Below are positions 1 to 64,000 of a DNA stretch of 64,000 bases, one piece after another (within the stretch, counting starts at the first letter, position 1; the number at the start of each line of letters is the position of its first letter). The notes beneath the pieces are model-generated. The model did no database searches. It was not told the origin of the DNA and worked only from the letters and a program-made list of their open reading frames with translations. The translations under genes and the position numbers were made by a program. This DNA is from Actinacidiphila bryophytorum (lineage in GTDB: Bacteria; Actinomycetota; Actinomycetes; Streptomycetales; Streptomycetaceae): positions 124,001 through 188,000 of the forward strand of contig NZ_JAFFIX010000013.1 of NCBI RefSeq assembly GCF_016916835.1, written 5' to 3'.

Positions 1-495
1 GCCAAGGGCACCGCGGCCGCCGAGTGGGACTACGACAGCATCTTCGCCAGCCACGCGGCGGCGACCAAGGACAAGCTCCAGCTGGTGCCGCTGCCGACGA
101 TCGGCGGGCAGACCGGGATGTACGCCAAGCCGTCGATGCTGCTGTCGGTGTACGCCAAGTCCAAGCACCCCAAGGAGGCGGCGAAGCTGCTGAGCTTCCT
201 GGTCAACGACAAGGCGGCCGGCACGGCGCTGGGCACCAGCCGCGGGCTGTTCCCCAACACCGCCGTGCGCCAGCAGCTGGCGGCCACGGCCACCGGCAAC
301 GACAAGGTCGTGGCCGACTTCGAGGCGGCCAACGCCTCGCAGCTGGCCGCCACCCCCGCGGCGCCGCCGAAGGGCGACGGCCAGCTGATCACCCTGATGC
401 AGCGGATCTACGGCGGGGTCAGCTTCGGCCAGCAGAGCCCGGAGGCGGGCGCGGGGTCGTTCATGCAGCAGGCCGAGCAGATCCTCGGCAGCTGA
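1..495 (+). CDS. Sugar ABC transporter solute-binding protein (C-terminal part)
   Basis: The reading frame is open from the first base, so only about 164 C-terminal residues are present. The sequence (LVPLPTIGGQTGMYAKPSM, then an 'HPKEAAKLLSFLVND' stretch and 'SRGLFPN') is typical of the C-lobe of family 1 extracellular sugar-binding lipoproteins. In that family the segment before the lobe hinge contributes to ligand binding and the 'EAAKLLSFL' helix is conserved. The gene is followed after 47 bp by two sugar permeases, so it is the binding component of the same uptake system. The ligand cannot be told from this fragment, and the signal peptide and lipobox lie outside the window. Confidence 0.9.
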   Translation, partial: AKGTAAAEWDYDSIFASHAAATKDKLQLVPLPTIGGQTGMYAKPSMLLSVYAKSKHPKEAAKLLSFLVNDKAAGTALGTSRGLFPNTAVRQQLAATATGNDKVVADFEAANASQLAATPAAPPKGDGQLITLMQRIYGGVSFGQQSPEAGAGSFMQQAEQILGS

Positions 496-542
496 CGGCC
501 GGCAGCGCAGTGGCCTGAGGGAAGAACACAAGGAGGAAGCTG

Positions 543-1514
543 GTGAGTTCGACGGCCAGGCTTGACAGGCAGGCATCGGCGTCGCCGACGCCTGCGACGA
601 AGGAACACCGCACGATCCGGAAGCAGGGCTTCGCCGATCGAACCGCCGGTTACGTATTTCTGCTGCCCTGGTTCGCCGGGATCGCGATCTTCACCATCGG
701 GCCACTGGTCTATTCGCTGTACCTGTCGTTCACGAACTACGACCTGCTGCAGTCGCCGAAGTGGGTCGGTTTCGCGAACTACCACCAGATGTTCACGGCC
801 GACCCGCGCTTCATGCACTCGGTCCGCGTCACGCTGATCTACGTGGTCGTGGTGACACCTGTGAAGCTGGCGCTCGCACTGGGTGTCGCGATGCTGCTGA
901 ACCGCAAGCGGCGCGGTATCGGGATGTACCGGTCGCTGTTCTACCTGCCCTCGCTGCTGGGCACGAGCGTGGCGGTGGCCCTGGTGTGGCGCTCGCTGTT
1001 CTCGCAGGGCGGCGCGGTCAGCAACGGCCTGGCGTCGCTGGGCCTGCCGAAGACCGACTTCATCAACGACCCGAGCTGGGCGCTGCCGGCGATCATCCTG
1101 CTGGCGTGCTGGCAGTTCGGTGCGCCGATGGTGATCTTCCTGGCCGGGCTGAAGCAGATACCGTCCGAGCTGTACGACGCGGTGGACGTCGACGGCGCCA
1201 ACAAGTGGGAGCGGTTCCGGCACGTCACGCTGCCGCTGCTGTCGCCGGTGATCTTCTTCAACGTGCTGCTGGAGACGATCAACTCCTTCCAGGCCTTCAC
1301 CCCGGCGTTCGTGATCAGCGGCGGCACCGGCGGCCCGGCGGACTCCACGCTCTTCTACACGCTGTACCTGTATCAGAAGGGCTTCACCGACTTCCAGTTC
1401 GGCTACGCGTCGGCCATGGCCTGGGTCCTGCTGGCGGCCGTCGCGGTGCTGACCGCGCTGATGTTCAAGGTCTCCAGGGTCTGGGTCTTCTACGGGGACG
1501 GAGGGAACCGATGA
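543..1514 (+). CDS. Carbohydrate ABC transporter permease (MalF/UgpA type)
   Basis: This 323-residue integral membrane protein has about six hydrophobic segments after a charged N-terminal tail of about 35 residues. It carries the binding-protein-dependent transport EAA loop near 'YDAVDVDGANKWERFRHV', which docks on the ATPase. It starts at GTG, 8 bases after a strong AGGAGG ribosome site, and its stop overlaps the next permease start (ATGA), so the two are translationally coupled. Order and type match the CUT1 sugar uptake family. No ATPase gene is present in the operon; streptomycetes commonly use a shared MsiK-type ATPase (family knowledge). Substrate is unknown. Confidence 0.92.
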   Translation: MSSTARLDRQASASPTPATKEHRTIRKQGFADRTAGYVFLLPWFAGIAIFTIGPLVYSLYLSFTNYDLLQSPKWVGFANYHQMFTADPRFMHSVRVTLIYVVVVTPVKLALALGVAMLLNRKRRGIGMYRSLFYLPSLLGTSVAVALVWRSLFSQGGAVSNGLASLGLPKTDFINDPSWALPAIILLACWQFGAPMVIFLAGLKQIPSELYDAVDVDGANKWERFRHVTLPLLSPVIFFNVLLETINSFQAFTPAFVISGGTGGPADSTLFYTLYLYQKGFTDFQFGYASAMAWVLLAAVAVLTALMFKVSRVWVFYGDGGNR

Positions 1515-2407
1515 GTGCTCGTACCGCACCCGCGCTGCCCGGCCGCAAGGCCGCCGCACGCGCCAGCTCCGGGCGCCGCACCGGCCGTACGGTGCTGTGG
1601 CACGTCGGCGTCGTCGCCATCGCCTTGGTGGTGGTCTACCCGGTCATCTGGATGCTGGGCACGTCCTTCAAGCCGGCCACCGAGATCGTGACGTCCAACC
1701 GGCCCTGGCCGCTGCACTGGACGCTGCAGAACTTCCCCGACGGGTGGCACGCCAACCCGGGGGTCACCTTCGGGAAGTTCTTCGTCAACTCCCTGGTCAT
1801 CTCGGTGCTCGCGGTGGCCGGCACCCTGCTGTCCTGCTCCTTTGCCGCGTACGCCTTCAGCCGGCTGGAGTTCCGCGGTCGGTCGGTCCTGTTCGCCGCG
1901 ATGGTCGTGACGATCCTGCTGCCCTACCACGTGCTGATCGTCCCGCAGTACGCGATCTTCAAGCAGTTCGGCTGGATCAACACCGACCTGCCGATCGTCG
2001 CGCCGAAGTTCCTGGCCACCGAGGCCTTCTTCATCTTCCTCATGGTCCAGTTCATGCGCGGCATCCCGCGGGAGATCGACGAGGCGGCCAGGATCGACGG
2101 CTGCGGCCCCTACCGGACCTTCCTGTGGATCCTGCTGCCGCTGACCCGCCCCGCACTGATCACCAGCGCGATCTTCAGCTTCATCTGGACCTGGAACGAC
2201 TTCTTCACGCAGCTGGTGTACCTCAACGACACCGAGAAGTTCACCGTGCCGATCGGGCTTTCGCTCTTCGTCGACCAGACGGGCGCGACGTCGTACGGGC
2301 CGATGATGGCGATGTCGATCCTGGCGCTGCTGCCGGTGTTCCTGTTCTTCCTCGCCTTCCAGCGGCTGCTGGTCGACGGGGCCACGTCCAGCGGTCTGAA
2401 GGGATGA
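1511..2407 (+). CDS. Carbohydrate ABC transporter permease (MalG/UgpE type)
   Basis: This second permease of the heterodimer has 298 residues. It has an N-terminal cytoplasmic segment, six predicted membrane spans and a clear EAA loop ('EIDEAARIDGCGPYRTF'). The start codon overlaps the previous stop. Its own stop overlaps the start of the DUF624 gene, so expression of the three membrane proteins is tightly linked. It should form the translocation pore together with the upstream permease and accept a sugar delivered by the binding protein at the left edge. Confidence 0.92.
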   Translation: MSARTAPALPGRKAAARASSGRRTGRTVLWHVGVVAIALVVVYPVIWMLGTSFKPATEIVTSNRPWPLHWTLQNFPDGWHANPGVTFGKFFVNSLVISVLAVAGTLLSCSFAAYAFSRLEFRGRSVLFAAMVVTILLPYHVLIVPQYAIFKQFGWINTDLPIVAPKFLATEAFFIFLMVQFMRGIPREIDEAARIDGCGPYRTFLWILLPLTRPALITSAIFSFIWTWNDFFTQLVYLNDTEKFTVPIGLSLFVDQTGATSYGPMMAMSILALLPVFLFFLAFQRLLVDGATSSGLKG

Positions 2408-3066
2408 CGCGGATGGCTCTGCAGGGATCGCAGGACGCGCGCCACCGGCCGCGGACCGGCTGGGCGCTGAGCCCGGAACGGGGCGAGCAGGTGCGGACGG
2501 CGGCCGAGACGATGGCCGTCGGTGCGCTCTTCCTGCTCTTCTCGCTGCCGGTCGTGACGGCCGGCGCCGCGTGGTGCGCGGCGGCCGAGGTGGTCGCGGG
2601 CTGGCACCGCAAGCGCGAACTGCCGCTGTGGCGCACCTTCACCACCGTCGTCCGCCGCGACCTGGCGGCCGGCCTCGCGATGGAGGGTGTGCTGCTCGCG
2701 GTCGCCGCGCTGACCTGGTTCGAGGTGCATGTCGTCCTCGGCGCGCGAATGCCCGGGTATGCGCTGGAGGCCGCGGCGCTGGTGCTGCTCGGCGGCCTGC
2801 TGGCCGGCTTCGTGCTGCTGGCCGCGGCCTGCCGGGCCGACGGCGGCGGGCTCTCCTGGCGGGAGGCGGTCCGCGCCGCGGCGGACCACGCCCGCTCGAT
2901 GCCCTCGACGCTGCCGCTGGTGGTGACCGCGATGGCCTTCACGGCCGCGCTGGTCGCCATCGTGCCGGCCTTCGCCGGTTTCATGGCCGGGCCGCTGGCC
3001 TTCGCCGTGTCGGCGGTCGTCGCCCGCAATCGCAAGGCGGACACGCCGGAGGACACCGATGCCTGA
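2404..3066 (+). CDS. DUF624 (YesL-like) membrane protein
   Basis: A 220-residue protein with about five hydrophobic segments. The start of the first, 'VGALFLLFSLPVVTAGAAW', is the typical opening of DUF624/YesL proteins. This family is regularly found directly after CUT1 sugar permeases in actinobacteria and Bacillus (for example yesL in the rhamnogalacturonan locus), but its biochemical role is not established. The chosen ATG overlaps the permease stop (ATGA); an alternative ATG lies three codons in. Its 3' end overlaps the oxidoreductase start by 8 bases, giving continuous coupling through the operon. Confidence 0.85.
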   Translation: MTRMALQGSQDARHRPRTGWALSPERGEQVRTAAETMAVGALFLLFSLPVVTAGAAWCAAAEVVAGWHRKRELPLWRTFTTVVRRDLAAGLAMEGVLLAVAALTWFEVHVVLGARMPGYALEAAALVLLGGLLAGFVLLAAACRADGGGLSWREAVRAAADHARSMPSTLPLVVTAMAFTAALVAIVPAFAGFMAGPLAFAVSAVVARNRKADTPEDTDA

Positions 3067-4189
3067 GCCCCTGACCCCCGAGGTGCCGCGCCGGCCGCTG
3101 CGGGACCGCCCGGTGCGGGTCGCGATCGCCGGGACCGGCGCGATCGCCCGCGAGGCGCACCTGCCGGCCTACCGTGCGCTGGGCGCCGGGGTGGAGGTCG
3201 TGGCGGCCTTCGACATCGACGAAGCGGCCTGCCGCGCCTTCTGCGCCGACCGGGGTGTGCCGCACGCCTACTCCGACCTCGGCACGATGCTCGAAGAGCA
3301 GCGCCCCGACCTGGTGAGCATCTGCACCCCGCCGGCGGTGCACCGCGAGCAGACCGCGGCGGCGCTGCGGGCCGGCGCGTGGGTGTGGTGCGAGAAGCCG
3401 CCGTGCCGCTCGCTGGAGGAGTACGCGGCCATGGAGGCGGCCGAGGGCGGCGAGGGCGGCCCGTACGCGGCGATCGTCTTCCAGCACCGCTTCGGCTCCG
3501 GCGCCGACCATGTGCGGGGGCTGATCGCCCGCGGGGCGCTGGGCCGGCCGCTGGTCGCCCACTGCCAGACGACCTGGTATCGCGGCGCGGACTACTACCG
3601 GGTGCCCTGGCGGGGCAACTGGGCCGCCGAGGGCGGCGGTCCGACCATGGGCCACGGCATCCACCAGATGGACCTGCTGCTGGACCTGCTCGGCCCGTGG
3701 TCGCAGGTGCGGGCGATGACCGGGCGGCTGGTGCACGACGTGCAGACCGAGGACGTGTCCACCGCGCTGGTGCGCTTCGAGAGCGGCGCGATGGCCACCG
3801 TGGTCAACAGCGTGGTCAGCCCGCACGAGATGAGCCGGATCAGGATCGACTGCGAGCGCGCCACCGTGGAGCTGACCCACCTCTACCGGCACTCCAACGG
3901 CGACTGGCGGATCACCCCGGCACCCGGTGTGCCGCCCGCCGAGGTGGCCGCGTGGCGGGACATGGGCGAGGACGTGCCCAGTTCGCACCTGGCGCAGCTG
4001 CGCCCGCTGGTCGCCGACCTGCGCGCCGGGCGCCGGCCGCGCGCCAGCGGCGCCGACGGGCGCACCAGCCTGGAGCTGGCCGCCGCGCTGTACAAGTCGG
4101 CCTTCACCGACACCACGGTCAAGGCCGGCGAGATCGGCCCCGGCGACCCCTTCCACGCCGCCATGAACGGCGGAGGCCGCGAGCTGTGA
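3059..4189 (+). CDS. Gfo/Idh/MocA family oxidoreductase
   Basis: A 376-residue NAD(P)-dependent sugar oxidoreductase. The N-terminal Rossmann fold shows 'VAIAGTGAIAREAHLPAY' at about residues 20-38, and the family signature 'EKPPCRSLEEY' lies near residue 118. The C-terminal alpha/beta domain contains the substrate-pocket region around 'GGGPTMGHGIHQMDLLLDL', where the His and Asp are the usual catalytic acid/base positions. It overlaps both neighbours (8 bp upstream, ATG/TGA-type overlap downstream). Inside an uptake operon it most likely oxidises or epimerises the imported sugar or a sugar acid; the exact substrate is not visible. Confidence 0.9.
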   Translation: MPEPLTPEVPRRPLRDRPVRVAIAGTGAIAREAHLPAYRALGAGVEVVAAFDIDEAACRAFCADRGVPHAYSDLGTMLEEQRPDLVSICTPPAVHREQTAAALRAGAWVWCEKPPCRSLEEYAAMEAAEGGEGGPYAAIVFQHRFGSGADHVRGLIARGALGRPLVAHCQTTWYRGADYYRVPWRGNWAAEGGGPTMGHGIHQMDLLLDLLGPWSQVRAMTGRLVHDVQTEDVSTALVRFESGAMATVVNSVVSPHEMSRIRIDCERATVELTHLYRHSNGDWRITPAPGVPPAEVAAWRDMGEDVPSSHLAQLRPLVADLRAGRRPRASGADGRTSLELAAALYKSAFTDTTVKAGEIGPGDPFHAAMNGGGREL

Positions 4190-5076
4190 CGACGCAGGCG
4201 GGCACACCCCTGAGGACGTGGGACGACGGCGCGTGCCTGACGGTGGAGGCGGCCGGGGTGCGGCTGCTGCGGTACGTCCACGCGCCGGACCCGGAGCCGA
4301 GCGAGGCGCCCAAGCCGTACGTGCACCCGCTGCGGACACTGGCGGGCGAGGCGGTCACCGACTACCGGCCGGCCGACCACCTGTGGCACAAGGGCCTGCA
4401 GATGACCGCCTCCTACCTGTCGGGCCAGAACTTCTGGGGCGGCGGCACGTACCTGCGTGCGGCGGGCGGCTACACGGACCTGGACAACCACGGGACCATG
4501 CGGCACGACGGCTTCGACGCGATCGGCACCGGGAGCTTCACCGAGCGCCTGACCTGGCTGAGCCGCGGCGGCGAGCCGTGGGTCGGCGAGCGGCGTACGG
4601 TGACCGCGTCGGTGCTCGGCGAGCAGGTGTGGGAGCTGGTGTGGCGCACCGAGCTGACCGGGCTGCGGGACGAGCCGCTGCGATTCGGCAGCCCCACCAC
4701 CAACGGCCGTGAGCTGGCCGGTTACAGCGGCCTGACCTGGCGCGGCTCCCCCGCCTTCACCGGCGGCACCGTGCTGGGTCCCGACGGCCGCGGCGGCGCG
4801 GCAATGATGGGGACGGCCGCGCCCTGGCTGGCTTTCCGCAGCCGGGCAGGCACCACGCTGGTCTTCGAGGCGGCGGCGGGCGAGGGCGGTCCGCCGACGC
4901 ACTGGTTCGTCCGCAGCGAGCCCTACCCGATCGTGAACCCGTCGTGGGCCTTCCACGAGGAGTTCACGCTGGCGGCCGGTCAGCGGCTGGCCTGGGACCA
5001 CCGGGTGACGGTGGTGTCGGCGGCCTGGGACGCGCGGCAGGTGGCGGAGCATCTGCGGCAGCGCGCCGCCGGGTGA
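4186..5076 (+). CDS. PmoA family protein (DUF6807)
   Basis: A 296-residue cytoplasmic protein without a signal peptide. The start is GTG overlapping the previous stop (GTGA). Motifs such as 'YVHPLRTLAGEAVTDYRP', 'DHLWHKGLQMT', 'NHGTMRHDGF' and 'WAFHEEFTLAAG' match DUF6807, annotated as PmoA after a Bacillus gene first mis-assigned to methane mono-oxygenase. The family is not a mono-oxygenase. It is regularly encoded beside Gfo/Idh/MocA dehydrogenases and sugar transporters, which fits a sugar-related enzyme with a beta-sandwich fold (inference). It is the last gene of the operon; 66 bp separate it from the next gene. Confidence 0.85.
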   Translation: MTTQAGTPLRTWDDGACLTVEAAGVRLLRYVHAPDPEPSEAPKPYVHPLRTLAGEAVTDYRPADHLWHKGLQMTASYLSGQNFWGGGTYLRAAGGYTDLDNHGTMRHDGFDAIGTGSFTERLTWLSRGGEPWVGERRTVTASVLGEQVWELVWRTELTGLRDEPLRFGSPTTNGRELAGYSGLTWRGSPAFTGGTVLGPDGRGGAAMMGTAAPWLAFRSRAGTTLVFEAAAGEGGPPTHWFVRSEPYPIVNPSWAFHEEFTLAAGQRLAWDHRVTVVSAAWDARQVAEHLRQRAAG

Positions 5077-5142
5077 GCGGGCGGGGGCGCCGCGGGCGGA
5101 AATTGCGTACCGCGGCGGCGGGAAGGGGCGCAGACTCGGCGC

Positions 5143-5808
5143 ATGGCTGACTCGGGTGACACGGCCGGCAGGAGTGGCACGGCCGGTATGGCGGACTTCC
5201 GGCGGGCGGTCACGGCGTGGGCGGCAGGCGGCGACGGCGGACCCGCGGGCGAACTGGCCGTACGCCTGCCGGTGCGGGTGGCCGTGCTGCTGGAGGGGCC
5301 GAGCGACGCGGCGGCGGTGGACGCGCTGGCCGAGCGGCGCGGCAGGGACCTGGCGGCGGAGGGGGTGTGCGTGCTGCCGATGGGCGGTGCGATGAGCGTC
5401 GGGCGCTTCGTCCGGCTGCTGGGGCCGCAGGGGCTCGGCCTGCGGCTGGCGGGGCTGTGCGACGAGCGGGAACACCCCTATTACGCCCGTGCGTTGGATG
5501 CCTCGGGCGCGGACGGGCGGGACTTCTTCGTGTGCGCGGCCGACCTGGAGGACGAGCTGATCCGGGCGCTGGGCACGGACCGGGTGGCGGAGCTGATCAG
5601 GGCGGAGGGCGACCTGCGTGCCCTGCAGACCTTCCTGAACCAGCCCGCGCAGCAAGGGCGTACGGCGCAGGCGCAGTTGCGGCGCTTCCTCGGGACGAAG
5701 AAGGGCCGCAAGATCCGCTACGGCCGGGTCCTGGTGGCGGCGCTGCCCCAGGACGCGGTGCCCGCGCCGCTCGACGGCCTGCTCCGCAGCCTGCTCAGGG
5801 ACGGGTGA
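5143..5808 (+). CDS. TOPRIM (OLD-like) domain protein
   Basis: A 221-residue protein built around one TOPRIM fold. The glutamate motif 'VAVLLEGPSDAAAVDAL' (E51, D55) is followed by a 'VLPMGGAMSVGRFV' strand and the acidic motif 'GLCDERE' (D107 region). The C-terminal part ('LQTFLNQPAQQ', 'FLGTKKGRKIRYGRVL') resembles that of stand-alone actinobacterial proteins annotated as TOPRIM nucleotidyl transferase/hydrolase. The ATPase domain of true OLD nucleases is absent. TOPRIM domains bind divalent metal and act on nucleic acid phosphodiesters (family knowledge). It converges on a regulator gene with 12 bp between stops. Its physiological role is unknown. Confidence 0.75.
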   Translation: MADSGDTAGRSGTAGMADFRRAVTAWAAGGDGGPAGELAVRLPVRVAVLLEGPSDAAAVDALAERRGRDLAAEGVCVLPMGGAMSVGRFVRLLGPQGLGLRLAGLCDEREHPYYARALDASGADGRDFFVCAADLEDELIRALGTDRVAELIRAEGDLRALQTFLNQPAQQGRTAQAQLRRFLGTKKGRKIRYGRVLVAALPQDAVPAPLDGLLRSLLRDG

Positions 5809-5820
5809 GCCCCGCCCGGC

Positions 5821-6420
5821 TCATGTTTCCTTGAGCCGGTCGCGCTGGATCTGCCGGGCCAGGGCGCGGCGCACGGACGCCGGGGCCGCCGCCGGGGGAT
5901 GCGGGGCGGGCAGGTCGAGGCCGCGGCTGATCGTGTCGTACGCGGCCCGGTAGCTGCCGGGCAGCCGCGTACGGTGCTGCCGCAGGTCCTCCTCGACCAG
6001 GCGGCGCAGTTCGTCGACGTGCTGCGGGGTGAAGTGCTTCCGGCCCCGTGCCAGGGTGTCGACGCAACGCCCGCATGCGGCGGCCTCGACCCTCCCGGCG
6101 ATCTCCTCGGCCAGCGCCCACAGCCGCCCTTCCAGCCAGGGCGCGTCGCCCTGGCCGAGATCGAGGTCGAGGCCGGGCGGCGGCGCCGGCTGCCCGGTGC
6201 GGGACGCAGCGACCTGCTTGGACACCGCGGGCTGGCTCATCCCGGAGATCCGGGCGATCCGCTCCTGCGTCCAGCCGAGGCCCGCCAGGATCCTGATCGT
6301 CTCGGTGCGCAGCCTGCGCATCTCCTCGCCGGCGCGGATGACCTCGTTCATGTCGGCGAGCATCCGGGCGGCCTGCTCCTCGGTGAGGGTGTCGGGCTCG
6401 CGGTCCATGTCCTTGGCCAT
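5821..6420 (-). CDS. Helix-turn-helix transcriptional regulator
   Basis: A 199-residue protein with a helix-turn-helix at about residues 37-72 ('LGWTQERIARISGMSQPAVSK'), resembling sigma region 4 or Xre-type DNA-binding helices. A proline-rich linker and a helical C-terminal half ('CGRCVDTLARGRKHF', 'VDELRRLVEEDLRQH') follow; the C-x-x-C pair could bind metal (inference). The first ATG of the frame was chosen; a second ATG lies four codons in. The gene is divergent from an alpha/beta hydrolase, and the 75-bp gap holds a 26-bp palindrome plus a TATAAT on this strand. It therefore probably controls the hydrolase and itself. Confidence 0.8.
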   Translation of the reverse strand: MAKDMDREPDTLTEEQAARMLADMNEVIRAGEEMRRLRTETIRILAGLGWTQERIARISGMSQPAVSKQVAASRTGQPAPPPGLDLDLGQGDAPWLEGRLWALAEEIAGRVEAAACGRCVDTLARGRKHFTPQHVDELRRLVEEDLRQHRTRLPGSYRAAYDTISRGLDLPAPHPPAAAPASVRRALARQIQRDRLKET

Positions 6421-6450
6421 ATCTGGGGTGTATACCTGAGCCCCCCGATT

Positions 6451-6476
6451 ATAACCTGGTTGTACAACCCGGTTAT
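6451..6476. promoter_or_regulatory. 26-bp palindromic operator between divergent genes
   Basis: The two 13-bp half-sites (ATAACCTGGTTGT and ACAACCCGGTTAT) are inverted copies with only one mismatched pair. The palindrome overlaps a TTGTAC hexamer (6460-6465) followed after 18 bases by CAGACT (6484-6489) on the plus strand. On the minus strand a perfect TATAAT (plus bases 6448-6453) overlaps its edge. A dimeric regulator bound here would block both promoters; the adjacent HTH gene is the obvious candidate. Confidence 0.75.
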
Positions 6477-6495
6477 GGACTGGCAGACTGCGGCC

Positions 6496-7332
6496 ATGCC
6501 CACCTTCACAGCACCCGACGGAAACCGGCTGGCCTACCGCGTGACCGGCGAGGGCGAACCGCTGCTCTGCCTGCCCGGCGGCCCGACCGACGCCCGCTAC
6601 CTCGGCGACCTGGGCGGCCTGTCCGCCCACCGCCGGCTGGTGCTGCTCGACCCGCGCGGCACGGGCGGCTCCGCGGTCCCCGAGGACACCTCCTCCTACC
6701 GCAGCGACCGCCAGGTCGAGGACGTCGAGGCGCTGCGCGCCCACCTCGGGCTCCCCCGGGCCGACCTGCTCGCCCACTCGGGCGGCACCAACACCGCGAT
6801 GCAGTACGCGGCCCGCCACCCGCACCGCCTGCGCAGCCTCGCCCTGATCGGCCCCAGCACCCGGGCGGTCGGCATCACCGTGACCGGCGAGGCCCGCCGC
6901 GCGGTCGCCGCCCTGCGCGCGCACGAACCGTGGTTCCCGGCCGCGTCCGCCGCCCTCGACGCGCTCACCGCGGGGAAGCCGGCCGGCTTCGAGGCGGTCA
7001 CGCCCTTCTTCTACGGCCGCTGGGACGCGGCGGCCCGCGCCCACCACGCCCTGGGCCGCCCGCAGAACACCGAGGCCGTCGCCCTCTTCGGCGCGGGCGA
7101 CGCCTTCACCCCCGGGGCCACCCGCGCGGCACTCGCCGCCTTCGGCTCCCCCGTCGTGCTGCTGACCGGCGAGTTCGACCTGAACAGCCCACCCGCCACG
7201 ACCCGCGAGGTGGCCGCCCTCTTCCCCGCCGCCACCGTCACCGTCCAGCCCTCCGCCGGCCACTACCCCTGGCACGACGCCCCGTCCGCCTTCACCGCGG
7301 CGACCGCGGCCTTCCTCGGCGCCGGGAGGTAA
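6496..7332 (+). CDS. Alpha/beta hydrolase
   Basis: A 278-residue alpha/beta-hydrolase fold protein. It shows an oxyanion-hole region 'CLPGGPTDARYLGD', a nucleophile elbow 'LLAHSGGTNTA' (Ser; the first Gly of GxSxG is Ala), an acid in 'TGEFDLNSPP' and a catalytic His in 'AGHYPWHDAPS', so the triad is intact. ATG 6496 is preferred over the in-frame ATG at 6475, because the latter lies inside the operator palindrome and upstream of the likely -10. Transcription probably begins at or very near ATG 6496, giving a leaderless message. The substrate is unknown; proline-iminopeptidase-like and esterase activities are both possible. Confidence 0.85.
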   Translation: MPTFTAPDGNRLAYRVTGEGEPLLCLPGGPTDARYLGDLGGLSAHRRLVLLDPRGTGGSAVPEDTSSYRSDRQVEDVEALRAHLGLPRADLLAHSGGTNTAMQYAARHPHRLRSLALIGPSTRAVGITVTGEARRAVAALRAHEPWFPAASAALDALTAGKPAGFEAVTPFFYGRWDAAARAHHALGRPQNTEAVALFGAGDAFTPGATRAALAAFGSPVVLLTGEFDLNSPPATTREVAALFPAATVTVQPSAGHYPWHDAPSAFTAATAAFLGAGR

Positions 7333-7393
7333 CCGCGGGCGCCGGGCGGAAAAGTCGGTTTGCCCCGCACCGGGCGCCCTCTAGGGTCGAGCG

Positions 7394-7747
7394 ATGAGCA
7401 CCCGCACCTTCCGTGTCACTGTCCGCGGTGTCTTCGACGGACTCACCCCCGAGCAGCGCGCGCGGCTGCTGGCCGAGGCGGCGGAGCACGACGTGCTGCA
7501 CGCCGCCTTCACCGCAGAGGGGCATATGAGCTACGACCTCGCCGCCCGGGCGGCCTTCACCTTCCGCTTCCAGGACGTGGGGGAGGACGAGGAGGACATC
7601 CTGATCGCGACCGAACGGGCCGAGGACGCGGCCAGGGCGTGGCTGGGCGAGGGCGGCTACGGGTACAAGAACCTCAGGTCCCAGGCCGAGGACCTGTCCC
7701 TGGCCCCGCTGGGCAAGCGGCAGCGCCGGGCCGCGGGGAAGAGCTGA
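7394..7747 (+). CDS. DUF6204-like protein
   Basis: A 117-residue acidic protein of unknown function. It begins 'STRTFRVTVRGVFDGLTPEQR' and contains 'HDVLHAAFTAEGHMSYDL' and 'GYGYKNLRSQAEDLS', a pattern recalled from small Streptomyces proteins of the DUF6204 family. No signal peptide or membrane span is visible. It stands alone between the hydrolase and a bidirectional terminator, so it is probably monocistronic. The family match is from memory of the pattern and should be treated as probable. Confidence 0.75.
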   Translation: MSTRTFRVTVRGVFDGLTPEQRARLLAEAAEHDVLHAAFTAEGHMSYDLAARAAFTFRFQDVGEDEEDILIATERAEDAARAWLGEGGYGYKNLRSQAEDLSLAPLGKRQRRAAGKS

Positions 7748-7772
7748 GAGGCCGGCACTGCGCACACGTGAC

Positions 7773-7800
7773 GGGCCGGCGGGGTCATCCCCGCCGGCCC
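7773..7800. terminator. Bidirectional terminator
   Basis: A perfect 12-bp GC stem (GGGCCGGCGGGG / CCCCGCCGGCCC) with a 4-base TCAT loop sits between two convergent genes and is followed by TTTG on the plus strand. Confidence 0.85.
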
Positions 7801-7817
7801 TTTGCTCACGTGCCCTG

Positions 7818-10800
7818 TCAGCCGCAGGTCAGGGTCGGTGCCCCCCAGTCGCCGTGGTCGTTGCCGTTGCCGTCGCCCGCGTCGCCGACCACCAGGTCGA
7901 GGACCTTGGCGCCGGTGACGTCGACGTCGATCGCGACGGCCGCCTGCTTGCCGCGGAGCGTCTGGGTCGTCGTCAGGGTCTTGCCGTCGGCGATCACCGA
8001 GAAGGTGACGCTGCCGCCGGTGCCTGACTCGTCGTCCACGCCGACGTGGGCGGTGAAGCGGGTGCAGACGCCCGAGAGGTAGAGCTGCACGTCGCTGACG
8101 GAGTTGGTGCCCAGGCCCTTGGCGTAGCCGGTGCCTGCGATGCTGATCGGGCGGCCGTCGCCGGCCGCCTGCTCGCCGACGCTGGTGTCCCGCTCGACCG
8201 GGCCCCAGCCGTTGGTGGAGGACAGGAAGGGCAGGTCGCTGACCGCGTTCTGGCCGGCCGCGGGGGCCGGCGGGATCGCGCCGACGACCCGCTCGTCACC
8301 CGCGCTCGCCCCCTTGGCGCGCTGCACGTAGTGCACCGTGCTGCCGAGGACCGAGGCGGCGGGCAGCGTCCCTGCGGGCGGCTGCACGCTCCAGTGGAAG
8401 GTGGCCGACTTCCCCGGCTGCACCCGGGCGGCGGTGACCGGCCCCTGGGCGGTGGCGGTCCAGCCGTCCGGCAGGGCGAGCGCGGCCGTCAGTGCGGTGG
8501 CCGGCGGCTGGTCCGCCGGGACGCTCACGGTCGTCGAGGCCGTGAAGGCCTGCCCGGACTGCACGGTGTCGGGCACGTCCAGGTTCACGTCCGCACCGGG
8601 GGCGGCCGGCATCGCGTACGTGGCGTGGTCGTAGCGCGGGCTGGCGTTCTGGCCGACGTGCAGCGACGAGGCGTAGCTGCCGTAGTCGGTCAGCTCGACC
8701 TTGCCGAGCCCGCCGGTGCTGCCGTCGAGGTTCCACACGGCGATGGCGACGGTGTTGTGCCCGTTGGGGTTCAGGATGCCGTTGGGCACCGGGAAGGTGT
8801 GCTGCGGACCGAGGTAGTTCACGTAGTTGCCGACCTGCCAGCCGTTCACGAAGATCGTGGCGCGGTATTTGCGGGCCGGGTCGTCGGTGAAGGTCAGGCC
8901 GAGCGAGGTGTCCTGGCCGTGCGGCAGGTCGAGGTCGACTCCGGTGCGGTACCAGGAGACGCCGGCGCGGGTGTCGGTGGCCGGCAGCGAGACGTCGGAC
9001 CAGGAGGCGTCGGGGTAGCCGGGCAGGCTCCAGCCGGCGCGCTCGCCGTACAGGCCGCCGTTGGCCAGCGGGCCGCGGACCGTGTCGAGCAGGTCCTCGC
9101 CGCCGCGTACGCCCTGCAGCCGCCAGGTGACCGGGGTCAGCGGCGCGCCGAGGAGCGAGGCGCTGGTCAGGCCGCGTGCGGTCTTGTTGCCGTTGGAGGA
9201 GTTGTAGTCCTCCTCGTGGCCCATGTTCACCGTCAGCACCGAGATCACGTTGTCGCCGGTGGGCTTCACGGAACCGGCGGGGAAGGTGAAGTCGGCGCTG
9301 CCGGTGGTGGAACTGCCGAGGAAGGTGCCGTTGAGCCAGGCGGAGAACGCCTGTGCCTTGCCGCCGGAGTCCGAGACCAGGTGGATGCCGGTCGCGCCGC
9401 CGTCGGCGCGGAAACGGCCGCGGTACCAGGTGTTGCCGGTGTGGAAGCCGTAGTCGTCGGCGTAGAGCACGGGCAGCGAGTTGACGCCGGAGGAGCTGTT
9501 GGTGGTGGACTTGTCGGCCACCTGCCAGCCGGAGTCGTCGAAGGACGCCGCAGCCTCGGGGGACTCCTCCTGGTGCTTCCAGTTCGTGAGCGCCGGCAGC
9601 GTCACCGGTGCGGCGACGGGGATCTGCCCGGTGCGGCTTCCGGTGGCCGATGCAGCGGTGTCGAGGATGCGGCCGTTCCAGCTGACGCGGTCGGCCGAGG
9701 TGAAGACCTCGATGTCCTTGTCGTCGGCGTTGTCGCCGGTGAGCGCGACCGTACGCCCGCCGTCCTGGCTGACCGCGGTACGCAGCAGGTGGGTGCCGCG
9801 CACCAGCACGGGGCCGGTCGCGGTGTCCTGCTGCCAGAAGGTCGCCGCGGTGGCGTTGTCACCGACGAGCAGCAGCGCGGGGCGCGAGCCGCCGCCGCTG
9901 ACCGAGATCCGGATCAGGCCGTTGTGCTGGTAGTTGAGCCGCAGGTCGCCCGTCGCGGGATCCCAGGTCGTGTCGACCTGGCCGCCGGTGCTGGTGACGG
10001 TGGGCCGGGAGGTGTAGTGCAGTACGGTCTCGCCGTCGCTGCCCTTGTCCCCGTAGAGGACCGAGACGTCCCGCTCGCCGATGGCAGCGGTGGTCATGAT
10101 CTCGGAGGTGGAGTACTGCAGCTGGGAGTCGCCGAGCTTGTAGTTCGCGACGATGATGTGCGAGTCGCGGCCGTCGAGGGTGATCGCGGTGCCCGGCTGC
10201 TGCGGTACGACCGGGTAGGTCGGCTGCTGCGCGGTGGTGCCGGTCGGCACGTCGATCGCGTCGATGGACACGAAGTTGTCGGTGGACGCGGAGCTGTGGG
10301 TGCCGGTCGCGACGATCTTCAGGGTGTGCGCGCCCGCTGCCAGGCCGGTCTTCTGGAAGACCACCGCCTGGTTCTCGCTGCCGGAGTCGTCCACGGTGGC
10401 GACCTTGGTGCCGTCGAGGTAGACGTCGGCGAAGCCGTGGTTGTTGGTCTTCGGCCCGATCCAGCGCACGGCGGTGCCGTCGAAGGGGACGGTGACCGAG
10501 TCGCCGGCGACGTTGGAGAACGACTCGGTCTTCTTGTAGTCGCCGCCGGTGTAGCTCTGGTTCGCCACGTGCGACCAGGTGCCGGTGTACTGCAGCGCCG
10601 TGTCGGTGTCGTCCCAGGTGTACGTGGTGTCGGTGACGGGCTGGGCGTTGAGGTCCAGCGAGATGTGCGTGGTGTCGACCGCGGTGGAGGTGGAGTTGCC
10701 GTGCCGCAGGACGTGGAACTGCGTCTTGGTGTCGGGGTTCATCCGGGCGGTGTCGACGATCGCGCTGTCGTCCGGCGGGGTGGCCCTGATCTGGTCGGTC

Positions 10801-12005
10801 TTGGTCAGCGGGGCCACGGACTGGGTGAAGTAGCCGATGAGCTTGTCCTCGTCGTACTTCGGGTCCAGCTGCCGGTTCTCCCGTATCGCGGCGCCGTAGT
10901 CGTAGGAGGTGTAGTTCTCCGGCATGCCCAGCCAGCCCCAGTTGGTGCCGCCGTAGGTCATGTAGAAGCTCTGGGCGGTGGCGCCGACGGCGATGTTCTG
11001 CTTGTAGAAGACGTTCGCGAACTGGTCGTTGATCAGCTCGGCGCACTTGTCGTAGCCGGGGCCACCCCAGGGGTCGAAGGCGCCGCCCTGGAACTCCGGG
11101 GTGTACAGCGGCTTTCCTGCCGGGTGGTCGTAGCTGATGTCGGGGACGCCGTTCCACTTCGCGGGGTTGGAGCAGTTGAAGCCCTGCGGATAGGAGTCGG
11201 GGCCGTCCACGGCCAGGGCGCCGTCACCGGAGTTGAAGGTGCCGTTGTTGTTGCCGGTGAGCGGCACCGTGATGCCGTCGGCGGTGGCCTTGTCCTCCAG
11301 GTGCTTCATGTACGCGCGGGCGTCGGCCGAGCCGTTGTAGTACTCGTTCTCGACCTGGTAGGCGATGACCGACCCGGTGCCGTTGGTCACCTGGTGCCGC
11401 GCGAGGATCCGGTCGATCTGGGTGAGCCACTCGTCGGCGTACTTCAGGAACTTCGGGTCGTTGGTGCGGTTCTTCTCCTCCTTGGTGGTCAGCCACCCGG
11501 GCAGGCCGCCGCTGTCGACCTCGGCGTTGATGTACGGGGCCGGGCGGGCGATCACGTACAGCCCGGCCTGCTCGGCCATGTCGAGCAGCTTGTCGACGTC
11601 GCGCACGCCGGTGAAGTCGTAGACCCCCGGCGCCGGGGAGTGGTAGTCCCAGTCGAAGTAGAGCGAGGTGGCGTTGAAGCCGGCCGCCTTCATCTTCTGG
11701 AAGATGTCCAGCCACAGGTCGGGGCTGGGGAGCCGGAAGTAGTGGAACTCCCCCGACCACAGGTAGGTGCGCTTGCCGTCCACCATGAACGAGTAGCCGT
11801 CGAAGGTGACCGTCCGCGGCTTGTGGGCCGCCGCGGGCGCTGCGGCCGCGCTCGGGGCGGCGTCGCTGCGCCCGGCGTTCGCCGCGACCGCGGGCGCCGC
11901 CATGCCCGCGGAGAGCGCGAGGGCCGTACCCGCGGCCAGGCCCGCCCACCATCGTGCGCGGCGGCCGGTTCTCGCCGCCGCGGAACCGTTCGGATGTCTG
12001 TGCAC
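7818..12005 (-). CDS. Secreted GH35 beta-galactosidase with NPCBM domain
   Basis: A very large (about 1395 residues) exported glycosidase. The N-terminus has an Arg-rich segment and a hydrophobic signal core ending near 'AAPAVAA'. The GH35 catalytic barrel follows, with 'SGEFHYFRLP' near residue 85, the acid/base Glu in 'YQVENEYYN' (about E221) and the nucleophile Glu in 'LYTPEFQGG' (about E304). Jelly-roll domains typical of multi-domain GH35 enzymes come next, including a galactose-binding-like module around 'TYTWDDTDTALQYTG'. An alpha-galactosidase-associated NEW3-like segment and a C-terminal NPCBM domain complete it. It should release terminal galactose from plant galactans outside the cell. 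GTG 12005 is chosen because GGAGGA lies 5-8 bases upstream; TTG 12041 is a possible longer start. Confidence 0.9.
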   Translation of the reverse strand: MHRHPNGSAAARTGRRARWWAGLAAGTALALSAGMAAPAVAANAGRSDAAPSAAAAPAAAHKPRTVTFDGYSFMVDGKRTYLWSGEFHYFRLPSPDLWLDIFQKMKAAGFNATSLYFDWDYHSPAPGVYDFTGVRDVDKLLDMAEQAGLYVIARPAPYINAEVDSGGLPGWLTTKEEKNRTNDPKFLKYADEWLTQIDRILARHQVTNGTGSVIAYQVENEYYNGSADARAYMKHLEDKATADGITVPLTGNNNGTFNSGDGALAVDGPDSYPQGFNCSNPAKWNGVPDISYDHPAGKPLYTPEFQGGAFDPWGGPGYDKCAELINDQFANVFYKQNIAVGATAQSFYMTYGGTNWGWLGMPENYTSYDYGAAIRENRQLDPKYDEDKLIGYFTQSVAPLTKTDQIRATPPDDSAIVDTARMNPDTKTQFHVLRHGNSTSTAVDTTHISLDLNAQPVTDTTYTWDDTDTALQYTGTWSHVANQSYTGGDYKKTESFSNVAGDSVTVPFDGTAVRWIGPKTNNHGFADVYLDGTKVATVDDSGSENQAVVFQKTGLAAGAHTLKIVATGTHSSASTDNFVSIDAIDVPTGTTAQQPTYPVVPQQPGTAITLDGRDSHIIVANYKLGDSQLQYSTSEIMTTAAIGERDVSVLYGDKGSDGETVLHYTSRPTVTSTGGQVDTTWDPATGDLRLNYQHNGLIRISVSGGGSRPALLLVGDNATAATFWQQDTATGPVLVRGTHLLRTAVSQDGGRTVALTGDNADDKDIEVFTSADRVSWNGRILDTAASATGSRTGQIPVAAPVTLPALTNWKHQEESPEAAASFDDSGWQVADKSTTNSSSGVNSLPVLYADDYGFHTGNTWYRGRFRADGGATGIHLVSDSGGKAQAFSAWLNGTFLGSSTTGSADFTFPAGSVKPTGDNVISVLTVNMGHEEDYNSSNGNKTARGLTSASLLGAPLTPVTWRLQGVRGGEDLLDTVRGPLANGGLYGERAGWSLPGYPDASWSDVSLPATDTRAGVSWYRTGVDLDLPHGQDTSLGLTFTDDPARKYRATIFVNGWQVGNYVNYLGPQHTFPVPNGILNPNGHNTVAIAVWNLDGSTGGLGKVELTDYGSYASSLHVGQNASPRYDHATYAMPAAPGADVNLDVPDTVQSGQAFTASTTVSVPADQPPATALTAALALPDGWTATAQGPVTAARVQPGKSATFHWSVQPPAGTLPAASVLGSTVHYVQRAKGASAGDERVVGAIPPAPAAGQNAVSDLPFLSSTNGWGPVERDTSVGEQAAGDGRPISIAGTGYAKGLGTNSVSDVQLYLSGVCTRFTAHVGVDDESGTGGSVTFSVIADGKTLTTTQTLRGKQAAVAIDVDVTGAKVLDLVVGDAGDGNGNDHGDWGAPTLTCG

Positions 12006-12286
12006 TGCCGTCCTCCACACTGCCCGATGAGCCAACTCCAAACAGATTCAATCGAAGTCGCACAATAGGAGCGTTCGAACGAGTGCACAATAGTGCGGAC
12101 GAAGGTCGTCCGCATCGACTTTCGTCCGTGCGAGATCCCTTGACAGGTGGGCGCGTTGGGGCTGAGATGTGGCCAACTGTTGAGTTGCGTCGGATTCTGT
12201 TCCGACCCCGGCCGGCCCGTCCTCCGCTTTGAGCCGCACCACCCCGGGCCGCGCCCCCGAAACGTCCGATCCCCCCGGAACGAACG
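12006..12286. promoter_or_regulatory. Shared promoter region of the divergent GH35 and GH27 genes
   Basis: This 281-bp gap is AT-richer than its surroundings. On the plus strand TTGACA (12140-12145) and TGAGAT (12163-12168) with a 17-base spacer form a plausible promoter for the GH27 gene. Two direct copies of GCACAATAG (12060-12068 and 12085-12093, 25 bp apart) flank the palindrome CGTTCGAACG (12072-12081). That is a likely binding site for a regulator controlling both galactosidases. No further gene is seen here. Confidence 0.5.
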
Positions 12287-14320
12287 ATGGGACCCCGCAT
12301 GCCGATCCCCCGAAGAATCATCGCCTGCGTCACCGCCGGAACCCTCTGGACCGGTGCCCTCGGCCTGGCCGCCGTCGGCGCAGGTGTCGCCACCGCGTCC
12401 CAGGCCGCGGCGGTGGACAACGGCCTGGCCATCACCCCGCCGATGGGCTTCAACGACTGGAACGCCTTCGGCTGCAACGTCAGCGAGCAGCTGATCAAGG
12501 ACACCGCCGACTACTTCGTCAGCTCGGGGCTGAAGGCGGCCGGCTACACCTACGTCAACATCGACGACTGCTGGATGACGCACACCCGCGACGCCCAGGG
12601 GCGGCTGGTCCCCGACCCGGTGAAGTTCCCCGACGGCATCAAGGGCACCGCGGACTACGTCCACAGCAAGGGCCTCAAGCTCGGCATCTACGAGGACGCC
12701 GGCACCGCGACCTGCGCCGGCTACCCCGGCAGCCTCGACCACGAGGCCACCGACGCCCAGAGCTTCGCCGACTGGGGCGTGGACTACCTCAAGTACGACA
12801 ACTGCAACAACAAGAGCGACGGCACCCGCGCCGACTTCCTGCGCCGCTACACCGCGATGGGCGACGCGCTCAAGGCGACCGGCCGCCCGATCGTCTACTC
12901 GCTGTGCGAGTGGGGCCAGCAGCAGCCCTGGGAGTGGGCGGGCGACATCGGCAACCTGTGGCGCACCACCGGCGACATCAGCGACAACTGGGGCAGCCTG
13001 AAGTCGATCACCGACGCCAACCTGCCGCTAGCCGCCTACGCCAAGCCCGGCGCCTGGAACGACCCGGACATGCTGGAGGTCGGCAACGGCGGCATGACCG
13101 ACACCGAGTACCGCACGCACTTCTCGCTGTGGTCGATGATGAACGCGCCGCTGCTGATCGGCACCGACCTGCGCAAGGCCACCCAGGCGACGATGGACAT
13201 CCTGCTCAACAAGGACGTCATCGCCCTGGACCAGGACCCGCTGGGCAAGCAGGCCACCGTGCTGTCCTCGGCCGGCGGCGCCCAGGTCGTCGTCAAGCAG
13301 CTCGCCAACGGCGACCGCGCGGTCGCCCTCTACAACGAGTCCGACCAGCCGCAGCACATCGCCACGACCGCCGAGGCGGTCGGCCTGCCCGCGTCGGGCG
13401 CCGGCTACCGGGTGCGCGACCTGTGGCAGCACCGCGACTACCAGTCGGCCGGCAGCCTCGCCGCGACCGTGCCCGCCCACGGCACCGTCCTGCTGCGCGT
13501 CGGCAAGGACGTCCACGCGCTGCTCGACCCGGCACTGGTCGACGCCGGCGTCGGCGGCACCGCCCTGCACATCCAGCCCGGCAAGGGCGCCGACGTCACC
13601 GCGACCGTCACCGACCTCGGCACGCTGCCGGCGCTGAACGTCGCGGTGAAGCTCACCGCACCGAACGGCTGGTCGGTCCGCCCCAAGGGCCGGACCAGCG
13701 TCGTCGCGCTGGCCGGCGGCAACACCCTGACCACCACCTGGCACATCGACGTACCGGCAGGCACCGACACCGGCACCTACGCCTTGTCCGGCACCGTCTC
13801 CTACAGCGGCGTCGGCGCCCATGCGGCCGTCAGCAGCCCGCTCAGCGGCCAGGTCGCCGTCGCGGTCCCGCCGCCGGCCGGCACCTCCTACCTCAGCGAC
13901 CTGCCGTGGGAGTCGGCGTCGAACGGCTGGGGTCCGGTGGAGCGCGACACCAGCAACGGCGAGACGGCGGCCGGTGACGGCCACCCGATCACCCTGGGCG
14001 GCACCGTCTACGCCAAGGGCCTCGGGGTGCACGCCCCGAGCACCGTCGCCTACTACACCGCAGGCGGCTGCACCTCGCTGAGCGCCACCGTCGGCATCGA
14101 CGACGAGAAGAAGAACAGCAAGGGCTCGGTCGAGTTCCTGGTGCTGGCCGACGGGAAGCAGGTCGCCGACAGCGGTGTCGTCACCAGCACCACCGGCGGC
14201 CACCCGCTGACCGCCGACATCACCGGCGCCCAGGTCGTCCAGCTGGTCGTCACCGACGGCGGCGACGGCAACGACAGCGACCACGCCGACTGGGCGGGCG
14301 CCGCGATCACCTGCTCATGA
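12287..14320 (+). CDS. Secreted GH27 alpha-galactosidase with NEW3 and NPCBM domains
   Basis: A 677-residue exported alpha-galactosidase. A signal peptide (about residues 1-42, ending 'ASQAAA') precedes the GH27 barrel: 'PPMGFNDWNAFGCNV', 'YVNIDDCW', the nucleophile D171 in 'YLKYDNCNN', acid/base D230 in 'WRTTGDISDNW', and 'WNDPDMLEVGNGG'. After a C-terminal beta domain comes a NEW3-type segment ('VTATVTDLGTLPALNVAVKL') and an NPCBM domain ('SDLPWESASNGWGPVERDT') closely similar to the one on the neighbouring GH35 enzyme. It should remove alpha-galactose from galactomannan or raffinose-type sugars. ATG 12299 is an alternative start with the same signal peptide. Confidence 0.93.
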   Translation: MGPRMPIPRRIIACVTAGTLWTGALGLAAVGAGVATASQAAAVDNGLAITPPMGFNDWNAFGCNVSEQLIKDTADYFVSSGLKAAGYTYVNIDDCWMTHTRDAQGRLVPDPVKFPDGIKGTADYVHSKGLKLGIYEDAGTATCAGYPGSLDHEATDAQSFADWGVDYLKYDNCNNKSDGTRADFLRRYTAMGDALKATGRPIVYSLCEWGQQQPWEWAGDIGNLWRTTGDISDNWGSLKSITDANLPLAAYAKPGAWNDPDMLEVGNGGMTDTEYRTHFSLWSMMNAPLLIGTDLRKATQATMDILLNKDVIALDQDPLGKQATVLSSAGGAQVVVKQLANGDRAVALYNESDQPQHIATTAEAVGLPASGAGYRVRDLWQHRDYQSAGSLAATVPAHGTVLLRVGKDVHALLDPALVDAGVGGTALHIQPGKGADVTATVTDLGTLPALNVAVKLTAPNGWSVRPKGRTSVVALAGGNTLTTTWHIDVPAGTDTGTYALSGTVSYSGVGAHAAVSSPLSGQVAVAVPPPAGTSYLSDLPWESASNGWGPVERDTSNGETAAGDGHPITLGGTVYAKGLGVHAPSTVAYYTAGGCTSLSATVGIDDEKKNSKGSVEFLVLADGKQVADSGVVTSTTGGHPLTADITGAQVVQLVVTDGGDGNDSDHADWAGAAITCS

Positions 14321-14325
14321 CCGCC

Positions 14326-14354
14326 GCGGGCCGCTGCCGACGGCAGCGGCCCGC
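14326..14354 (+). terminator. Rho-independent-type hairpin after GH27
   Basis: A stem of 12-14 bp (GCGGGCCGCTGCCG and its complement) lies 5 bp after the alpha-galactosidase stop. There is no clear T tract, as is usual in streptomycetes. Confidence 0.7.
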
Positions 14355-14457
14355 TCCCGACCGCCCCGCCTTCCCGCCGAGCGCCCACTTCTGCCACTGG
14401 CCGGTGTCCTTACGCAGTGGCAGCGTGGTCGGCGACACGGAAGGGCGGGGCACGGTC

Positions 14458-15507
<1,050 letters not shown>

Positions 15508-15548
15508 CGGCAGGCGGCGGGCGCGGCTGCCCGCAGGCCGGACAGTCC

Positions 15549-16316
15549 CTAGGAACCCTCCTGGGCCTCCGCACGCAGGAAGTCGGTGATCAGGCGGGTC
15601 ACCTCGCCGGGCCGCTCCAGGCTCGGCAGGTGGCCCGCCCAGGGCAGCTCCAGGTGCCGGGCGCCGGCGATGCGCTCGGGGAGCCGTGCCGGGATCGCCC
15701 GGAAGTCCGCCACGTCGTGCGCCCCGGAGACGGCCAGGCAGCGTGCCGTGACATGGGCGAGGTCCACGTCGGGACCCGCCTCGCAGAAGTCCACGGCCGC
15801 CGCGGCCTGCACCTCGAAGGCCAGCCGCTGCATCATGCGGAGCTGCGCCACGGCCTGCTCGCCGGCCTCGGGGCCGAACCACATGCCGACGTTCAGCTCG
15901 ACCGCCGCGTCGATGTCGCCGGCCGCCAGCAGCGCGTCCTCACGGGCACCGAAGGACTGCAGGTCCGGCCCTGGCACATGGCCCGGCATCCCCGGGCAGA
16001 GCAGCAGCAGGTCCGTGAACCGCTCCGGCCGGTGCGCGGCCGCCTGCAGCGCGATCCGGCCGCCGTAGGAGGCCCCGACCACCGCCGTCCGCTGCACGCC
16101 GAGGTGGTCCAGCAGGTCCAGGACGTCGCCGGCGTCGCTGTAGGGGCGCTCGCCCACCGGGGAGTCGCCGAAGCCGCGGAAGTCGCAGCGGACCACCCGG
16201 AAGCCCGCGGCGGCCAGCGGCTCCCACTGCGGGTCCCACATCCGCCGGTCGCACACCGAGGAGTGCAGCAGGAGCAGCGTGGGACCGGTCCCTGCGATGT
16301 CGTAGCCAAGAGTCAT
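15549..16316 (-). CDS. Alpha/beta hydrolase
   Basis: A 255-residue alpha/beta-hydrolase with the full triad: oxyanion region 'LLLLHSSVCDRRMWDP', nucleophile elbow 'VVGASYGGRIAL' (Ser), acid near 'VSGAHDVADFR' and His in 'LPWAGHLPSLERP'. The pattern resembles 3-oxoadipate enol-lactonase or haloperoxidase-like esterases. Start 16316 is preferred: a TAGCGT -10 box lies about 7 bases upstream, suggesting a leaderless transcript, and the protein then begins 'MTLGYDIAGTGP' as the family normally does. ATG 16352 would extend it by 12 residues. It converges on the sigma-factor gene with 41 bp between stops. Confidence 0.85.
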   Translation of the reverse strand: MTLGYDIAGTGPTLLLLHSSVCDRRMWDPQWEPLAAAGFRVVRCDFRGFGDSPVGERPYSDAGDVLDLLDHLGVQRTAVVGASYGGRIALQAAAHRPERFTDLLLLCPGMPGHVPGPDLQSFGAREDALLAAGDIDAAVELNVGMWFGPEAGEQAVAQLRMMQRLAFEVQAAAAVDFCEAGPDVDLAHVTARCLAVSGAHDVADFRAIPARLPERIAGARHLELPWAGHLPSLERPGEVTRLITDFLRAEAQEGS

Positions 16317-16369
16317 CTGCCGGACGCTAGCCGAACCCCTGACCTGGGGCATCGCATTTAGCCCACGGC

Positions 16370-17149
16370 CTACGACAGCAGCTCCGCCAGCCGGTCGCGG
16401 ACGGCTTCCTTGCCGTCGAGGCGGGTCGGGATCAGGTGATCGGGGGCGGCCGGGTCGCGGGAGAGGGCGTGCAGGCGCCCGTCGTGGCGGGCCAGGACCA
16501 GGTCGGTGCTCTCCCCCGCGATCTCGGCGGAGCCCTCGGCGGTGTAGTGGGTGACGGTGACCAGTGCCGAGCGCTCGGCCGCAGCCAGCAGCTCGTCGGT
16601 GTCCACCGCCTTGTCGCGGTCGGCCTCCCCGCCCTTGGGCAGCCAGTCGGTGACGATGCGCAGGGCCTGGTCGAGGACGTACAGGCCGATCTGGTGGACG
16701 CCGAGCGCGTCGATGCGGACCATCAGGCAGATCCGCTCGGGCTGCGGCAGCAGCAGGATGCGCCACGGCTCGCCCGGCCGCGAACCGGTGATGCGGGCGT
16801 CGAGCACCATCCTGGCCCGCTGCTGGAAGGCCACCGCGATGCCCAGGTCGCCGCGCACCTGGACCTGCTCGCCGGTGTCGCCGGCCAGCAGCAGTTCTCG
16901 GGCCGCCAGCGACCTGACGGCCTCGGTCAGCTCGTCCTCCGAGGGCCTGGCCTCCAGGAAGTCCACGATCGCGTCGACCGCGGTCAGCTCGGCGATGGTG
17001 TAGGCGCCGAGCATGACCGGGCCGGTGTGCACCAGGTTGACCACGGCGGTGACCAGCCCCGAGGGGACGGCCGCCTCGCCAGGTCCTGGGCCGGGCGGCT
17101 GCTCGGGGGTGCCGGGCCGGTATCCGTCGTCGCGGCTCTCGTCGCTCAT
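16370..17149 (-). CDS. Uncharacterised protein, second gene of a coupled pair
   Basis: A 259-residue soluble protein that is not recognised. It has a Pro/Gly-rich N-terminus and a helical stretch 'YTIAELTAVDAIVDFLEARPSEDELTEAV'. Alternating strands follow ('RILLLPQPERICLMVRIDALG', 'HQIGLYVLDQ'), and then 'VTHYTAEGSAEIAGESTDLVLARHDGRLHAL'. There is no signal peptide or membrane span. Its ATG overlaps the stop of the upstream 306-residue gene (ATGA), so the two products are made together and probably interact. An EspG-like secretion chaperone or an immunity protein are loose ideas only; nothing in the sequence proves either. Confidence 0.7.
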   Translation of the reverse strand: MSDESRDDGYRPGTPEQPPGPGPGEAAVPSGLVTAVVNLVHTGPVMLGAYTIAELTAVDAIVDFLEARPSEDELTEAVRSLAARELLLAGDTGEQVQVRGDLGIAVAFQQRARMVLDARITGSRPGEPWRILLLPQPERICLMVRIDALGVHQIGLYVLDQALRIVTDWLPKGGEADRDKAVDTDELLAAAERSALVTVTHYTAEGSAEIAGESTDLVLARHDGRLHALSRDPAAPDHLIPTRLDGKEAVRDRLAELLS

Positions 17150-18066
17150 CGCGGGCCTCCCGTCGGCCATACGGTCGCCGCGGACGCCCGGTCGCTGCTC
17201 GCGCGCAGGACGGCGGCGGCGGTGCGGGACGGTGTCTGGGTGATCCACACCTCGGAGTTGCCGAACAGCCCGCGCCCGCCCCGGTCGGACAGCGCCTGGC
17301 CCAGCTCGCCTGCCAGGTCCTGCCGGTCGGGCGGCGGGAAGCGGGCGGCGAGCTGCTGGGAGACGGCGGTGACGTCGTCGGACTCCTCGATCCTGCGCAG
17401 CGCCTTGGTCAGCGACCTCGCCACCGGCGGTGTCAGGGACGTGGGCACCGCCACGATGGGCGAGAGGTACATGGGGCGCCGCTCCGTCATCCGGGACAGG
17501 CCCCACGGTCCGACGTTGCTGCCGGTGAAGCGGTAGACGACGTAGTCCATCAGGTGCCGCAGGTCGTCGATGCTGGGCATCTTGCTGCCGCCGAAGGCCG
17601 CCGGGGTCTTCTCCAGCTGCACCCAGGTGCCGGTCGCGGTACGCCCGTGCAACTTCTCGCGCACCACGTGCCCGCGCATGCCGATGTCGGGGTAGCGGGT
17701 CTTGTCGATGTCGCGGTGATGGCTGGACAGCCGCGGGTGGCTGCCCTTGGCCGCCCGCCACCTCTCGTACAGGTTCGGGTCGTCCACCAGCACATGCCCG
17801 CCGCACAGCACGTCGTGCAGCTGCGGGACCTGGAGACCGTGCTCCTCCAGGCCAGCGAGGATCTCCGCCTCCTCGGCACTGAGCCGTGCGACGGCGGCGA
17901 TCAGGCCCCTGCGGTACTCCCCCGCCCGCGCGGTGATCTCGATCGTCAGCCGGACCCGGTTGCGCACCTGCTCCGCCCGGGCGTCGGCGGCGTCGGACGA
18001 CGACCCGCCCGGCCACCCGGCGCGTGCGGCCCGCTTGGCGGACGCCAGTGGGTGCTTGCGGTCCAT
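17146..18066 (-). CDS. Uncharacterised protein, first gene of a coupled pair
   Basis: A 306-residue soluble protein with no recognised domain. The N-terminal third is charged and helical ('QVRNRVRLTIEITARAGEYR', 'EEAEILAGLEEHG'). The middle has a conserved-looking polar segment rich in His, Asp and Arg ('SSHHRDIDKTRYPDIG', 'REKLHGRTATGTWVQLEK', 'DDLRHLMDYVVYRFTG'), which is the kind of density seen in catalytic domains. The C-terminal part is helical. It starts at ATG after a 78-bp gap from msrA and overlaps the next gene by the ATGA motif. GC content and codon use match the neighbours, so recent transfer is not indicated. Confidence 0.7.
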   Translation of the reverse strand: MDRKHPLASAKRAARAGWPGGSSSDAADARAEQVRNRVRLTIEITARAGEYRRGLIAAVARLSAEEAEILAGLEEHGLQVPQLHDVLCGGHVLVDDPNLYERWRAAKGSHPRLSSHHRDIDKTRYPDIGMRGHVVREKLHGRTATGTWVQLEKTPAAFGGSKMPSIDDLRHLMDYVVYRFTGSNVGPWGLSRMTERRPMYLSPIVAVPTSLTPPVARSLTKALRRIEESDDVTAVSQQLAARFPPPDRQDLAGELGQALSDRGGRGLFGNSEVWITQTPSRTAAAVLRASSDRASAATVWPTGGPR

Positions 18067-18144
18067 CTGGCCAGTACAACACGGGTGGCGCGGTCCCGCA
18101 GCGGCTCCGCCGGGGGGCCGCCGCGGGCGGGGTCGGCGCGGTGG

Positions 18145-18657
18145 TCAGCCCTGGGTGCGGGCCGGCAGCCGCCAGCCGGGCCGCGGGAAGTGGCAGGTGT
18201 AGCCGTCGGGGTAGCGCTCCAGGTAGTCCTGGTGCTCGGGCTCCGCCTCCCAGAAGGGGCCCTCGGGCTCGACCTCGGTGACCACCTTGCCGGGCCACAG
18301 GCCCGAGGCGTCCACGTCGGCGATGGTGTCCTCGGCGATGCGCTTCTGCTCGTCGTCCACGTAGTAGATCGCCGACCGGTAGCTCAGGCCGATGTCGTTG
18401 CCCTGGCGGTTCTTGGTGCTCGGGTCGTGGATCTGGAAGAAGGTCTCCAGGATCGCCCGGTAGTCGGTCCTGTCAGGGTCGAAGGTGATCTCGATCGCCT
18501 CGGCGTGGGTGCCGTGGTTGCGGTAGGTGGCGTTGGGCACGTCACCGCCCGTGTAGCCGACCCTGGTGGCGGTCACTCCGGGCAGCCGGCGCAGCAGGTC
18601 CTGCATCCCCCAGAAGCAGCCGCCCGCCAGTACCGCCTTCTGCATCTGCGTGGCCAT
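18145..18657 (-). CDS. msrA: Peptide-methionine (S)-S-oxide reductase MsrA
   Basis: A 170-residue cytoplasmic enzyme that reduces the S-epimer of methionine sulfoxide in proteins. It has the catalytic Cys motif '[11 protein letters not shown]' (C14), '[17 protein letters not shown]', '[12 protein letters not shown]', '[16 protein letters not shown]' and 'YRSAIYY', all family hallmarks. The ATG at 18657 follows GAGAGGAACGAG; an in-frame ATG seven codons upstream has a worse context. C-terminal resolving cysteines are reduced to a single Cys in 'GYTCHFPRP'. It appears to be a single-gene unit. Confidence 0.95.
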
Positions 18658-18835
18658 CTCGTTCCTCTCCGCAGTCAAACGTCATGGACAGCCGCCGGGG
18701 TGGGGGCGCGGCCGTGGCGCCGCCGCCTGCCCACCGGCTCTGCTCTACCCAACGCTCGGGGGGCCGCCACGATTCCGCGTTCTGCCCGGGAGCCGCCGGT
18801 CAGGGCGGTGGCGGCCCCCGCCGGGGACCTGCGGG

Positions 18836-19777
18836 TCAGGGCTGCGGGAGGCGCCCGCCGTTCGCCTCCGCCAGGACCTCCCAGTTGTCCGCCACCAGGC
18901 CGAGGTGGCCGAGCTTGTCGGGGTTGTTCACCGTGCGGATCGTCTGGATCCGCCCGTCCGCGATGTCGAGCGCCATGGTGTTGAGCACCCTGCCGTCGCC
19001 TGTGCGGAAGATCGCGCCAGGCTGGCCGTTGACCTCGTGCTGCTCCACGACCGCGCCGATCCGCACGAACATCGGGAAGACCGCCGTCAGCACCCCGGCC
19101 ACGGTGTCCGCGCCGTCGAAGCGGCTGGCCACCTGCGGCGCCTTGCCGCCCGCGTCGCCGACCATGTGGACGTCGGCGGCCAGCAGCTCCCGCAGCCCGT
19201 CCACGTCGCCCTCGCGGAAGGCGTGGAAGAAGCGCGCCGCCAGCTCCTGGCGCTCCCTGCGGTCGGCCTCGAAGCGCGGCCGGCCCGCGTCCATGTGGCG
19301 GCGGGCGCGCACCGCGAGCTGCCGGCAGGCGGCGGGTGAGCGCCCGACGGCCGCCGCGACGTCGGGGAAGCCGAAGCCGAACACCTCGCGGAGCACGAAG
19401 ACGGCGCGCTCCAGCGGGCTGAGCCGCTCCAGCAGCAGCAGCGCGGCCATGGACACCGAGTCGGCCAGCTCGGCCGACCGCTCCGGGTCCTGGTAGGGGT
19501 CGGTGAGAAGCGGCTCGGGCACCCACGGCCCGACGTACTCCTCCCGCCGCACCCGGGCCGAGCGCAGCACGTCGATGGAGATGCGGGTCACCACGGCCGA
19601 CAGGAACGCCTTGGGCGAGGCCGGCGACGTGGCGGAGCCGCGGTAGCGCAGCCAGGTCTCCTGCACCGCGTCCTCGGCCTCGCTGACCGAGCCGAGGATG
19701 CGGTAGGCGATGGAGAACAGCAGCGGGCGCAGATCCTCGAACTCCGCGGTGCGTGCGCCCTCCCCGGCAGGCGTCAC
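18836..19777 (-). CDS. ECF sigma factor, SigJ-like, with SnoaL-like tail
   Basis: A 313-residue ECF41/SigJ-type sigma factor. Region 2 ('FEDLRPLLFSIAYRILGSVSE', 'AEDAVQETWLRY', 'FLSAVVTRISIDVLRSARV') and region 4 ('ERAVFVLREVFGFGFPDVA', 'CRQLAVRARRHM') are clear. The tail is a SnoaL-like domain with the typical 'FFHAFREGDVDGLRELLA'. ECF41 factors are tuned by this tail and usually sit beside a carboxymuconolactone decarboxylase, oxidoreductase or epimerase gene (family knowledge). Here the GTG start overlaps the stop of an upstream NAD(P)-binding epimerase-like gene, exactly that arrangement, so the epimerase gene is the probable partner and target. Confidence 0.9.
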   Translation of the reverse strand: MTPAGEGARTAEFEDLRPLLFSIAYRILGSVSEAEDAVQETWLRYRGSATSPASPKAFLSAVVTRISIDVLRSARVRREEYVGPWVPEPLLTDPYQDPERSAELADSVSMAALLLLERLSPLERAVFVLREVFGFGFPDVAAAVGRSPAACRQLAVRARRHMDAGRPRFEADRRERQELAARFFHAFREGDVDGLRELLAADVHMVGDAGGKAPQVASRFDGADTVAGVLTAVFPMFVRIGAVVEQHEVNGQPGAIFRTGDGRVLNTMALDIADGRIQTIRTVNNPDKLGHLGLVADNWEVLAEANGGRLPQP

Positions 19778-20706
19778 GCCAGCTCCTCGGCGAAGCCCTG
19801 GCGCCACGAGGGGTAGCGGGGCTCCCAGCCCAGCGCCTGCTTGGCCTTGGCGTTGGAGAAGCCGCGGCCCTGGGTCATCATGACCACCGCCTGCTCCCCG
19901 GCCAGCAGCCTGGCCAGCCACACCGGGACCCGCATGGGCGGCTTGGCGCCGGCGCAGCGCGCGAGGTGCGGCAGCCACTCGGCGGCCGGCGCCGGTTCGT
20001 CGTCGACGATGTTGAACACGCCGGTGGCCTTCTGCTCCACGGCCAGCACGGTGGCGCTCGCCGCGTCGTCCAGGTGCACCCAGGAGCTGTAGCCGCCGCC
20101 CTTCCCGACCAGCGGGTACTGCCGCTTGCGCACCAGCGTGACCTGGTCGTCGATGGCGCCGGGGCCGTAGAAGGCGCCGTAGCGCAGGACGGCGCCGCCG
20201 GCCGCGAGCACCACGTCCTCCGCGTGCCGGATCGCCTCCATGCCGACCTGCGCCGCGGTGCCGGGCAGCAGGTCGAGCGGGTCCTGCTCGGTCTTGACCC
20301 AGCCGCCCTCGCGGATGCCGTTCCAGCTGGCGTAGCCCTGCGCGACGATGTGGGAGACGCCGGCCTCGGCCGCCGCGGCCAGCAGGTTGTCGGTGCCCTC
20401 GGTGCGCAGCCGGTTGGTCATGGCGAACCAGCGGTCCGGGTGCTTGATGTCCGGCTTTCCCGCGTGGGCCATGGAGATCGCGGTCATCTGGTGCACGATC
20501 GCGTCGGGGCGCGCCCCGGTCACCGCGGCGGCGACCGAGTCCGCGTCCAGGCCGTCCATCACCACGCCCTCGGCGCCCAGCCGCCGCGCGAGGTCCAGCT
20601 TGGCCGCGCTCGTCGTCGTAGCCGTCACCTGATGGCCGCGGGCCACCAGCTGCGGCACCAGCCGCCGCCCCAGGACCCCCGTACCGCCCGCCACGAAAAC
20701 CCGCAT
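19774..20706 (-). CDS. NAD(P)-binding epimerase/dehydratase-like protein
   Basis: A 310-residue atypical SDR with the N-terminal motif 'VFVAGGTGVLGRRLVPQLVARG' and further conserved parts 'YGAFYGPGA' and 'WVHLDDAASATVLAV'. The canonical Tyr-x3-Lys is not clear near 'QGYASWNGIREGG', so catalysis may differ from true epimerases. AAGGTGAGC lies before the ATG. It is translationally coupled (GTGA) to a SigJ-like sigma factor. ECF41-type sigma factors typically control such a neighbouring oxidoreductase, so this gene is probably induced by that factor under an envelope or redox stress (inference). Confidence 0.85.
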   Translation of the reverse strand: MRVFVAGGTGVLGRRLVPQLVARGHQVTATTTSAAKLDLARRLGAEGVVMDGLDADSVAAAVTGARPDAIVHQMTAISMAHAGKPDIKHPDRWFAMTNRLRTEGTDNLLAAAAEAGVSHIVAQGYASWNGIREGGWVKTEQDPLDLLPGTAAQVGMEAIRHAEDVVLAAGGAVLRYGAFYGPGAIDDQVTLVRKRQYPLVGKGGGYSSWVHLDDAASATVLAVEQKATGVFNIVDDEPAPAAEWLPHLARCAGAKPPMRVPVWLARLLAGEQAVVMMTQGRGFSNAKAKQALGWEPRYPSWRQGFAEELA

Positions 20707-20859
20707 GACGCTCACCTTCCGTCTTCCATGATCTGCCTCTCGACAGCGAGACGAGACAGCCCTGCCGTCTGTGACACTCCCCGCAGGAAGCCGGCGCCCG
20801 GCAGGGCGGATCTGCCCGGGACTCCCGTACGGCGGCGGCCGGTTCGGCATGATGGGGGC

Positions 20860-21303
20860 GTGCCGGACTACACAGAGCTGAGGCTCGCCGACGGGACCGC
20901 GGTCCGATTCGAGCTGGGGCCGGGCGGCGCGGTCGCCGTACCGACGCAGGCAGGGCCGGGCGACCTGCCCGACGGGCGGGGCGACCTGCCGGAGGGGATG
21001 GGCGACGCCGTTCCTGTGGGGCGCGGCAGCGCGGCGGCCCGGGCCTTCGCCGTGGAGTCGCTGCGTACGGCGCTGCGACCGCTGGGGCCGCTGCTGCAGG
21101 AGGTGCACGACGCGATCGCCGCGTCGGACCGGCCGCCGCGCGAGGTGAACGTGACGTTCGGGGTGGAGGTCGGGCAGGATCTCAAGCTGGGCATCGTGGG
21201 CGCCGCGGGGAAGGCGCACATGACGGTCTCGGCGACCTGGGGTCCCGAGGCGGCGCCCGGGCCAGCCGGCGAGGGCGCCGAGCAGGATACGCCCGCCTCC
21301 TGA
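20860..21303 (+). CDS. CU044_2847 / Trypco1-like domain protein
   Basis: A 147-residue acidic protein. The start is GTG ('PDYTELRLADGTAVRFEL'). A disordered Gly/Pro/Asp-rich middle precedes a C-terminal 'EVNVTFGVEVGQDLKLGIVGAAGKAHMTVSATW', which matches the CU044_2847 family. That family corresponds to the trypsin-co-occurring (Trypco1) domain described in predicted bacterial conflict and signalling systems. No trypsin-like protease, NTPase or effector gene is adjacent here. The family assignment is from memory of the pattern; the function is unknown. Confidence 0.65.
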   Translation: MPDYTELRLADGTAVRFELGPGGAVAVPTQAGPGDLPDGRGDLPEGMGDAVPVGRGSAAARAFAVESLRTALRPLGPLLQEVHDAIAASDRPPREVNVTFGVEVGQDLKLGIVGAAGKAHMTVSATWGPEAAPGPAGEGAEQDTPAS

Positions 21304-21407
21304 CGCCCCAGGTTCCCGCGGACGCCGCCGGGCGAGGACGCCGACCGCATGGGTGGTGGGCGCGTGGGTACGATGCGGCCACGATCTCGCCTACGAAGGA
21401 GTCAACG

Positions 21408-21908
21408 GTGGTGACCAGCCAGCCGGCCGCCTCGCTCCGGTCGCGTTACGTGGAACAGGCCGCCAGCGATCTGCAGGACAACCGCCGCAGACAGCAGGAG
21501 CTGGCCGAGAGCATCCGGGTGCTCAAGCAGGAGGAGGCGCTGCTCCTGGACATCCTGACGCTCGCCGAGCGCTACGGCTCCGATCCCGGCCCCGCTGCCG
21601 ACGCCCCCGTCCAGGCCGAGACCGCCACCGTACCCGCGCCGCGCGAACCCGAAGCCGCGGCGGCCCCGGAAGAGCACAGGCACCGGGCGAAGGCACCGCA
21701 GGCGCTGCTCGGCGACCTGCTCGCGGGGCTGCTGGAGGGCCACGACGAGCCGCGGCACGCGAAGGAGCTGCGCGAGGAGCTGATGGACGAGCACCCGGAC
21801 CGCAGCCCGACCCCGCAGGTGGTGCGCAACACCCTGGAGTCGCTGGTCGCCAAGGGCCGCATCCGGCGGCACAAGCAGCGCCGCTCGGTGCTGTACTCCC
21901 TGGTCTAG
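21408..21908 (+). CDS. Coiled-coil and winged-helix regulatory protein
   Basis: A 166-residue protein with an N-terminal coiled coil (about residues 12-55, 'DNRRRQQELAESIRVLKQEE'), a charged Ala/Pro/Glu-rich linker and a C-terminal winged-helix domain ('LLAGLLEGHDEPRHAKELREE', 'TPQVVRNTLESLVAKGRIRR', 'SVLYSLV'). The layout is that of dimeric DNA-binding proteins of unknown target found in streptomycetes. GTG 21408 lies after GAAGGA. The stop codon falls inside a 17-bp direct duplication that borders a MITE-like element. Confidence 0.75.
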   Translation: MVTSQPAASLRSRYVEQAASDLQDNRRRQQELAESIRVLKQEEALLLDILTLAERYGSDPGPAADAPVQAETATVPAPREPEAAAAPEEHRHRAKAPQALLGDLLAGLLEGHDEPRHAKELREELMDEHPDRSPTPQVVRNTLESLVAKGRIRRHKQRRSVLYSLV

Positions 21909-21931
21909 GCCCCGACTCCCTGGTCTAGGCC
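21895..21931. repeat. Tandem 17-bp duplication over a stop codon
   Basis: ACTCCCTGGTCTAGGCC occurs at 21895-21911 and again at 21915-21931, with a 20-bp period. The first copy carries the TAG stop of the upstream gene. The second copy contains the CTAG at which the MITE-like element begins. Confidence 0.85.
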
Positions 21932-22105
21932 GTGTTTTGGAAGTCCCGCCTGCCCCGCGACGCCTGGCACGCACGCTCGCTGCGTTGTCGGAGTCGTCCG
22001 AGTAGGCCCACTACGAGGACGACCCTCCGCCATGCGATCGCACGCACCAGACGCCGCGGGGCCCGCCCTGTGGGCGGACGGCCCTACTTCCAAAACACGG
22101 CCTAG
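21925..22105. mobile_element. 181-bp palindromic MITE-like element
   Basis: The ends are a perfect 20-bp inverted repeat (CTAGGCCGTGTTTTGGAAGT at 21925-21944 and its complement at 22086-22105). If CTAG is read as a 4-bp target duplication, the element proper has 16-bp ends starting GGCCGTG. The interior is also self-complementary: about 45 bp from CCCCGCG through GTCGTCC on the left pairs imperfectly with the right half, so the whole element can fold into one long hairpin. No reading frame for a transposase is present. It is consistent with a non-autonomous derivative mobilised by an IS5-type transposase with CTAG targets (inference). It lies exactly between two convergent genes. Confidence 0.8.
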
Positions 22106-23115
22106 GTCCCGGGCTGCCGGCGGGCCGCGAGGGTGGCGCGGGTGGCACCCGCCGCCGTCAGCAGCCAGCCGGCGACCGCCACCCACAACAGGACGGTGCC
22201 GAGCCCGTGCGGCCAGCCGATCGCGGCGGCCTGGCTGGTGGACAGCGACGCGACCGCGGTCATGCCGAGCGGGAAGACGGTGGACCAGCGGCGCAGGTCG
22301 TAGTGCAGCCGCGGCCTGACGAACTCCGAGACGGCGAGCACCGCGTATCCGGCCAGGTCGAGGACCAGCAGGACGAGCGTGCCGGCACGCAGGGCATCGT
22401 GGGCGCCTCCCGTCCACACCGGGGACGCGGTCAGTTTGGAGGCGGCCAGCGCCGAGATGGCCAGCGCTCCCGCGGCGATCCACTGGTCGCCCGCTCCCCT
22501 GCCGATCTCGCGCAGGTCGAAGCGGACCAGCGCCTCGCCGTAGAGCAGGACTCCCAGAGCGCAGGCGGCCAGGGCCGCCCAGGCCAGCCAGTCGTCGTGC
22601 TCGGCGAGGGCCAGGGTGGCGGCGAGCACCGCGAGCCCCTGGGTGGCCACGCACACCAGGAAGGCCGCGCCGGGCGCCGGGCGCCTCAGGTGCCGCAGCA
22701 CCGACATCAGCAGCCACGGCCAGACGGCGGCGGCCAGCACCAGCAGGACGGCGGCGCCGGTCTGCCGGCCGAACAGCGAGAGCCGGGTGCCCAGTACGCA
22801 GGTCGCCGCGACCGCGGTGAGCGCGGGCGGGTTGGCGGCGGTGGCCTGCCAGCCGGCCCGGTCGAGCCCGAACCGCACCGCGAAGGCTACGGCCAGCACC
22901 ACCCACATGGCCCCGGCCAGCGCCAGGGCGGCGCCGGAGAGCGTGGGGTGGCCGGTCAGGTGCAGGCCGACCGAGACGATCCCGGTGGCCATGACCGCGG
23001 CCCCCGCCCCGGGCGGCGCGGCCCGCAGTACCGCCATCACGCGCCCGGCGGCGGGCCGCAGCGCGGCGGGCGGTGCGGGGCTGCCCGCGGCGGGGCGACC
23101 CCGGAGTGTGCTCAC
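22102..23115 (-). CDS. TDT-family (SLAC1/TehA-like) membrane transporter
   Basis: A 337-residue protein with about ten hydrophobic helices. The signature of the tellurite-resistance/dicarboxylate transporter family, related to TehA anion channels, is near the N-terminus ('PPGAGAAVMATGIVSVGLHL'). 'WSTVFPLGMTAVASLS' near the C-terminus matches the second conserved region. The stop TAG is the CTAG at the end of the MITE-like element, so the C-terminus may have been reset by insertion. GTG 23115 is used as start; ATG 23037 is also possible. It is divergent from narG with a 142-bp gap, so export or import of an anion such as nitrite or chloride is conceivable but unproven. Confidence 0.75.
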   Translation of the reverse strand: MSTLRGRPAAGSPAPPAALRPAAGRVMAVLRAAPPGAGAAVMATGIVSVGLHLTGHPTLSGAALALAGAMWVVLAVAFAVRFGLDRAGWQATAANPPALTAVAATCVLGTRLSLFGRQTGAAVLLVLAAAVWPWLLMSVLRHLRRPAPGAAFLVCVATQGLAVLAATLALAEHDDWLAWAALAACALGVLLYGEALVRFDLREIGRGAGDQWIAAGALAISALAASKLTASPVWTGGAHDALRAGTLVLLVLDLAGYAVLAVSEFVRPRLHYDLRRWSTVFPLGMTAVASLSTSQAAAIGWPHGLGTVLLWVAVAGWLLTAAGATRATLAARRQPGT

Positions 23116-23257
23116 CCTTTCATCGCACCGCGGCCGGGCCCCGCCCGCCACCGCGTGGGAGCCAGAGGAACGACACCCGGCGCGTCGTCCGCCCGCGACC
23201 GCCCGCGACGGCCACCGTAGAGGAGATTGCGGCAGATCCGTCCGGAGAAAGGCTGAT

Positions 23258-26200
23258 ATGCGGGAGACCACGGACGGCACCGCCCGCCCGCCCGGCGAAC
23301 CCGACGCCGTGCTGCTGCGGGCCGGCCGCTACTTCCGCCGCGGGCAGCCCGCAGCCGACCTGCACAGCGAGCACGTCGAGGGCGGCCGGCAGGCCGACCG
23401 CTTCTACCGGGACCGCTGGAGCCACGACAAGGTCGTCAACTCCACGCACGGGGTGAACTGCACCGGCTCGTGCCGGTGGAAGGTGTACGTCAAGGACGGC
23501 ATCATCACCTGGGAGACGCAGGCGACCGACTACCCCACCGTCGGCCCCGACAAGCCGGAGTACGAGCCGCGCGGCTGCCCCCGCGGCGCCGCCTTCTCCT
23601 GGTACACCTACTCGCCGACCCGGGTCCGCTACCCGTATGTGCGCGGCCTGCTGCTGGAGATGTACCGGGAGGCCAAGGGCCGGCTCGGCGACCCGGTGCT
23701 CGCCTGGGCCGACATCCAGGCCGACCCGGAGCGCCGCCGCGCCTACCAGCAGGCCCGCGGCAAGGGCGGCCTGGTGCGGGCGGGCTGGGACGAGGCGGTG
23801 GAGATCGTCGCCGCCGCCCATGTGCACACCATCGCCGCCCACGGCCCGGACCGGATCGCCGGCTTCTCGCCGATCCCGGCGATGTCGATGGTCTCGCACG
23901 CGGCGGGCGCCCGCTTCATGTCGCTGATCGGCGCCCCGATGCTGTCCTTCTACGACTGGTACGCGGACCTGCCGGTGGCCTCGCCGCAGGTGTTCGGCGA
24001 CCAGACGGACGTACCGGAGTCCGGCGACTGGTGGGACGCGGCCTACCTGGTGATGTGGGGCTCCAACGTCCCCGTCACCCGCACCCCCGACGCCCACTGG
24101 ATGGCCGAGGCCCGCTACCGCGGGCAGAAGGTCGTGGTGGTCGCACCGGACTACGCCGACAACGCGAAGTTCGCCGACGAGTGGCTGCACCCGCACCCGG
24201 GCACCGACGCGGCGCTGGCCATCGGCATGGGCCACGTTCTGCTCAGGGAGTTCTTCGTCGAGCGGCAGGTGCCCTTCTTCACCGACTACGTGCGCCGCTT
24301 CACCGATCTGCCCTTCCTGGTCACGCTCGCCGAGCGCGACGGGGCGTACGTGCCCGGCAAGTTCCTGCGGGCCGCGGACCTCGGCGGCGCCGCAGGGCAG
24401 CAGGAGGCCGCCGAGTGGAAGACCGCGGTGTGGGACCTGGCGGCCGGCGCACCCGCGGTGCCTGGCGGCTCGGTCGGCTTCCGCTGGGCGGAGTCGGGGC
24501 AGGGGCGGTGGAACCTCGACCTCGGCGGCATCGACCCGGCGCTGACCCTGATGGGGCTGGCCGACGCGGGCCCGGCCGAGGTGCTGCTGCCGCGCTTCGA
24601 CACCGACGGCGGCCCGCACGGCCAGGGCAGCGGCGGGGTGGTGCGCCGCGGGGTTCCGGCGGTGCGGCTGGCAGGCGGGCACCTGGTCACCACGGTCTAC
24701 GACCTGCTGCTCGCGCAGTACGGCGTCGACCGCGACGGCCTGCCCGGGCAGTGGCCCGCCTCCTACGGCGACCCGGACACCCCGGGCACCCCCGGCTGGC
24801 AGCAGGCGCACACCTCGGTGCCGGCGGCGGTGTGCACGCGTATCGCCCGGGAGTTCGCGCGGACGGCGGAGCGCTCGCGGGGCCGCTGCATGATCCTGAT
24901 GGGCGCGGGCACCAACCACTGGTTCCACTCCGAGACGATCTACCGCGCCTTCCTGGTGCTGCTGCAGCTCACCGGCTGCCAGGGCCGCAACGGCGGCGGC
25001 TGGGCGCACTACGTCGGGCAGGAGAAGACCCGCCCCTCGACCGGCTGGGCGACGCTGGCCGGCGCCGCCGACTGGTCGCGCCCGCCCCGGCAGGCGATCG
25101 GTACCGCCTACTGGTTCCTGCACACCGACCAGTGGCGCTACGACCGCTTCGCCGCGGACGTCCTCGCCTCGCCCCTGGGGCAGGGGCGCTTCGCCGGGAT
25201 GACCGCGGCGGACTGCCTGGCGCAGGCGACCAGGGCCGGCTGGATGCCGTCGTACCCGACCTTCGACCGCAACCCGCTGGACCTGGCCGAGGGCGACGAC
25301 CCGGTGGCGGCCGCGGTCGCCGAACTCACCGCGGGCACGCTGAAGTTCGCCTGCGAGGACCCGGACGCCCCGCAGAACTGGCCGCGGGTGCTGACCCTGT
25401 GGCGGGCCAACCTGCTCGGCTCGTCGGCGAAGGGCGCCGAGTACTTCACCCGGCACCTGCTGGGCACCCACTCCTCGCTGCGCGCCCAGGAGGCCGAACC
25501 CGGCGTACGCCCGCGGGACGTCGTGTGGCACGAGCGGGCGCCCGAGGGGAAGCTGGACCTGCTGCTGTCGCTGGACTTCCGCATGACGTCCTCGACGCTG
25601 CTGTCGGACATCACCCTCCCCGCCGCCACCTGGTACGAGAAGCACGACCTGTCCAGCACCGACATGCACCCTTACGTGCACGCCTTCTCCCCCGCCGTCG
25701 ACCCGCCCTGGCAGGCCAGGACCGACTTCGAGGCCTTCCAGGCGATCGCGGCGCGCTTCAGCGAACTCGCCGCCGGCCACCTCGGCACCCGGCGCGACCT
25801 GGTGGCGACCGCGCTGCAGCACGACACCCCCGGCGAGATCGCCCAGCCCGGCGGGCTGGCCCTGGACTGGCGGCGTGGCGAGTGCGAGCCGGTGCCGGGC
25901 AGGACCATGCCGGTGCTGACCGTCGTTGAGCGCGACTACACCGCGGTCGGTGCGAAGATGGCCGCGCTCGGCCCCCTGGTGGAGCGCCTGGGCCTGCCCG
26001 CCAAGGGCGTCACGCTGCACCCGGACACCGAGGTCGAGGTGCTCCGCGCCCTCAACGGCGCGGTCTCCGGCGGCGGCGTCGCCGACGGCAGGCCGCTGCT
26101 GGACACCGCGGCCAAGGCCGCCAACGCGATGCTCGCCCTGTCCGGCACCACCAACGGCCGCCTGGCGGTGCAGGGTTTCCGCACCCTGGAGAAGAGAACC

Positions 26201-26968
26201 GGCAGGCCGCTGGCGCACCTGGCCCAGGACAGCGAGTCCCGCCGGGTCACCTACGCCGACACGCAGGCCGCCCCGGTGCCGGTGATCACCTCCCCCGAGT
26301 GGTCGGGCAGCGAGTCGGGCGGGCGCCGCTACAGCCCCTTCACGCAGAACACCGAGCAGCTCAGACCGTGGCACACCCTCACCGGGCGGCAGCACTTCTT
26401 CGTCGACCACGACTGGATGCACGAGATCGGTGAGGCGCTGCCGGTCTACCGGCCGCCGCTGGACATGCACCGGCTGTTCGGCGAACCCGCGCTCGGACCC
26501 GACGGGCAGCGGGAGGTGACGGTGCGCTACCTGACCCCGCACAACAAGTGGTCCATCCACTCCGAATACCAGGACAACCTGCTGATGCTGTCGCTGTCCC
26601 GCGGCGGCCAGGTCGTCTGGATGGCGCCGCAGGACGCCGAGGCGATCGGGGTGCACGACAACGACTGGATCGAGGCGGTCAACCGCAACGGCGTCGTGGT
26701 GGCCCGGGCGATCGTCTCGCACCGGATGCCGGCCGGCACCGTCTACATGCACCACGCGCAGGAGCGGACCATCGCCGTCCCCCGGGCGCAGGCCACGGGC
26801 AGGCGCGGCGGCATCCACAACTCGCTGACCCGGCTGCTGCTCAAACCCAGCCATCTCATCGGCGGTTACGCCCAGTTGAGCTGGGCCTTCAACTACCTCG
26901 GCCCGACGGGCAACCAGCGCGACGAGGTCACCGTCATCCGCCGGCGCAGCCAGGAGGTGGAGTACTGA
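23258..26968 (+). CDS. narG: Respiratory nitrate reductase alpha subunit NarG
   Basis: A 1236-residue molybdopterin enzyme subunit of normal NarG length. The N-terminal [4Fe-4S] (FS0) ligands H64, C68, C72 and C107 lie in 'NSTHGVNCTGSCRWK' and 'EPRGCPRG'. The expected Mo ligand Asp is D233 in 'SFYDWYADLPVASPQ'. It reduces nitrate to nitrite at the cytoplasmic face of the membrane using electrons passed from NarI through NarH. There is no Tat signal, as normal for membrane-bound Nar. ATG 23258 follows GGAGAAAGG. The gene overlaps narH (ATGA-type TGATG). In streptomycetes this enzyme supports survival under hypoxia rather than anaerobic growth (known for S. coelicolor). Confidence 0.97.
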   Translation: MRETTDGTARPPGEPDAVLLRAGRYFRRGQPAADLHSEHVEGGRQADRFYRDRWSHDKVVNSTHGVNCTGSCRWKVYVKDGIITWETQATDYPTVGPDKPEYEPRGCPRGAAFSWYTYSPTRVRYPYVRGLLLEMYREAKGRLGDPVLAWADIQADPERRRAYQQARGKGGLVRAGWDEAVEIVAAAHVHTIAAHGPDRIAGFSPIPAMSMVSHAAGARFMSLIGAPMLSFYDWYADLPVASPQVFGDQTDVPESGDWWDAAYLVMWGSNVPVTRTPDAHWMAEARYRGQKVVVVAPDYADNAKFADEWLHPHPGTDAALAIGMGHVLLREFFVERQVPFFTDYVRRFTDLPFLVTLAERDGAYVPGKFLRAADLGGAAGQQEAAEWKTAVWDLAAGAPAVPGGSVGFRWAESGQGRWNLDLGGIDPALTLMGLADAGPAEVLLPRFDTDGGPHGQGSGGVVRRGVPAVRLAGGHLVTTVYDLLLAQYGVDRDGLPGQWPASYGDPDTPGTPGWQQAHTSVPAAVCTRIAREFARTAERSRGRCMILMGAGTNHWFHSETIYRAFLVLLQLTGCQGRNGGGWAHYVGQEKTRPSTGWATLAGAADWSRPPRQAIGTAYWFLHTDQWRYDRFAADVLASPLGQGRFAGMTAADCLAQATRAGWMPSYPTFDRNPLDLAEGDDPVAAAVAELTAGTLKFACEDPDAPQNWPRVLTLWRANLLGSSAKGAEYFTRHLLGTHSSLRAQEAEPGVRPRDVVWHERAPEGKLDLLLSLDFRMTSSTLLSDITLPAATWYEKHDLSSTDMHPYVHAFSPAVDPPWQARTDFEAFQAIAARFSELAAGHLGTRRDLVATALQHDTPGEIAQPGGLALDWRRGECEPVPGRTMPVLTVVERDYTAVGAKMAALGPLVERLGLPAKGVTLHPDTEVEVLRALNGAVSGGGVADGRPLLDTAAKAANAMLALSGTTNGRLAVQGFRTLEKRTGRPLAHLAQDSESRRVTYADTQAAPVPVITSPEWSGSESGGRRYSPFTQNTEQLRPWHTLTGRQHFFVDHDWMHEIGEALPVYRPPLDMHRLFGEPALGPDGQREVTVRYLTPHNKWSIHSEYQDNLLMLSLSRGGQVVWMAPQDAEAIGVHDNDWIEAVNRNGVVVARAIVSHRMPAGTVYMHHAQERTIAVPRAQATGRRGGIHNSLTRLLLKPSHLIGGYAQLSWAFNYLGPTGNQRDEVTVIRRRSQEVEY

Positions 26969-28581
26969 TGCGGGTCCTCGCGCAGGTCGCGATGGTGATG
27001 AACCTCGACAAGTGCATCGGCTGCCACACGTGTTCCGTCACCTGCAAGCAGACCTGGACCAGCCGCAGCGGCATCGAGTACGCGTGGTTCAACAACGTGG
27101 AGACCCGCCCGGGACAGGGCTACCCGCGGCGCTGGCAGGACCAGGACACCTGGCGCGGCGGCTGGCGGCTCAACCGCCGCGGCCAGCTCACCCTGCGGGC
27201 CGGCAGCCGGATCGCCCGGCTCGCGGCGATCTTCGCCAACCCGGTGCTGCCCGGCATCAAGGACTACTACGAGCCGTGGACGTACGACTACCGCACCCTG
27301 GTCAACGCCCCGCTCGGCGACGACTACCCGGTGGCGCAGCCGCACTCGCTGATCACCGGCAAGCCCATGAAGATCGAGTGGAGCGCCAACTGGGACGACG
27401 ACCTGGGCGGTTCTGTCGAGCACGGCGACGCCGACCCGCTGCTGGCCCGCACCCGCGCGCAGGGCGAGCAGGCGGCGCAGAAGGTCAGGGCGGCCTTCGA
27501 GCAGACCTTCATGTTCTACCTGCCGCGGATCTGCGAGCACTGCCTGAACCCGTCGTGCGTGGCCTCCTGCCCCTCGGGGGCGATCTACAAGCGCGAGGAG
27601 GACGGCATCGTCCTGGTCGACCAGGACCACTGCAGGGGCTGGCGGCAGTGCGTCACCGGGTGCCCGTACAAGAAGATCTACTTCAACCACCGCACCGGCA
27701 AGGCGGAGAAGTGCACCTTCTGCTACCCGCGGATCGAGGTCGGGCTGCCGACGGTGTGCTCCGAGACGTGCGTGGGCCGGCTCCGCTACCTCGGCGTGGT
27801 GCTCTACGACGCCGACGCCGTCACCGCCGCCGCGTCCGTACCGGAGGACCGGGACCTCTACGCCGCGCAGCTGGGCGTCTTCCTCGACCCCGCGGACCCC
27901 GGGGTGCGGCGGGCCGCCGAGCGCGACGGCATCGCCCACGACTGGATCGAGGCCGCCCGCCGCTCCCCCGTGCACGCGCTGATCAGCCGCTACCGGGTGG
28001 CGCTGCCGCTGCACCCGGAATTCCGCACCATGCCGATGGTCTGGTACATCCCGCCGCTGTCCCCGGTCGTCGAGGCGCTGACCGAGACCGGGTTCGACGG
28101 CGAGGACGCGGGCAACCTCTTCGGCGCCATCGACAGCCTGCGCATCCCGGTCGAGTACCTGGCCGAGCTGTTCACCGCGGGCGACCCCGCTCCTGTGCGG
28201 GCCGCGCTGGACCGGCTGGCCGCGATGCGCGCCCACATGCGGGCGGTCAACCTCGGGGAGAGCCCGCCGGGTTCGCCCTCGGACGCGGCGGCGGCGGTCG
28301 GCATGAGCGGCACCGAGATCGAGGAGATGTACCGGCTGCTGGCCGTCGCCAAGTACGACGAGCGGTACGTCATCCCGACCGCGGCCGTCGGCGACGCCCG
28401 CCGCCTTGAGGAGTCCGCGCTGCCCGAGGACTGCTCGCTCGACCACGACGGCGGCCCCGGCATGGGCGGCGCGGGACCCTTCGGCGAGGACTCCGGGCAC
28501 CGGCGGCTGCCGCTGGTGGCGCTGGAGACCTTCCACGCCCTGCGCAGACGGCAGACCCGCGACGAGGAGCCCGATCGGTGA
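26968..28581 (+). CDS. narH: Respiratory nitrate reductase beta subunit NarH
   Basis: A 537-residue iron-sulfur electron-transfer subunit. Four cysteine clusters are visible: 'DKCIGCHTCSVTCK' (C16-C26), 'ICEHCLNPSCVASCP', 'HCRGWRQCVTGCPYKK' (the Trp-containing motif of the [3Fe-4S] centre) and 'CTFCYPRIEVGLPTVCSETC'. It conducts electrons from the NarI haems to NarG. Its ATG overlaps the narG stop and its stop overlaps the GTG of narJ, so the operon is translationally coupled. The length and spacing are as in other actinobacterial NarH proteins. Confidence 0.97.
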   Translation: MRVLAQVAMVMNLDKCIGCHTCSVTCKQTWTSRSGIEYAWFNNVETRPGQGYPRRWQDQDTWRGGWRLNRRGQLTLRAGSRIARLAAIFANPVLPGIKDYYEPWTYDYRTLVNAPLGDDYPVAQPHSLITGKPMKIEWSANWDDDLGGSVEHGDADPLLARTRAQGEQAAQKVRAAFEQTFMFYLPRICEHCLNPSCVASCPSGAIYKREEDGIVLVDQDHCRGWRQCVTGCPYKKIYFNHRTGKAEKCTFCYPRIEVGLPTVCSETCVGRLRYLGVVLYDADAVTAAASVPEDRDLYAAQLGVFLDPADPGVRRAAERDGIAHDWIEAARRSPVHALISRYRVALPLHPEFRTMPMVWYIPPLSPVVEALTETGFDGEDAGNLFGAIDSLRIPVEYLAELFTAGDPAPVRAALDRLAAMRAHMRAVNLGESPPGSPSDAAAAVGMSGTEIEEMYRLLAVAKYDERYVIPTAAVGDARRLEESALPEDCSLDHDGGPGMGGAGPFGEDSGHRRLPLVALETFHALRRRQTRDEEPDR

Positions 28582-29216
28582 GCGCCCGCGGTGCCGGGGG
28601 CGACCGGCACGCGGCGGCGGTCGTCCACCAGGCTGCCGCCCGCCTGCTCTGCTACCCCGACCGGCAGATGCCGGCCGAACTCCCGCTGCTGCGGGCCGCG
28701 CTGGAAGCCGCCGGCACCCGGCCCGCGCAGCTGCTGCGGCCGCTGCTCGACCACCTCGGCGGCACCGCGCTGCCGGAGCTGACCGCCGGCTATGTGCGCA
28801 CCTTCGACTTCACCACCCGGCACTGCCTGCACCTGACGTGGTGGACCGACGGCGACACCCGCCGCCGCGGCGAGGCACTGGTGCGCTTCAAGGAGCGCTA
28901 CCGGCAGCACGGCCTGGAGCCGGTCGGCGAGGAACTGCCCGACTTCCTGCCCGTGGTGCTGGAGTTCAGCGCCGCCGCCCGCACCGACGTGCTGCTGCGC
29001 GAGCACCGCCCGGCGCTCGAACTGCTGCGGCTGGCCCTCACCGAGGACGGCACACCGTATGCGGCGGCGCTTGAGGCGGTGTGCGCCACGCTTCCCGGGG
29101 CCTCGCCCGCCGACCGGGCCGCCGCGATGGCGACGGCCCGCAGCGGACCGCCGCGGGAGGAGGTGGGCCTGACGCCGTACGGGCACCTGGGCCTGCTGCC
29201 GGTACTCAGCACATGA
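28578..29216 (+). CDS. narJ: Nitrate reductase Mo-cofactor assembly chaperone NarJ
   Basis: A 212-residue TorD/NarJ-family helical chaperone with 'AAARLLCYPDRQM' at the start and 'YVRTFDFTTRHCLHLTWWTDGDTRRRGEALVRF' (quoted here only as family pattern positions 73-106), followed by 'ELPDFLPVVLEF'. NarJ binds the NarG N-terminus and assists insertion of FS0 and the molybdenum cofactor; it is not part of the final enzyme. The GTG start overlaps the narH stop. Its C-terminus is about 80 bp before narI. Confidence 0.95.
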   Translation: MSARGAGGDRHAAAVVHQAAARLLCYPDRQMPAELPLLRAALEAAGTRPAQLLRPLLDHLGGTALPELTAGYVRTFDFTTRHCLHLTWWTDGDTRRRGEALVRFKERYRQHGLEPVGEELPDFLPVVLEFSAAARTDVLLREHRPALELLRLALTEDGTPYAAALEAVCATLPGASPADRAAAMATARSGPPREEVGLTPYGHLGLLPVLST

Positions 29217-29295
29217 CGCGCCGGCGCGCCGCCCCGCAGGCCGACCGCCCCCGCCCTTGCACCGACCGCCCCCGCACCGACCAGGAGCCGCGCCG

Positions 29296-30018
29296 ATGAC
29301 GACCCTGCTGTGGGGCGCCCTGCCCTACCTCGCCTTCGCCCTGCTGGTCAGCGGGCTGGTCTGGCGGCACCGCTACGACGCCTTCGGCTGGACCACCCGC
29401 TCCTCGGAGATCCACGAGTCGCGGCTGCTGTCGGTCGCCTCGCCGGTCTTCCACTACGGCATCCTGTTCGTGCTGGCCGGGCACCTGCTCGGCCTGTTCG
29501 TGCCCGCCTCGTGGACCGACGCGACCGGCGTGCACGAGCGCGCCTACCACCTGCTGTCGCTGATCGGCGGCACCATCGCCGGAGTGCTGGCCATCGCCGG
29601 CATCGCGGTGCTGGTCTACCGCCGCCGCACCAACGCACCCGTGCTGCTGGCGACCACCCGCAACGACAAGTTCATGTACGTGCTGCTGGTCGGCGAGATC
29701 GCGATGGGGCTGTACGCGAAGCTGTCCAACTCCTCCTTCTCGCACGGCTACGACTACCGCAGCACCATCGCACCCTGGGCGCGCAGCCTGTTCACACTGG
29801 ACCCGAAGACCGAGCTGATGCAGAGCGCGCCCCTCACCTACCGCATCCACGCCGTCATCGGCATGGTCCTGATCGCGGTGGTCCCCTACACCCGGCTGGT
29901 CCACATGTTCAGCGCACCCGTGCAGTACCTCTTCCGCCCCTACATCGTCTACCGCAGCCGCGGCCCGCTCACCGAGCAGCCGCGGCCGCGCGGCTGGGAG
30001 GAATTCACGGACGTTTGA
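29296..30018 (+). CDS. narI: Respiratory nitrate reductase gamma subunit NarI
   Basis: A 240-residue cytochrome b membrane anchor with five predicted spans. The haem-binding histidines correspond to H53 and H63 in 'VFHYGILFVLAGHLLG', and H185 and H203 in 'YRIHAVIGM' and 'LVHMFSAP', equivalent to the four ligands known in E. coli NarI. It oxidises menaquinol and passes electrons to NarH. ATG 29296 follows AGGAG; an upstream in-frame ATG would add a hydrophilic extension not usual in the family. It is the last gene of the nar operon. Confidence 0.95.
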   Translation: MTTLLWGALPYLAFALLVSGLVWRHRYDAFGWTTRSSEIHESRLLSVASPVFHYGILFVLAGHLLGLFVPASWTDATGVHERAYHLLSLIGGTIAGVLAIAGIAVLVYRRRTNAPVLLATTRNDKFMYVLLVGEIAMGLYAKLSNSSFSHGYDYRSTIAPWARSLFTLDPKTELMQSAPLTYRIHAVIGMVLIAVVPYTRLVHMFSAPVQYLFRPYIVYRSRGPLTEQPRPRGWEEFTDV

Positions 30019-30191
30019 ACCGTGCGCACGGAAAAGCGACTCACGCCACGGGAATTACCATCCGCACCAACACGGTCAATTCAACTCATGCGATCCAGGC
30101 CGGGCGAACTGGTTACGGCACAGGGCGGCCTGCCGCTACTCTCGGCTCCCCAAGTGTTTCTTGAACCACCGCAGCAGGGAGATCCAGAACC

Positions 30192-30740
30192 ATGTCGTAC
30201 GATGTGCCGCCGCCGTCCGGCCCGCCGGCCCAGCCGCCGAACTCCGCCGGTCCGTCAGGAAACTCCTTCGACCCGTCATCGGTCGACCGCCGAGACTGGG
30301 CGATTCTCGGAATCGGGTTCATCGTCTTCATCTTCTCGTTCTTCAACTACTACAAGTGGGATTACAGCGGCTTCGGCATCAAGCTCAGCAAGACCTGGAG
30401 CGCCTGGCACTTCGACCACGGCCTCTTCATAGCCTGGCTCGCGATGGTCCTCACCGTGGCCGGCGCCGCCGTACTGGCGGTCAGCCTGTTCTCCCCCGCC
30501 GTCCAACTGCCCGCGCCGGCACGGCAGCTGTCCTTCCTGGCGTTCGGGGCGGGATTCGTCCTCTACGTGATCGCGATCTTCGCGCACTCGGACTTCGGCC
30601 CCGGTGGCGGCCACGACTTCAGCTTCTGGATCAGCCTCATCCTGTCGGGTGTCGGCGCCGTCGTCGCGCTGATGCGCGCCCAGCAGACGAACACCGCGCT
30701 GCCCGGCCCGCTGGCGAGCCTGCCGCGCATCGGCAAGTGA
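30192..30740 (+). CDS. Four-span membrane protein of unknown function
   Basis: A 182-residue protein. The N-terminal tail of about 33 residues is Pro/Ser/Gly-rich ('YDVPPPSGPPAQPP'). Four hydrophobic helices follow ('WAILGIGFIVFIFSFFNYY', 'GLFIAWLAMVLTVAGAAVLAV', 'LSFLAFGAGFVLYVIAIFA', 'SFWISLILSGVGAVVALM') and a short cytoplasmic tail. Its pattern is seen in many streptomycete proteins of unknown role. AGGGAG precedes the ATG. The 173-bp gap after narI and a strong terminator behind it suggest a separate transcript. Confidence 0.8.
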   Translation: MSYDVPPPSGPPAQPPNSAGPSGNSFDPSSVDRRDWAILGIGFIVFIFSFFNYYKWDYSGFGIKLSKTWSAWHFDHGLFIAWLAMVLTVAGAAVLAVSLFSPAVQLPAPARQLSFLAFGAGFVLYVIAIFAHSDFGPGGGHDFSFWISLILSGVGAVVALMRAQQTNTALPGPLASLPRIGK

Positions 30741-30773
30741 CCCCGCGCCGCCGCTAGGCCGCGGCAGAGGAGC

Positions 30774-30801
30774 GGGGGCCGCCACTTCGGTGGCGGCCCC
30801 C
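30774..30801. terminator. Bidirectional terminator
   Basis: A perfect 12-bp stem (GGGGGCCGCCAC / GTGGCGGCCCCC) with a stable TTCG tetraloop follows the membrane-protein gene and lies between convergent genes. Confidence 0.9.
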
Positions 30802-30843
30802 GGTCCTGGCAGGACGTGATGATTGGTCAACTATGTGTGTGCA

Positions 30844-30881
30844 GCCGGGAGTTGCCCGAGGGGGTGCGGGCAACTCCCGGC
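30844..30881 (-). terminator. Terminator of the DUF3152 gene
   Basis: A perfect 14-bp stem (GCCGGGAGTTGCCC / GGGCAACTCCCGGC) with a 10-base loop begins 10 bp after the DUF3152 stop on the minus strand. With the hairpin at 30774 it gives the convergent pair two separate terminators. Confidence 0.85.
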
Positions 30882-30890
30882 CCGGCCCGC

Positions 30891-31748
30891 TCAGGGAATG
30901 TGCGGGCCGCCCAGGTAGTGCCCCTGGGCGTCATAGGGCCACGCGTTGGCCACGCAGCCGTGCAGGCCGTCGATCTGCTGCATCATCGCCGGGGCCGGCC
31001 GCCCGGGGCCCGGGCAGCCCTCGTGGCCGTGGCCTATCCGGTGACCCACCTCGTGGTTGATGATCAGCGCGCGGTACTCGGCGACCGGTCCGGGGAATTC
31101 CGGCGAACCGGTGTTCCAGCGCTTGAGGTTGACCACCACCTGCGGTCCGACGTCGCAGTTCACCTCGCCGTGGGTGTGCAGCCCCGCGGCTCCGCAGATG
31201 GCGTCCACCGTCGCCGGGCTGGCGATCTTCACCACGAAGTCGTAGGTGCCGCCGGAGACGAGCTGGAAGGCGTCGCGGTGGTCGGCGGTCCAGCCGCGGG
31301 GGTCGCCGAGGATGTCCTCGATCTCCCGGGCCGCGCTGTTCGCCGACACCCCGGTGCCCTGCTCGACCTGCACCTTGTAGCGCCGCACCAGACCCTGGCC
31401 CACCCGCTTGCCCGACAGGGTGGCGGTGCTGAAGACCCCCGCGCCCTTGTCAGGGCCTGCGTCCCCCGCCGCCTGCGGTGTCCGGCGCGGCGCCTTGCCG
31501 GGCGCGTGCGGTGCCGGGGCGGACGCCCGCGGCGCCGTGCTGCCGGTGTCCGCACCCTTCCCCGTCCCGTCCGCGGCCGAGGACTCCCCCGGGTGCCGGT
31601 TGGCCAGCGCCGCACCGGCCAGCCCCACGGCCAGCACCGTGCACAGCACGTACAGCCCGCGCCGCCTGCGCGGGGCGCCGCGCCCGCCTACGTGTCCTGA
31701 CCCGGCCCGTGCCGGGGTCCGCGGCCTGCGTCTGCTTCCGTGCTGCAT
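30891..31748 (-). CDS. Exported DUF3152 protein (zincin-like)
   Basis: A 285-residue protein with an Arg-rich N-terminus, one hydrophobic anchor ('GLYVLCTVLAVGLAGAAL', about residues 32-49), a Pro/Ala/Gly-rich linker and a C-terminal DUF3152 domain. The domain carries 'NHEVGHRIGHGHEGCPG', a HExxH...H metalloprotease-like zinc motif, plus cysteine pairs likely to form disulfides outside the cell ('DAICGAAG', 'EVNCDVG'). DUF3152 proteins are anchored or secreted actinobacterial proteins of undetermined substrate. ATG 31748 is used. Confidence 0.85.
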   Translation of the reverse strand: MQHGSRRRPRTPARAGSGHVGGRGAPRRRRGLYVLCTVLAVGLAGAALANRHPGESSAADGTGKGADTGSTAPRASAPAPHAPGKAPRRTPQAAGDAGPDKGAGVFSTATLSGKRVGQGLVRRYKVQVEQGTGVSANSAAREIEDILGDPRGWTADHRDAFQLVSGGTYDFVVKIASPATVDAICGAAGLHTHGEVNCDVGPQVVVNLKRWNTGSPEFPGPVAEYRALIINHEVGHRIGHGHEGCPGPGRPAPAMMQQIDGLHGCVANAWPYDAQGHYLGGPHIP

Positions 31749-31841
31749 GGCATTCACCCTGGTCGCGCCAGGTGATAGCCACTGGCCCAACGAGTCACGG
31801 AACCGTAACAGGCCTGCGCGCCGGCCCCCGGCACGGACACG

Positions 31842-31878
31842 GGGACGGGGCGGGTCCCTGGCGGACCCGCCCCGTCCC
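31842..31878 (-). terminator. Terminator of the beta-helix gene
   Basis: A perfect 16-bp stem (GGGACGGGGCGGGTCC and its complement) with a 5-base loop lies 19 bp after the minus-strand stop at 31897. Confidence 0.85.
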
Positions 31879-31896
31879 GGGCGCAGCAGCGGACGG

Positions 31897-33699
31897 TCAG
31901 ACGACCGCGACACCGTTCGAATAGCTCTTCATGTTGAACACAGCGAAGCCGTTCTGGACCGGATCGCCACTGTTGTTGATGCAGTGCAGCATGCCGCCGC
32001 CGCCCGCGCCGTTGAGGCACACGGTCATCAGGTCGGTGAAGACCACACCGGGGGTGTCGGGGACCTCGTAGGTCGCGTCGGTGTAGATGTCGGCGTTGAG
32101 GTTGAAGAAGCAGTAGCTGCCCAGACCCCAGGCCTGGTGGTCCCTGACGTGGTCGCCGACCTTGTAGGCCGCGTAGCCCTTGGTCGAGCCGTTCACCCAG
32201 GCGGACTGGGTGGGCACGTCGTAGGGGTTCTCGTTCTGGAAGAAGTACGTGCGCCCGTGCTCGCCGTTCCAGATCACCTCGTACTTCTGGTAGTGCTCCA
32301 CGAACAGCCCGTAGGTGGTGACGTGGTCGCCGTTGACGACGATGCCGGTGTCGGCGGGGTTGACCGTCCAGCCCACCGTGCCGTCCAGGCCGTGGTCGGC
32401 ACGCCACAGCCACAGGTGGTCGCAGATGACGTCGTTGCTGTCGATCTGCAGGCTGATGCCCGCGCCGCCGGCGATGGCGCCGCCGATCCGGGCGAAGACG
32501 TCGTAGAGCACCGTCGGGTCGTCGGTGTGGCGGCGCCGGCTGCGGCCCTCGCCGACCTTGAGCAGCACGGGGGTGTGCTTGGAGGCGGCCTCGACCAGCA
32601 CACCGGCCACCGTGACGCCGCTGACGTCGGCGACTTCGATGAGCGTGTTGCCGTGCGTGGAGCGCAGCGTGGTGTAGCCCAGGCCCAGCACGACCGTGCC
32701 GGGGCGGGTGACGTGGATGGTGGAGGACAGGTTGTAGATGCCCGGCGTGAAGAGCAGGTGCCGGCCCCTGGACAGCGCCCGGTTGATGTCGGCGACGGAG
32801 TCACCGGGCTTGGCGACGAAGAAGCGGGACAGCGCGATGCTGTGCCCCGCGGTGCGCCCGTCCGCCCAGGTGGTGCCGGTGCTGCTCCGGTGCAGGGCGG
32901 GCACGAAGACCTGGTAGTCGCCGTGCCGGTCCACCGTCAGGTACGGCTTCTCGCGGACGACCGGGGTGCGGTCGACGGTGGTCATCGGGGGCGTCGGGAA
33001 GGACTGGGCGGGGGCGCCCTCGACGCCGACGAAGACCATGTTCCAGTTGGCGCCGGTCCAGCTGCCGAAGGTGTCGTTGCGCGACAGCCACTGCTGCTGC
33101 GAGCCGGAGTTCACCTGGCCGTCCACCACGCTGTCGGCCAGGAAGCCGCCGCTGGACCACCCGTTGCCGGGCGGGCTGGGCATCAGGATCATGTCGCCCT
33201 TGACGTGCACCCGGCGCATCGGCCCTGCCTGCGCGACGGCCCAGCGCTCCAGGCCGTCGGGGGGCGCGATGCTGATGTTCTCCGCGGCCCGCCAGAAGTC
33301 CTGCGTGCCGTTGCCGTCGAACCACTGGGCGTCGACGGTGACATGGCCGTTGATCAGCACGTCGTCGGGGCTGTCGCCGAGGCCCAGCACATGGGTGTAG
33401 AAGCCGACGTTGATGTCGACGTTGTACGTGCCCGGCATGAAGGCCAGCGCGTACCGCTCGTCGCCGAACTGGTTGGACTCCTGGATGGCGAAGACGGCGT
33501 CGCACTGCGCCTGGATCGCCGCGTCCCCCATCGAGGGGTCGAAGACAAGGACGTTGGGGCCGAGGTCGGCGCCCTTGTGCGGGTGCGCGGGGGACGGCGA
33601 GGCGAAGGCTGACCCGGTGGCGATGCCGCCGGCCAGCGGAACCGCGGCGGCGACGGCCGCCCCGCGCAGCACGGAACGGCGAGTGGGGATAACGGACAC
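31897..33699 (-). CDS. Tat-exported right-handed beta-helix protein
   Basis: A 600-residue protein with a twin-arginine signal ('TRRSVLRGAAVAAAVPLAG'). It belongs to a family often labelled 'coagulation factor 5/8' or 'adenylyl cyclase' in databases, names that do not reflect the sequence. Repeated short strands ('GTVVLGLGYTTLRSTHGN', 'SGVTVAGVLVEAA', 'DVICDHLWLWRADHG', 'DTGIVVNGDHVTTYGLFVEHYQ') indicate a parallel beta-helix related to GH55-type beta-1,3-glucanases. Extracellular glucan binding or cleavage is the best guess. A perfect GAGAGCGCTCTC palindrome lies 57 bp upstream of the start, typical of LacI-family sugar regulators, so the gene is probably sugar-controlled. Confidence 0.75.
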   Translation of the reverse strand: MSVIPTRRSVLRGAAVAAAVPLAGGIATGSAFASPSPAHPHKGADLGPNVLVFDPSMGDAAIQAQCDAVFAIQESNQFGDERYALAFMPGTYNVDINVGFYTHVLGLGDSPDDVLINGHVTVDAQWFDGNGTQDFWRAAENISIAPPDGLERWAVAQAGPMRRVHVKGDMILMPSPPGNGWSSGGFLADSVVDGQVNSGSQQQWLSRNDTFGSWTGANWNMVFVGVEGAPAQSFPTPPMTTVDRTPVVREKPYLTVDRHGDYQVFVPALHRSSTGTTWADGRTAGHSIALSRFFVAKPGDSVADINRALSRGRHLLFTPGIYNLSSTIHVTRPGTVVLGLGYTTLRSTHGNTLIEVADVSGVTVAGVLVEAASKHTPVLLKVGEGRSRRRHTDDPTVLYDVFARIGGAIAGGAGISLQIDSNDVICDHLWLWRADHGLDGTVGWTVNPADTGIVVNGDHVTTYGLFVEHYQKYEVIWNGEHGRTYFFQNENPYDVPTQSAWVNGSTKGYAAYKVGDHVRDHQAWGLGSYCFFNLNADIYTDATYEVPDTPGVVFTDLMTVCLNGAGGGGMLHCINNSGDPVQNGFAVFNMKSYSNGVAVV

Positions 33700-34073
33700 G
33701 GCTCTCCCTGGAGTGGTGGATGGGGGAGGTGGTCACGGTTGGTCCTGAACCGCGAGAGAGCGCTCTCAGGGACGAAGTGAAGCACCAGGGCCATGCAGCG
33801 TCAATAAAGAAGTGGTCATGAACCGTCCAGAAGATGAACGCAAAGGCACGGAACGGCCGGTTGTCCCGGATTCACGGAGCGCTCCGGTCCGGTTGACGGT
33901 GCCGCGCTCTGACCTGCCCGTGGCCTGCGGTGGTCGCGGGACTGCGGTGGCAAGGGGGGCACAGGTGCAGCGGGAGGCCGTCGACTCCCGTTCAGCAGTT
34001 GTTCAACTCACTGTTCGTGCCCGGGCTTTGTGCCCTCCCTAACCTCCCTGGAGGTTTGCGAAAGAAGGGACTC
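33700..34073. other. 374-bp intergenic region between divergent genes
   Basis: No credible gene is seen. It holds the LacI-type palindrome (33756-33767) next to the beta-helix gene. On the other side are an AGTTG-TT-CAACT inverted repeat (33997-34008) and an ACCTCC-CT-GGAGGT inverted repeat (34042-34055) upstream of the ABC transporter ATPase. These may be operator or 5'-leader structures for the ABC operon. Confidence 0.5.
33756..33767. promoter_or_regulatory. LacI-family operator-like palindrome
   Basis: GAGAGCGCTCTC is a perfect 12-bp palindrome with the central CG step typical of LacI/GalR operators; the streptomycete CebR box has the same GAGCGCTC core. It lies 57 bp upstream of the Tat-exported beta-helix gene. 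Confidence 0.7.
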
Positions 34074-35018
34074 ATGGACACTCCCCCCGCAGTCCGGGCT
34101 CGTGGGATCACCAAGTGCTTCGGCGAGGTCGTCGCACTCGACGGCATCGATCTGGATGTGGCGCAGGGTCAGATCCACGGCCTGGTCGGACCGAACGGCG
34201 CAGGCAAGACGACCCTGCTGGGCCTGCTGCTCGGCCTTGCCGCAGCAGACAGCGGCAGTCTCGACATCCTCGACACCCCGGTGGGCCGGGCGCTCACCGC
34301 CCCGGAGGGCGTCGCGGGCTTCGTGGACGGCCCGGGTCTGTACCCCTCGCTCACCGCCCGGCAGAACCTCGCTGCGCTCGCCGCGCTCCGCGGCGGGCGC
34401 CGGGCGCGGGGCGCCGGCATCGACGACGCGCTCGACCAGGTCGGGCTGACCGACGTGGCCGCCGACAAGGCCCGCGGCTTCTCGCTGGGCATGCGGCAGC
34501 GGCTCGGGCTCGCCGCGGCCCTGCTCACCAGGCCCCGGCTGCTGGTGCTCGACGAGCCCTCCAACGGCCTTGACCCGGCGGGCAAGAAGCACGTGCACGG
34601 CGTGCTGACCCGCCTCGCGGCCGAGGGCACCGCCGTGGTCCTGTCCAGCCACCGCATGGACGACCTGGAAGCGCTCTGCTCCGAGGTCACCATCCTGTCC
34701 ACCGGGCGGATCGTCTTCACAGGGCCGCTGAGCAAGCTGGCCGCGGAGAACAGCGAGCTGGACTACCGGCTGCTGACCTCCGACCCGCAGACCGCCCGCC
34801 GTATCGCAGACGGGACCGCGGACGTCCACGTCGCCGGCAGCGCCGCGGAGTGGCGCGGCGCCGAGGCGCTGGTGGTACGCGCGCTGGTGCCGGCCCTGGA
34901 CGAACTGGTGGCGCACCTGGTGCGCGACGGCGTCGCGATCCGCGAACTGGCGCCGGTGGTCTCGCCGTTGGAGGCCGCCTTCCTCGCCCTCACAGAACCG
35001 CAGGAGGCCGGCCGATGA
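34074..35018 (+). CDS. ABC transporter ATP-binding protein
   Basis: A 314-residue single-domain ATPase of the CcmA/DrrA exporter type. It shows Walker A 'GPNGAGKTT' near residue 39, a signature 'FSLGMRQRLGLAAAL', Walker B 'RLLVLDEPSNGLDP' and the switch His in 'VVLSSHRMDDLEAL'. The Q-loop appears as 'GFVDGPGLYPSLTARQN', lacking the usual Gln, as in many drug-type exporters. A C-terminal extension of about 90 residues is typical of this class. GAAGGGA lies before the ATG. It overlaps the permease start (ATGA), forming an export pump of unknown substrate with the next gene. Confidence 0.92.
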   Translation: MDTPPAVRARGITKCFGEVVALDGIDLDVAQGQIHGLVGPNGAGKTTLLGLLLGLAAADSGSLDILDTPVGRALTAPEGVAGFVDGPGLYPSLTARQNLAALAALRGGRRARGAGIDDALDQVGLTDVAADKARGFSLGMRQRLGLAAALLTRPRLLVLDEPSNGLDPAGKKHVHGVLTRLAAEGTAVVLSSHRMDDLEALCSEVTILSTGRIVFTGPLSKLAAENSELDYRLLTSDPQTARRIADGTADVHVAGSAAEWRGAEALVVRALVPALDELVAHLVRDGVAIRELAPVVSPLEAAFLALTEPQEAGR

Positions 35019-36382
35019 CCGCCACCGCAACCGCGCCGGCCGCCCCGGCCGCCGCCGGGCCACCCCGTGTCTCGGTGGCCCGCGGCTACCGCTTCGAAGT
35101 GGTCAAACTCGTCTCGCAGTGGCGTGTCAGGCTGGTCGTCCTGGCCTGCTGGCTGGCGCCCGCGCTCTTCGTCGCCGCGGTCAGCCAGCAGAGCACACTG
35201 CCCTCCGACACCCTCTTCGGGCGCTGGATGCACGCCACCGGATGGGCCGGGTCGCTGGTCATCCTGGGCTTCTCCGGCACCTGGGCGCTGCCGCTGCTGA
35301 CCTCGCTGGTCGCCGGCGACGTCTTCGCCGCCGAGGACCGGCTCGGCACCTGGCGCCACCTGCTGGTCGCGGTCAGGTCACCGCGGCGGATCTTCGCCGC
35401 GAAGGCGCTGGCCAGCCTCACCGTCATCCTGCTGCTCGTGGTCGGCCTGGCCGCCTCCAGCATCGTCGGCGGGCTGCTGGCGGTCGGCAACCACCCGCTG
35501 GTGGGCCTGGACGGCCACCTGCTGGCGCCGTCGGACGCGGCCGGCAAGGTGCTGATGGCCTGGGCCTGCGTGCTGGCCCCGACGCTGGCGCTGGCCGCGA
35601 TCGGGCTGCTCGGCTCGGTGGCGCTCGGGCGGTCCCCGATGGGGCTGCTGCTGCCCGCACTGGTGGCACTGGCGATGCAGCTGGCGCAGATGCTGCCGCT
35701 GCCGGTGGCGGTGCGTCTGGCTCTGCCCGGCTACGCCTTCATCTCCTGGAGCGGGCTGTTCACCGACCCGGGGCAGTTGCGCCCGCTGGCGGTCGGCGTC
35801 GCGGTGAGCCTGGTGTGGGCGGTGGTCGCGACCGCGCTGGCCTACGCCGTCTTCGTCCGCCGGGACTTCACCAACGCCTCCTACGACGGCCACGGCCGGC
35901 GCGCGGTCACCGTCGGTGTGCTGCCGCTGGCGGCACTGCTGGGCGCCACCGTCGCGGGGGTGGCGGTGGCCACTCCCTCGATGCACTCCGGGATCGAGCA
36001 GGACAAGGTCCAGCGCTCGGTCGCGGTCGCCTTCGCGCACCTCTACCGGATGCAGACCGACGAGCTGAACCGGCCCGCCGTCACCGAGGCCCAGCTGCGG
36101 GTCTCCGCGGCCTGCAACAAGGGCGGCGGCCAGCGCACCGCCGAGGGCGCGGGCAACGACTGGCGCTGCGTCGTGTCCTGGCACCTGCCCGGCGTGCGGG
36201 CGGTGGGCTCGGCCGTCTACCAGCTCGACATCACCTCTGACGGGCGGTTCGTCGCCGACGGCGACGGGCCGAAGGAAGTGAACGGCTACTTCCTGGTACG
36301 GACCCCGAACGGGGACGCACCGAACCCGCTGTGGCAGTTCGACGGCAACGTCGAGCTGCTCGACACCACCCCGAAGGGATAA
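35015..36382 (+). CDS. ABC transporter permease with extracytoplasmic C-terminal domain
   Basis: A 455-residue permease with an N-terminal Ala/Pro-rich cytoplasmic tail and about seven hydrophobic segments in the first 310 residues. A hydrophilic domain of about 140 residues follows (from 'MHSGIEQDKVQRSVAVAFAHLY' to 'LDTTPKG'), presumably outside the membrane and with two cysteines ('SAACNKGG', 'WRCVVSW') able to pair. The C-terminal domain is unusual for a simple exporter subunit and might contact an extracellular partner. The product of the next gene, only 4 bp downstream, is a candidate (inference). Confidence 0.85.
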   Translation: MTATATAPAAPAAAGPPRVSVARGYRFEVVKLVSQWRVRLVVLACWLAPALFVAAVSQQSTLPSDTLFGRWMHATGWAGSLVILGFSGTWALPLLTSLVAGDVFAAEDRLGTWRHLLVAVRSPRRIFAAKALASLTVILLLVVGLAASSIVGGLLAVGNHPLVGLDGHLLAPSDAAGKVLMAWACVLAPTLALAAIGLLGSVALGRSPMGLLLPALVALAMQLAQMLPLPVAVRLALPGYAFISWSGLFTDPGQLRPLAVGVAVSLVWAVVATALAYAVFVRRDFTNASYDGHGRRAVTVGVLPLAALLGATVAGVAVATPSMHSGIEQDKVQRSVAVAFAHLYRMQTDELNRPAVTEAQLRVSAACNKGGGQRTAEGAGNDWRCVVSWHLPGVRAVGSAVYQLDITSDGRFVADGDGPKEVNGYFLVRTPNGDAPNPLWQFDGNVELLDTTPKG

Positions 36383-36386
36383 TCCC

Positions 36387-39143
36387 ATGCAGGTAGTACG
36401 GCAGCGTCGGACGGAAGAGAAGGCGCAGATCAGCCTTCTCGGTCGACGTGTCGGCCGCAGGAGCGCGCTGGTGACGGCGTGCATCACGGTCGCGCTCGGT
36501 GTCACGGGCACTGCGGTCGCCTCGACGCAGCAGTTCGGCACGCAGCAGGTCGGCCAGATCACGGAGAACGGCCAGGTGGTCTCCGCCGACCAGTACATCG
36601 CCCCGTACGGCGACCGGCTCGTCATCAACAACGGCAAGATCATGTCGTCCACGGTCAGCCCGGACGGTACGCACCTCGCGGCGTCGATCACCGACGGCGG
36701 CCTGGCGATGAGCATCGTGGACCTCAAGAGCTGGAAGGTGCAGCAGCTCGTCGGCAACTCCGCGTCTGCGGACCTGCGGATCAGCGGGAACGACGTGGGC
36801 CAGGAAGGGCCCACCTACTCGCCCGACGGCAAGCAGCTGTGGCTGGGCCAGACCGACGGCTACACCAAGTTCACCGTGAACCCCGACGGCACCGTTGCCA
36901 ACCCGGTCGCCGTCAAGATCCCGGCGGACGGCCCGAAGCACGCGCTGGTGGGCGCCGCGGTCTTCTCGGCCGACGGCTCGACCGTCTACTCCGCGGTCAA
37001 CGGCCAGAACCGGGTCGTGGCCATCGACACCGCAACCGGCACCATCACCCACAGCTGGACCGTCGGCAACGCCCCGCGCGACCTGGTCCAGGTCGGCGGC
37101 AAGCTCTACGTCAGCAACGAGGGCGGCCGTACCGCCAAGCCCGGCGAGAGCACCATCAACTCGTACAACACCCAGGTGCCCGCCAACCCGGTGACCGGCG
37201 CGACCACCACCGGCACGGTCAGCGTCATCGACCTGGCCGACCCGGCCGCCGCCGTCGGCAGCATCGGCGTCGGCCTGCACCCGACGGCGATGTACGCCAA
37301 GGGCCGGGCGCTGTTCGTCACCAACACCGCGACCAACGACGTGTCGGTCATCGACACCGCCAAGGGCAAGGTCGTGCAGACCATCGCCACCCAGCCGTGG
37401 CCCGAGGCCTCGGTCGGCTACGAGCCGAACGCGGTGACGCTCACCGACGACGGCCACCTGCTGGTCACGCTGGGCCGCGCCAACGCGGTCGCCGTCTACC
37501 GCTACACCTCCCCGCAGGAGCCGGTCAGCTACGTCGGCCTGCTCCCGACGGACTACTTCCCCTCCGAGATCGCCACGGTCGGCAACAAGGTCGTGGTCTC
37601 CAACACCCGCGGCGTCGACGCGCTGCGCCCCACCACGGCGGCGGGGCACGGCACCCACGACACCACGTCGAGCCTGACGCAGTTCACGCTGCCGAACGAC
37701 CGGGTGATCCGCTCGGAGACCGCCAAGGTCTTCAAGCAGAACGGCTGGGGCAAGAACGACGTCGCCGTGGCCCACGGCAAGCAGAAGGGCAAGAAGCCGG
37801 TCCCGGTGCCGGTGCGGCTCGGCGACCCCTCGACGATCAAGCACGTCTTCCTGATCGTCAAGGAGAACCGGACCTACGACCAGGTCTTCGGTGACATGCC
37901 GCAGGGCAACGGCGCCCCGGCGCTTGCGCAGTTCGGTGCGAACGTGACGCCCAACCAGCACGCGCTGGCCGAGCAGTTCGGGCTGTACGACAACACCTAC
38001 GACATCGGCACGAACTCCGCCGAGGGCCACAACTGGCTGATGCAGGCCGACAACCCGGAGTACACGGAGTCCTCCGCCGGGGAGTACCTGCGCAGCTACG
38101 ACACGGAGGACGACGCGCTGGGCCACCAGCGGACCGGCTTCCTGTGGAGCGGTGCGCAGGCGGCGGGCAACACCGTGCGCGACTTCGGCGAGTTCCAGCA
38201 GTTCCTGACCAAGCCGGCCGGCGCCACCTGGCAGAACCTGTACTGCGACTCCAAGACCATGGAGGCGACCGGGCAGGGCACCGCCTACCCGCTGGACTCG
38301 TCGTCGCCGATCCCGTCGCTCAACGACGTGTCGGTGCACGGCTTCCCGAAGTTCGACACCAGTGTTCCCGACGTCTACCGGGAGCAGATCTGGAAGCAGG
38401 ACTTCGCGAAGAACGGCCCGGCGAACCTGAACATGTTCTGGCTGTCCAGCGACCACACCGGCGGCCCGGCGAACTCCGCGGCCCAGGTCGCGGACAACGA
38501 CCTGGCGGTCGGCCGGATCGTCGACACGATCTCGCACAGCCCGTACTGGAAGGACTCGGCGATCTTCGTCGTCGAGGACGACTCCCAGGCGGGCCTTGAC
38601 CACGTCGACGGCCACCGGGCGCCGATCCAGATCATCAGCCCGTACGCCCAGCACGGCACGGTCGACAACCACTACTACTCGCAGATCACCATGATCCGCA
38701 CCATCGAGCAGATCCTCGGGATCCACCCGATGAACCAGAAGGACAGCGCGGCCACCCCGATGGCGGGCGCCTTCACGTCGAAGCCGGACTTCACCCCCTT
38801 CACCGCTCTGCCCAACCGCACGTCACTGACCGCCGGTCTGGCCACCCCGCCGTCGTGCGGTGTGGACGTCCCGGCCCCGCAGGACCCCGCCGCGGCGCCC
38901 GCGCCCAAGGCGACGGTGCCCGCGGCCGAGGCGCCGGTCGCAGCGCAGTGGAACGCCTGGAAGACGCACCAGCGCCTGACGGGCACCAACGCCGTCCCGG
39001 ACTTCGCCAACCCCGCCCAGATGAACCACCTGACGTGGTACGAGACGCACGACTGGGCCAAGCCGTACCCCGGTGAGAACCGGATCTTCGCCCCGAACGA
39101 CGTCCCCGGCGCCTACATCCCGTCGGCCGAGGCCGACGACTGA
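36387..39143 (+). CDS. YncE-type beta-propeller fused to a phosphoesterase domain
   Basis: A 918-residue exported protein. A signal peptide or anchor ('RSALVTACITVALGVTGTAVAS', about residues 24-45) precedes a YncE-like seven-bladed propeller (about 60-440, repeats such as 'GTVSVIDLADPAAAV', 'NDVSVIDTAKGKVVQTI'). A phospholipase C/acid-phosphatase type phosphoesterase domain follows (about 485-780, 'IKHVFLIVKENRTYDQVFG', 'FGLYDNTYDIGTNSAEGHNW', 'IFVVEDDSQAGLDHVDGHR', the last being metal-ligand positions). It is probably surface-located and hydrolyses a phosphodi- or monoester. AAGGGAT lies before the ATG. The 4-bp gap to the ABC permease indicates one operon with the transporter. Confidence 0.85.
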   Translation: MQVVRQRRTEEKAQISLLGRRVGRRSALVTACITVALGVTGTAVASTQQFGTQQVGQITENGQVVSADQYIAPYGDRLVINNGKIMSSTVSPDGTHLAASITDGGLAMSIVDLKSWKVQQLVGNSASADLRISGNDVGQEGPTYSPDGKQLWLGQTDGYTKFTVNPDGTVANPVAVKIPADGPKHALVGAAVFSADGSTVYSAVNGQNRVVAIDTATGTITHSWTVGNAPRDLVQVGGKLYVSNEGGRTAKPGESTINSYNTQVPANPVTGATTTGTVSVIDLADPAAAVGSIGVGLHPTAMYAKGRALFVTNTATNDVSVIDTAKGKVVQTIATQPWPEASVGYEPNAVTLTDDGHLLVTLGRANAVAVYRYTSPQEPVSYVGLLPTDYFPSEIATVGNKVVVSNTRGVDALRPTTAAGHGTHDTTSSLTQFTLPNDRVIRSETAKVFKQNGWGKNDVAVAHGKQKGKKPVPVPVRLGDPSTIKHVFLIVKENRTYDQVFGDMPQGNGAPALAQFGANVTPNQHALAEQFGLYDNTYDIGTNSAEGHNWLMQADNPEYTESSAGEYLRSYDTEDDALGHQRTGFLWSGAQAAGNTVRDFGEFQQFLTKPAGATWQNLYCDSKTMEATGQGTAYPLDSSSPIPSLNDVSVHGFPKFDTSVPDVYREQIWKQDFAKNGPANLNMFWLSSDHTGGPANSAAQVADNDLAVGRIVDTISHSPYWKDSAIFVVEDDSQAGLDHVDGHRAPIQIISPYAQHGTVDNHYYSQITMIRTIEQILGIHPMNQKDSAATPMAGAFTSKPDFTPFTALPNRTSLTAGLATPPSCGVDVPAPQDPAAAPAPKATVPAAEAPVAAQWNAWKTHQRLTGTNAVPDFANPAQMNHLTWYETHDWAKPYPGENRIFAPNDVPGAYIPSAEADD

Positions 39144-39161
39144 CCGGTCCTGGACACCCGA

Positions 39162-39203
39162 GGGCGGCCCCCGGCCGGCGACACCGCCGGCCGGGGGCCG
39201 CCC
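39162..39203. terminator. Strong terminator hairpin
   Basis: A perfect 19-bp stem (left arm 39162-39180, right arm 39185-39203) with an ACAC loop lies between convergent genes. Confidence 0.9.
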
Positions 39204-39234
39204 TGCTGTGCGCGCGACGCCACGAGGGCGCCGG

Positions 39235-40203
39235 CTAGAAGGCGTTGACGCCGGTCAGCTGGGCGGACAGGTCCCACAGCCGGGCGGCCTGTGCCGGGTC
39301 GACCGCGTAGGAGCGCACACCGCGCCAGGAGGTGTCACCGGCCAACGCCGGGCGGGCGATGTCGGCGTCCTCGCAGTACACGCCGCCCATGCCCTTGAGG
39401 TCGGCGGAGGTCGCGGCCCACACCTGGGTCGAGGCGCCCTGCTCCGGGGTCTTGAAGCGCTCGCTGACGTTGCCGTCCTCGTCGATCCAGCCCATCGCGA
39501 CCCGCTCCTCGCGCGGGGTGTGGCGGACCAGTTCGGTGAGGATCTCCCCCGGGTGCACCGCGAAGGCCCGCACCCCCGACTCGCCCGCGAGCCTGTCGAG
39601 TTGGACGGCGAAGAGGATGTTCGCGGTCTTCGACTGCCCGTAGGCCGCCCATTTGTCGTACGCGTCGGCCCTGAAGTGCGGGTCCTCCCAGCGGATGTCG
39701 CTGATGTGGTGGCCGCGCGAGGTGAGCGCGACGACCCGGGCGCCGCCGCGCGCGATCGGCTCCCACAGGGCGTTGACGAGTGCGAAGTGGCCCAGGTGGT
39801 TGGTGGCGAACTGCGCCTCCCAGCCGTCGGGTCCCACCCGGGTCTCGGGGCAGGCCATGACCCCGGCGTTGGTGACGACGATGTCGATGTCCCGGCCGGA
39901 GGCGAGGAAGCGGTCGGCGAAGCCGCGGACGCTGCCGAGGTCGGCGAGGTCCATCTCGTCCACCTCGACGCCGTCGATCGCGCCGACCGCCTGCTCGGCG
40001 ACCTCCCGCCGCCGGGCGGGGACCACGACCCGGGCGCCGGCGCCGGCCAGCGCGCGGGTCGTCTCCAGGCCGAGCCCCACATAGCCGCCGGTGACGACGG
40101 CGAGCCGGCCCGCCAGGTCGACACCGCGCAGGACGTCGTGTGTGGTGCTCCTGGCACCGAATCCCGATCCGATGGGTTGCTGTGGCGTCGTGATGTACGT
40201 CAT
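39235..40203 (-). CDS. SDR family NAD(P)-dependent oxidoreductase
   Basis: A 322-residue classical short-chain dehydrogenase. It has a cofactor motif 'VVTGGYVGLGLETTRAL', 'VVTNAGVMACPE' (NAG motif), a catalytic 'YGQSKTANILFA' (Y-x3-K) with Ser in 'ALTSRGHHISDI', and 'VHPGEILTEL'. This is the light-dependent protochlorophyllide-reductase/retinol-dehydrogenase-like subgroup common in streptomycetes; the substrate is not predictable. It is divergent from an MpaB-type gene with a 116-bp gap. Confidence 0.9.
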   Translation of the reverse strand: MTYITTPQQPIGSGFGARSTTHDVLRGVDLAGRLAVVTGGYVGLGLETTRALAGAGARVVVPARRREVAEQAVGAIDGVEVDEMDLADLGSVRGFADRFLASGRDIDIVVTNAGVMACPETRVGPDGWEAQFATNHLGHFALVNALWEPIARGGARVVALTSRGHHISDIRWEDPHFRADAYDKWAAYGQSKTANILFAVQLDRLAGESGVRAFAVHPGEILTELVRHTPREERVAMGWIDEDGNVSERFKTPEQGASTQVWAATSADLKGMGGVYCEDADIARPALAGDTSWRGVRSYAVDPAQAARLWDLSAQLTGVNAF

Positions 40204-40319
40204 GGCCCGACGCTACGGCTTGGAGGGCACTCCACCGCAAGGCCGCCTCCCCGCCGCGGCGGGCGGGCCGCCGGATCCCCTCCTCCCGGGGGCGTACGCC
40301 CCGGACGTACAGTGGCAGC

Positions 40320-41249
40320 GTGGTGGCATACCCGGAGATACCCGGCCTCGGCGCGGTGCGGCGGCGGCTCGGGGCGGAGCTTTTCGCACGGGTGGCGGGG
40401 CCCGGGGGTCCCGGCACCCGGGAGCGTATCCATGGCTCACCAGGGCCGCGCTGGTTCGGGCCCGACCGGCCGATCCGCACGGTGCACGGCGACGCCTCGA
40501 TGTTCGTCGGCGGCCTGCGCGCGCTGCTGCTCCAGTCGCTGCACCCGTCGGCCATGGCGGCCGTCGCCGCGCACTCCGGCTACCGCGGCGACCCGTGGGG
40601 CCGGCTGCAGCGCACCAGCCACTTCCTCGCCGTGACGACCTTCGGGACCGCGTCGGACGCCGAAGCGGCGGTGGCGCACGTGCGGGGGATCCACGCCAGG
40701 GTGTCGGGCACCACCCCGGAAGGCGAGCCCTACCGGGCCGCCGACCCGCACCTGCTGGGCTGGGTGCACGCGGCCGAGGTGGACAGCTTCCTGCGGGCGC
40801 ACCGCCGCTACGGCGCCCGCCCGCTGGACGACGCGGGATACGACGCCTACGTCGCGGACACCGCCCACGTGGCGAGGGCGCTGGGGGTCCTGGACCCGCC
40901 CCGCGACCAGGCGGAGCTGGCGGCGCAGCTTGACGCCTACCGCCCGGAGCTGCGGGCCAGCCCGCAGGCCCGCGAGGCCGCCCGCTTCCTGCTGCTCGAC
41001 CCCCCGCTGCCGTGGGCCGCCCGGCCCGCCTACGCGGTGCTCGCCGCCAACGCGGTCGCGCTGCTGCCGCTGTGGTCCCGGGTGCCGCTGGGGGTGCCGT
41101 ACCTGCCGCTGGTGGAGGAGACCGGGGTACGCCTGGCCGGCCACGGCCTGACCCGGGTGATCCGCTGGGCGCTGACACCGCCGCCGGACGGGGTGCCGGG
41201 GCCGGGACGGATGCCGCCCGGGAGCGGGGCGTCCGCGCCGAAGGGCTGA
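40320..41249 (+). CDS. Oxygenase MpaB family protein (DUF2236)
   Basis: A 309-residue protein of the MpaB/latex-clearing-protein superfamily, whose members bind haem b and cleave isoprenoid or aromatic C=C bonds (known for fungal MpaB' and rubber oxygenase Lcp). 'ALLLQSLHPSAMAAVAAHSGYRGDPWGRLQRT' spans the typical conserved His/Arg region (about residues 68-100), followed by 'LLGWVHAAEVDSFLRAHRRYG'. No signal peptide is visible. Two consecutive GTG codons could start translation; the first is given. The natural substrate is unknown. Confidence 0.85.
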   Translation: MVAYPEIPGLGAVRRRLGAELFARVAGPGGPGTRERIHGSPGPRWFGPDRPIRTVHGDASMFVGGLRALLLQSLHPSAMAAVAAHSGYRGDPWGRLQRTSHFLAVTTFGTASDAEAAVAHVRGIHARVSGTTPEGEPYRAADPHLLGWVHAAEVDSFLRAHRRYGARPLDDAGYDAYVADTAHVARALGVLDPPRDQAELAAQLDAYRPELRASPQAREAARFLLLDPPLPWAARPAYAVLAANAVALLPLWSRVPLGVPYLPLVEETGVRLAGHGLTRVIRWALTPPPDGVPGPGRMPPGSGASAPKG

Positions 41250-41271
41250 GCCCCCGTTCTCCGGCATGCCG

Positions 41272-41307
41272 CGGCCCCCGGCTCTCGCGAAGGAGGGCCG
41301 GGGGCCG
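41272..41307. terminator. Terminator between convergent genes
   Basis: CGGCCCCCGGC pairs with GCCGGGGGCCG (11 bp) around a 14-base loop. It lies between the MpaB-type gene and the symporter. Confidence 0.75.
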
Positions 41308-41319
41308 GCGGGCGCGGGG

Positions 41320-42630
41320 TCAGACCCCGGCCAGCTCCCTGCGGTCGCCGGCGGCCTCGGCGTCCGCGGTCTGCTCGTCGGGGTCCTCCAGGTCGCGCGG
41401 GTTGTTGAAGGCGTCCAGGTCCAGGATCTTCTCCCGTGAGGCGACCAGGACCGGCACCACCGCCTGGCCCGTGACGTTGGTCGCGGTGCGCATCATGTCC
41501 AGGATCGGGTCGATCGCCAGCAGCAGGCCGACGCCCTCAAGGGGCAGGCCCACCGTGCTGAGGGTCAGCGTCAGCATCACGATGGCGCCGGTCAGACCCG
41601 CGGTCGCGGCCGAGCCGATCACCGAGACGAAGGCGATCAGCAGGTAGTCGCCGACGCCCAGGTGCACGTGGTAGACCTCGGCCACGAAGATCGCCGCCAG
41701 CGCCGGGTAGATCGCGGCGCAGCCGTCCATCTTGGTGGTGGCGCCGAAGGGCACGGCGAAGGACGTGTAGTCGCGCGGCACGCCGAGCCGCTCGGTGACC
41801 CGCTGGGTGACCGGCATGGTGCCGACCGAGGAGCGGGAGACGAACGCCAGCTGGATGGCGGGCCAGGCGCCGCGGAAGAAGTTGACCGGGTTGACCTTGC
41901 CGACCAGGGCGAGCAGCAGCGGGTAGACCACGAACATCACCAGCGCGCAGCCGACGTAGACGTCGACGGTGAAGGTGCCGAGCGGCCTGAGCAGGTCCCA
42001 GCCGTAGGTGGCGACCGACTTGCCGATCAGGCCGAGGGTGCCGAGCGGGGCGAGCCGGATGACCCACCACAGGGCCTTCTGCACGACCTCGAGCACGACC
42101 TTGGAGAAGTCGATCAGCGGGTCGGCCTTGGGGCCGACGGACAGGCACGCGGCGCCGACGACGACGGCCAGGAAGACGATCTGCAGCACGTTGGGCTCGC
42201 CGAAGGCGTCCACCACGTTGGTCGGGATGATGCCGGTGAGGAAGTCGACCCAGCTGCCCTTGTGGATCTCGTCGGGCAGCGCGGCGGCCTTGAGGTGGAC
42301 GCCGTCACCTGGTGTGGTGGCCAGGCCCAGCAGGATGCCGATGGTCACCGCGATCAGCGAGGTGATGCAGAACCACATCAGCGTGCGCAGCGCCAGCCGG
42401 GCCGCGTTGGTGACGTTGCGCAGGTTGACGACGCTGACCAGGACGGCGGTGAAGACCAGCGGCGGCACGGCCAGCTTGAGCAGCTGGACGAAGATGTTGC
42501 CGATCCGGGTGAGGGTTTCGGTGAGCCAGTTCACATCGCCGTTGCGGGCGATCAGGCCGAGGACGACGCCGAGGACCAGACCGCCGAGGATCTGGGCCCA
42601 GAACGGGGTTCTCTTGAGCGAGGCAGGCAA
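41320..42630 (-). CDS. DAACS family cation symporter (dicarboxylate/amino acid, possibly cystine)
   Basis: A 436-residue sodium/proton:dicarboxylate or amino-acid symporter (GltP/DctA/TcyP superfamily). The re-entrant hairpin and binding motifs are visible: 'FVSRSSVGTMPVTQR' (Ser-rich HP1), 'VPFGATTKMDGCAAIYP' (NMDGT-like motif, here KMDGC), 'IGSAATAGLTGAIVML' (HP2) and 'IDPILDMMRTATNVTGQ'. Start TTG follows AGGAGTCC. A cysteine-containing leader peptide gene and hairpin precede it on the same strand. Since TcyP-type members of this family import L-cystine, a role in sulfur amino acid uptake is a reasonable inference; dicarboxylate transport remains the alternative. Confidence 0.88.
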   Translation of the reverse strand: MPASLKRTPFWAQILGGLVLGVVLGLIARNGDVNWLTETLTRIGNIFVQLLKLAVPPLVFTAVLVSVVNLRNVTNAARLALRTLMWFCITSLIAVTIGILLGLATTPGDGVHLKAAALPDEIHKGSWVDFLTGIIPTNVVDAFGEPNVLQIVFLAVVVGAACLSVGPKADPLIDFSKVVLEVVQKALWWVIRLAPLGTLGLIGKSVATYGWDLLRPLGTFTVDVYVGCALVMFVVYPLLLALVGKVNPVNFFRGAWPAIQLAFVSRSSVGTMPVTQRVTERLGVPRDYTSFAVPFGATTKMDGCAAIYPALAAIFVAEVYHVHLGVGDYLLIAFVSVIGSAATAGLTGAIVMLTLTLSTVGLPLEGVGLLLAIDPILDMMRTATNVTGQAVVPVLVASREKILDLDAFNNPRDLEDPDEQTADAEAAGDRRELAGV

Positions 42631-42774
42631 GGGGGGACTCCTGGAAGAGAGCGGACACAGCCGGGCACCACGAAAGGGGGGTGTGCCGGCGCGGTGCAGC
42701 TGGTGCCGTGCCCTCGACAGCGGTGAGGCGGTTCAGGAGCGGCAGGCGGACGACCGGGCCGGGAAGTGAGGCGT

Positions 42775-42789
42775 CGGCGCGGAGCGCCG
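42775..42789 (-). promoter_or_regulatory. Hairpin after the leader peptide (possible attenuator)
   Basis: CGGCGC-TCC-GCGCCG forms a 6-bp stem with a 3-base loop, starting 9 bases after the leader stop codon and 145 bases before the symporter start. A ribosome stalled on the leader Cys codons would cover or expose this region. There is no T tract. Confidence 0.4.
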
Positions 42790-42797
42790 GTTACGCG

Positions 42798-42908
42798 TCA
42801 GGCCTTACACAGGTCGCCGTTGCAGTGGCACAGGTCGACATGCCGACGCTCCACGAGCGGGGTTCCCCCGGTCGCGGGCGTCTCGAAGACCCTGTGTGCA
42901 CTGGACAT
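42798..42908 (-). CDS. Cysteine-rich leader peptide upstream of the symporter
   Basis: A 36-codon ORF ends in 'RRHVDLCHCNGDLCKA'. The 'RRHVDLC' core is characteristic of the short putative leader peptides found in streptomycetes upstream of sulfur-metabolism and other operons. Three of the last ten codons are Cys. The ATG at 42908 lies just downstream of a TATTAT -10, and GTG 42854 ('MERRHVDLC') with GGGGGA upstream is an alternative, shorter start. The next gene on the strand is the DAACS symporter, 167 bp on. The probable role is sensing charged tRNA-Cys to control symporter expression (inference). Confidence 0.65.
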   Translation of the reverse strand: MSSAHRVFETPATGGTPLVERRHVDLCHCNGDLCKA

Positions 42909-43068
42909 GACCAAAAAGATAATACATTCATCACACACGAACAAGCCGCCGGAGCACCCACCCTGCCGACGGTTTTCGGCCAGGCCCCCGGCGGGGCGCT
43001 CCGCTGTTCGGACATCTTCCGCCGAGTGCATGGCGCGATGTCGCCCGCTGCCGGGACCATCCAGCGCT

Positions 43069-44349
43069 ATGCGGACTCAGCGGCTGACACGCCTGCCGGT
43101 ACTCCTCGCGCTGCTCGCCCTGCTCGCTGCGGGTCTGGTGGGCGGTGCGACCCGGTCGCACGCGGCCGTGCCCAAGCCGGTCGTGAACGGGTCCGTCTTC
43201 AACGACCCGCTCGGCACCGCCGACCAGCAGGCGGCGATCTTCACCCAGCTGATCCGGCTGATCGACGCGACGCCCGCGGGCCAGGAGATCCGCGCCTCGA
43301 TGTTCGAGTTCGCCGACATGGGCGTTGCGGACGCGCTGATCGCCGCGCACGACCGGGGTGTCAGCGTCAAGGTCATCGTGGACGACTCGACGTACGAGGG
43401 CGCCGACCCCGCGGCCTGGAAGGCACTCAAGGACCCGGCCACGGGCCTGGGCAGCGACGACAGCAAGCCGTCCTGGATCGTCGTGTGCGACGACAGGTTC
43501 GAGGACGACGACGGGGTCGACGACGTCAAGCGCGGCTGCCTGGCGACCGAGCCGCCGGGACCCGCCTACAACCACAACAAGTTCTTCCTCTTCTCCAGGA
43601 TCGGCCCCTTCGACGACGGCACCAGCTACAGCAAGGTGGTCTTCCAGACCTCGTCCAACCTCAGCGACTGGTACAAGGTCGAGTCCTACAACGACTCCGT
43701 CACCTTCGCCGACGCGACGGTCTACGACGGCTACGCCGCCTTCCACGAGGCCGAGCGGGCCGCGCGCTACTCCAGCACGGGGAACAACGCCTACTACCGC
43801 AGTACGCCCACCGGCAGCACCTACCGGGCGTACTTCTTCCCGCGCAAGGACTCCTCCTACTACAACCCCGACAGCGACACGATCGTGAACGCGCTCAAGG
43901 AGGTCAGCTGCGCCTACACCGGCACCGACGGCAAGCGGCACCAGACCGACGTGCGGGTCGTGATGCTCAACTTCCTCGGCTCGCGCAAGCAGGTGGCGAC
44001 CGAGCTGGCGGCGCTGCGGGCGGCGGGCTGCTGGATCGACGTCATCTACGCCAGCGGCGACTCCACCGTCACCGGCATCCTGGGCGATGCCGGGATCGAG
44101 TACCTGCCCTGCAAGTTCAACGTCGCGCCCGGCATCGACGTGCGCCCGCACGACAAGTTCATGCTGATCGACGGCGACTACAACGGCAGCATCACCCCGC
44201 GGGTGTACATGGGAAGTCCGAACTTCGACGGCTCGTCGCTGCGTTCGTCGGACCAGGCGCTGGTACGCATCACCAGCGCCGCCTACCACGCGCAGTATCT
44301 GAGCTTCTTCTACAAGATCCGCGCGGCCTGCCGGGCCGGCGGGGCCTGA
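43069..44349 (+). CDS. Secreted phospholipase D-like protein
   Basis: A 426-residue exported protein with a clear Sec signal ('LPVLLALLALLAAGLVGGATRSHA', cleavage near residue 32). It has two phospholipase-D-type halves. The first motif is 'YNHNKFFLFS', in which the Asp of HxKxxxxD is Ser. The second is 'RPHDKFMLIDGDY', fully canonical. Associated strands 'EIRASMFEFADMGVADAL' and 'VVFQTSSNLSDW' fit the fold, with 'YMGSPNFDGSSL' after the second motif. It may cleave phospholipids, nucleic acid or wall phosphodiesters outside the cell. ATG 43069 is chosen since upstream in-frame starts would precede the signal peptide by an odd extension. Confidence 0.85.
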   Translation: MRTQRLTRLPVLLALLALLAAGLVGGATRSHAAVPKPVVNGSVFNDPLGTADQQAAIFTQLIRLIDATPAGQEIRASMFEFADMGVADALIAAHDRGVSVKVIVDDSTYEGADPAAWKALKDPATGLGSDDSKPSWIVVCDDRFEDDDGVDDVKRGCLATEPPGPAYNHNKFFLFSRIGPFDDGTSYSKVVFQTSSNLSDWYKVESYNDSVTFADATVYDGYAAFHEAERAARYSSTGNNAYYRSTPTGSTYRAYFFPRKDSSYYNPDSDTIVNALKEVSCAYTGTDGKRHQTDVRVVMLNFLGSRKQVATELAALRAAGCWIDVIYASGDSTVTGILGDAGIEYLPCKFNVAPGIDVRPHDKFMLIDGDYNGSITPRVYMGSPNFDGSSLRSSDQALVRITSAAYHAQYLSFFYKIRAACRAGGA

Positions 44350-44391
44350 GCCGAGCCGGGGACGGGGCGGGCGCCCCGCCCCCCGACACCG

Positions 44392-46815
44392 TCAGCCCAG
44401 GTGCCGCAGGGTGACCGACTCCCCCGGGCGCAGGTCCACCGTGCGGACGGCGCCGCCCGCGACCACGGTCGTGCTGCGTCCGCCGACGCTGCGCAGCGTC
44501 GCCTCGGTGACCTTGCCGTCGCGCCAGCTCAGGTCCGCGACGAAGCCGCCGCGTATACCCACGCCCGAGACCGAACCGGCCGCCGCCCAGGCCGCGGGCA
44601 GCGCGGGCAGCAGTTCCACATGGCCGGGCCGGGAGTACACCAGCATCTCCAGGACGGCGGCGGGGGTGCCGAAGTTGGCGTCGATCTGGAAGATGCCGCG
44701 GCCCTGCTCGACCTGGTAGATGTCGAAGAGGTTCATCGCACTGCCGTTGCTGCCGCCGGCGGACGGCCTGAGGTTGGTGACGACCAGCTGGTACGCCTTC
44801 TCGGCGTCCTTCAGCCGCGCCCAGCACAGGCTGCGCCAGGCGTTGGCCCAGCCGAAGCTGTTCATGCCGCGGGCGGTGAGCAGGGCCGTCGCACCGGCCA
44901 GGACGTCCTTCGGGGTGGAGTCGTCGGGGCGTATCCGGTCCCCGGGGAAGAGGCCGAACAGCGGCGAGAGGTGGCGGTGGGTGGTCTCACCGAGGTTGTC
45001 GGGCGACATCCACTCCTCCAGCCAGCCCGTCGTCGGGCTCACCACCGGCAGGTAGAGGCGGTCCCGCAGCGCCTCGACGGCGGCGCCGTACCCGGTGTCG
45101 GTGCCGAGCACCTGCGTGGCGGTCCGGTAGTGGCCGAAGAGGTTCCACACCAGTTCCTGCGCGTAGGTGATGCCCTTGGCGTCCAGCGGACCCTGTTCGG
45201 GCGACCAGTCGCTGTCGGCGACCAGGACCTCCCGCGAGGCGCCCGACGCGTCGGTGACCGTGGTGGTGAGCAGCCGCGCCTCCCAGAACTGGACGGCGCC
45301 CTTGAGCAGCGGGTAGACCTTGGCCAGGTAGTCGCGGTCCTGGGTGAACTCGTAGTGCTCGTAGAGGTTGTGGCACAGCCAGGCGTTCCCTGCCGGGTGC
45401 CACCACCAACCGCCCCCGCCGTAGGGGTTGGTGGAGATCGCGACGGTCCAGCCGGCCACCTTGCCGCCGGAGTTGCGGTAGCGGTTGGCGGGGCTCTCGA
45501 ACAGCCGCCGGGTGGTGTCGGTCCAGGACGGCAGCTGCGCCAGGCAGTAGTCGGCGAAGGCGTCGAAGCACCCGGACAGGGCCGCCCGGTCGGCCAGCCA
45601 GTAGTTCATCTGGATGTTGATGTCGGTGTGGTAGTCGCCCATCCAGTCCGGGTCGTTGCCGTCCAGCCACACGCTCTGCAGTCCCATCGGCAGGCTGCCG
45701 CGCGACCCGGAGATCATCAGGTAGCGGCCGTACTGCAGATACCCGGCCTCCAGCTCCGGGTCGGGTACGCCGTCGCGCCAGCGCGCCTGCACCCGCTGCC
45801 AGGTGTCCAGTTCGCGCTGCGCGGCTGAGGAGGTGCCCAGGTTCAGCCCGAACTGCTCGAAGACCGCGCGGAAGTCGGCGACATGGGTGTCCAGCAGGGT
45901 GGTCGCGGAGTGCCGGGCGGCGGCGCGGACCTTGGTGAGGGCCAGCGCGTGCGGGTCGGCCGACGGGTCACGGAAGCCCGCGGACGCGTCGGGTGCGTAG
46001 TCCGTGCCACCGCTCAGCACCACCGTGAGGTCCCGGCACCCGGTGAAGGTGAGCGAGCCGCCGTCGGCGGCGACCTTGCCGGTGCTGCTGGAGACGGTGA
46101 CCGCGGCGCCGTAGCGCAGGCCGTTGCCGAGGGCGGCGGCGAAAGAGGCGGTGCGGGAGGCCGGGTCGGCGGCGGTGGTCTCGCCGTGGGTGCCGGCCAG
46201 CGAGACGGTGCCGGTGTAACTGCCGCCGCCGCGCTGGGAGAAGGCCAGCACGATCACGTCGTCGGGGCGGCTGGCGAACAGCTGCCGCTGGTAGGTCACC
46301 CCGGCGATGTCGTACGTCGTGGTGACGACGCCCTGCGCCATGTCCAGGACGCGCCGGTAGCCGTCGACGCCGCCCAGGTCGTGCCCCGGTATCGCCACGG
46401 TGAGCTGTGCCAGCAGCGTCAGCGAGCCGAAGTCGTCGCGGCCGTAGGGGAACTGGCCGTCGTCCTGCAGGGTGTCGTTGGCGCCGCCGGTCCACAAGGT
46501 GGCGTCGGTGACCGTCAGGAGTTCGGCGGCCGGGTCGTTGCTCGCCAGCGCGCCCAGCCGTCCGTTGCCGACCGGCAGTCCCTGGCCGATCATCGAGCCG
46601 GCGGACCCGGGGGCCTGCCACCACAGCTGGTTCTTCGCCGCGTCGGCGGCCGGCAGCAGCGGGGAGCGCGCCGGGCGCAGCGGGGCGGCGGATGCGGTGA
46701 AGGCGGGCAGGCCGCAGAGGGCGGCGGCCCCGGTCGCGGCGGCGAGGGCCAGGAAGCCCCTGCGGCCGGTGGTGCCGGGGCGGTCGGCGGGCGTGGCGCC
46801 GGGCTGGATGTCCAC
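44392..46815 (-). CDS. Tat-exported GH95 glycosidase (alpha-fucosidase/galactosidase type)
   Basis: An 807-residue enzyme with a twin-arginine signal ('TGRRGFLALAAATGAAAL'). An N-terminal beta-sandwich ('GQGLPVGNGRLGALASND', 'LWTGGANDT') is followed by an (alpha/alpha)6 barrel with 'YHTDINIQMNYWLADRA' (the Asn positions that activate water) and 'VADSDWSPEQGP' (general acid Glu). A C-terminal beta domain ('FQIDANFG', 'LLPALPAAW') ends it. This is the complete GH95 plan, acting by inversion on alpha-1,2-L-fucosides, or on alpha-L-galactosides in some members, found in plant xyloglucan and pectin. GTG start. It is downstream of a secreted GH27 and a ROK regulator on the same strand. Confidence 0.9.
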   Translation of the reverse strand: MDIQPGATPADRPGTTGRRGFLALAAATGAAALCGLPAFTASAAPLRPARSPLLPAADAAKNQLWWQAPGSAGSMIGQGLPVGNGRLGALASNDPAAELLTVTDATLWTGGANDTLQDDGQFPYGRDDFGSLTLLAQLTVAIPGHDLGGVDGYRRVLDMAQGVVTTTYDIAGVTYQRQLFASRPDDVIVLAFSQRGGGSYTGTVSLAGTHGETTAADPASRTASFAAALGNGLRYGAAVTVSSSTGKVAADGGSLTFTGCRDLTVVLSGGTDYAPDASAGFRDPSADPHALALTKVRAAARHSATTLLDTHVADFRAVFEQFGLNLGTSSAAQRELDTWQRVQARWRDGVPDPELEAGYLQYGRYLMISGSRGSLPMGLQSVWLDGNDPDWMGDYHTDINIQMNYWLADRAALSGCFDAFADYCLAQLPSWTDTTRRLFESPANRYRNSGGKVAGWTVAISTNPYGGGGWWWHPAGNAWLCHNLYEHYEFTQDRDYLAKVYPLLKGAVQFWEARLLTTTVTDASGASREVLVADSDWSPEQGPLDAKGITYAQELVWNLFGHYRTATQVLGTDTGYGAAVEALRDRLYLPVVSPTTGWLEEWMSPDNLGETTHRHLSPLFGLFPGDRIRPDDSTPKDVLAGATALLTARGMNSFGWANAWRSLCWARLKDAEKAYQLVVTNLRPSAGGSNGSAMNLFDIYQVEQGRGIFQIDANFGTPAAVLEMLVYSRPGHVELLPALPAAWAAAGSVSGVGIRGGFVADLSWRDGKVTEATLRSVGGRSTTVVAGGAVRTVDLRPGESVTLRHLG

Positions 46816-46882
46816 TGCTGCACTCCAGGGTGAGGGAACGGCGGGAGCGGTCCTACGGGGCGGGCTGGTCGGGGGCAGGGGT

Positions 46883-46918
46883 CCGGGGGCGGGATCCGGT
46901 GCGGGACCCCGCCCCCGG
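46883..46918 (-). terminator. Terminator of the second GH27 gene
   Basis: CCGGGGGCGGG pairs with CCCGCCCCCGG (11 bp) around a 14-base loop, 6 bp after the GH27 stop on the minus strand. It would separate GH27 from GH95 transcription at least partly. Confidence 0.65.
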
Positions 46919-46923
46919 GCGGG

Positions 46924-48768
46924 TCAGAGCGACGTGGGGACGTCGATCCGGTCGATGTCCGGCGCGTATCCGCCGGCTCCGCTGTCGAAGGTGACGGTGT
47001 TGGCGCCGGCCTTCAGCGCCAGTCGGACGCTGACGGTCGCGGTCGTGCTCCAGTCGCCCGTGGAGGGGAAGGGCAGGCTGGTGCCGTTGCCGCCGTCGGA
47101 GGACACGGTCACCGAGCGCGGGTCGCCGCTGACGTAGCGGACCTTGACGGTGTAGATGCCGGCCTTCTTCACGGTGACGCCGTTGAAGCGCAGCGTGCCG
47201 CCGTCGTAGAGGTTGCCGACCTTCTTGCCGCCCGAGCAGGTGTCGCAGCCGGCCACCGCGGCGTTGCCGCCCAGGGTGTTGGCCGCGGACTCGGCCTCGT
47301 AGCCGGTGGTGGCCAGGGTGCGGCCGTTCGGGCGGACGGTGAACAGCCGGGAACCGTGGGCGGGCAGCGCCTCGGTGATCCGGTCGCGGTAGGGGCCGAG
47401 GTCGCGCTTGTTCCACAGGTCGCGCACGGAGGCGTTGCCGGTGAAGCCGAGGGCCGCCCAGTCGGCGGTGACCGAGGCGGGGGCGCCGGCGAGGTTGAAC
47501 AGGGCGACGGTGTAGCTGCCGTCGGGGTTCGCGGTGGCCCACACCTGCTGGTCGCCGACCGGGGTGACCGGGCGGGCGACGGGCGAGGTGTTCTGGTCGA
47601 CGGCGATGACCTCGCGGTTGGTCAGCAGCGAGACGCCGTAGCTGTCCAGGGAGGTGATGTCGTCACCGGTGAACAGCGGGGACTTGTTGATCGCCCACAG
47701 CGTCATGTAGCTCTGTCGCTCGGCCTGGGTCAGACCGTCCATCGCGCCGTTGCCGACGTCGACCGCGTCGAGGTCGTTCCAGCCGCCGGGTCCTGCCTTG
47801 CCGCTCCAGGCGGGTGCGTCGTTCCACCGGTCGTTGACCGAGTTCTCCCAGGTGACCAGGGTGTTGCAGTAGCACTCGACGTCGGTGTCGATCCGCCAGC
47901 CGTCGGAGTACCGCTGCCAGTCGGCGGCGTGGCCGATGTCGAGGGACCAGGACAACTCCAGGTGGATGGGCCGCCCGGTCGCGGCGATCGCCTTCTGCCA
48001 GGCGGCGACGTCGGGGACGTTGTCGTAGTTGTCACCGGACCTGGAGGAGCCGGGTCCCACGCCGTCCAGCTTGAGGAAGTCGTAGCCCCAGTCGGCGAAC
48101 GCCTGCGCCTGCGAGTCGACGTAGGCCTGCGCGCACGGGCTGCCGAAGTCCAACTTGTAGGCGCTGTCCCAGCCGTTGGTGGTGCGCAGGTCCGGGTAGA
48201 CGGCGTCCGCGGTGGTGCAGCCCGGCGCACCGAGTATCGGCACCTTGCCATCGCCGTAGGCGCCCTTCTCCAGGCCGACGGGCAGGTAGATGCCGGCCTT
48301 GAGGCCCTTGGCGTGGATGTGGTCGGCGACCGGCTTCATGCCGTGCGGGAAGCGCACCGGGTCGGGGCGCTGCCGGCCGTACTGGTCGTAGCCGGGCGTC
48401 CAGCTGTTGTCCATCCACCACCCGGCGTCGATGTTGACGTAGGTGTAGCCGAAGTCCTTGAGCTTCGCGGCGAGCGCGTCCGTCTGCTTCAGGACGTTCG
48501 CCTCGGTGAGGTAGCTGTAGCTGCCGTCGGGGTTGAGCCCCGGGTACTGCGAGGACTGCATGCTCCAGCTGGACCAGCCCATGTACGGCGTGGCGGCGCC
48601 GGCGCCGGCCGGATCCGCGGGGGCGGGGGCGGCGGCGCCGGCGCCCGTGGCGGCGGGGGCAGCCACCGCCACGCCGGCCGTGACGGCCAGCACCAGCAGC
48701 GCTCTGACGGACCGGCGCATCAGGCCGCGGGCGGTGCCGCGCGGGGCCGGGGACGAGGATGACCGCAT
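46924..48768 (-). CDS. Secreted GH27 glycosidase with CBM35-like domain
   Basis: A 614-residue exported GH27 enzyme. The signal region is at about residues 17-45. The barrel shows 'TPYMGWSSWSMQSSQYPG', 'YVNIDAGWW', nucleophile D235 in 'YDFLKLDGVGPG' and acid/base around D296 in 'GWRIDTDVECYC'. A C-terminal Greek-key domain and a CBM35-like module ('YEAESAANTLGGNA', 'GGYAPDIDRIDVP') follow. The sequence around the nucleophile differs from the first GH27 here (KLDGV against KYDNC), so specificity may be different, for example beta-L-arabinopyranosidase, an activity known in streptomycete GH27. The ATG at 48768 follows AGGAGG; the internal ATG 48720 has no ribosome site. Confidence 0.88.
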   Translation of the reverse strand: MRSSSSPAPRGTARGLMRRSVRALLVLAVTAGVAVAAPAATGAGAAAPAPADPAGAGAATPYMGWSSWSMQSSQYPGLNPDGSYSYLTEANVLKQTDALAAKLKDFGYTYVNIDAGWWMDNSWTPGYDQYGRQRPDPVRFPHGMKPVADHIHAKGLKAGIYLPVGLEKGAYGDGKVPILGAPGCTTADAVYPDLRTTNGWDSAYKLDFGSPCAQAYVDSQAQAFADWGYDFLKLDGVGPGSSRSGDNYDNVPDVAAWQKAIAATGRPIHLELSWSLDIGHAADWQRYSDGWRIDTDVECYCNTLVTWENSVNDRWNDAPAWSGKAGPGGWNDLDAVDVGNGAMDGLTQAERQSYMTLWAINKSPLFTGDDITSLDSYGVSLLTNREVIAVDQNTSPVARPVTPVGDQQVWATANPDGSYTVALFNLAGAPASVTADWAALGFTGNASVRDLWNKRDLGPYRDRITEALPAHGSRLFTVRPNGRTLATTGYEAESAANTLGGNAAVAGCDTCSGGKKVGNLYDGGTLRFNGVTVKKAGIYTVKVRYVSGDPRSVTVSSDGGNGTSLPFPSTGDWSTTATVSVRLALKAGANTVTFDSGAGGYAPDIDRIDVPTSL

Positions 48769-48830
48769 GGGTCGTCGGACCTCCTGTTGTGGGATACGGG
48801 GAAGGCGTGCCGGAAGCGGGGGCTGTCCGG

Positions 48831-48862
48831 CGGCCGGGGGCCGGCCCTGGCGGGCCCGGCCG
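48831..48862 (-). terminator. Hairpin directly after the ROK gene
   Basis: CGGCCGGG pairs with CCCGGCCG (8 bp) and an inner GGCCGGCC can extend the structure. It abuts the ROK stop codon on the minus strand. Confidence 0.5.
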
Positions 48863-50044
48863 TCAGTCCTGCGGGGTGTGGGGTCCGATGAAGGACTGGA
48901 TCGCGGTGGCCGCGGCGCCCCGCGCCCACTCCTCGAAGGGCAGCGGACGGGTCATCAGGTCGCATTGCGCGGCGGTGCCGAAGGCGGACCGGGTGAAGGC
49001 GGTGCGGATGTCCTCGGCGAAGAGGTCGTAGGCGGCCAGGCCCTCGCCCGAGATGATCACCCGCTCGGGGCCGAGGACGTTGACGACCGAGCCGATGGCG
49101 CGGCCGATCGCGTCACCGGCTCTGGCGTAGACCTCGCGGGCCAGGGGGTCGCCGCCGCGGGCCAGTTCGAGCGCCTCTGCCGCGGTGGCCACGGGCTTTC
49201 CCGTGGCGGCCCTGACCTCGCGCAGGATCGCCGGGTCCGCGGCGATCCCCTCGACGCAGCCCTGGTTGCCGCAGTGGCACAGCGGTCCGCGCGGGTCGAT
49301 GGACAGGTGCCCGATCTCGCCCGCGACGCCGTGCGCACCGGAGACGACCCTGCCGCCCACCACCAGGCCGCAGCCGATGCCCGCTCCGACCGTCACCAGG
49401 GCGAAGTCCGACAGGCCCACCCCGGCGCCGAACCACTGCTCGGCCACGGTGAGCGCCCGCACGTCGTTGTCGACGGTGACCGGCAGGCCCGTCGCGGTGG
49501 CCGCCACGTCGGCGAGCGGCACGTCCCGCCAGTCGAGGAAGGGCGAGTACCTGACGACGCCGTCCACCCGGTCCACGTCGCCGGACACCGCGATGCCAAG
49601 GCCGCAGACCCGGACCCCGAACCCCTCGGCCTCCGTGAGCAGTTCCTGCACCATGGCCAGCAGCGACGGCAGTACGGCGGCCGGTTCGCGGCCGGTCAGC
49701 GCCATGTGCCGGGCGACCCGGATACGGCAGCACAGGTCGGTGAGCACCGCGATGATCTCGTCGCCGGTCACCTTCAGGCCGATGAAGAGCGCCCGGCCGC
49801 CGTCCACCCGCACCAGGTTGGCGGGGCGCCCGATGGCGGGCCGCGCCTGCTCGTCCAGGTCCTCGACCAGGTAGCCGACCTCCATCAGCGGCCGTACGGC
49901 CTTGGTGACCGCGGCCGGTGACAGCCGGGTGCGCCGGGCCACCTCGGCCCGGGTGAGCGGGCCGTGGGACAGCACGGTGGTGAAGACCAGCGACGCGGCG
50001 GGCGTCGTCGCCGGGACGGTCTCGTGCAGAGGGGCTGGGCACAT
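48863..50044 (-). CDS. ROK family transcriptional regulator
   Basis: A 393-residue ROK repressor. An N-terminal winged helix ('GPLTRAEVARRTRLSPAAVTKAVRPLMEVG') precedes a ROK sugar-kinase-like domain with the ATP-binding 'VTVGAGIGCGLVVGG', the sugar-binding 'GEIGHLSID' and the zinc motif 'CHCGNQGCVE'. Members bind sugars and control sugar-use genes. The start ATG lies 7 bases after the -10 of a near-consensus promoter, so the mRNA is leaderless. Two secreted glycosidases (GH27, then GH95) follow on the same strand, making them the likely regulated genes, together with autoregulation through an inverted repeat in its promoter spacer. Confidence 0.92.
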   Translation of the reverse strand: MCPAPLHETVPATTPAASLVFTTVLSHGPLTRAEVARRTRLSPAAVTKAVRPLMEVGYLVEDLDEQARPAIGRPANLVRVDGGRALFIGLKVTGDEIIAVLTDLCCRIRVARHMALTGREPAAVLPSLLAMVQELLTEAEGFGVRVCGLGIAVSGDVDRVDGVVRYSPFLDWRDVPLADVAATATGLPVTVDNDVRALTVAEQWFGAGVGLSDFALVTVGAGIGCGLVVGGRVVSGAHGVAGEIGHLSIDPRGPLCHCGNQGCVEGIAADPAILREVRAATGKPVATAAEALELARGGDPLAREVYARAGDAIGRAIGSVVNVLGPERVIISGEGLAAYDLFAEDIRTAFTRSAFGTAAQCDLMTRPLPFEEWARGAAATAIQSFIGPHTPQD

Positions 50045-50051
50045 GGCCGGA

Positions 50052-50080
50052 AAAGTAGAGTGGTTCTTTTCCACTGTCAA
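50052..50080 (-). promoter_or_regulatory. Near-consensus promoter and operator of the ROK gene
   Basis: On the minus strand TTGACA (plus 50075-50080), a 17-base spacer and TACTTT (plus 50052-50057) are followed 7 bases later by the ATG. The spacer contains the inverted repeat AGTGG-n7-CCACT (50059-50075), a likely repressor site. Confidence 0.8.
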
Positions 50081-50199
50081 TGAAAAAAGCAGGACTCCGG
50101 AGAACAGTGCGATGAGCGCCGCTCAACCTGCAAAAGCTGCCACCGGTGCGGTTTTTGATGAGGATTCGAAGGCAGACCCGCTACTTTTGCACCAGCGCT

Positions 50200-50440
50200 C
50201 AGCCGTACCAGCGCGGGCGGGGGTGTCGTCGGCCAGCAGCACCCCGGCCAGCGACTCCTGCGCGTGCAGCGAGGCGAGCACGGTCCTGCCCCAGGCCACG
50301 GCGCTCACAAGCTCGCCGCCGAGCAGTTGGCGCGGCGCCGCCAGGTCGTTCAGCAGCCGGTCGACGTCCGCCATCAGGTCGCGGGCGAGCAGCAGGGCGG
50401 CCCGGGCCAGGTTGGCTGCTTTCCGTTCATCTGGCGCGCG
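50200..50440 (-). pseudogene. Possible gene remnant between ROK and hydrolase genes
   Basis: On the minus strand this stretch encodes a helical segment with streptomycete codon bias ('ARAALLLARDLMADVDRLLND', then 'QLLGGELVSAVAWGRTVLASLH' as positions, and 'ESLAGVLLADD'). It is bounded by AT-richer DNA on both sides. The frame stays open from 50545 to 50123, but no good ribosome site is seen and the ends look unlike protein. It may be a decayed gene or a chance frame; no family is recognised. Confidence 0.25.
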
Positions 50441-50475
50441 CTGTCCGCAACGGCGGTGGACCGCCGGAAAAAGAA

Positions 50476-50506
50476 TTGGCGGGGCGGGAACGGGGCCGTG
50501 TAGCGT
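50476..50506 (+). promoter_or_regulatory. Candidate promoter of the small ORF and hydrolase
   Basis: TTGGCG (50476-50481), a 19-base spacer and TAGCGT (50501-50506) on the plus strand. The predicted transcript would include the 17-codon ORF at 50544 and then the hydrolase gene. Confidence 0.45.
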
Positions 50507-50543
50507 CCTGCCTACCGTGACGTCGTGCGAGGAGGTGGGACCC

Positions 50544-50597
50544 ATGAAGGCAGTAGGTATGTGGTGCTCCCCGAATCCCTCACGGCCGGGCGACTGA
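50544..50597 (+). CDS. 17-codon upstream ORF with strong ribosome site
   Basis: ATG 50544 lies 8 bases after a very strong GGAGGTGGGA ribosome site and encodes MKAVGMWCSPNPSRPGD, then TGA. It ends 55 bp before the ATG of the alpha/beta hydrolase. The peptide has adjacent Trp-Cys codons. It is unlike the 'HVDLC' leader peptides. It could be a leader peptide controlling the hydrolase or a small functional peptide; nothing more can be concluded from sequence alone. Confidence 0.5.
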   Translation: MKAVGMWCSPNPSRPGD

Positions 50598-50652
50598 CGT
50601 AGCTGTCGCAGGGAGCGCCGGAAAGACAGGCACTTCCGAAAGGCAGCACGTC

Positions 50653-51426
50653 ATGACATCTGTGCAGAATTCTGTGTGTTTCACCGCGGAGTCCACCTCC
50701 GACGGTGTCCTCGAACGCGACTTCACCGTGGGTGAGGTCACCGGCGCGCTCTGGTCGCCGGCTCCCGGCTCCGACGGCCCGGCCGGGCTGGACCGCTCAC
50801 CGCTGGTGCTGCTCGGGCACGGCGGCGGCAACCACCGCAAGCACCCGGCGATGACCGGCCGTGCGCACCTGCTGGTGAAGGGCTGCGGCTTCCACGTCGC
50901 CGCCATCGACGCGCCCGGCCACGGCGGCCGGCCGCTCACCGAGCACGACAAGCAGGAGATCGCCGTGATGCAGGCGGCGATGGCGGCGGGCGAGCCCGTC
51001 GGCCCGATCGTCGTCCGCTACAACGCCTACCTGGCCGAGCAGGCCGTGCCCGAGTGGCAGGCGGTGCTCGACGCCCTGCAGGAGCTTCCGGAGATCGGCG
51101 CCGAGGGGCCGGTCGGCTACTTCGGGCTGAACATGGGCACCGCGATCGGGGTGCCGCTGGCGGCGGCGGAGCCGCGGATCACCGCCGCAGTCTTCGGCCT
51201 GCACTGGCCCGACCGGCTGGCCACCCTGGCGAAGGAGATCACCGTCCCGGTCGAGTTCATGCTCCAGTGGGACGACGAGCACATCCCGCGTGAGGAGGGT
51301 CTTGCACTCTTCGACGCCTTCGCGTCGAAGGAGAAGACCCTGCATGTGAACGCGGGCCGGCACAAGGAGCTGCCGCGGTTCGAGTCGGACAGCGCGGTCC
51401 GCTTCTTCGCGCGGCACCTCGTCTGA
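50653..51426 (+). CDS. Alpha/beta hydrolase-fold protein with Asn at the nucleophile
   Basis: A 257-residue dienelactone-hydrolase-like protein with 'LVLLGHGGGNHRKHP' (oxyanion region), 'DAPGHGGR', an acid in 'LQWDDEHIP' and a His in 'NAGRHKELPRF'. The nucleophile elbow reads 'GYFGLNMGT', so the Ser/Cys of GxSxG is Asn160 (codon AAC). Classical hydrolase activity should therefore be absent or altered, although the rest of the fold is well kept. The gene has its own GAAAGGC ribosome site and a 17-codon ORF upstream. A strong terminator follows, so the unit is small. Confidence 0.85.
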   Translation: MTSVQNSVCFTAESTSDGVLERDFTVGEVTGALWSPAPGSDGPAGLDRSPLVLLGHGGGNHRKHPAMTGRAHLLVKGCGFHVAAIDAPGHGGRPLTEHDKQEIAVMQAAMAAGEPVGPIVVRYNAYLAEQAVPEWQAVLDALQELPEIGAEGPVGYFGLNMGTAIGVPLAAAEPRITAAVFGLHWPDRLATLAKEITVPVEFMLQWDDEHIPREEGLALFDAFASKEKTLHVNAGRHKELPRFESDSAVRFFARHLV

Positions 51427-51434
51427 CAGGCGCG

Positions 51435-51476
51435 CCGCGGCCCCGGGGACGGCGTGCGCCGTTCCCGGGGCCGCGG
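51435..51476. terminator. Strong bidirectional terminator
   Basis: A 19-bp stem with one G-U pair (left arm 51435-51453, right arm 51458-51476) and a GTGC loop, placed between convergent genes. Confidence 0.9.
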
Positions 51477-51487
51477 GGCGGGCGGGG

Positions 51488-53284
51488 TCAGGACCCGGGG
51501 GTCAGCTTGACCCACTTGGCGACGCTGGGGACTCCCTTGGCGTCGAGCAGGAAGAGCATGTAGTAGCCGGGGGGCGCCGCGTTGGCCGACGGCGGGGCCT
51601 TGAGGGTGAGCTGGTTGCCCGAGCGGGCGGTGATCTCCAGGTCCAGGTGGCGCTGGCTGGTGTCCACCGCGTGCGTCGACGTGATCGGCGCCATCAGGAC
51701 GGCCCGGCTGACCTGGCCGGGCGTGGTGGTGGTGACCTTCATCGAGCTGCCGTAGCCGACTGCCCCGGTGGGCACCCGGGTGAGGGTGGGGCGCGCGCCC
51801 TGGTGCAGGTAGGCGGGCTCGTAGATCTCGATGGTGCCGTTCATGCCGGACGTGATGTCCGGGTTGTTCGCGATCTGCTGGAGCTCGTCTCCGGTGACCA
51901 TGATCCGGCCGTCGGGGAGGATGACGGCGTTGGAGTGGTAGCCGCGCGGCAGCCGCTGGGAGGGGCCGAGCGTCCATTTGCCCGCGGTGTCCCGCAGTTC
52001 GATCTGGCGGTACTTCAGGTCGGCGTTGGGGTTGTAGTCGCCGTTGCCGTAGTTGCGGATGTCGTAGGAGCCGTTGACGGTCAGCAGCGTGCTGTCGGGC
52101 AGGATCAGGGTGTCGTCCTGGGTGCGGCCGAACGCCCGCGGGGTGTCCTTGTGCCAGGCGCCGCCGGAGAAGCGGTACGTGTTGGGGTCGTTGCGGTTGC
52201 CGCCGAGGATCAGCACCGAGTCGGGGCCCTGGGTGCCGTTGGGCAGCGCGATGGCGGAACCGTAGTTGCGCAGGCCGCCGTCGGGGCGGTCGGGCAGCTG
52301 GGTGCGGGTCTGGGTGGCGGGGTCGAAGCGCCATTCCTGGTCGGCGTCGCGGCCGAAGCCGTAGATCTTGCCGTCGTTGAGCGAGAACAGGTGCGGGTAG
52401 TCCATCCGGTAGGGCGCGTCGGACTTCCACCGGTCGGCGGCGACACCGTCGGGCACCTGGCCCTTGGTGAGCGGGACGGGGGTGTTCTTGGCCGGGAACT
52501 GCTCGATGACCGGGGTGGGGGTGCCCCAGCCCAGCTCGGACTGGCCGGACATGATGACCTGGCGGCCCTCGGCGTCGGTGACGACGGTCGGGTACCAGCG
52601 GCCGACGGAGAGGTCCTTCTGCTGGTGCCAGGTCTCGGTCCACGGGTCGAAGACGAGCGCGAGCTTGGCTCCGGTGCCGCCGTTGCCGCCGAGGTTGCCG
52701 CCGAAGACGCCGACCATGCCGTTGGGCAGGTAGGAGTGGCCGGCGCAGAAGAACGGGGCGGGGCGCGGCTCGTTCGTGCCGTCGGGCATGTCGACCACGG
52801 GCGGCGGCACGGCCTTGAAGGCTGCGGGGCCTTCACCGGCGGCCGGGTCCCAGACGTAGGCTCGGCCGGCGTTGCGGCTGCCGATGACGTCGGTGGGGGC
52901 CGGCTCCTTCTGCGGGTTGTCCTCGACGCTCTCGAAGGAGAACAGCAGGACCTTCCCCGTCGGCAGCAGCGCCACGTGCGCGGCGAAGTCGGGGCTGGAG
53001 AAGTAGTCGGTGAACTGCCCGAACTTCGCCGGGTCGAACTTCGCGTTGCCCTGCGCCTGCGTGTCGGTGAGCATTTTCAGCCGCGCGGTGCGGGTGGTCT
53101 GCGGGTAGTCGGTCTGGACGGCCCGCACGTCGCGGTCCCCGGTGCCGGGGTCGGACGCCGCGGAGGCCGTGGTCAGCGGCGCGGTCAGGGCTGCGGTGGT
53201 GCCCAGGGCGAGGACGGCTCCCCAGGCCGCCCGCACTCCCGGCCGCCCGGCGCGTGGTCTCGTACGTGATCTGTTCGGTGACAT
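51488..53284 (-). CDS. Secreted copper-radical oxidase (galactose/glyoxal oxidase-like)
   Basis: A 598-residue exported kelch-propeller protein with a C-terminal DUF1929 domain. The signal peptide ends near 'TTASAAS'. All positions of a Tyr-Cys radical copper site can be assigned by pattern: C180 in 'PFFCAGHSYLPNG', Y231 in 'SVGRWYPTVVT' (crosslink pair), Y449 and H450 in 'PRGYHSNAVILPDGR', and H538 in 'ITSTHAVDTSQRH'. Such enzymes oxidise alcohols or aldehydes with release of hydrogen peroxide. In streptomycetes the paralogue GlxA acts on glycans at hyphal tips, but its usual CslA partner is not adjacent here. GAGGAG lies before the ATG. Confidence 0.88.
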   Translation of the reverse strand: MSPNRSRTRPRAGRPGVRAAWGAVLALGTTAALTAPLTTASAASDPGTGDRDVRAVQTDYPQTTRTARLKMLTDTQAQGNAKFDPAKFGQFTDYFSSPDFAAHVALLPTGKVLLFSFESVEDNPQKEPAPTDVIGSRNAGRAYVWDPAAGEGPAAFKAVPPPVVDMPDGTNEPRPAPFFCAGHSYLPNGMVGVFGGNLGGNGGTGAKLALVFDPWTETWHQQKDLSVGRWYPTVVTDAEGRQVIMSGQSELGWGTPTPVIEQFPAKNTPVPLTKGQVPDGVAADRWKSDAPYRMDYPHLFSLNDGKIYGFGRDADQEWRFDPATQTRTQLPDRPDGGLRNYGSAIALPNGTQGPDSVLILGGNRNDPNTYRFSGGAWHKDTPRAFGRTQDDTLILPDSTLLTVNGSYDIRNYGNGDYNPNADLKYRQIELRDTAGKWTLGPSQRLPRGYHSNAVILPDGRIMVTGDELQQIANNPDITSGMNGTIEIYEPAYLHQGARPTLTRVPTGAVGYGSSMKVTTTTPGQVSRAVLMAPITSTHAVDTSQRHLDLEITARSGNQLTLKAPPSANAAPPGYYMLFLLDAKGVPSVAKWVKLTPGS

Positions 53285-53547
53285 CGGACTCCTCAGCCCG
53301 GCCGCACGGGCGGTCGGGGAAGTCGGCGTGCGGCATAGGCCGGCCGTGACGCCGCGCATATGATTACGGACAGCGATAATTCGATCACGCTGAGTTCCGG
53401 ACGTGGAGTGGACACAGCATCGAATCCCGCACGATCACTCGATCGTAGTCACTGTGAGTGTCCGGCCGGGGTTGCCGTCGCCGCCGTGCTGCAATGGCCG
53501 AAACCGCTTCGGCGGAAGTGCGAGGACAGCAGGAAGGAGCGCGTTCA

Positions 53548-53961
53548 GTGATCAGCACGACCCTCAAGCGCGCCGCCGCGACCGCGGGCATCTCGATGCT
53601 CGCCGTCACGGCCGGCGGCGGAGCGACAGCCGTGGCGCAGACCACGGTTCAGCCGCAGGCGGTGCAAGGCGGCGTCATCAAGGGCGGCGCCGACGGCACC
53701 CCGCGGACGTTGATGTGCCCGCCGGAGGAGAACGTCCTCAGCGGCGGGTTCACCCTGTCGGCGCCCGACGGCCGACTCCTCGGCCACGTCCCCGCCGACC
53801 TGGTGGAGAGCCGTCCGACCGAGGACGCCACCGGGTGGGTCATCACCGTGCGCAAGAACCTCACGCCCGAGGGGCGGGGCCGCCACAAGGGCCGCACCGA
53901 CCCGGCCGACCTCACCTTGTGGGTCGTCTGCACCCAGGGCGAGAACACCCCGGGCGGCTGA
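53548..53961 (+). CDS. Small secreted protein of unknown function
   Basis: A 137-residue protein starting at GTG, 10 bases after AGGAAGGAG, with an N-terminal signal ('TLKRAAATAGISMLAVTAGGGATAVAQ'). The mature part has two cysteines ('TLMCPPEENVLSGGF' and 'WVVCTQGEN') that could pair, and short strands that suggest a small beta-sandwich. Its type is common among streptomycete secreted proteins but no family is recognised. It is divergent from the copper-radical oxidase. Confidence 0.7.
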   Translation: MISTTLKRAAATAGISMLAVTAGGGATAVAQTTVQPQAVQGGVIKGGADGTPRTLMCPPEENVLSGGFTLSAPDGRLLGHVPADLVESRPTEDATGWVITVRKNLTPEGRGRHKGRTDPADLTLWVVCTQGENTPGG

Positions 53962-54024
53962 CGGCCGGGGGCCGCGCCGGCGCGCCTGCCTGAGCGCTCA
54001 GGCAGGAACGTCCGCCGCGGCTGG

Positions 54025-54291
54025 TCACCGGGCGTCACCGTCGGCCGCCGACGGCTCCGCCGGGCGGAGCTTCCGGGCCGCGCGGCCGGCGCGGAAGGCG
54101 AGGAGGCGGGCCCGGCGGGGCGCCGGGGCAGGTGTCTCGGCGTGCACCCGGGCGTGCTTGGCGAGCAGCGCCTGTGCCTGGATGCGGATGCGCTCCGGGT
54201 CGAAGCCCGGCGGCGGTTCCGCGCCGCCGACCAGCGCGGCCAGCAGCCGTTCCTGCGCCGCCCCGAGGGCGGCCCGCTCAGCGTCCGACAC
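54025..54291 (-). CDS. Small helical protein in the DUF692 operon
   Basis: An 88-residue protein starting at GTG ('[22 protein letters not shown]') and overlapping the 3' end of the DUF692 gene by 14 bp. It contains '[27 protein letters not shown]' and an Arg-rich end ('[17 protein letters not shown]'). DUF692 enzymes that modify peptides usually work with a small partner that presents the substrate (MbnC, TglI). This gene occupies that position but has no visible similarity to those partners. It could be a substrate-binding partner or a simple accessory protein. Confidence 0.65.
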
Positions 54292-55108
54292 CGGCGCCCC
54301 TTGCCACCGCGCCGCGGATGGCGGCGAGTTCACCGGCGAGCCCGGCGTCCGTCGGGTAGTCGCCGTCCCTCTCCAGCAGCACCCCCGGCAGCTCCGCCCT
54401 GGCCGCGAGGTCGGCGAGCAGGTCGAGCACGGCCGGCCCCACCGGGTGGGTGTGCGTGTCGTGCCAGACGCCGTCGCGCTCGACCCCGCCCGCCACATGG
54501 ACGTAACCCAGCCGCTCCAGCGGGAGTTCACCGAGCACTTTGTGCGGGTCGGTGCCCAGGTTGACGTGTGCGGTGTGCAGGTTGGCGACGTCGACCAGCA
54601 GCATGGCCCCGGTCCGCTCGGCGACCTCGGCCAGGAACTGCCCCTCGGTCAGCTCCTCGTCGGGCCAGGCCAGCAGCGGTGCGATGTTCTCCAGCGCCAG
54701 CGGGACCGGCAGCTGATCCTGGGCGATCCTGATGTTCTCGGTCAGCACGGTGAGCGTGTCCCGGGTCCTGGGCACCGGCAGCAGGTGCCCGGCGTGCCAG
54801 GCGCCCGCCCGGGTGAAGGCGATGTGCTCGCTGACCAGGGGCGAGCCCAGCGCCTGTGCGCACGCGGCGAGATGGGCCAGCCGCCGGGGATCGGGGCGCT
54901 CGGCGCCGCCGAGCGACAGCGAGACGCCGTGCGGGACCACCGGTGTGCCGCGCTCGCGCAGCACCCGCAGCGAGGCGAACAGCCGCTTGGGGTCGATGCC
55001 TTCCGCGACGGCCTCGACGAAGTCGACGCCGGGCAGCCGCTCGACGGTGAGGTCGATGCGCGGGCGCCAGCCGATGCCGTAGCCCAGGCGGGGCGCACTC
55101 GCGGTCAT
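54278..55108 (-). CDS. DUF692 multinuclear non-haem iron oxidase-like protein
   Basis: A 276-residue TIM-barrel protein of the DUF692 (MNIO) family that includes MbnB, TglH and ChrH. These enzymes use two or three iron ions to rearrange cysteine residues of ribosomal peptides (known). The metal-ligand pattern is visible: H60 ('[12 protein letters not shown]'), E94-H95 ('SEHIAFT'), E140 ('LENIAPL'), D173/H178 ('DVANLHT'), H204 ('YVHVAGG'), H219-H221 ('[10 protein letters not shown]') and E246 ('LLERDGDYP'). Its ATG overlaps the stop of a membrane protein with a Gly/Cys tail (ATGA), so the two products are made together. Confidence 0.88.
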
Positions 55109-56016
55109 CCGCCGCACCCGCCGCAGCCGCCTCCGCACCCGCCGCCCCCGCAGCCTCCTCCGCCGGAGTCGCCGCCCCCGGAGTCCGTGGAGCCGGACCC
55201 GGACCCGGACATCCCGCCGTAGAGGGCCTGACGCAGGTCGGGGTCGGCCACGCCCGCGGCGCCGAGCACGGCGACGCCGAGCACCGCGGCGGGCACGAGC
55301 ATGTCGTCGCCGCCGGAGGGCGCGTAGGAGGCGATGCCGTAGGAGCCGAAGAGCCGCGGGTCGGGGACGTGCCCCTGCCGGGCGCGCTCCAGCAGCCGGT
55401 CCCCGGCCAGGGTGCGGCGCGGTGCGCTCGCGGCGACGGCCACCGTGATGCCGCCGCTGAGCAGCAGGGCCACGACCAGCAGGCCGACCGGTCGGCCCAG
55501 GTGGACGCCGTTGACGAGCCGGGCGACGCCGACGCAGAAGACCGCGGCGAGCGGCAGGGCCGAGGTCAGTGCCGCCTTGCGGCGGCCCGCGCCGAACAGC
55601 AGGCCGCGCCGGACGGCGTCCTGGGCCACCTGCTGGACGGGGGCGCTGGCGGCGGCCCGCGTCCTGGCGGTCGACAAGGTGATGCCGGCCGGGGTGTCGA
55701 AGCAGCCCAGCACCGCCTGCTGCACCGGTTCGTGCGCGACCTGCACGCCTGCCGGGCTGATCCGGTGGTCCCGGCCGGCCCGCAGCCGGCCCGTCTCGAC
55801 CAGTGCCTGCACGGCGGTGTCCACCACACGTGCCGTGCCGCCGCCGACGACGGCGAGCGTGTAGACGTCGGCGGGCCCCGTCCCCGCCGCCGGGTCGGTG
55901 TCCCGCCGCCTGCGGAACCCCGCTTTCAGCAATGCCGCTGCGATGCCCGCGACGGCGAAGGCCGCCGCGTACACCCCGAGGAATTCCGGTCCGCTCATGC
56001 CCCACGGCTGACTCAT
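55105..56016 (-). CDS. TIGR04222-type membrane protein with Gly/Cys-rich tail
   Basis: A 303-residue protein with a first hydrophobic segment (about residues 11-31), a soluble domain of about 120 residues ('[20 protein letters not shown]') and further spans at about 150-170 and 175-197. After '[11 protein letters not shown]' the last 35 residues are almost only Gly, Ser and Cys, with C289, C294, C298 and C301 separated by Gly runs. This layout matches the TIGR04222 family, known to end in such tails and to be encoded beside DUF692 proteins. The tail is a plausible target of the coupled DUF692 enzyme. ATG 56016 is preferred over longer starts. Confidence 0.8.
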
Positions 56017-56348
56017 GTCCACCACCCCCGCCCGATGTGACGCCCTCTCGGCTCGCCGCGGTTCCGCGCTGCCGTCCGGGTGCACGGCGCCGCCCGCAGC
56101 CCTCGGTCCGATCCGCCCCTATGCCAGCTACTCGCCAACCTTGAGCAAACGATTGACAAAGCAGATACACGATTGCCACCTTTGACTCGCAAAAACCAGG
56201 CAAACACCTCCACTTTTTCTGGCTGCTATTTGCAACTTCGTCGCAGCAGCTGCTGGCCTGTCATGCCCGGCGCCGCGCGAGCCGCTGCCGCAGCGGCCCC
56301 TGAGCCTCCCCCCACCCGCTCTCTCATCCGGACAGAACAGAGGAGACC
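56017..56348. other. 332-bp AT-richer intergenic region
   Basis: The region between the divergent TIGR04222-type gene and the broken GH87 gene is clearly less GC-rich than its surroundings, mainly 56140-56260. ACGATTG occurs at 56149 and again at 56169, a spacing of 20 bp (two helical turns), which suggests a regulator site. TTGACA is present at 56153-56158 but no matching -10 is obvious. No gene is seen. Confidence 0.4.
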
Positions 56349-57613
56349 ATGAAACGCACGCAGCTCAGACGCCTGCTCATCGGCGTGCTCGCGGTCGGCC
56401 TGACCACCCTGGGCCTCTCCCCGATCGCCGCCTCCGCCTCAGCCGCCGACCGCCCGAACCTGGCGCTGGGCAAAACCGCTTCCGCGGACGGCTCGGTCGC
56501 CCGGCCGGCCGGTGGCGGCAGGAGCAGAAGATCCTCACCGACGACCCGCTCGACCGGGGCCAGTACAACCAGGTGGGCATAAGCAACGTCACGATCCGCG
56601 GTGCGGGCATGTGGTACTCCCAGCTCTACACCCTGACGCAGCCGCAGGACGCGCACGGCATCAACCACCCGCACGAGGGCAACTTCGGCTTCGACATCGA
56701 CGGCAACACCCAGATATCGGACATCGCCATCTTCGGCTCCGGCCGGATCCGCGGCGGCGACGGCAACGCCGAGGGCGGGGTCGGCCTCAACGGCCGGTTC
56801 GGCAAGAACTCCAAGATCAGCAACGTGTGGATCGAGCACTCCAACGTCGGGGTGTGGGTCGGCCGCGACTACGACAACATCCCCGACCTGTGGGGTCCCG
56901 CGGACGGGCTGCAGTTCAGCGGCATGCGGATCCGCGACACCTACGCCGACGGCATCAACTTCACCAACGGCACGCGCAATTCGCAGGTGTTCAACTCCTC
57001 CTTCCGCACCACCGGCGACGACTCGCTGGCCGTCTGGGCCAACAAGTACGTCAAGAACCAGTCGGTCGACATCGGCCACGACAACCACTTCGTCAACAAC
57101 ACCGTCCAGCTGCCCTGGCGGGCCAACGGCATCGCGATCTACGGCGGTTACGGCAACACGATCGAGAACAACCTCGTCTACGACACGATGAACTACCCGG
57201 GCATCATGCTGGCGACCGACCACGACCCGCTGCCCTTCTCCGGGCAGACACTGATCGCCAACAACGCCCTCTACCGCACCGGCGGCGCGTTCTGGGGCGA
57301 GGCGCAGGAGTTCGGCGCCATCACGCTCTTCGCGTCGACCCGGGACATCACCGGCGTCAACATCCGGGACACCGAGATCCACGACTCCACCTACGACGGC
57401 ATCCAGTTCAAGACCGGCGGAGGGAGCATGCCGGGTGTCGCGATCAGCAACGTGACGATCGACAAGTCCGACAACGGGGCCGGCATCCGAGCGCAGGGCG
57501 GTGCCAGGGGCAGCGCGACCCTCACGAACGTGAGCATCACCGGCTCGGCCGACGGCGACATCCTGGTCGAACCGGGTTCGCAGTTCGTGATCGACGCAAG
57601 TGCGGGTTCCTGA
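56349..57613 (+). pseudogene. Secreted GH87-like alpha-glucanase broken by internal deletion
   Basis: The 5' part encodes a good signal peptide and the first residues of a discoidin-type carbohydrate-binding module ('RPNLALGKTASADGS'), then leaves frame and stops at 56582. The catalytic part continues in another frame, detectable from about 56520 ('KILTDDPLDRGQYNQ') to 57613. It is a right-handed beta-helix: 'ISNVTIRGAGMWYS', 'NHPHEGNFGFDIDGN', 'DTYADGINFTNGTRN', 'TTGDDSLAVWANKY', characteristic of GH87 mycodextranase/alpha-1,3-glucanase enzymes. Full-length relatives have several hundred residues between these parts, so an internal deletion with frameshift is inferred. No ribosome site precedes GTG 56573, so an active secreted product is unlikely. 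Confidence 0.75.
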
Positions 57614-57652
57614 CCCCGCCCTTCGGGGCTGCTGACCCCGCGTGACCCCGGC

Positions 57653-57684
57653 AAGCGGCTCCGGACTCCGGTCCGGGGCCGCTT
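57653..57684 (+). terminator. Terminator after the GH87 remnant
   Basis: A 14-bp stem with one G-U pair (AAGCGGCTCCGGAC with its complement) and a 4-base loop is followed by TTCTCCC. A smaller CCCCG/CGGGG hairpin lies just before it. Confidence 0.75.
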
Positions 57685-57797
57685 TCTCCCGACCCGTCCG
57701 GGTGACACCTCGTACACATGTCCTCGTGGGGATACGTCGATGTGCGCACCTATAGTTCCATATGACCGGATGGGGTGTGCGAGGAGGGAGGCCGCGC

Positions 57798-58337
57798 ATG
57801 GCCAGTGTTTTCCAACAGCGCAAGTTCCAGGGGATGTTCAACGCCTTCGACACCGACGGTGACGGATATCTGCGCGAGGAGGACTTCAGGGAACTGGTCG
57901 CCCGCTGGAGCCGGCTGCCCGGGGTCGGCCCCGGCACGGAGCTGCGCACCCGGGTGGAGACGCTGCTCATGGGCTGGTGGGCGGTGCTGCTGGAAACCGG
58001 CGACACCGACGGGGACGGGGCCGTCGACCTCGCCGAGATCATCGCGCTCGCCGACCGGCTGCCCGGCATGGTCGCGGACGTCACCGCGACCGCCGACACG
58101 ATCTTCGACGCGGTCGACGCCAACGGGGACGGCCGCATCTCGCCCGAGGAGCACCGCAGGCTCGTCGAGACCTGGAACGGCGCGCCCGTCGACATGGACG
58201 GCGTCTTCGAACTGCTCGACCCCAACGGGGACGGGCATCTCAGCCGGGAGGAATTCGCCCTGCTGTGGCGGCAGTTCTGGATCAGCCAGGACCCGGCCGA
58301 ACCGGGCAACTGGCTCTGCGGCAAATTCGCGGCGTGA
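57798..58337 (+). CDS. EF-hand calcium-binding protein (calerythrin-like)
   Basis: A 179-residue cytoplasmic protein with four EF-hand loops at residues 18-29 (DTDGDGYLREED), 69-80 (DTDGDGAVDLAE), 107-118 (DANGDGRISPEE) and 141-152 (DPNGDGHLSREE). Loops 2-4 have the full canonical pattern including Glu at position 12; loop 1 ends in Asp. The length and spacing match calerythrin/CabD-type proteins of actinomycetes, thought to buffer or sense calcium. GGAGGGAGG lies before the ATG, and an upstream in-frame ATG at 57762 is less likely. It converges on an epimerase-like gene. Confidence 0.92.
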   Translation: MASVFQQRKFQGMFNAFDTDGDGYLREEDFRELVARWSRLPGVGPGTELRTRVETLLMGWWAVLLETGDTDGDGAVDLAEIIALADRLPGMVADVTATADTIFDAVDANGDGRISPEEHRRLVETWNGAPVDMDGVFELLDPNGDGHLSREEFALLWRQFWISQDPAEPGNWLCGKFAA

Positions 58338-58350
58338 GCCGCGACCGGGG

Positions 58351-59283
58351 TCAGCCGCCGCCCGGGGCGCCCAGGGCGCCCGAGGTGAAGTCGGCGAGCG
58401 TGCGGCGGGCCGTCCAGCCCTGGGCGCGGGCCTTGGACACGTCCAGGACGACGCTGCGCGCCAACTGGTCGACGGCATAGCGGGTGAGGGCCGCGTCCGC
58501 GTGCGGGCGCAGCCCGGCCAGCGCCTGGGCGGCCGACGCGGCGGCGTCGGCCACCGGCCGCGGCAGGTGGCGGATGCGCGCCCGCACCCCGTGGGCGCGC
58601 AGCACCGCGCCGACCGCCTCGTCGCGGTCGTAGGGTGCCGGATCCGCGATGTTGTACGCGCCGGGCGGCCATCCGTCGCGGGCCGCGGCCAGGCAGGCGT
58701 CGGCGAGGTTCTCGACGGCCGTCAGGCTGAGCCGCACGCTCGGGCCCGGCAGCAGGAGCAGGCCGCGGCGGACGCGGGCCAGCAGCCGCGGCACCAGGTG
58801 CGGGTCCCCCGGGCCGTACACCGCCCGCGGCCTGAGCACCACGGCGCCGGCCGCCAGCGCCAGCGCCTCGCCGGCCGCCTTGGTGCGGCCGTACGCATTG
58901 AGCTGGCCCCGCACCGGGTGCTCCTCCGTGACGTGCGAGCGGTCGCCCTCCGGCGCGTACACGCTGGCGCTGCTCACCCACACCACCGGCCGGCCGCCCG
59001 CCGCGTGCAGCAGCCGGCGCGAGCCGTCGACGTTGACGGCCCGCATGACCCCTTCCCCGACGGACCCCGGCACCGGGTCCCCGACCGCGGCGGCGCAGTG
59101 CACCACCAGGTCGCACCCGCCCAGGTCCGGCACCTCCCGGGCGGCGTCCCACCCCACATGCCGCCCGACCGGCCCGGGCCGCCGCCCGACACACACGACG
59201 TCCGCTCCGGCCGCGGCGGCAGCGAGAGCGACCTGCGCCCCGCAGAACCCACTCCCCCCGGTGACGGCCACGGTGGTCACCAC
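58351..59283 (-). CDS. 3beta-HSD/OleD-like NAD(P)-dependent dehydrogenase
   Basis: A 310-residue extended SDR with an N-terminal cofactor motif 'VAVTGGSGFCGAQVALAA', 'NVDGSRRLLHAA', 'VVWVSSASVYAPEGD', 'AYGRTKAAGEALAL' (catalytic Y-x3-K) and 'LRPRAVYGPGDPHLVPRLL'. These features match the 3beta-hydroxysteroid dehydrogenase group, which includes OleD, the enzyme that reduces long-chain beta-keto acids in olefin and beta-lactone pathways. It is the last gene of a minus-strand row with a KAS III-like synthase, GT2, adenylate-forming ligase and P450. Two consecutive GTG codons could start it. Confidence 0.85.
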   Translation of the reverse strand: MVTTVAVTGGSGFCGAQVALAAAAAGADVVCVGRRPGPVGRHVGWDAAREVPDLGGCDLVVHCAAAVGDPVPGSVGEGVMRAVNVDGSRRLLHAAGGRPVVWVSSASVYAPEGDRSHVTEEHPVRGQLNAYGRTKAAGEALALAAGAVVLRPRAVYGPGDPHLVPRLLARVRRGLLLLPGPSVRLSLTAVENLADACLAAARDGWPPGAYNIADPAPYDRDEAVGAVLRAHGVRARIRHLPRPVADAAASAAQALAGLRPHADAALTRYAVDQLARSVVLDVSKARAQGWTARRTLADFTSGALGAPGGG

Positions 59284-59425
59284 ACCACCCCCGCGCACCT
59301 GCACCCGATGTCCGCGCCCCCACCCGCGATGACCGCCCTCGCCCCGGCGACACGGAAACCGCACGCGCCACCGGCCCCGACCGCCGCGCCACCGCGCCCG
59401 CGGCCCGACGCACGCGCGCTCCCGC

Positions 59426-60490
59426 TCACCGCTCCCCCTCCGCGTGCCCGGGCGCGGTGGCGCGGACGGTCAGGGTGCGCCAGGACGGGAGGGCTGACCT
59501 GCGGTCCGGGCGGCCGTGGAGGACGGTGGGGCGGTACGGGGACAGCGCCGCCAGGGTGTCGGCGAGTTGGGTGTGGGCCAGGCGGGCGCCCGGACAGGTG
59601 TGCGGGCCGGCCCCGAAGACCAGGTGGGACACCGCGGGCGGGGCCGGGTGGCGGGCGTCGGGGGGATCGGCGTGGGCGCGGGCGGCGTGCCGTGCCACCA
59701 GGAGCAGCCGGTCGCCGGCGCGGAGCCGGGTCCCGGCGACGGTGGCCCCGGCAGCCGCCACGCGCGGCAGCAGCGGGGACGGCGCGAGCACCCGCAGCAG
59801 CTCGGTGACCAGCGCGGGACGCAGCCGGTCGTCGGCCGCCTGGTCCCACAGCCGCGCGTCGGCGCACCACGCCACGGCCCGCGGCAGGGCCGCGACGGTC
59901 GTGTTGACCGCGGCCACCGCGAGCATCGCCCGCAGCGCCGCATGCTCGCCGCCGCCGGGGAGTACGGCCGCCAGCCGCGCCGCCGCGTCCGCCGCCGAGG
60001 TCCCGCCGGGCCGCCGGGTTCCCGGCAGGTGGTCGCGTACGGCGGCGGCAGCGACGTCGGCTGCCGCGGCGGCGACGGCCTGCGGATCGGCGGCCGCACC
60101 GAGCAGCGCGCACACGGTGGCCCCGGCCACCTCGCGTGCCAGCGGCACGAGGTCGACGGCAGCGCCCGCCCCGAGCGGGGCGACCCCCCGGCCGAGCACG
60201 CCGAGCCACACAGGGCGCAGCCGCTCCACCCCGCCGGCCCCCAGGCCCTCGGCGACATCCCGCCGGGCGTCCCGGTGACCGCCGCCGTCCTGGTCGAACA
60301 GCGTGCCGCACCCGCCCAGTTCGCGCCCCGCCCCACCGGTGGTCCCCTCGGCCGCCCGGTCCAGCGGCACACGTGTGAGCACCTCGCGGTAGGCCTCGGT
60401 GCCGTGCACCAGGACAGTGCCCCCGATCCGCCGCACCTCCCGCCGCCGAGTGGCGGCGAGCAGGGCGAACAGCAGCGGGTGGGAGCGCAT
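59426..60490 (-). CDS. Cytochrome P450 with non-canonical I-helix
   Basis: A 354-residue P450, short for the family. It has the haem-thiolate motif 'FGAGPHTCPGARLA' (C299), 'TELLRV' (E230-x-x-R233) and C-helix 'HRDAR' (H72-x3-R76). The oxygen-activation motif normally A/G-G-x-D/E-T-T reads 'AAVNTT' (about 193-198), so the conserved acid is Asn. It lies in the biosynthetic row between the adenylate-forming ligase and the OleD-like dehydrogenase and probably oxidises an intermediate or fatty acyl chain (inference). ATG 60490 is used; GTG 60496 is possible. Its upstream gap carries the repeat array. Confidence 0.85.
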   Translation of the reverse strand: MRSHPLLFALLAATRRREVRRIGGTVLVHGTEAYREVLTRVPLDRAAEGTTGGAGRELGGCGTLFDQDGGGHRDARRDVAEGLGAGGVERLRPVWLGVLGRGVAPLGAGAAVDLVPLAREVAGATVCALLGAAADPQAVAAAAADVAAAAVRDHLPGTRRPGGTSAADAAARLAAVLPGGGEHAALRAMLAVAAVNTTVAALPRAVAWCADARLWDQAADDRLRPALVTELLRVLAPSPLLPRVAAAGATVAGTRLRAGDRLLLVARHAARAHADPPDARHPAPPAVSHLVFGAGPHTCPGARLAHTQLADTLAALSPYRPTVLHGRPDRRSALPSWRTLTVRATAPGHAEGER

Positions 60491-60545
60491 ATACACCCGC
60501 CGATCCCGCCACCTGCCACCCCGGGCACCGGCGCCCCTTTCCCGC

Positions 60546-60950
60546 CCCCAACCGCCCTTCACCCGCGTCCCCCCGCCAAGAGGCGAGCCGCAGCCGAGCG
60601 ATCGGCTCGACGGCAGCAGCCAGCGGCGACTGCCGCGCCGCCTGCCCGACCCGAATGACGGTTCATACGCGCCCTCCTGCCGAAAGACTCGGCGCAGCCG
60701 GGCGGTCGGCTTCGCCGGAGCGACCGACACCGGCTGCCGCACCCACCCACAACGCACCGCCCTACACCCGCGCCCCCGCCAAGACGCGCGCCCCGGCAGT
60801 CGGCCTCGCCGGAACGACCGGCGGCGGCTGCAGCGCGCCTCGCCTGCCACGAACCGCAGCCGAGCGATCGGCTCGACGGCAGCAGCCAGCGGCGACTGCC
60901 GCGCCCCCAACCGCCCCTCACCCGCGTCCTCCCGCCGAGAGGCGGGTCGC
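60546..60950. repeat. Diverged repeat array in the P450-ligase gap
   Basis: A perfect 52-bp direct repeat occurs at 60588-60639 and 60854-60905 (begins CCGCAGCCGAGCGATCGG). A second unit (CAACCGCCC, then ACCCGCGTCC, then CGCC, then AGAGGCG) flanks it at about 60550-60585 and 60910-60945. Between them are at least two diverged copies with the same order of motifs (around 60660-60760 and 60765-60850), each holding an inverted repeat such as CGGTCG...CGACCG. The right end reaches into the last codons of the ligase gene. The region has no other gene. Confidence 0.75.
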
Positions 60951-62396
60951 TGCCAGGCGGGTCGTGGCCCGGCGGTCGGGTTTTTGGGAGCGGCCGGTCA
61001 GGGGGATGGTGGACAGGAGGAGGGCGTCGGGGCAGGCGGTGCCCATGCGGGAGAGGGGGGCGGCCAGGGCGGCGCGCAGGGCGTGCGGGTCGGCGCCGCG
61101 GGCGGGTTGCACGACGGCGACCAGGCGCTCGTCGCCGTCGGGTGCGGGGACGCCGACCAGCAGGGCCAGTTCGACGCCGGGTATGTGGAGCGCCGGCTCG
61201 TAAAGGCCCGGGTAGATGTTCTCGGCGCGGCGCAGGATCATGTCCTTGTGCCGGCCCTCCAGGACGATGCGGTTGCCGTCGAGGCGGGCGCGGTCGCCGG
61301 TGGGGACCCATGCGGCGGGCTGCTCGCCGAGGTAGCGGTCGCGGGCGGCGGGTCCTGACAGCAGCAGTTCGCCGTCCGCGCCGGTCCTGGCCCGCACCCC
61401 GGGGAGCGGGGCGCCCACGAGGTCGCCGTCGCCGGTGAAGGCGGCCTTCTCGGCCTGTTCTACGGCCGCCGCGGGGAAGAGTTCGGTGAGCGCGTAGACG
61501 CCCCACGCCTCGTCCGCCCCGGCCTTCTTGACCCGCGTCAGCAGTTCCGCACCGGCCGGCGCCGAGCCGGTCCACACCCGCCCGGTGAAGACCGCCCCCG
61601 CCGCGAGCGCCGCCCGCAGCTGGGGCGGTGTCAGGTACGTGGCCTGCGGGGCGAGGCGGCGCAGCTGGCGTACGAGCACCCGCGGGGAGCGGGCGGGGAG
61701 CGCGACGGGCGCGCCGCAGGCGAGGGAGGGCAGCAGGACGAAGATGGTGCCGCCGAGCACGGGCAGGTCCGGCTGCGGCTTGACGAGGTCGGCGACCGCT
61801 GCCATGCCGGCGGCCAGCGAGGCGCGGGTGTGCACGACGGCCCTGGGCTGCGCTGTGGTGCCCGAGGTGAAGACGATGACGGCGTCCCCCTCGCCGTCCC
61901 AGGGCCGCGGCAGCGCCCCGGCGGTGACACCGGCGTCCAGTGCGGGCGCGCAGCCGGGCAGCCGGGGCCCGACCGTGGCGACGGGTCCGATGTCGGCGAG
62001 GTCTGGCAGTTCCAGCCGGGCCCGCCGGGCCAGCGTGCGCGCCCAGCCCGCGACGGCCTGCGCGGCGGCGTCGGCGAGCACGAGTGCGGGCCGGGCGAGC
62101 GCGAGCCGGGCACGCAGCACGTCGGGTCCTGCCCCCGGGTCGAGCACCGCGGCCCGGGCGCCGAGCCGGTGCACCGCGAGCAGCACGGCGAGCGCGCGCG
62201 GCCCCGGCCGTACGGCGACGCCGACCGTGGCACCGGGACCGATGCCGCGGGCGTGCAGGGCGGCGGTGCAGCGGTCGGCGAGGTCGGCCAGGTCCCCCCG
62301 GGTGGCCTTGGTGCGTAGGGCGCCGGTCCTGCCGGTGCCGAGGACGGCGGGCAGGTGGGGGCGGGTGCGCAGGGCGTGGGCGAGTGCGTCGAGCAT
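60918..62396 (-). CDS. Class I adenylate-forming acyl ligase (acyl-CoA synthetase/OleC-like)
   Basis: A 492-residue AMP-dependent synthetase. It shows the phosphate loop 'VFTSGTTAQPRAVVHT' (the usual Gly/Lys replaced by Gln/Arg), the aromatic motif 'WGVYALTELFP', 'WVPTGDRARLDG' (ATP ribose Asp) and the hinge 'GRHKDMILRRAENIYP'. The C-terminal catalytic Lys is expected in 'GRSQKPDRRAT'. It activates a carboxylic acid as AMP ester. In the present row it could make an acyl-CoA starter, or act like OleC on a beta-hydroxy acid to form a beta-lactone. Its ATG overlaps the stop of the GT2 gene. The C-terminal codons are part of the repeat array. Confidence 0.88.
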   Translation of the reverse strand: MLDALAHALRTRPHLPAVLGTGRTGALRTKATRGDLADLADRCTAALHARGIGPGATVGVAVRPGPRALAVLLAVHRLGARAAVLDPGAGPDVLRARLALARPALVLADAAAQAVAGWARTLARRARLELPDLADIGPVATVGPRLPGCAPALDAGVTAGALPRPWDGEGDAVIVFTSGTTAQPRAVVHTRASLAAGMAAVADLVKPQPDLPVLGGTIFVLLPSLACGAPVALPARSPRVLVRQLRRLAPQATYLTPPQLRAALAAGAVFTGRVWTGSAPAGAELLTRVKKAGADEAWGVYALTELFPAAAVEQAEKAAFTGDGDLVGAPLPGVRARTGADGELLLSGPAARDRYLGEQPAAWVPTGDRARLDGNRIVLEGRHKDMILRRAENIYPGLYEPALHIPGVELALLVGVPAPDGDERLVAVVQPARGADPHALRAALAAPLSRMGTACPDALLLSTIPLTGRSQKPDRRATTRLAATRLSAGGRG

Positions 62397-63151
62397 CAGC
62401 GCGGGTCCTCCCCGTGTCGGCCGGGTCCTTTGTCGAGGTACCAGCGGGCGGTGCCGACGATGCCGTAGGCGCGCAGCCGCCGGGTGGAGTTCTCCACGAC
62501 CATCGCACGGGCGTGCACGATCGCGGCGGTGTGCCGGCGCACCCGGTTGAGGAAGAGCCGGTCGGTGGGCGAGGGGCGGCGCGGCATACCGCCGACCGCT
62601 TCGTAGAGCGCCGCGGTGATGGCCATGTTGTTGCCCGCGTGCATCCGGTAGGGGGCCAGGTAGCCGTGCCGGCGCCGGTGGGCGGGACGTATCCGGCCGA
62701 AGAGCGCGGCGAGGCGGACCAGGGCGCGGAAGGCGGCGCGGCCGAGCGGCCCGTGCTCGTCGCGCCGCGCGTCGATGCGCCCGCACACCAGGCCCGCGCC
62801 CTGCCGCAGGGCTCCGCGGGCGCCGGCGGTCCAGCCGGGGCGCGGCAGGCAGTCCGCGTCGGTGCGGGCCAGCAGGGTCGCGCCGTGCCCGATGGCGTAG
62901 CGGAAGCCGGTGTCGACGGCGCAGCCCACGCCCTTGGCGGGTTCGCGCAGCAGGTGCACGGGGAAGGGCGCGCGGCGGGCGAAGTCCCGCACGTGGGCGC
63001 CGGTGCCGTCGGTCGAGGCGTTGTCGACGACCACGAGCGTGAAGTCCCGGTCGTGCTGGCCGGCGAGCGCGTCGAGGGTGGCGCCGATGCGGGCGGCCTC
63101 CTGGTGTGCGGGAACCACCACCCACAGGGTGTCCTGCCGTGTGCCGTTCAC
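62396..63151 (-). CDS. Family 2 glycosyltransferase
   Basis: A 251-residue cytoplasmic GT-A fold enzyme with 'LWVVVPAHQEAARIGATLDAL' at the start, 'VVVDNASTDGT' and the metal-binding D-x-D in 'LLARTDADCLPRPGW' (D98, D100). It has no membrane span. GTG start overlaps the stop of the KAS III-like gene (GTGA) and its stop overlaps the ligase ATG, so the three are translationally coupled. It probably transfers a sugar to an intermediate or product of this pathway; glycosylation is not part of classical Ole pathways. Confidence 0.9.
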   Translation of the reverse strand: MNGTRQDTLWVVVPAHQEAARIGATLDALAGQHDRDFTLVVVDNASTDGTGAHVRDFARRAPFPVHLLREPAKGVGCAVDTGFRYAIGHGATLLARTDADCLPRPGWTAGARGALRQGAGLVCGRIDARRDEHGPLGRAAFRALVRLAALFGRIRPAHRRRHGYLAPYRMHAGNNMAITAALYEAVGGMPRRPSPTDRLFLNRVRRHTAAIVHARAMVVENSTRRLRAYGIVGTARWYLDKGPGRHGEDPR

Positions 63152-64000
63152 GACTTCTCCCACACCATCGTCATGATGCTCACCCCGCCGCCGAGCCCGA
63201 CCATCAGCACCCGGTCGCCCGGCTCCAGCCGGTCGTGCACGAGGTCGAGTTGGACACCCAGGGTGGCACTGGCCATGTTGCCCAGTTCCGGCACCGTCAC
63301 CACCAGCCGGTCCCTGGGCACCCCGGTCAGCTCCACGAAGCGCTCCAGGTAGGGCAGGGTGACCTGGTGCACCAGGATGTGCCGGAAGTCGCCCCACTCC
63401 AGGCCGGTGCGCCGCCGCATCCGGTCCAGCACGGAGGTGCCGACCTTCTCGAAGGCCTCGCGCAGCCGGCTGCCGTCGCCGGTGAAGTAGGTGTGCTCGT
63501 CGCCGCGCGGGTGCCGTGAGCCGCCGCCCGCTATGCCGCCTGCGGGCCAGTGCTCGGAGCGGGTCTCGCCGTCGACGTCGGTGATGCCGCCGCGGTCGAC
63601 GGCCTCCAGGACGACGGCGGCTCCTGCGTCGCCGAAGGTGTAGCCGGCGAAGCCGTCCCTGAGCTGCCCGGGTCCGGCGGGGGCGTGCCGCACGGCGCGG
63701 CTGGGGGTCTCGCCGGTGACGACCAGCGCCCGGCGCGAGCGGCCGGCGAGGATCATCGCGCGGGCGGTGTCGATGCCGTTGACGAAGCTGTTGCAGGCGT
63801 TCGTGACGTCCAGCGCGTGCGCCCTGGAGCCCAGGCCGTCCTGGACGATGTGCGCGGTGGCGGGTTCTGCCACGTCCCGGGTGGCGGAGGCGAACACCAG
63901 CAGGTCCACGTCGCGCGGGTCGAGCCCGGCCCTGCCGAGCGCGGTGCGTGCGGCCCGCAGCGCGAGCGTGGAGGCGTACTCGCCCTCGGCCGCGACCCGG
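63148..64000 (-). CDS. 3-oxoacyl-ACP synthase III-like condensing enzyme (partial, KAS III/OleA-type)
   Basis: The frame runs off the right edge, so about 283 C-terminal residues are visible. The thiolase-fold triad of KAS III enzymes is present: Cys in 'VTNACNSFVNG', His in 'HILVHQVTLPYLERF' and Asn in 'PELGNMASATLG', with 'VGLGGGVSIMTMVWEK' at the end. 'EYASTLALRAARTALGRAGL' lies near the edge. It should join two acyl units or an acyl unit and malonyl. As first gene of the coupled row it defines the carbon skeleton. OleA-like head-to-head condensation and FabH-like priming cannot be separated from this part alone. Confidence 0.88.
   Translation of the reverse strand, partial: RVAAEGEYASTLALRAARTALGRAGLDPRDVDLLVFASATRDVAEPATAHIVQDGLGSRAHALDVTNACNSFVNGIDTARAMILAGRSRRALVVTGETPSRAVRHAPAGPGQLRDGFAGYTFGDAGAAVVLEAVDRGGITDVDGETRSEHWPAGGIAGGGSRHPRGDEHTYFTGDGSRLREAFEKVGTSVLDRMRRRTGLEWGDFRHILVHQVTLPYLERFVELTGVPRDRLVVTVPELGNMASATLGVQLDLVHDRLEPGDRVLMVGLGGGVSIMTMVWEKS

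Follow-up and report, generated by a model that had tools for sequence, protein, structure and literature searches.

Does an MNIO enzyme act on the cysteine-bearing tail of the membrane protein that is encoded next to it? What is known of MNIO enzymes comes from peptide natural products, and the question is raised here by three overlapping minus-strand genes in the window, by which we mean the whole analysed stretch of 64,000 nucleotides from Actinacidiphila bryophytorum. The operon (54025–56016) holds the gene of a TIGR04222 membrane protein, then that of the MNIO and then an 88-amino-acid gene; the DUF692 gene overlaps the membrane protein gene by 4 nt and the 88-amino-acid gene by 14 nt, as the earlier note on this DNA had described for its two ends. 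The host genome (~8.05 Mb) contains one MNIO gene and one TIGR04222 gene. The features are the following:

55105–56016, minus strand: gene of the TIGR04222 membrane protein, 303 amino acids (NCBIfam TIGR04222, 'near_uncomplex')
55108–55212, minus strand: low-complexity Gly/Ser tail of that protein (residues 269–303), putative modification site, with Cys 289, 294, 298 and 301 and a C-terminal CGG
54278–55108, minus strand: gene of the DUF692/MNIO enzyme, 276 amino acids (PF05114), iron ligands present
54025–54291, minus strand: 88-amino-acid gene, most likely a shortened MNIO-partner domain ('F1'), homologous to full-length domains of ~120–185 amino acids

The enzyme belongs to Pfam family PF05114 (MbnB_TglH_ChrH; E 2.1e-74, 250.6 bits against a cut-off of 25). 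Taking the iron-ligand list of TglH (PMC10880893) as reference, we aligned His95, Glu140, Asp173, Asn176, His204, Asp217, His219 and Glu246 with His107, Glu151, Asp184, Asn187, His216, Asp229, His231 and Glu258 of TglH, respectively, and assigned His60 to His71 of TglH by motif, since this position lies outside the aligned stretch. All nine residues are invariant in an alignment of 19 relatives, which bears out the claim that the metal ligands are intact. The best NCBIfam model is that of the bufferin maturase, although its 174.8 bits fall below the cut-off of 310. In the bufferin system (BufA/BufB/BufC) an MNIO likewise acts on cysteines of Cys-rich proteins, but the precursors are small and secreted, with a Sec signal peptide and DUF2063-RRE partners, whereas the operon described here encodes a polytopic membrane protein (303 amino acids, three or four transmembrane segments) and a short partner in which no RRE is recognisable. 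Judged by its sequence, the N-terminal segment of the membrane protein resembles a transmembrane anchor, with positive charges on its C-terminal side, rather than a signal peptide.

The small gene had been taken earlier for a partner-type protein, and the comparison of genomes (100 loci retrieved from 150 Streptomycetaceae genomes, plus a GTDB set of 80 named loci) agrees with this. Every Streptomycetaceae MNIO locus compared (77/77) has the F1 domain, encoded by a neighbouring gene in 46 and fused to the C-terminus of the enzyme in 31, the fusion being the arrangement in most Streptomyces; of the GTDB loci, 69 have it fused and seven separate, while the four from which it is missing are all on short or cut contigs. 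This fusion and constant presence are strong evidence that F1 is the partner of the enzyme. The window copy retains the conserved N-terminal helices, without the remainder, and is only about half-length; those of its close relatives are alike, and fused copies of Mycobacterium/Mycolicibacterium show the same shortening. The 88-amino-acid gene most likely encodes a truncated form of this conserved helical partner domain.

The AF2 model of a full-length F1 homologue is all-helical and lacks strands (pLDDT 92.9), so that an integrated RRE, which we had considered for the partner, was ruled out. Its top structural match was MbnC, the partner of the MNIO MbnB, both in Foldseek (probability 0.33) and in VIA-align (Z 5.3, a value below the trustworthy level for helical matches; 83 residues aligned, 3.4 Å), and neither NGO1945 nor TglI was among the matches listed. 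The match to MbnC is weak by itself, yet it falls on the functionally expected family. No Pfam or NCBIfam match was obtained for the 88-amino-acid protein, the host genome contains no DUF2063 protein above the cut-off, and a search of the PDB with the partner alignment returned nothing usable; three of 36 F1 members match DUF2063 weakly (best E 3.9e-4). Adjoining the MNIO and having no DUF2063 Pfam signature, the 88-amino-acid protein agrees in these two respects with a PME-type 2 partner; a PME-type 1 partner would carry a C-terminal winged-helix RRE, which does not agree with an all-helical homologue and a window copy of 88 residues. TglHI and MbnBC are likewise pairs of enzyme and partner, the iron ligands of the window enzyme matching those of TglH and the partner fold being nearest to MbnC; their substrates, however, are short leader peptides, and the window partner is without their C-terminal RRE domain.

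At its C-terminus the membrane protein reads ...GGGGCGGGGCGGGCGGCGG. The four cysteines stand where they had been reported (289, 294, 298 and 301), but their spacing is not quite as even as was claimed, since the intervals shorten towards the end (C-G4-C-G3-C-G2-C-GG). All 11 same-genus loci with the gene order of the window keep three to five tail cysteines and end in CGG; loss of these cysteines in close relatives that retain the enzyme, which would have spoken against a role as substrate, was thus not seen. By computation over the family, tail cysteines and enzyme are conserved together: a Cys tail is found in 57 MNIO-positive genomes and lacking in 18, and it occurs in none of the 12 genomes without an MNIO (Fisher p 4.9e-7, without phylogenetic correction). 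Four genomes contain unlinked Cys-tailed copies, and all four have an MNIO elsewhere. The tail cysteines are followed by glycine in 463 of 600 cases (77%), against a background of ~30% after other residues, and the Cys-Gly repeats differ in number and spacing among tails. The unit of enzyme, small protein and Cys tail, whose co-occurrence the earlier note had suggested comparing, is conserved; it recurs across dozens of genomes, well above chance, and gene order and tails are also seen in Nonomuraea, Mycobacterium and one further family. A phylum-wide sample had an MNIO in 14 of 246 genomes, too few for useful statistics. As a separate observation, the Ser-rich tails of Streptomyces (e.g., L085, L093 and L102) often open with a single Trp-Cys (WCG) ahead of the Cys-Gly repeats, a start that the window subtype lacks.

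Part of this picture is in print. TIGR04222 proteins were reported to adjoin MNIOs, and their Cys-rich C-terminal tails, placed in the periplasm, were proposed to be modified (Antoine et al., July 2025; PMC12452194). The pairing was therefore known as a genomic association, as had been noted for this locus, but the idea of the tail as substrate had also been published already; a search of the available literature for a characterised TIGR04222 modification found none. The published clusters, mostly from Actinomycetota, share with the window the enzyme family, the membrane protein, the Gly/Ser Cys tail and the proposed relation between them. PME-type 2 partner genes were described in at least 10% of them, many being apparently without a partner gene (PMC12452194), whereas here the partner domain is present in all Streptomycetaceae MNIO loci examined and is often fused. 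The identity of the partner gene goes beyond the 2025 survey and is new here, as is the reassessment of the fold and of the side of the tail. By its sequence, the operon is a real candidate for a conserved modification system, of a kind already published.

We propose that the MNIO and its helper modify the Cys-Gly tail of the membrane protein encoded by the overlapping gene, and give this explanation as a whole a probability of roughly 0.6. The small helical partner (the 88-amino-acid protein, fused in most Streptomyces) would activate the MNIO, which would oxidatively modify tail cysteines, mostly in Cys-Gly pairs. The tail would lie on the cytoplasmic face of the membrane, the same side as the enzyme, and would be held at the membrane by a GOLPH3/Vps74-like domain; this folded domain may also help the enzyme to find the tail, since the winged-helix domain with which standard MNIO partners bind peptides is missing from this one. 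If the analogy to bufferins and methanobactin holds, the product may be a thiooxazole-like five-membered heterocycle. As to physiological role, we infer that the tail so modified would most likely bind a soft metal, for example copper, again by analogy, or serve redox sensing. If this is true, the role of MNIOs would extend beyond peptides to ordinary proteins of the cell, in a very large group of soil bacteria. The partner, conserved and often fused, would then supply what the 2025 survey missed in many of these clusters and, with the partner identified, the reaction should be reconstitutable with three small genes.

The membrane protein matches NCBIfam TIGR04222 with E 1.6e-38 (132.6 bits against a cut-off of 43). 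Its predicted layout comprises TM1 (residues ~12–30), a domain (residues ~46–271) with an inserted TM2–TM3 hairpin (residues ~143–196) and then the tail, which is disordered in the AF2 model (mean pLDDT 80). Over residues ~46–271 the model aligned with GOLPH3/Vps74 at VIA-align Z scores of 6.5–8.3, along up to ~165 residues, where scores under 8–13 can be due to chance, and the top four Foldseek matches were GOLPH3/Vps74 (Vps74) chains, though with E ~0.8. Profile comparison with the GPP34 proteins of related genomes gave P 0.002 in the expected register, against 0.11–0.88 for reversed and unrelated controls. The Pfam GPP34 model (PF05719) did not match the membrane protein up to E 1, and the TIGR04222 alignment retrieved nothing usable from the PDB, the matches being Gly-Ser linkers. 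An RRE-like winged helix, considered for the cytoplasmic part, was rejected, as it was not among the listed fold matches, where GOLPH3/Vps74 stood instead. We take these comparisons as pointing to a likely, if unproven, remote relation of the TIGR04222 core to GOLPH3/Vps74, from which the family differs by TM1, the inserted transmembrane hairpin and the Cys tail.

A GOLPH3-like fold implies that the last hydrophobic segment is a core helix, and the positive charges, which place both hairpin flanks inside, imply that the folded domain and the tail are inside the cell. Contrary to the published claim, the tail is thus probably cytoplasmic rather than external, with some doubt for the window subtype. 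According to Antoine et al., the tail would become extracellular through a fourth transmembrane segment; with modification taking place in the cytoplasm beforehand, this is a variant of our explanation that excludes it only as regards the side, and we consider it possible, if unlikely. Apart from the topology claimed in print (PMC12452194), it draws on segment 239–257 of the window protein, whose hydropathy is 2.23 (mean of 1.84 in tails ending in CGG) and which, being more hydrophobic than its counterparts, could be a fourth transmembrane segment in this subtype. In other subtypes the means for the homologous segment are 0.99 and 0.71 and it bears charges there, its family-wide hydropathy maximum is 0.76 against ~1.9 for TM2/TM3, AF2 predicts a helix of just 13 residues at this place, and a soluble homologue shares the same segment. 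Charge pattern, AF2 model, profile and hydropathy comparisons thus favour the cytoplasmic face over a tail 'exposed on the membrane', as the earlier note had put it. The more specific proposal, namely that an MNIO with a minimal RRE-less partner permanently modifies, on the cytoplasmic face, a folded GOLPH3-like membrane protein at its Cys-Gly tail, and does not mature a secreted peptide, is one that we advance tentatively, at somewhat less than even odds.

The suggestion that the tail is the substrate agrees with the conserved unit and with the tail cysteines kept in 11/11 loci, but not as an obligatory relation throughout the family. Eighteen family loci have an MNIO with only Cys-less TIGR04222 proteins and six have an MNIO with no TIGR04222 at all, so that the tail cannot be the sole substrate family-wide; many Streptomyces keep MNIO and partner without any Cys-tailed TIGR04222, and the GTDB set shows the same absence of Cys tails beside some MNIOs. 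No Cys-rich replacement precursor was found beside the MNIO in the loci without a Cys tail. In eight genomes without a Cys tail a soluble TIGR04222-like protein is encoded at a distance from the MNIO gene, and most of its copies terminate in poly-Gly with a single Cys, e.g., GFGCGGGGGGPD; related proteins in some genomes having a Cys-tailed TIGR04222 mostly lack that cysteine, some of them keeping the Gly run (L293–L300 and L322–L325 for the soluble proteins as a whole). As candidates for a replacement substrate the soluble proteins are suggestive, but among the genomes lacking a Cys tail only these eight have them, and they are unlinked to the MNIO. We also observed that Cys-less TIGR04222 paralogues (L112–L121 and L159) carry His/Arg-rich tails, e.g., AHREPHHHAFHRHD, and persist where the Cys-tailed copy is gone.

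The Streptomyces that keep MNIO and partner without a Cys tail, together with these eight genomes, are what would be expected if enzyme and partner acted on another, perhaps soluble, substrate, the Cys-tailed TIGR04222 protein working alongside them unmodified, for instance as an anchor that binds metal through its thiols. We regard this as improbable: genomes without an MNIO are also without Cys tails, the MNIO gene overlaps that of the TIGR04222 protein, these MNIO genes have no other precursor nearby, and the soluble protein too bears a Cys-Gly tail in most copies. That the TIGR04222 protein serves the enzyme as a scaffold or membrane-bound partner, its tail binding iron or delivering a peptide, might be suggested by its large folded domain and by the transmembrane partner noted elsewhere for a DUF692 enzyme (PMC10880893), but it is very improbable, given that a dedicated partner domain is already there, fused in most Streptomyces, and that the Cys-Gly repeats are substrate-like in their variable number and spacing.

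Beside the operon, the window contains a galactose-oxidase-like gene (51488–53236, minus strand; GO-like_E_set, with a weak GlxA match). Such a gene adjoins the MNIO operon in five of the 11 same-genus loci that share the gene order, all close relatives (the window, L064, L065, L068 and L069), and the four copper-site motifs of its product (Cys, Tyr, Tyr-His and His) are all present in four of the five, L068 having three motifs; as a pointer to copper this neighbour is at most a hint. In two further loci of the genus, both without TIGR04222 (L075 and L076), the MNIO has another copper oxidase gene, a GlxA-like one, in its vicinity. Around the Streptomyces MNIO (L140, L141, L111, L118 and other Streptomycetaceae loci) lie genes that look by sequence like the haem genes hemQ, hemY and hemE; a PTH2-like gene precedes the MNIO, and genes of a DUF4142 protein and of an alpha/beta-hydrolase-like protein are also present.
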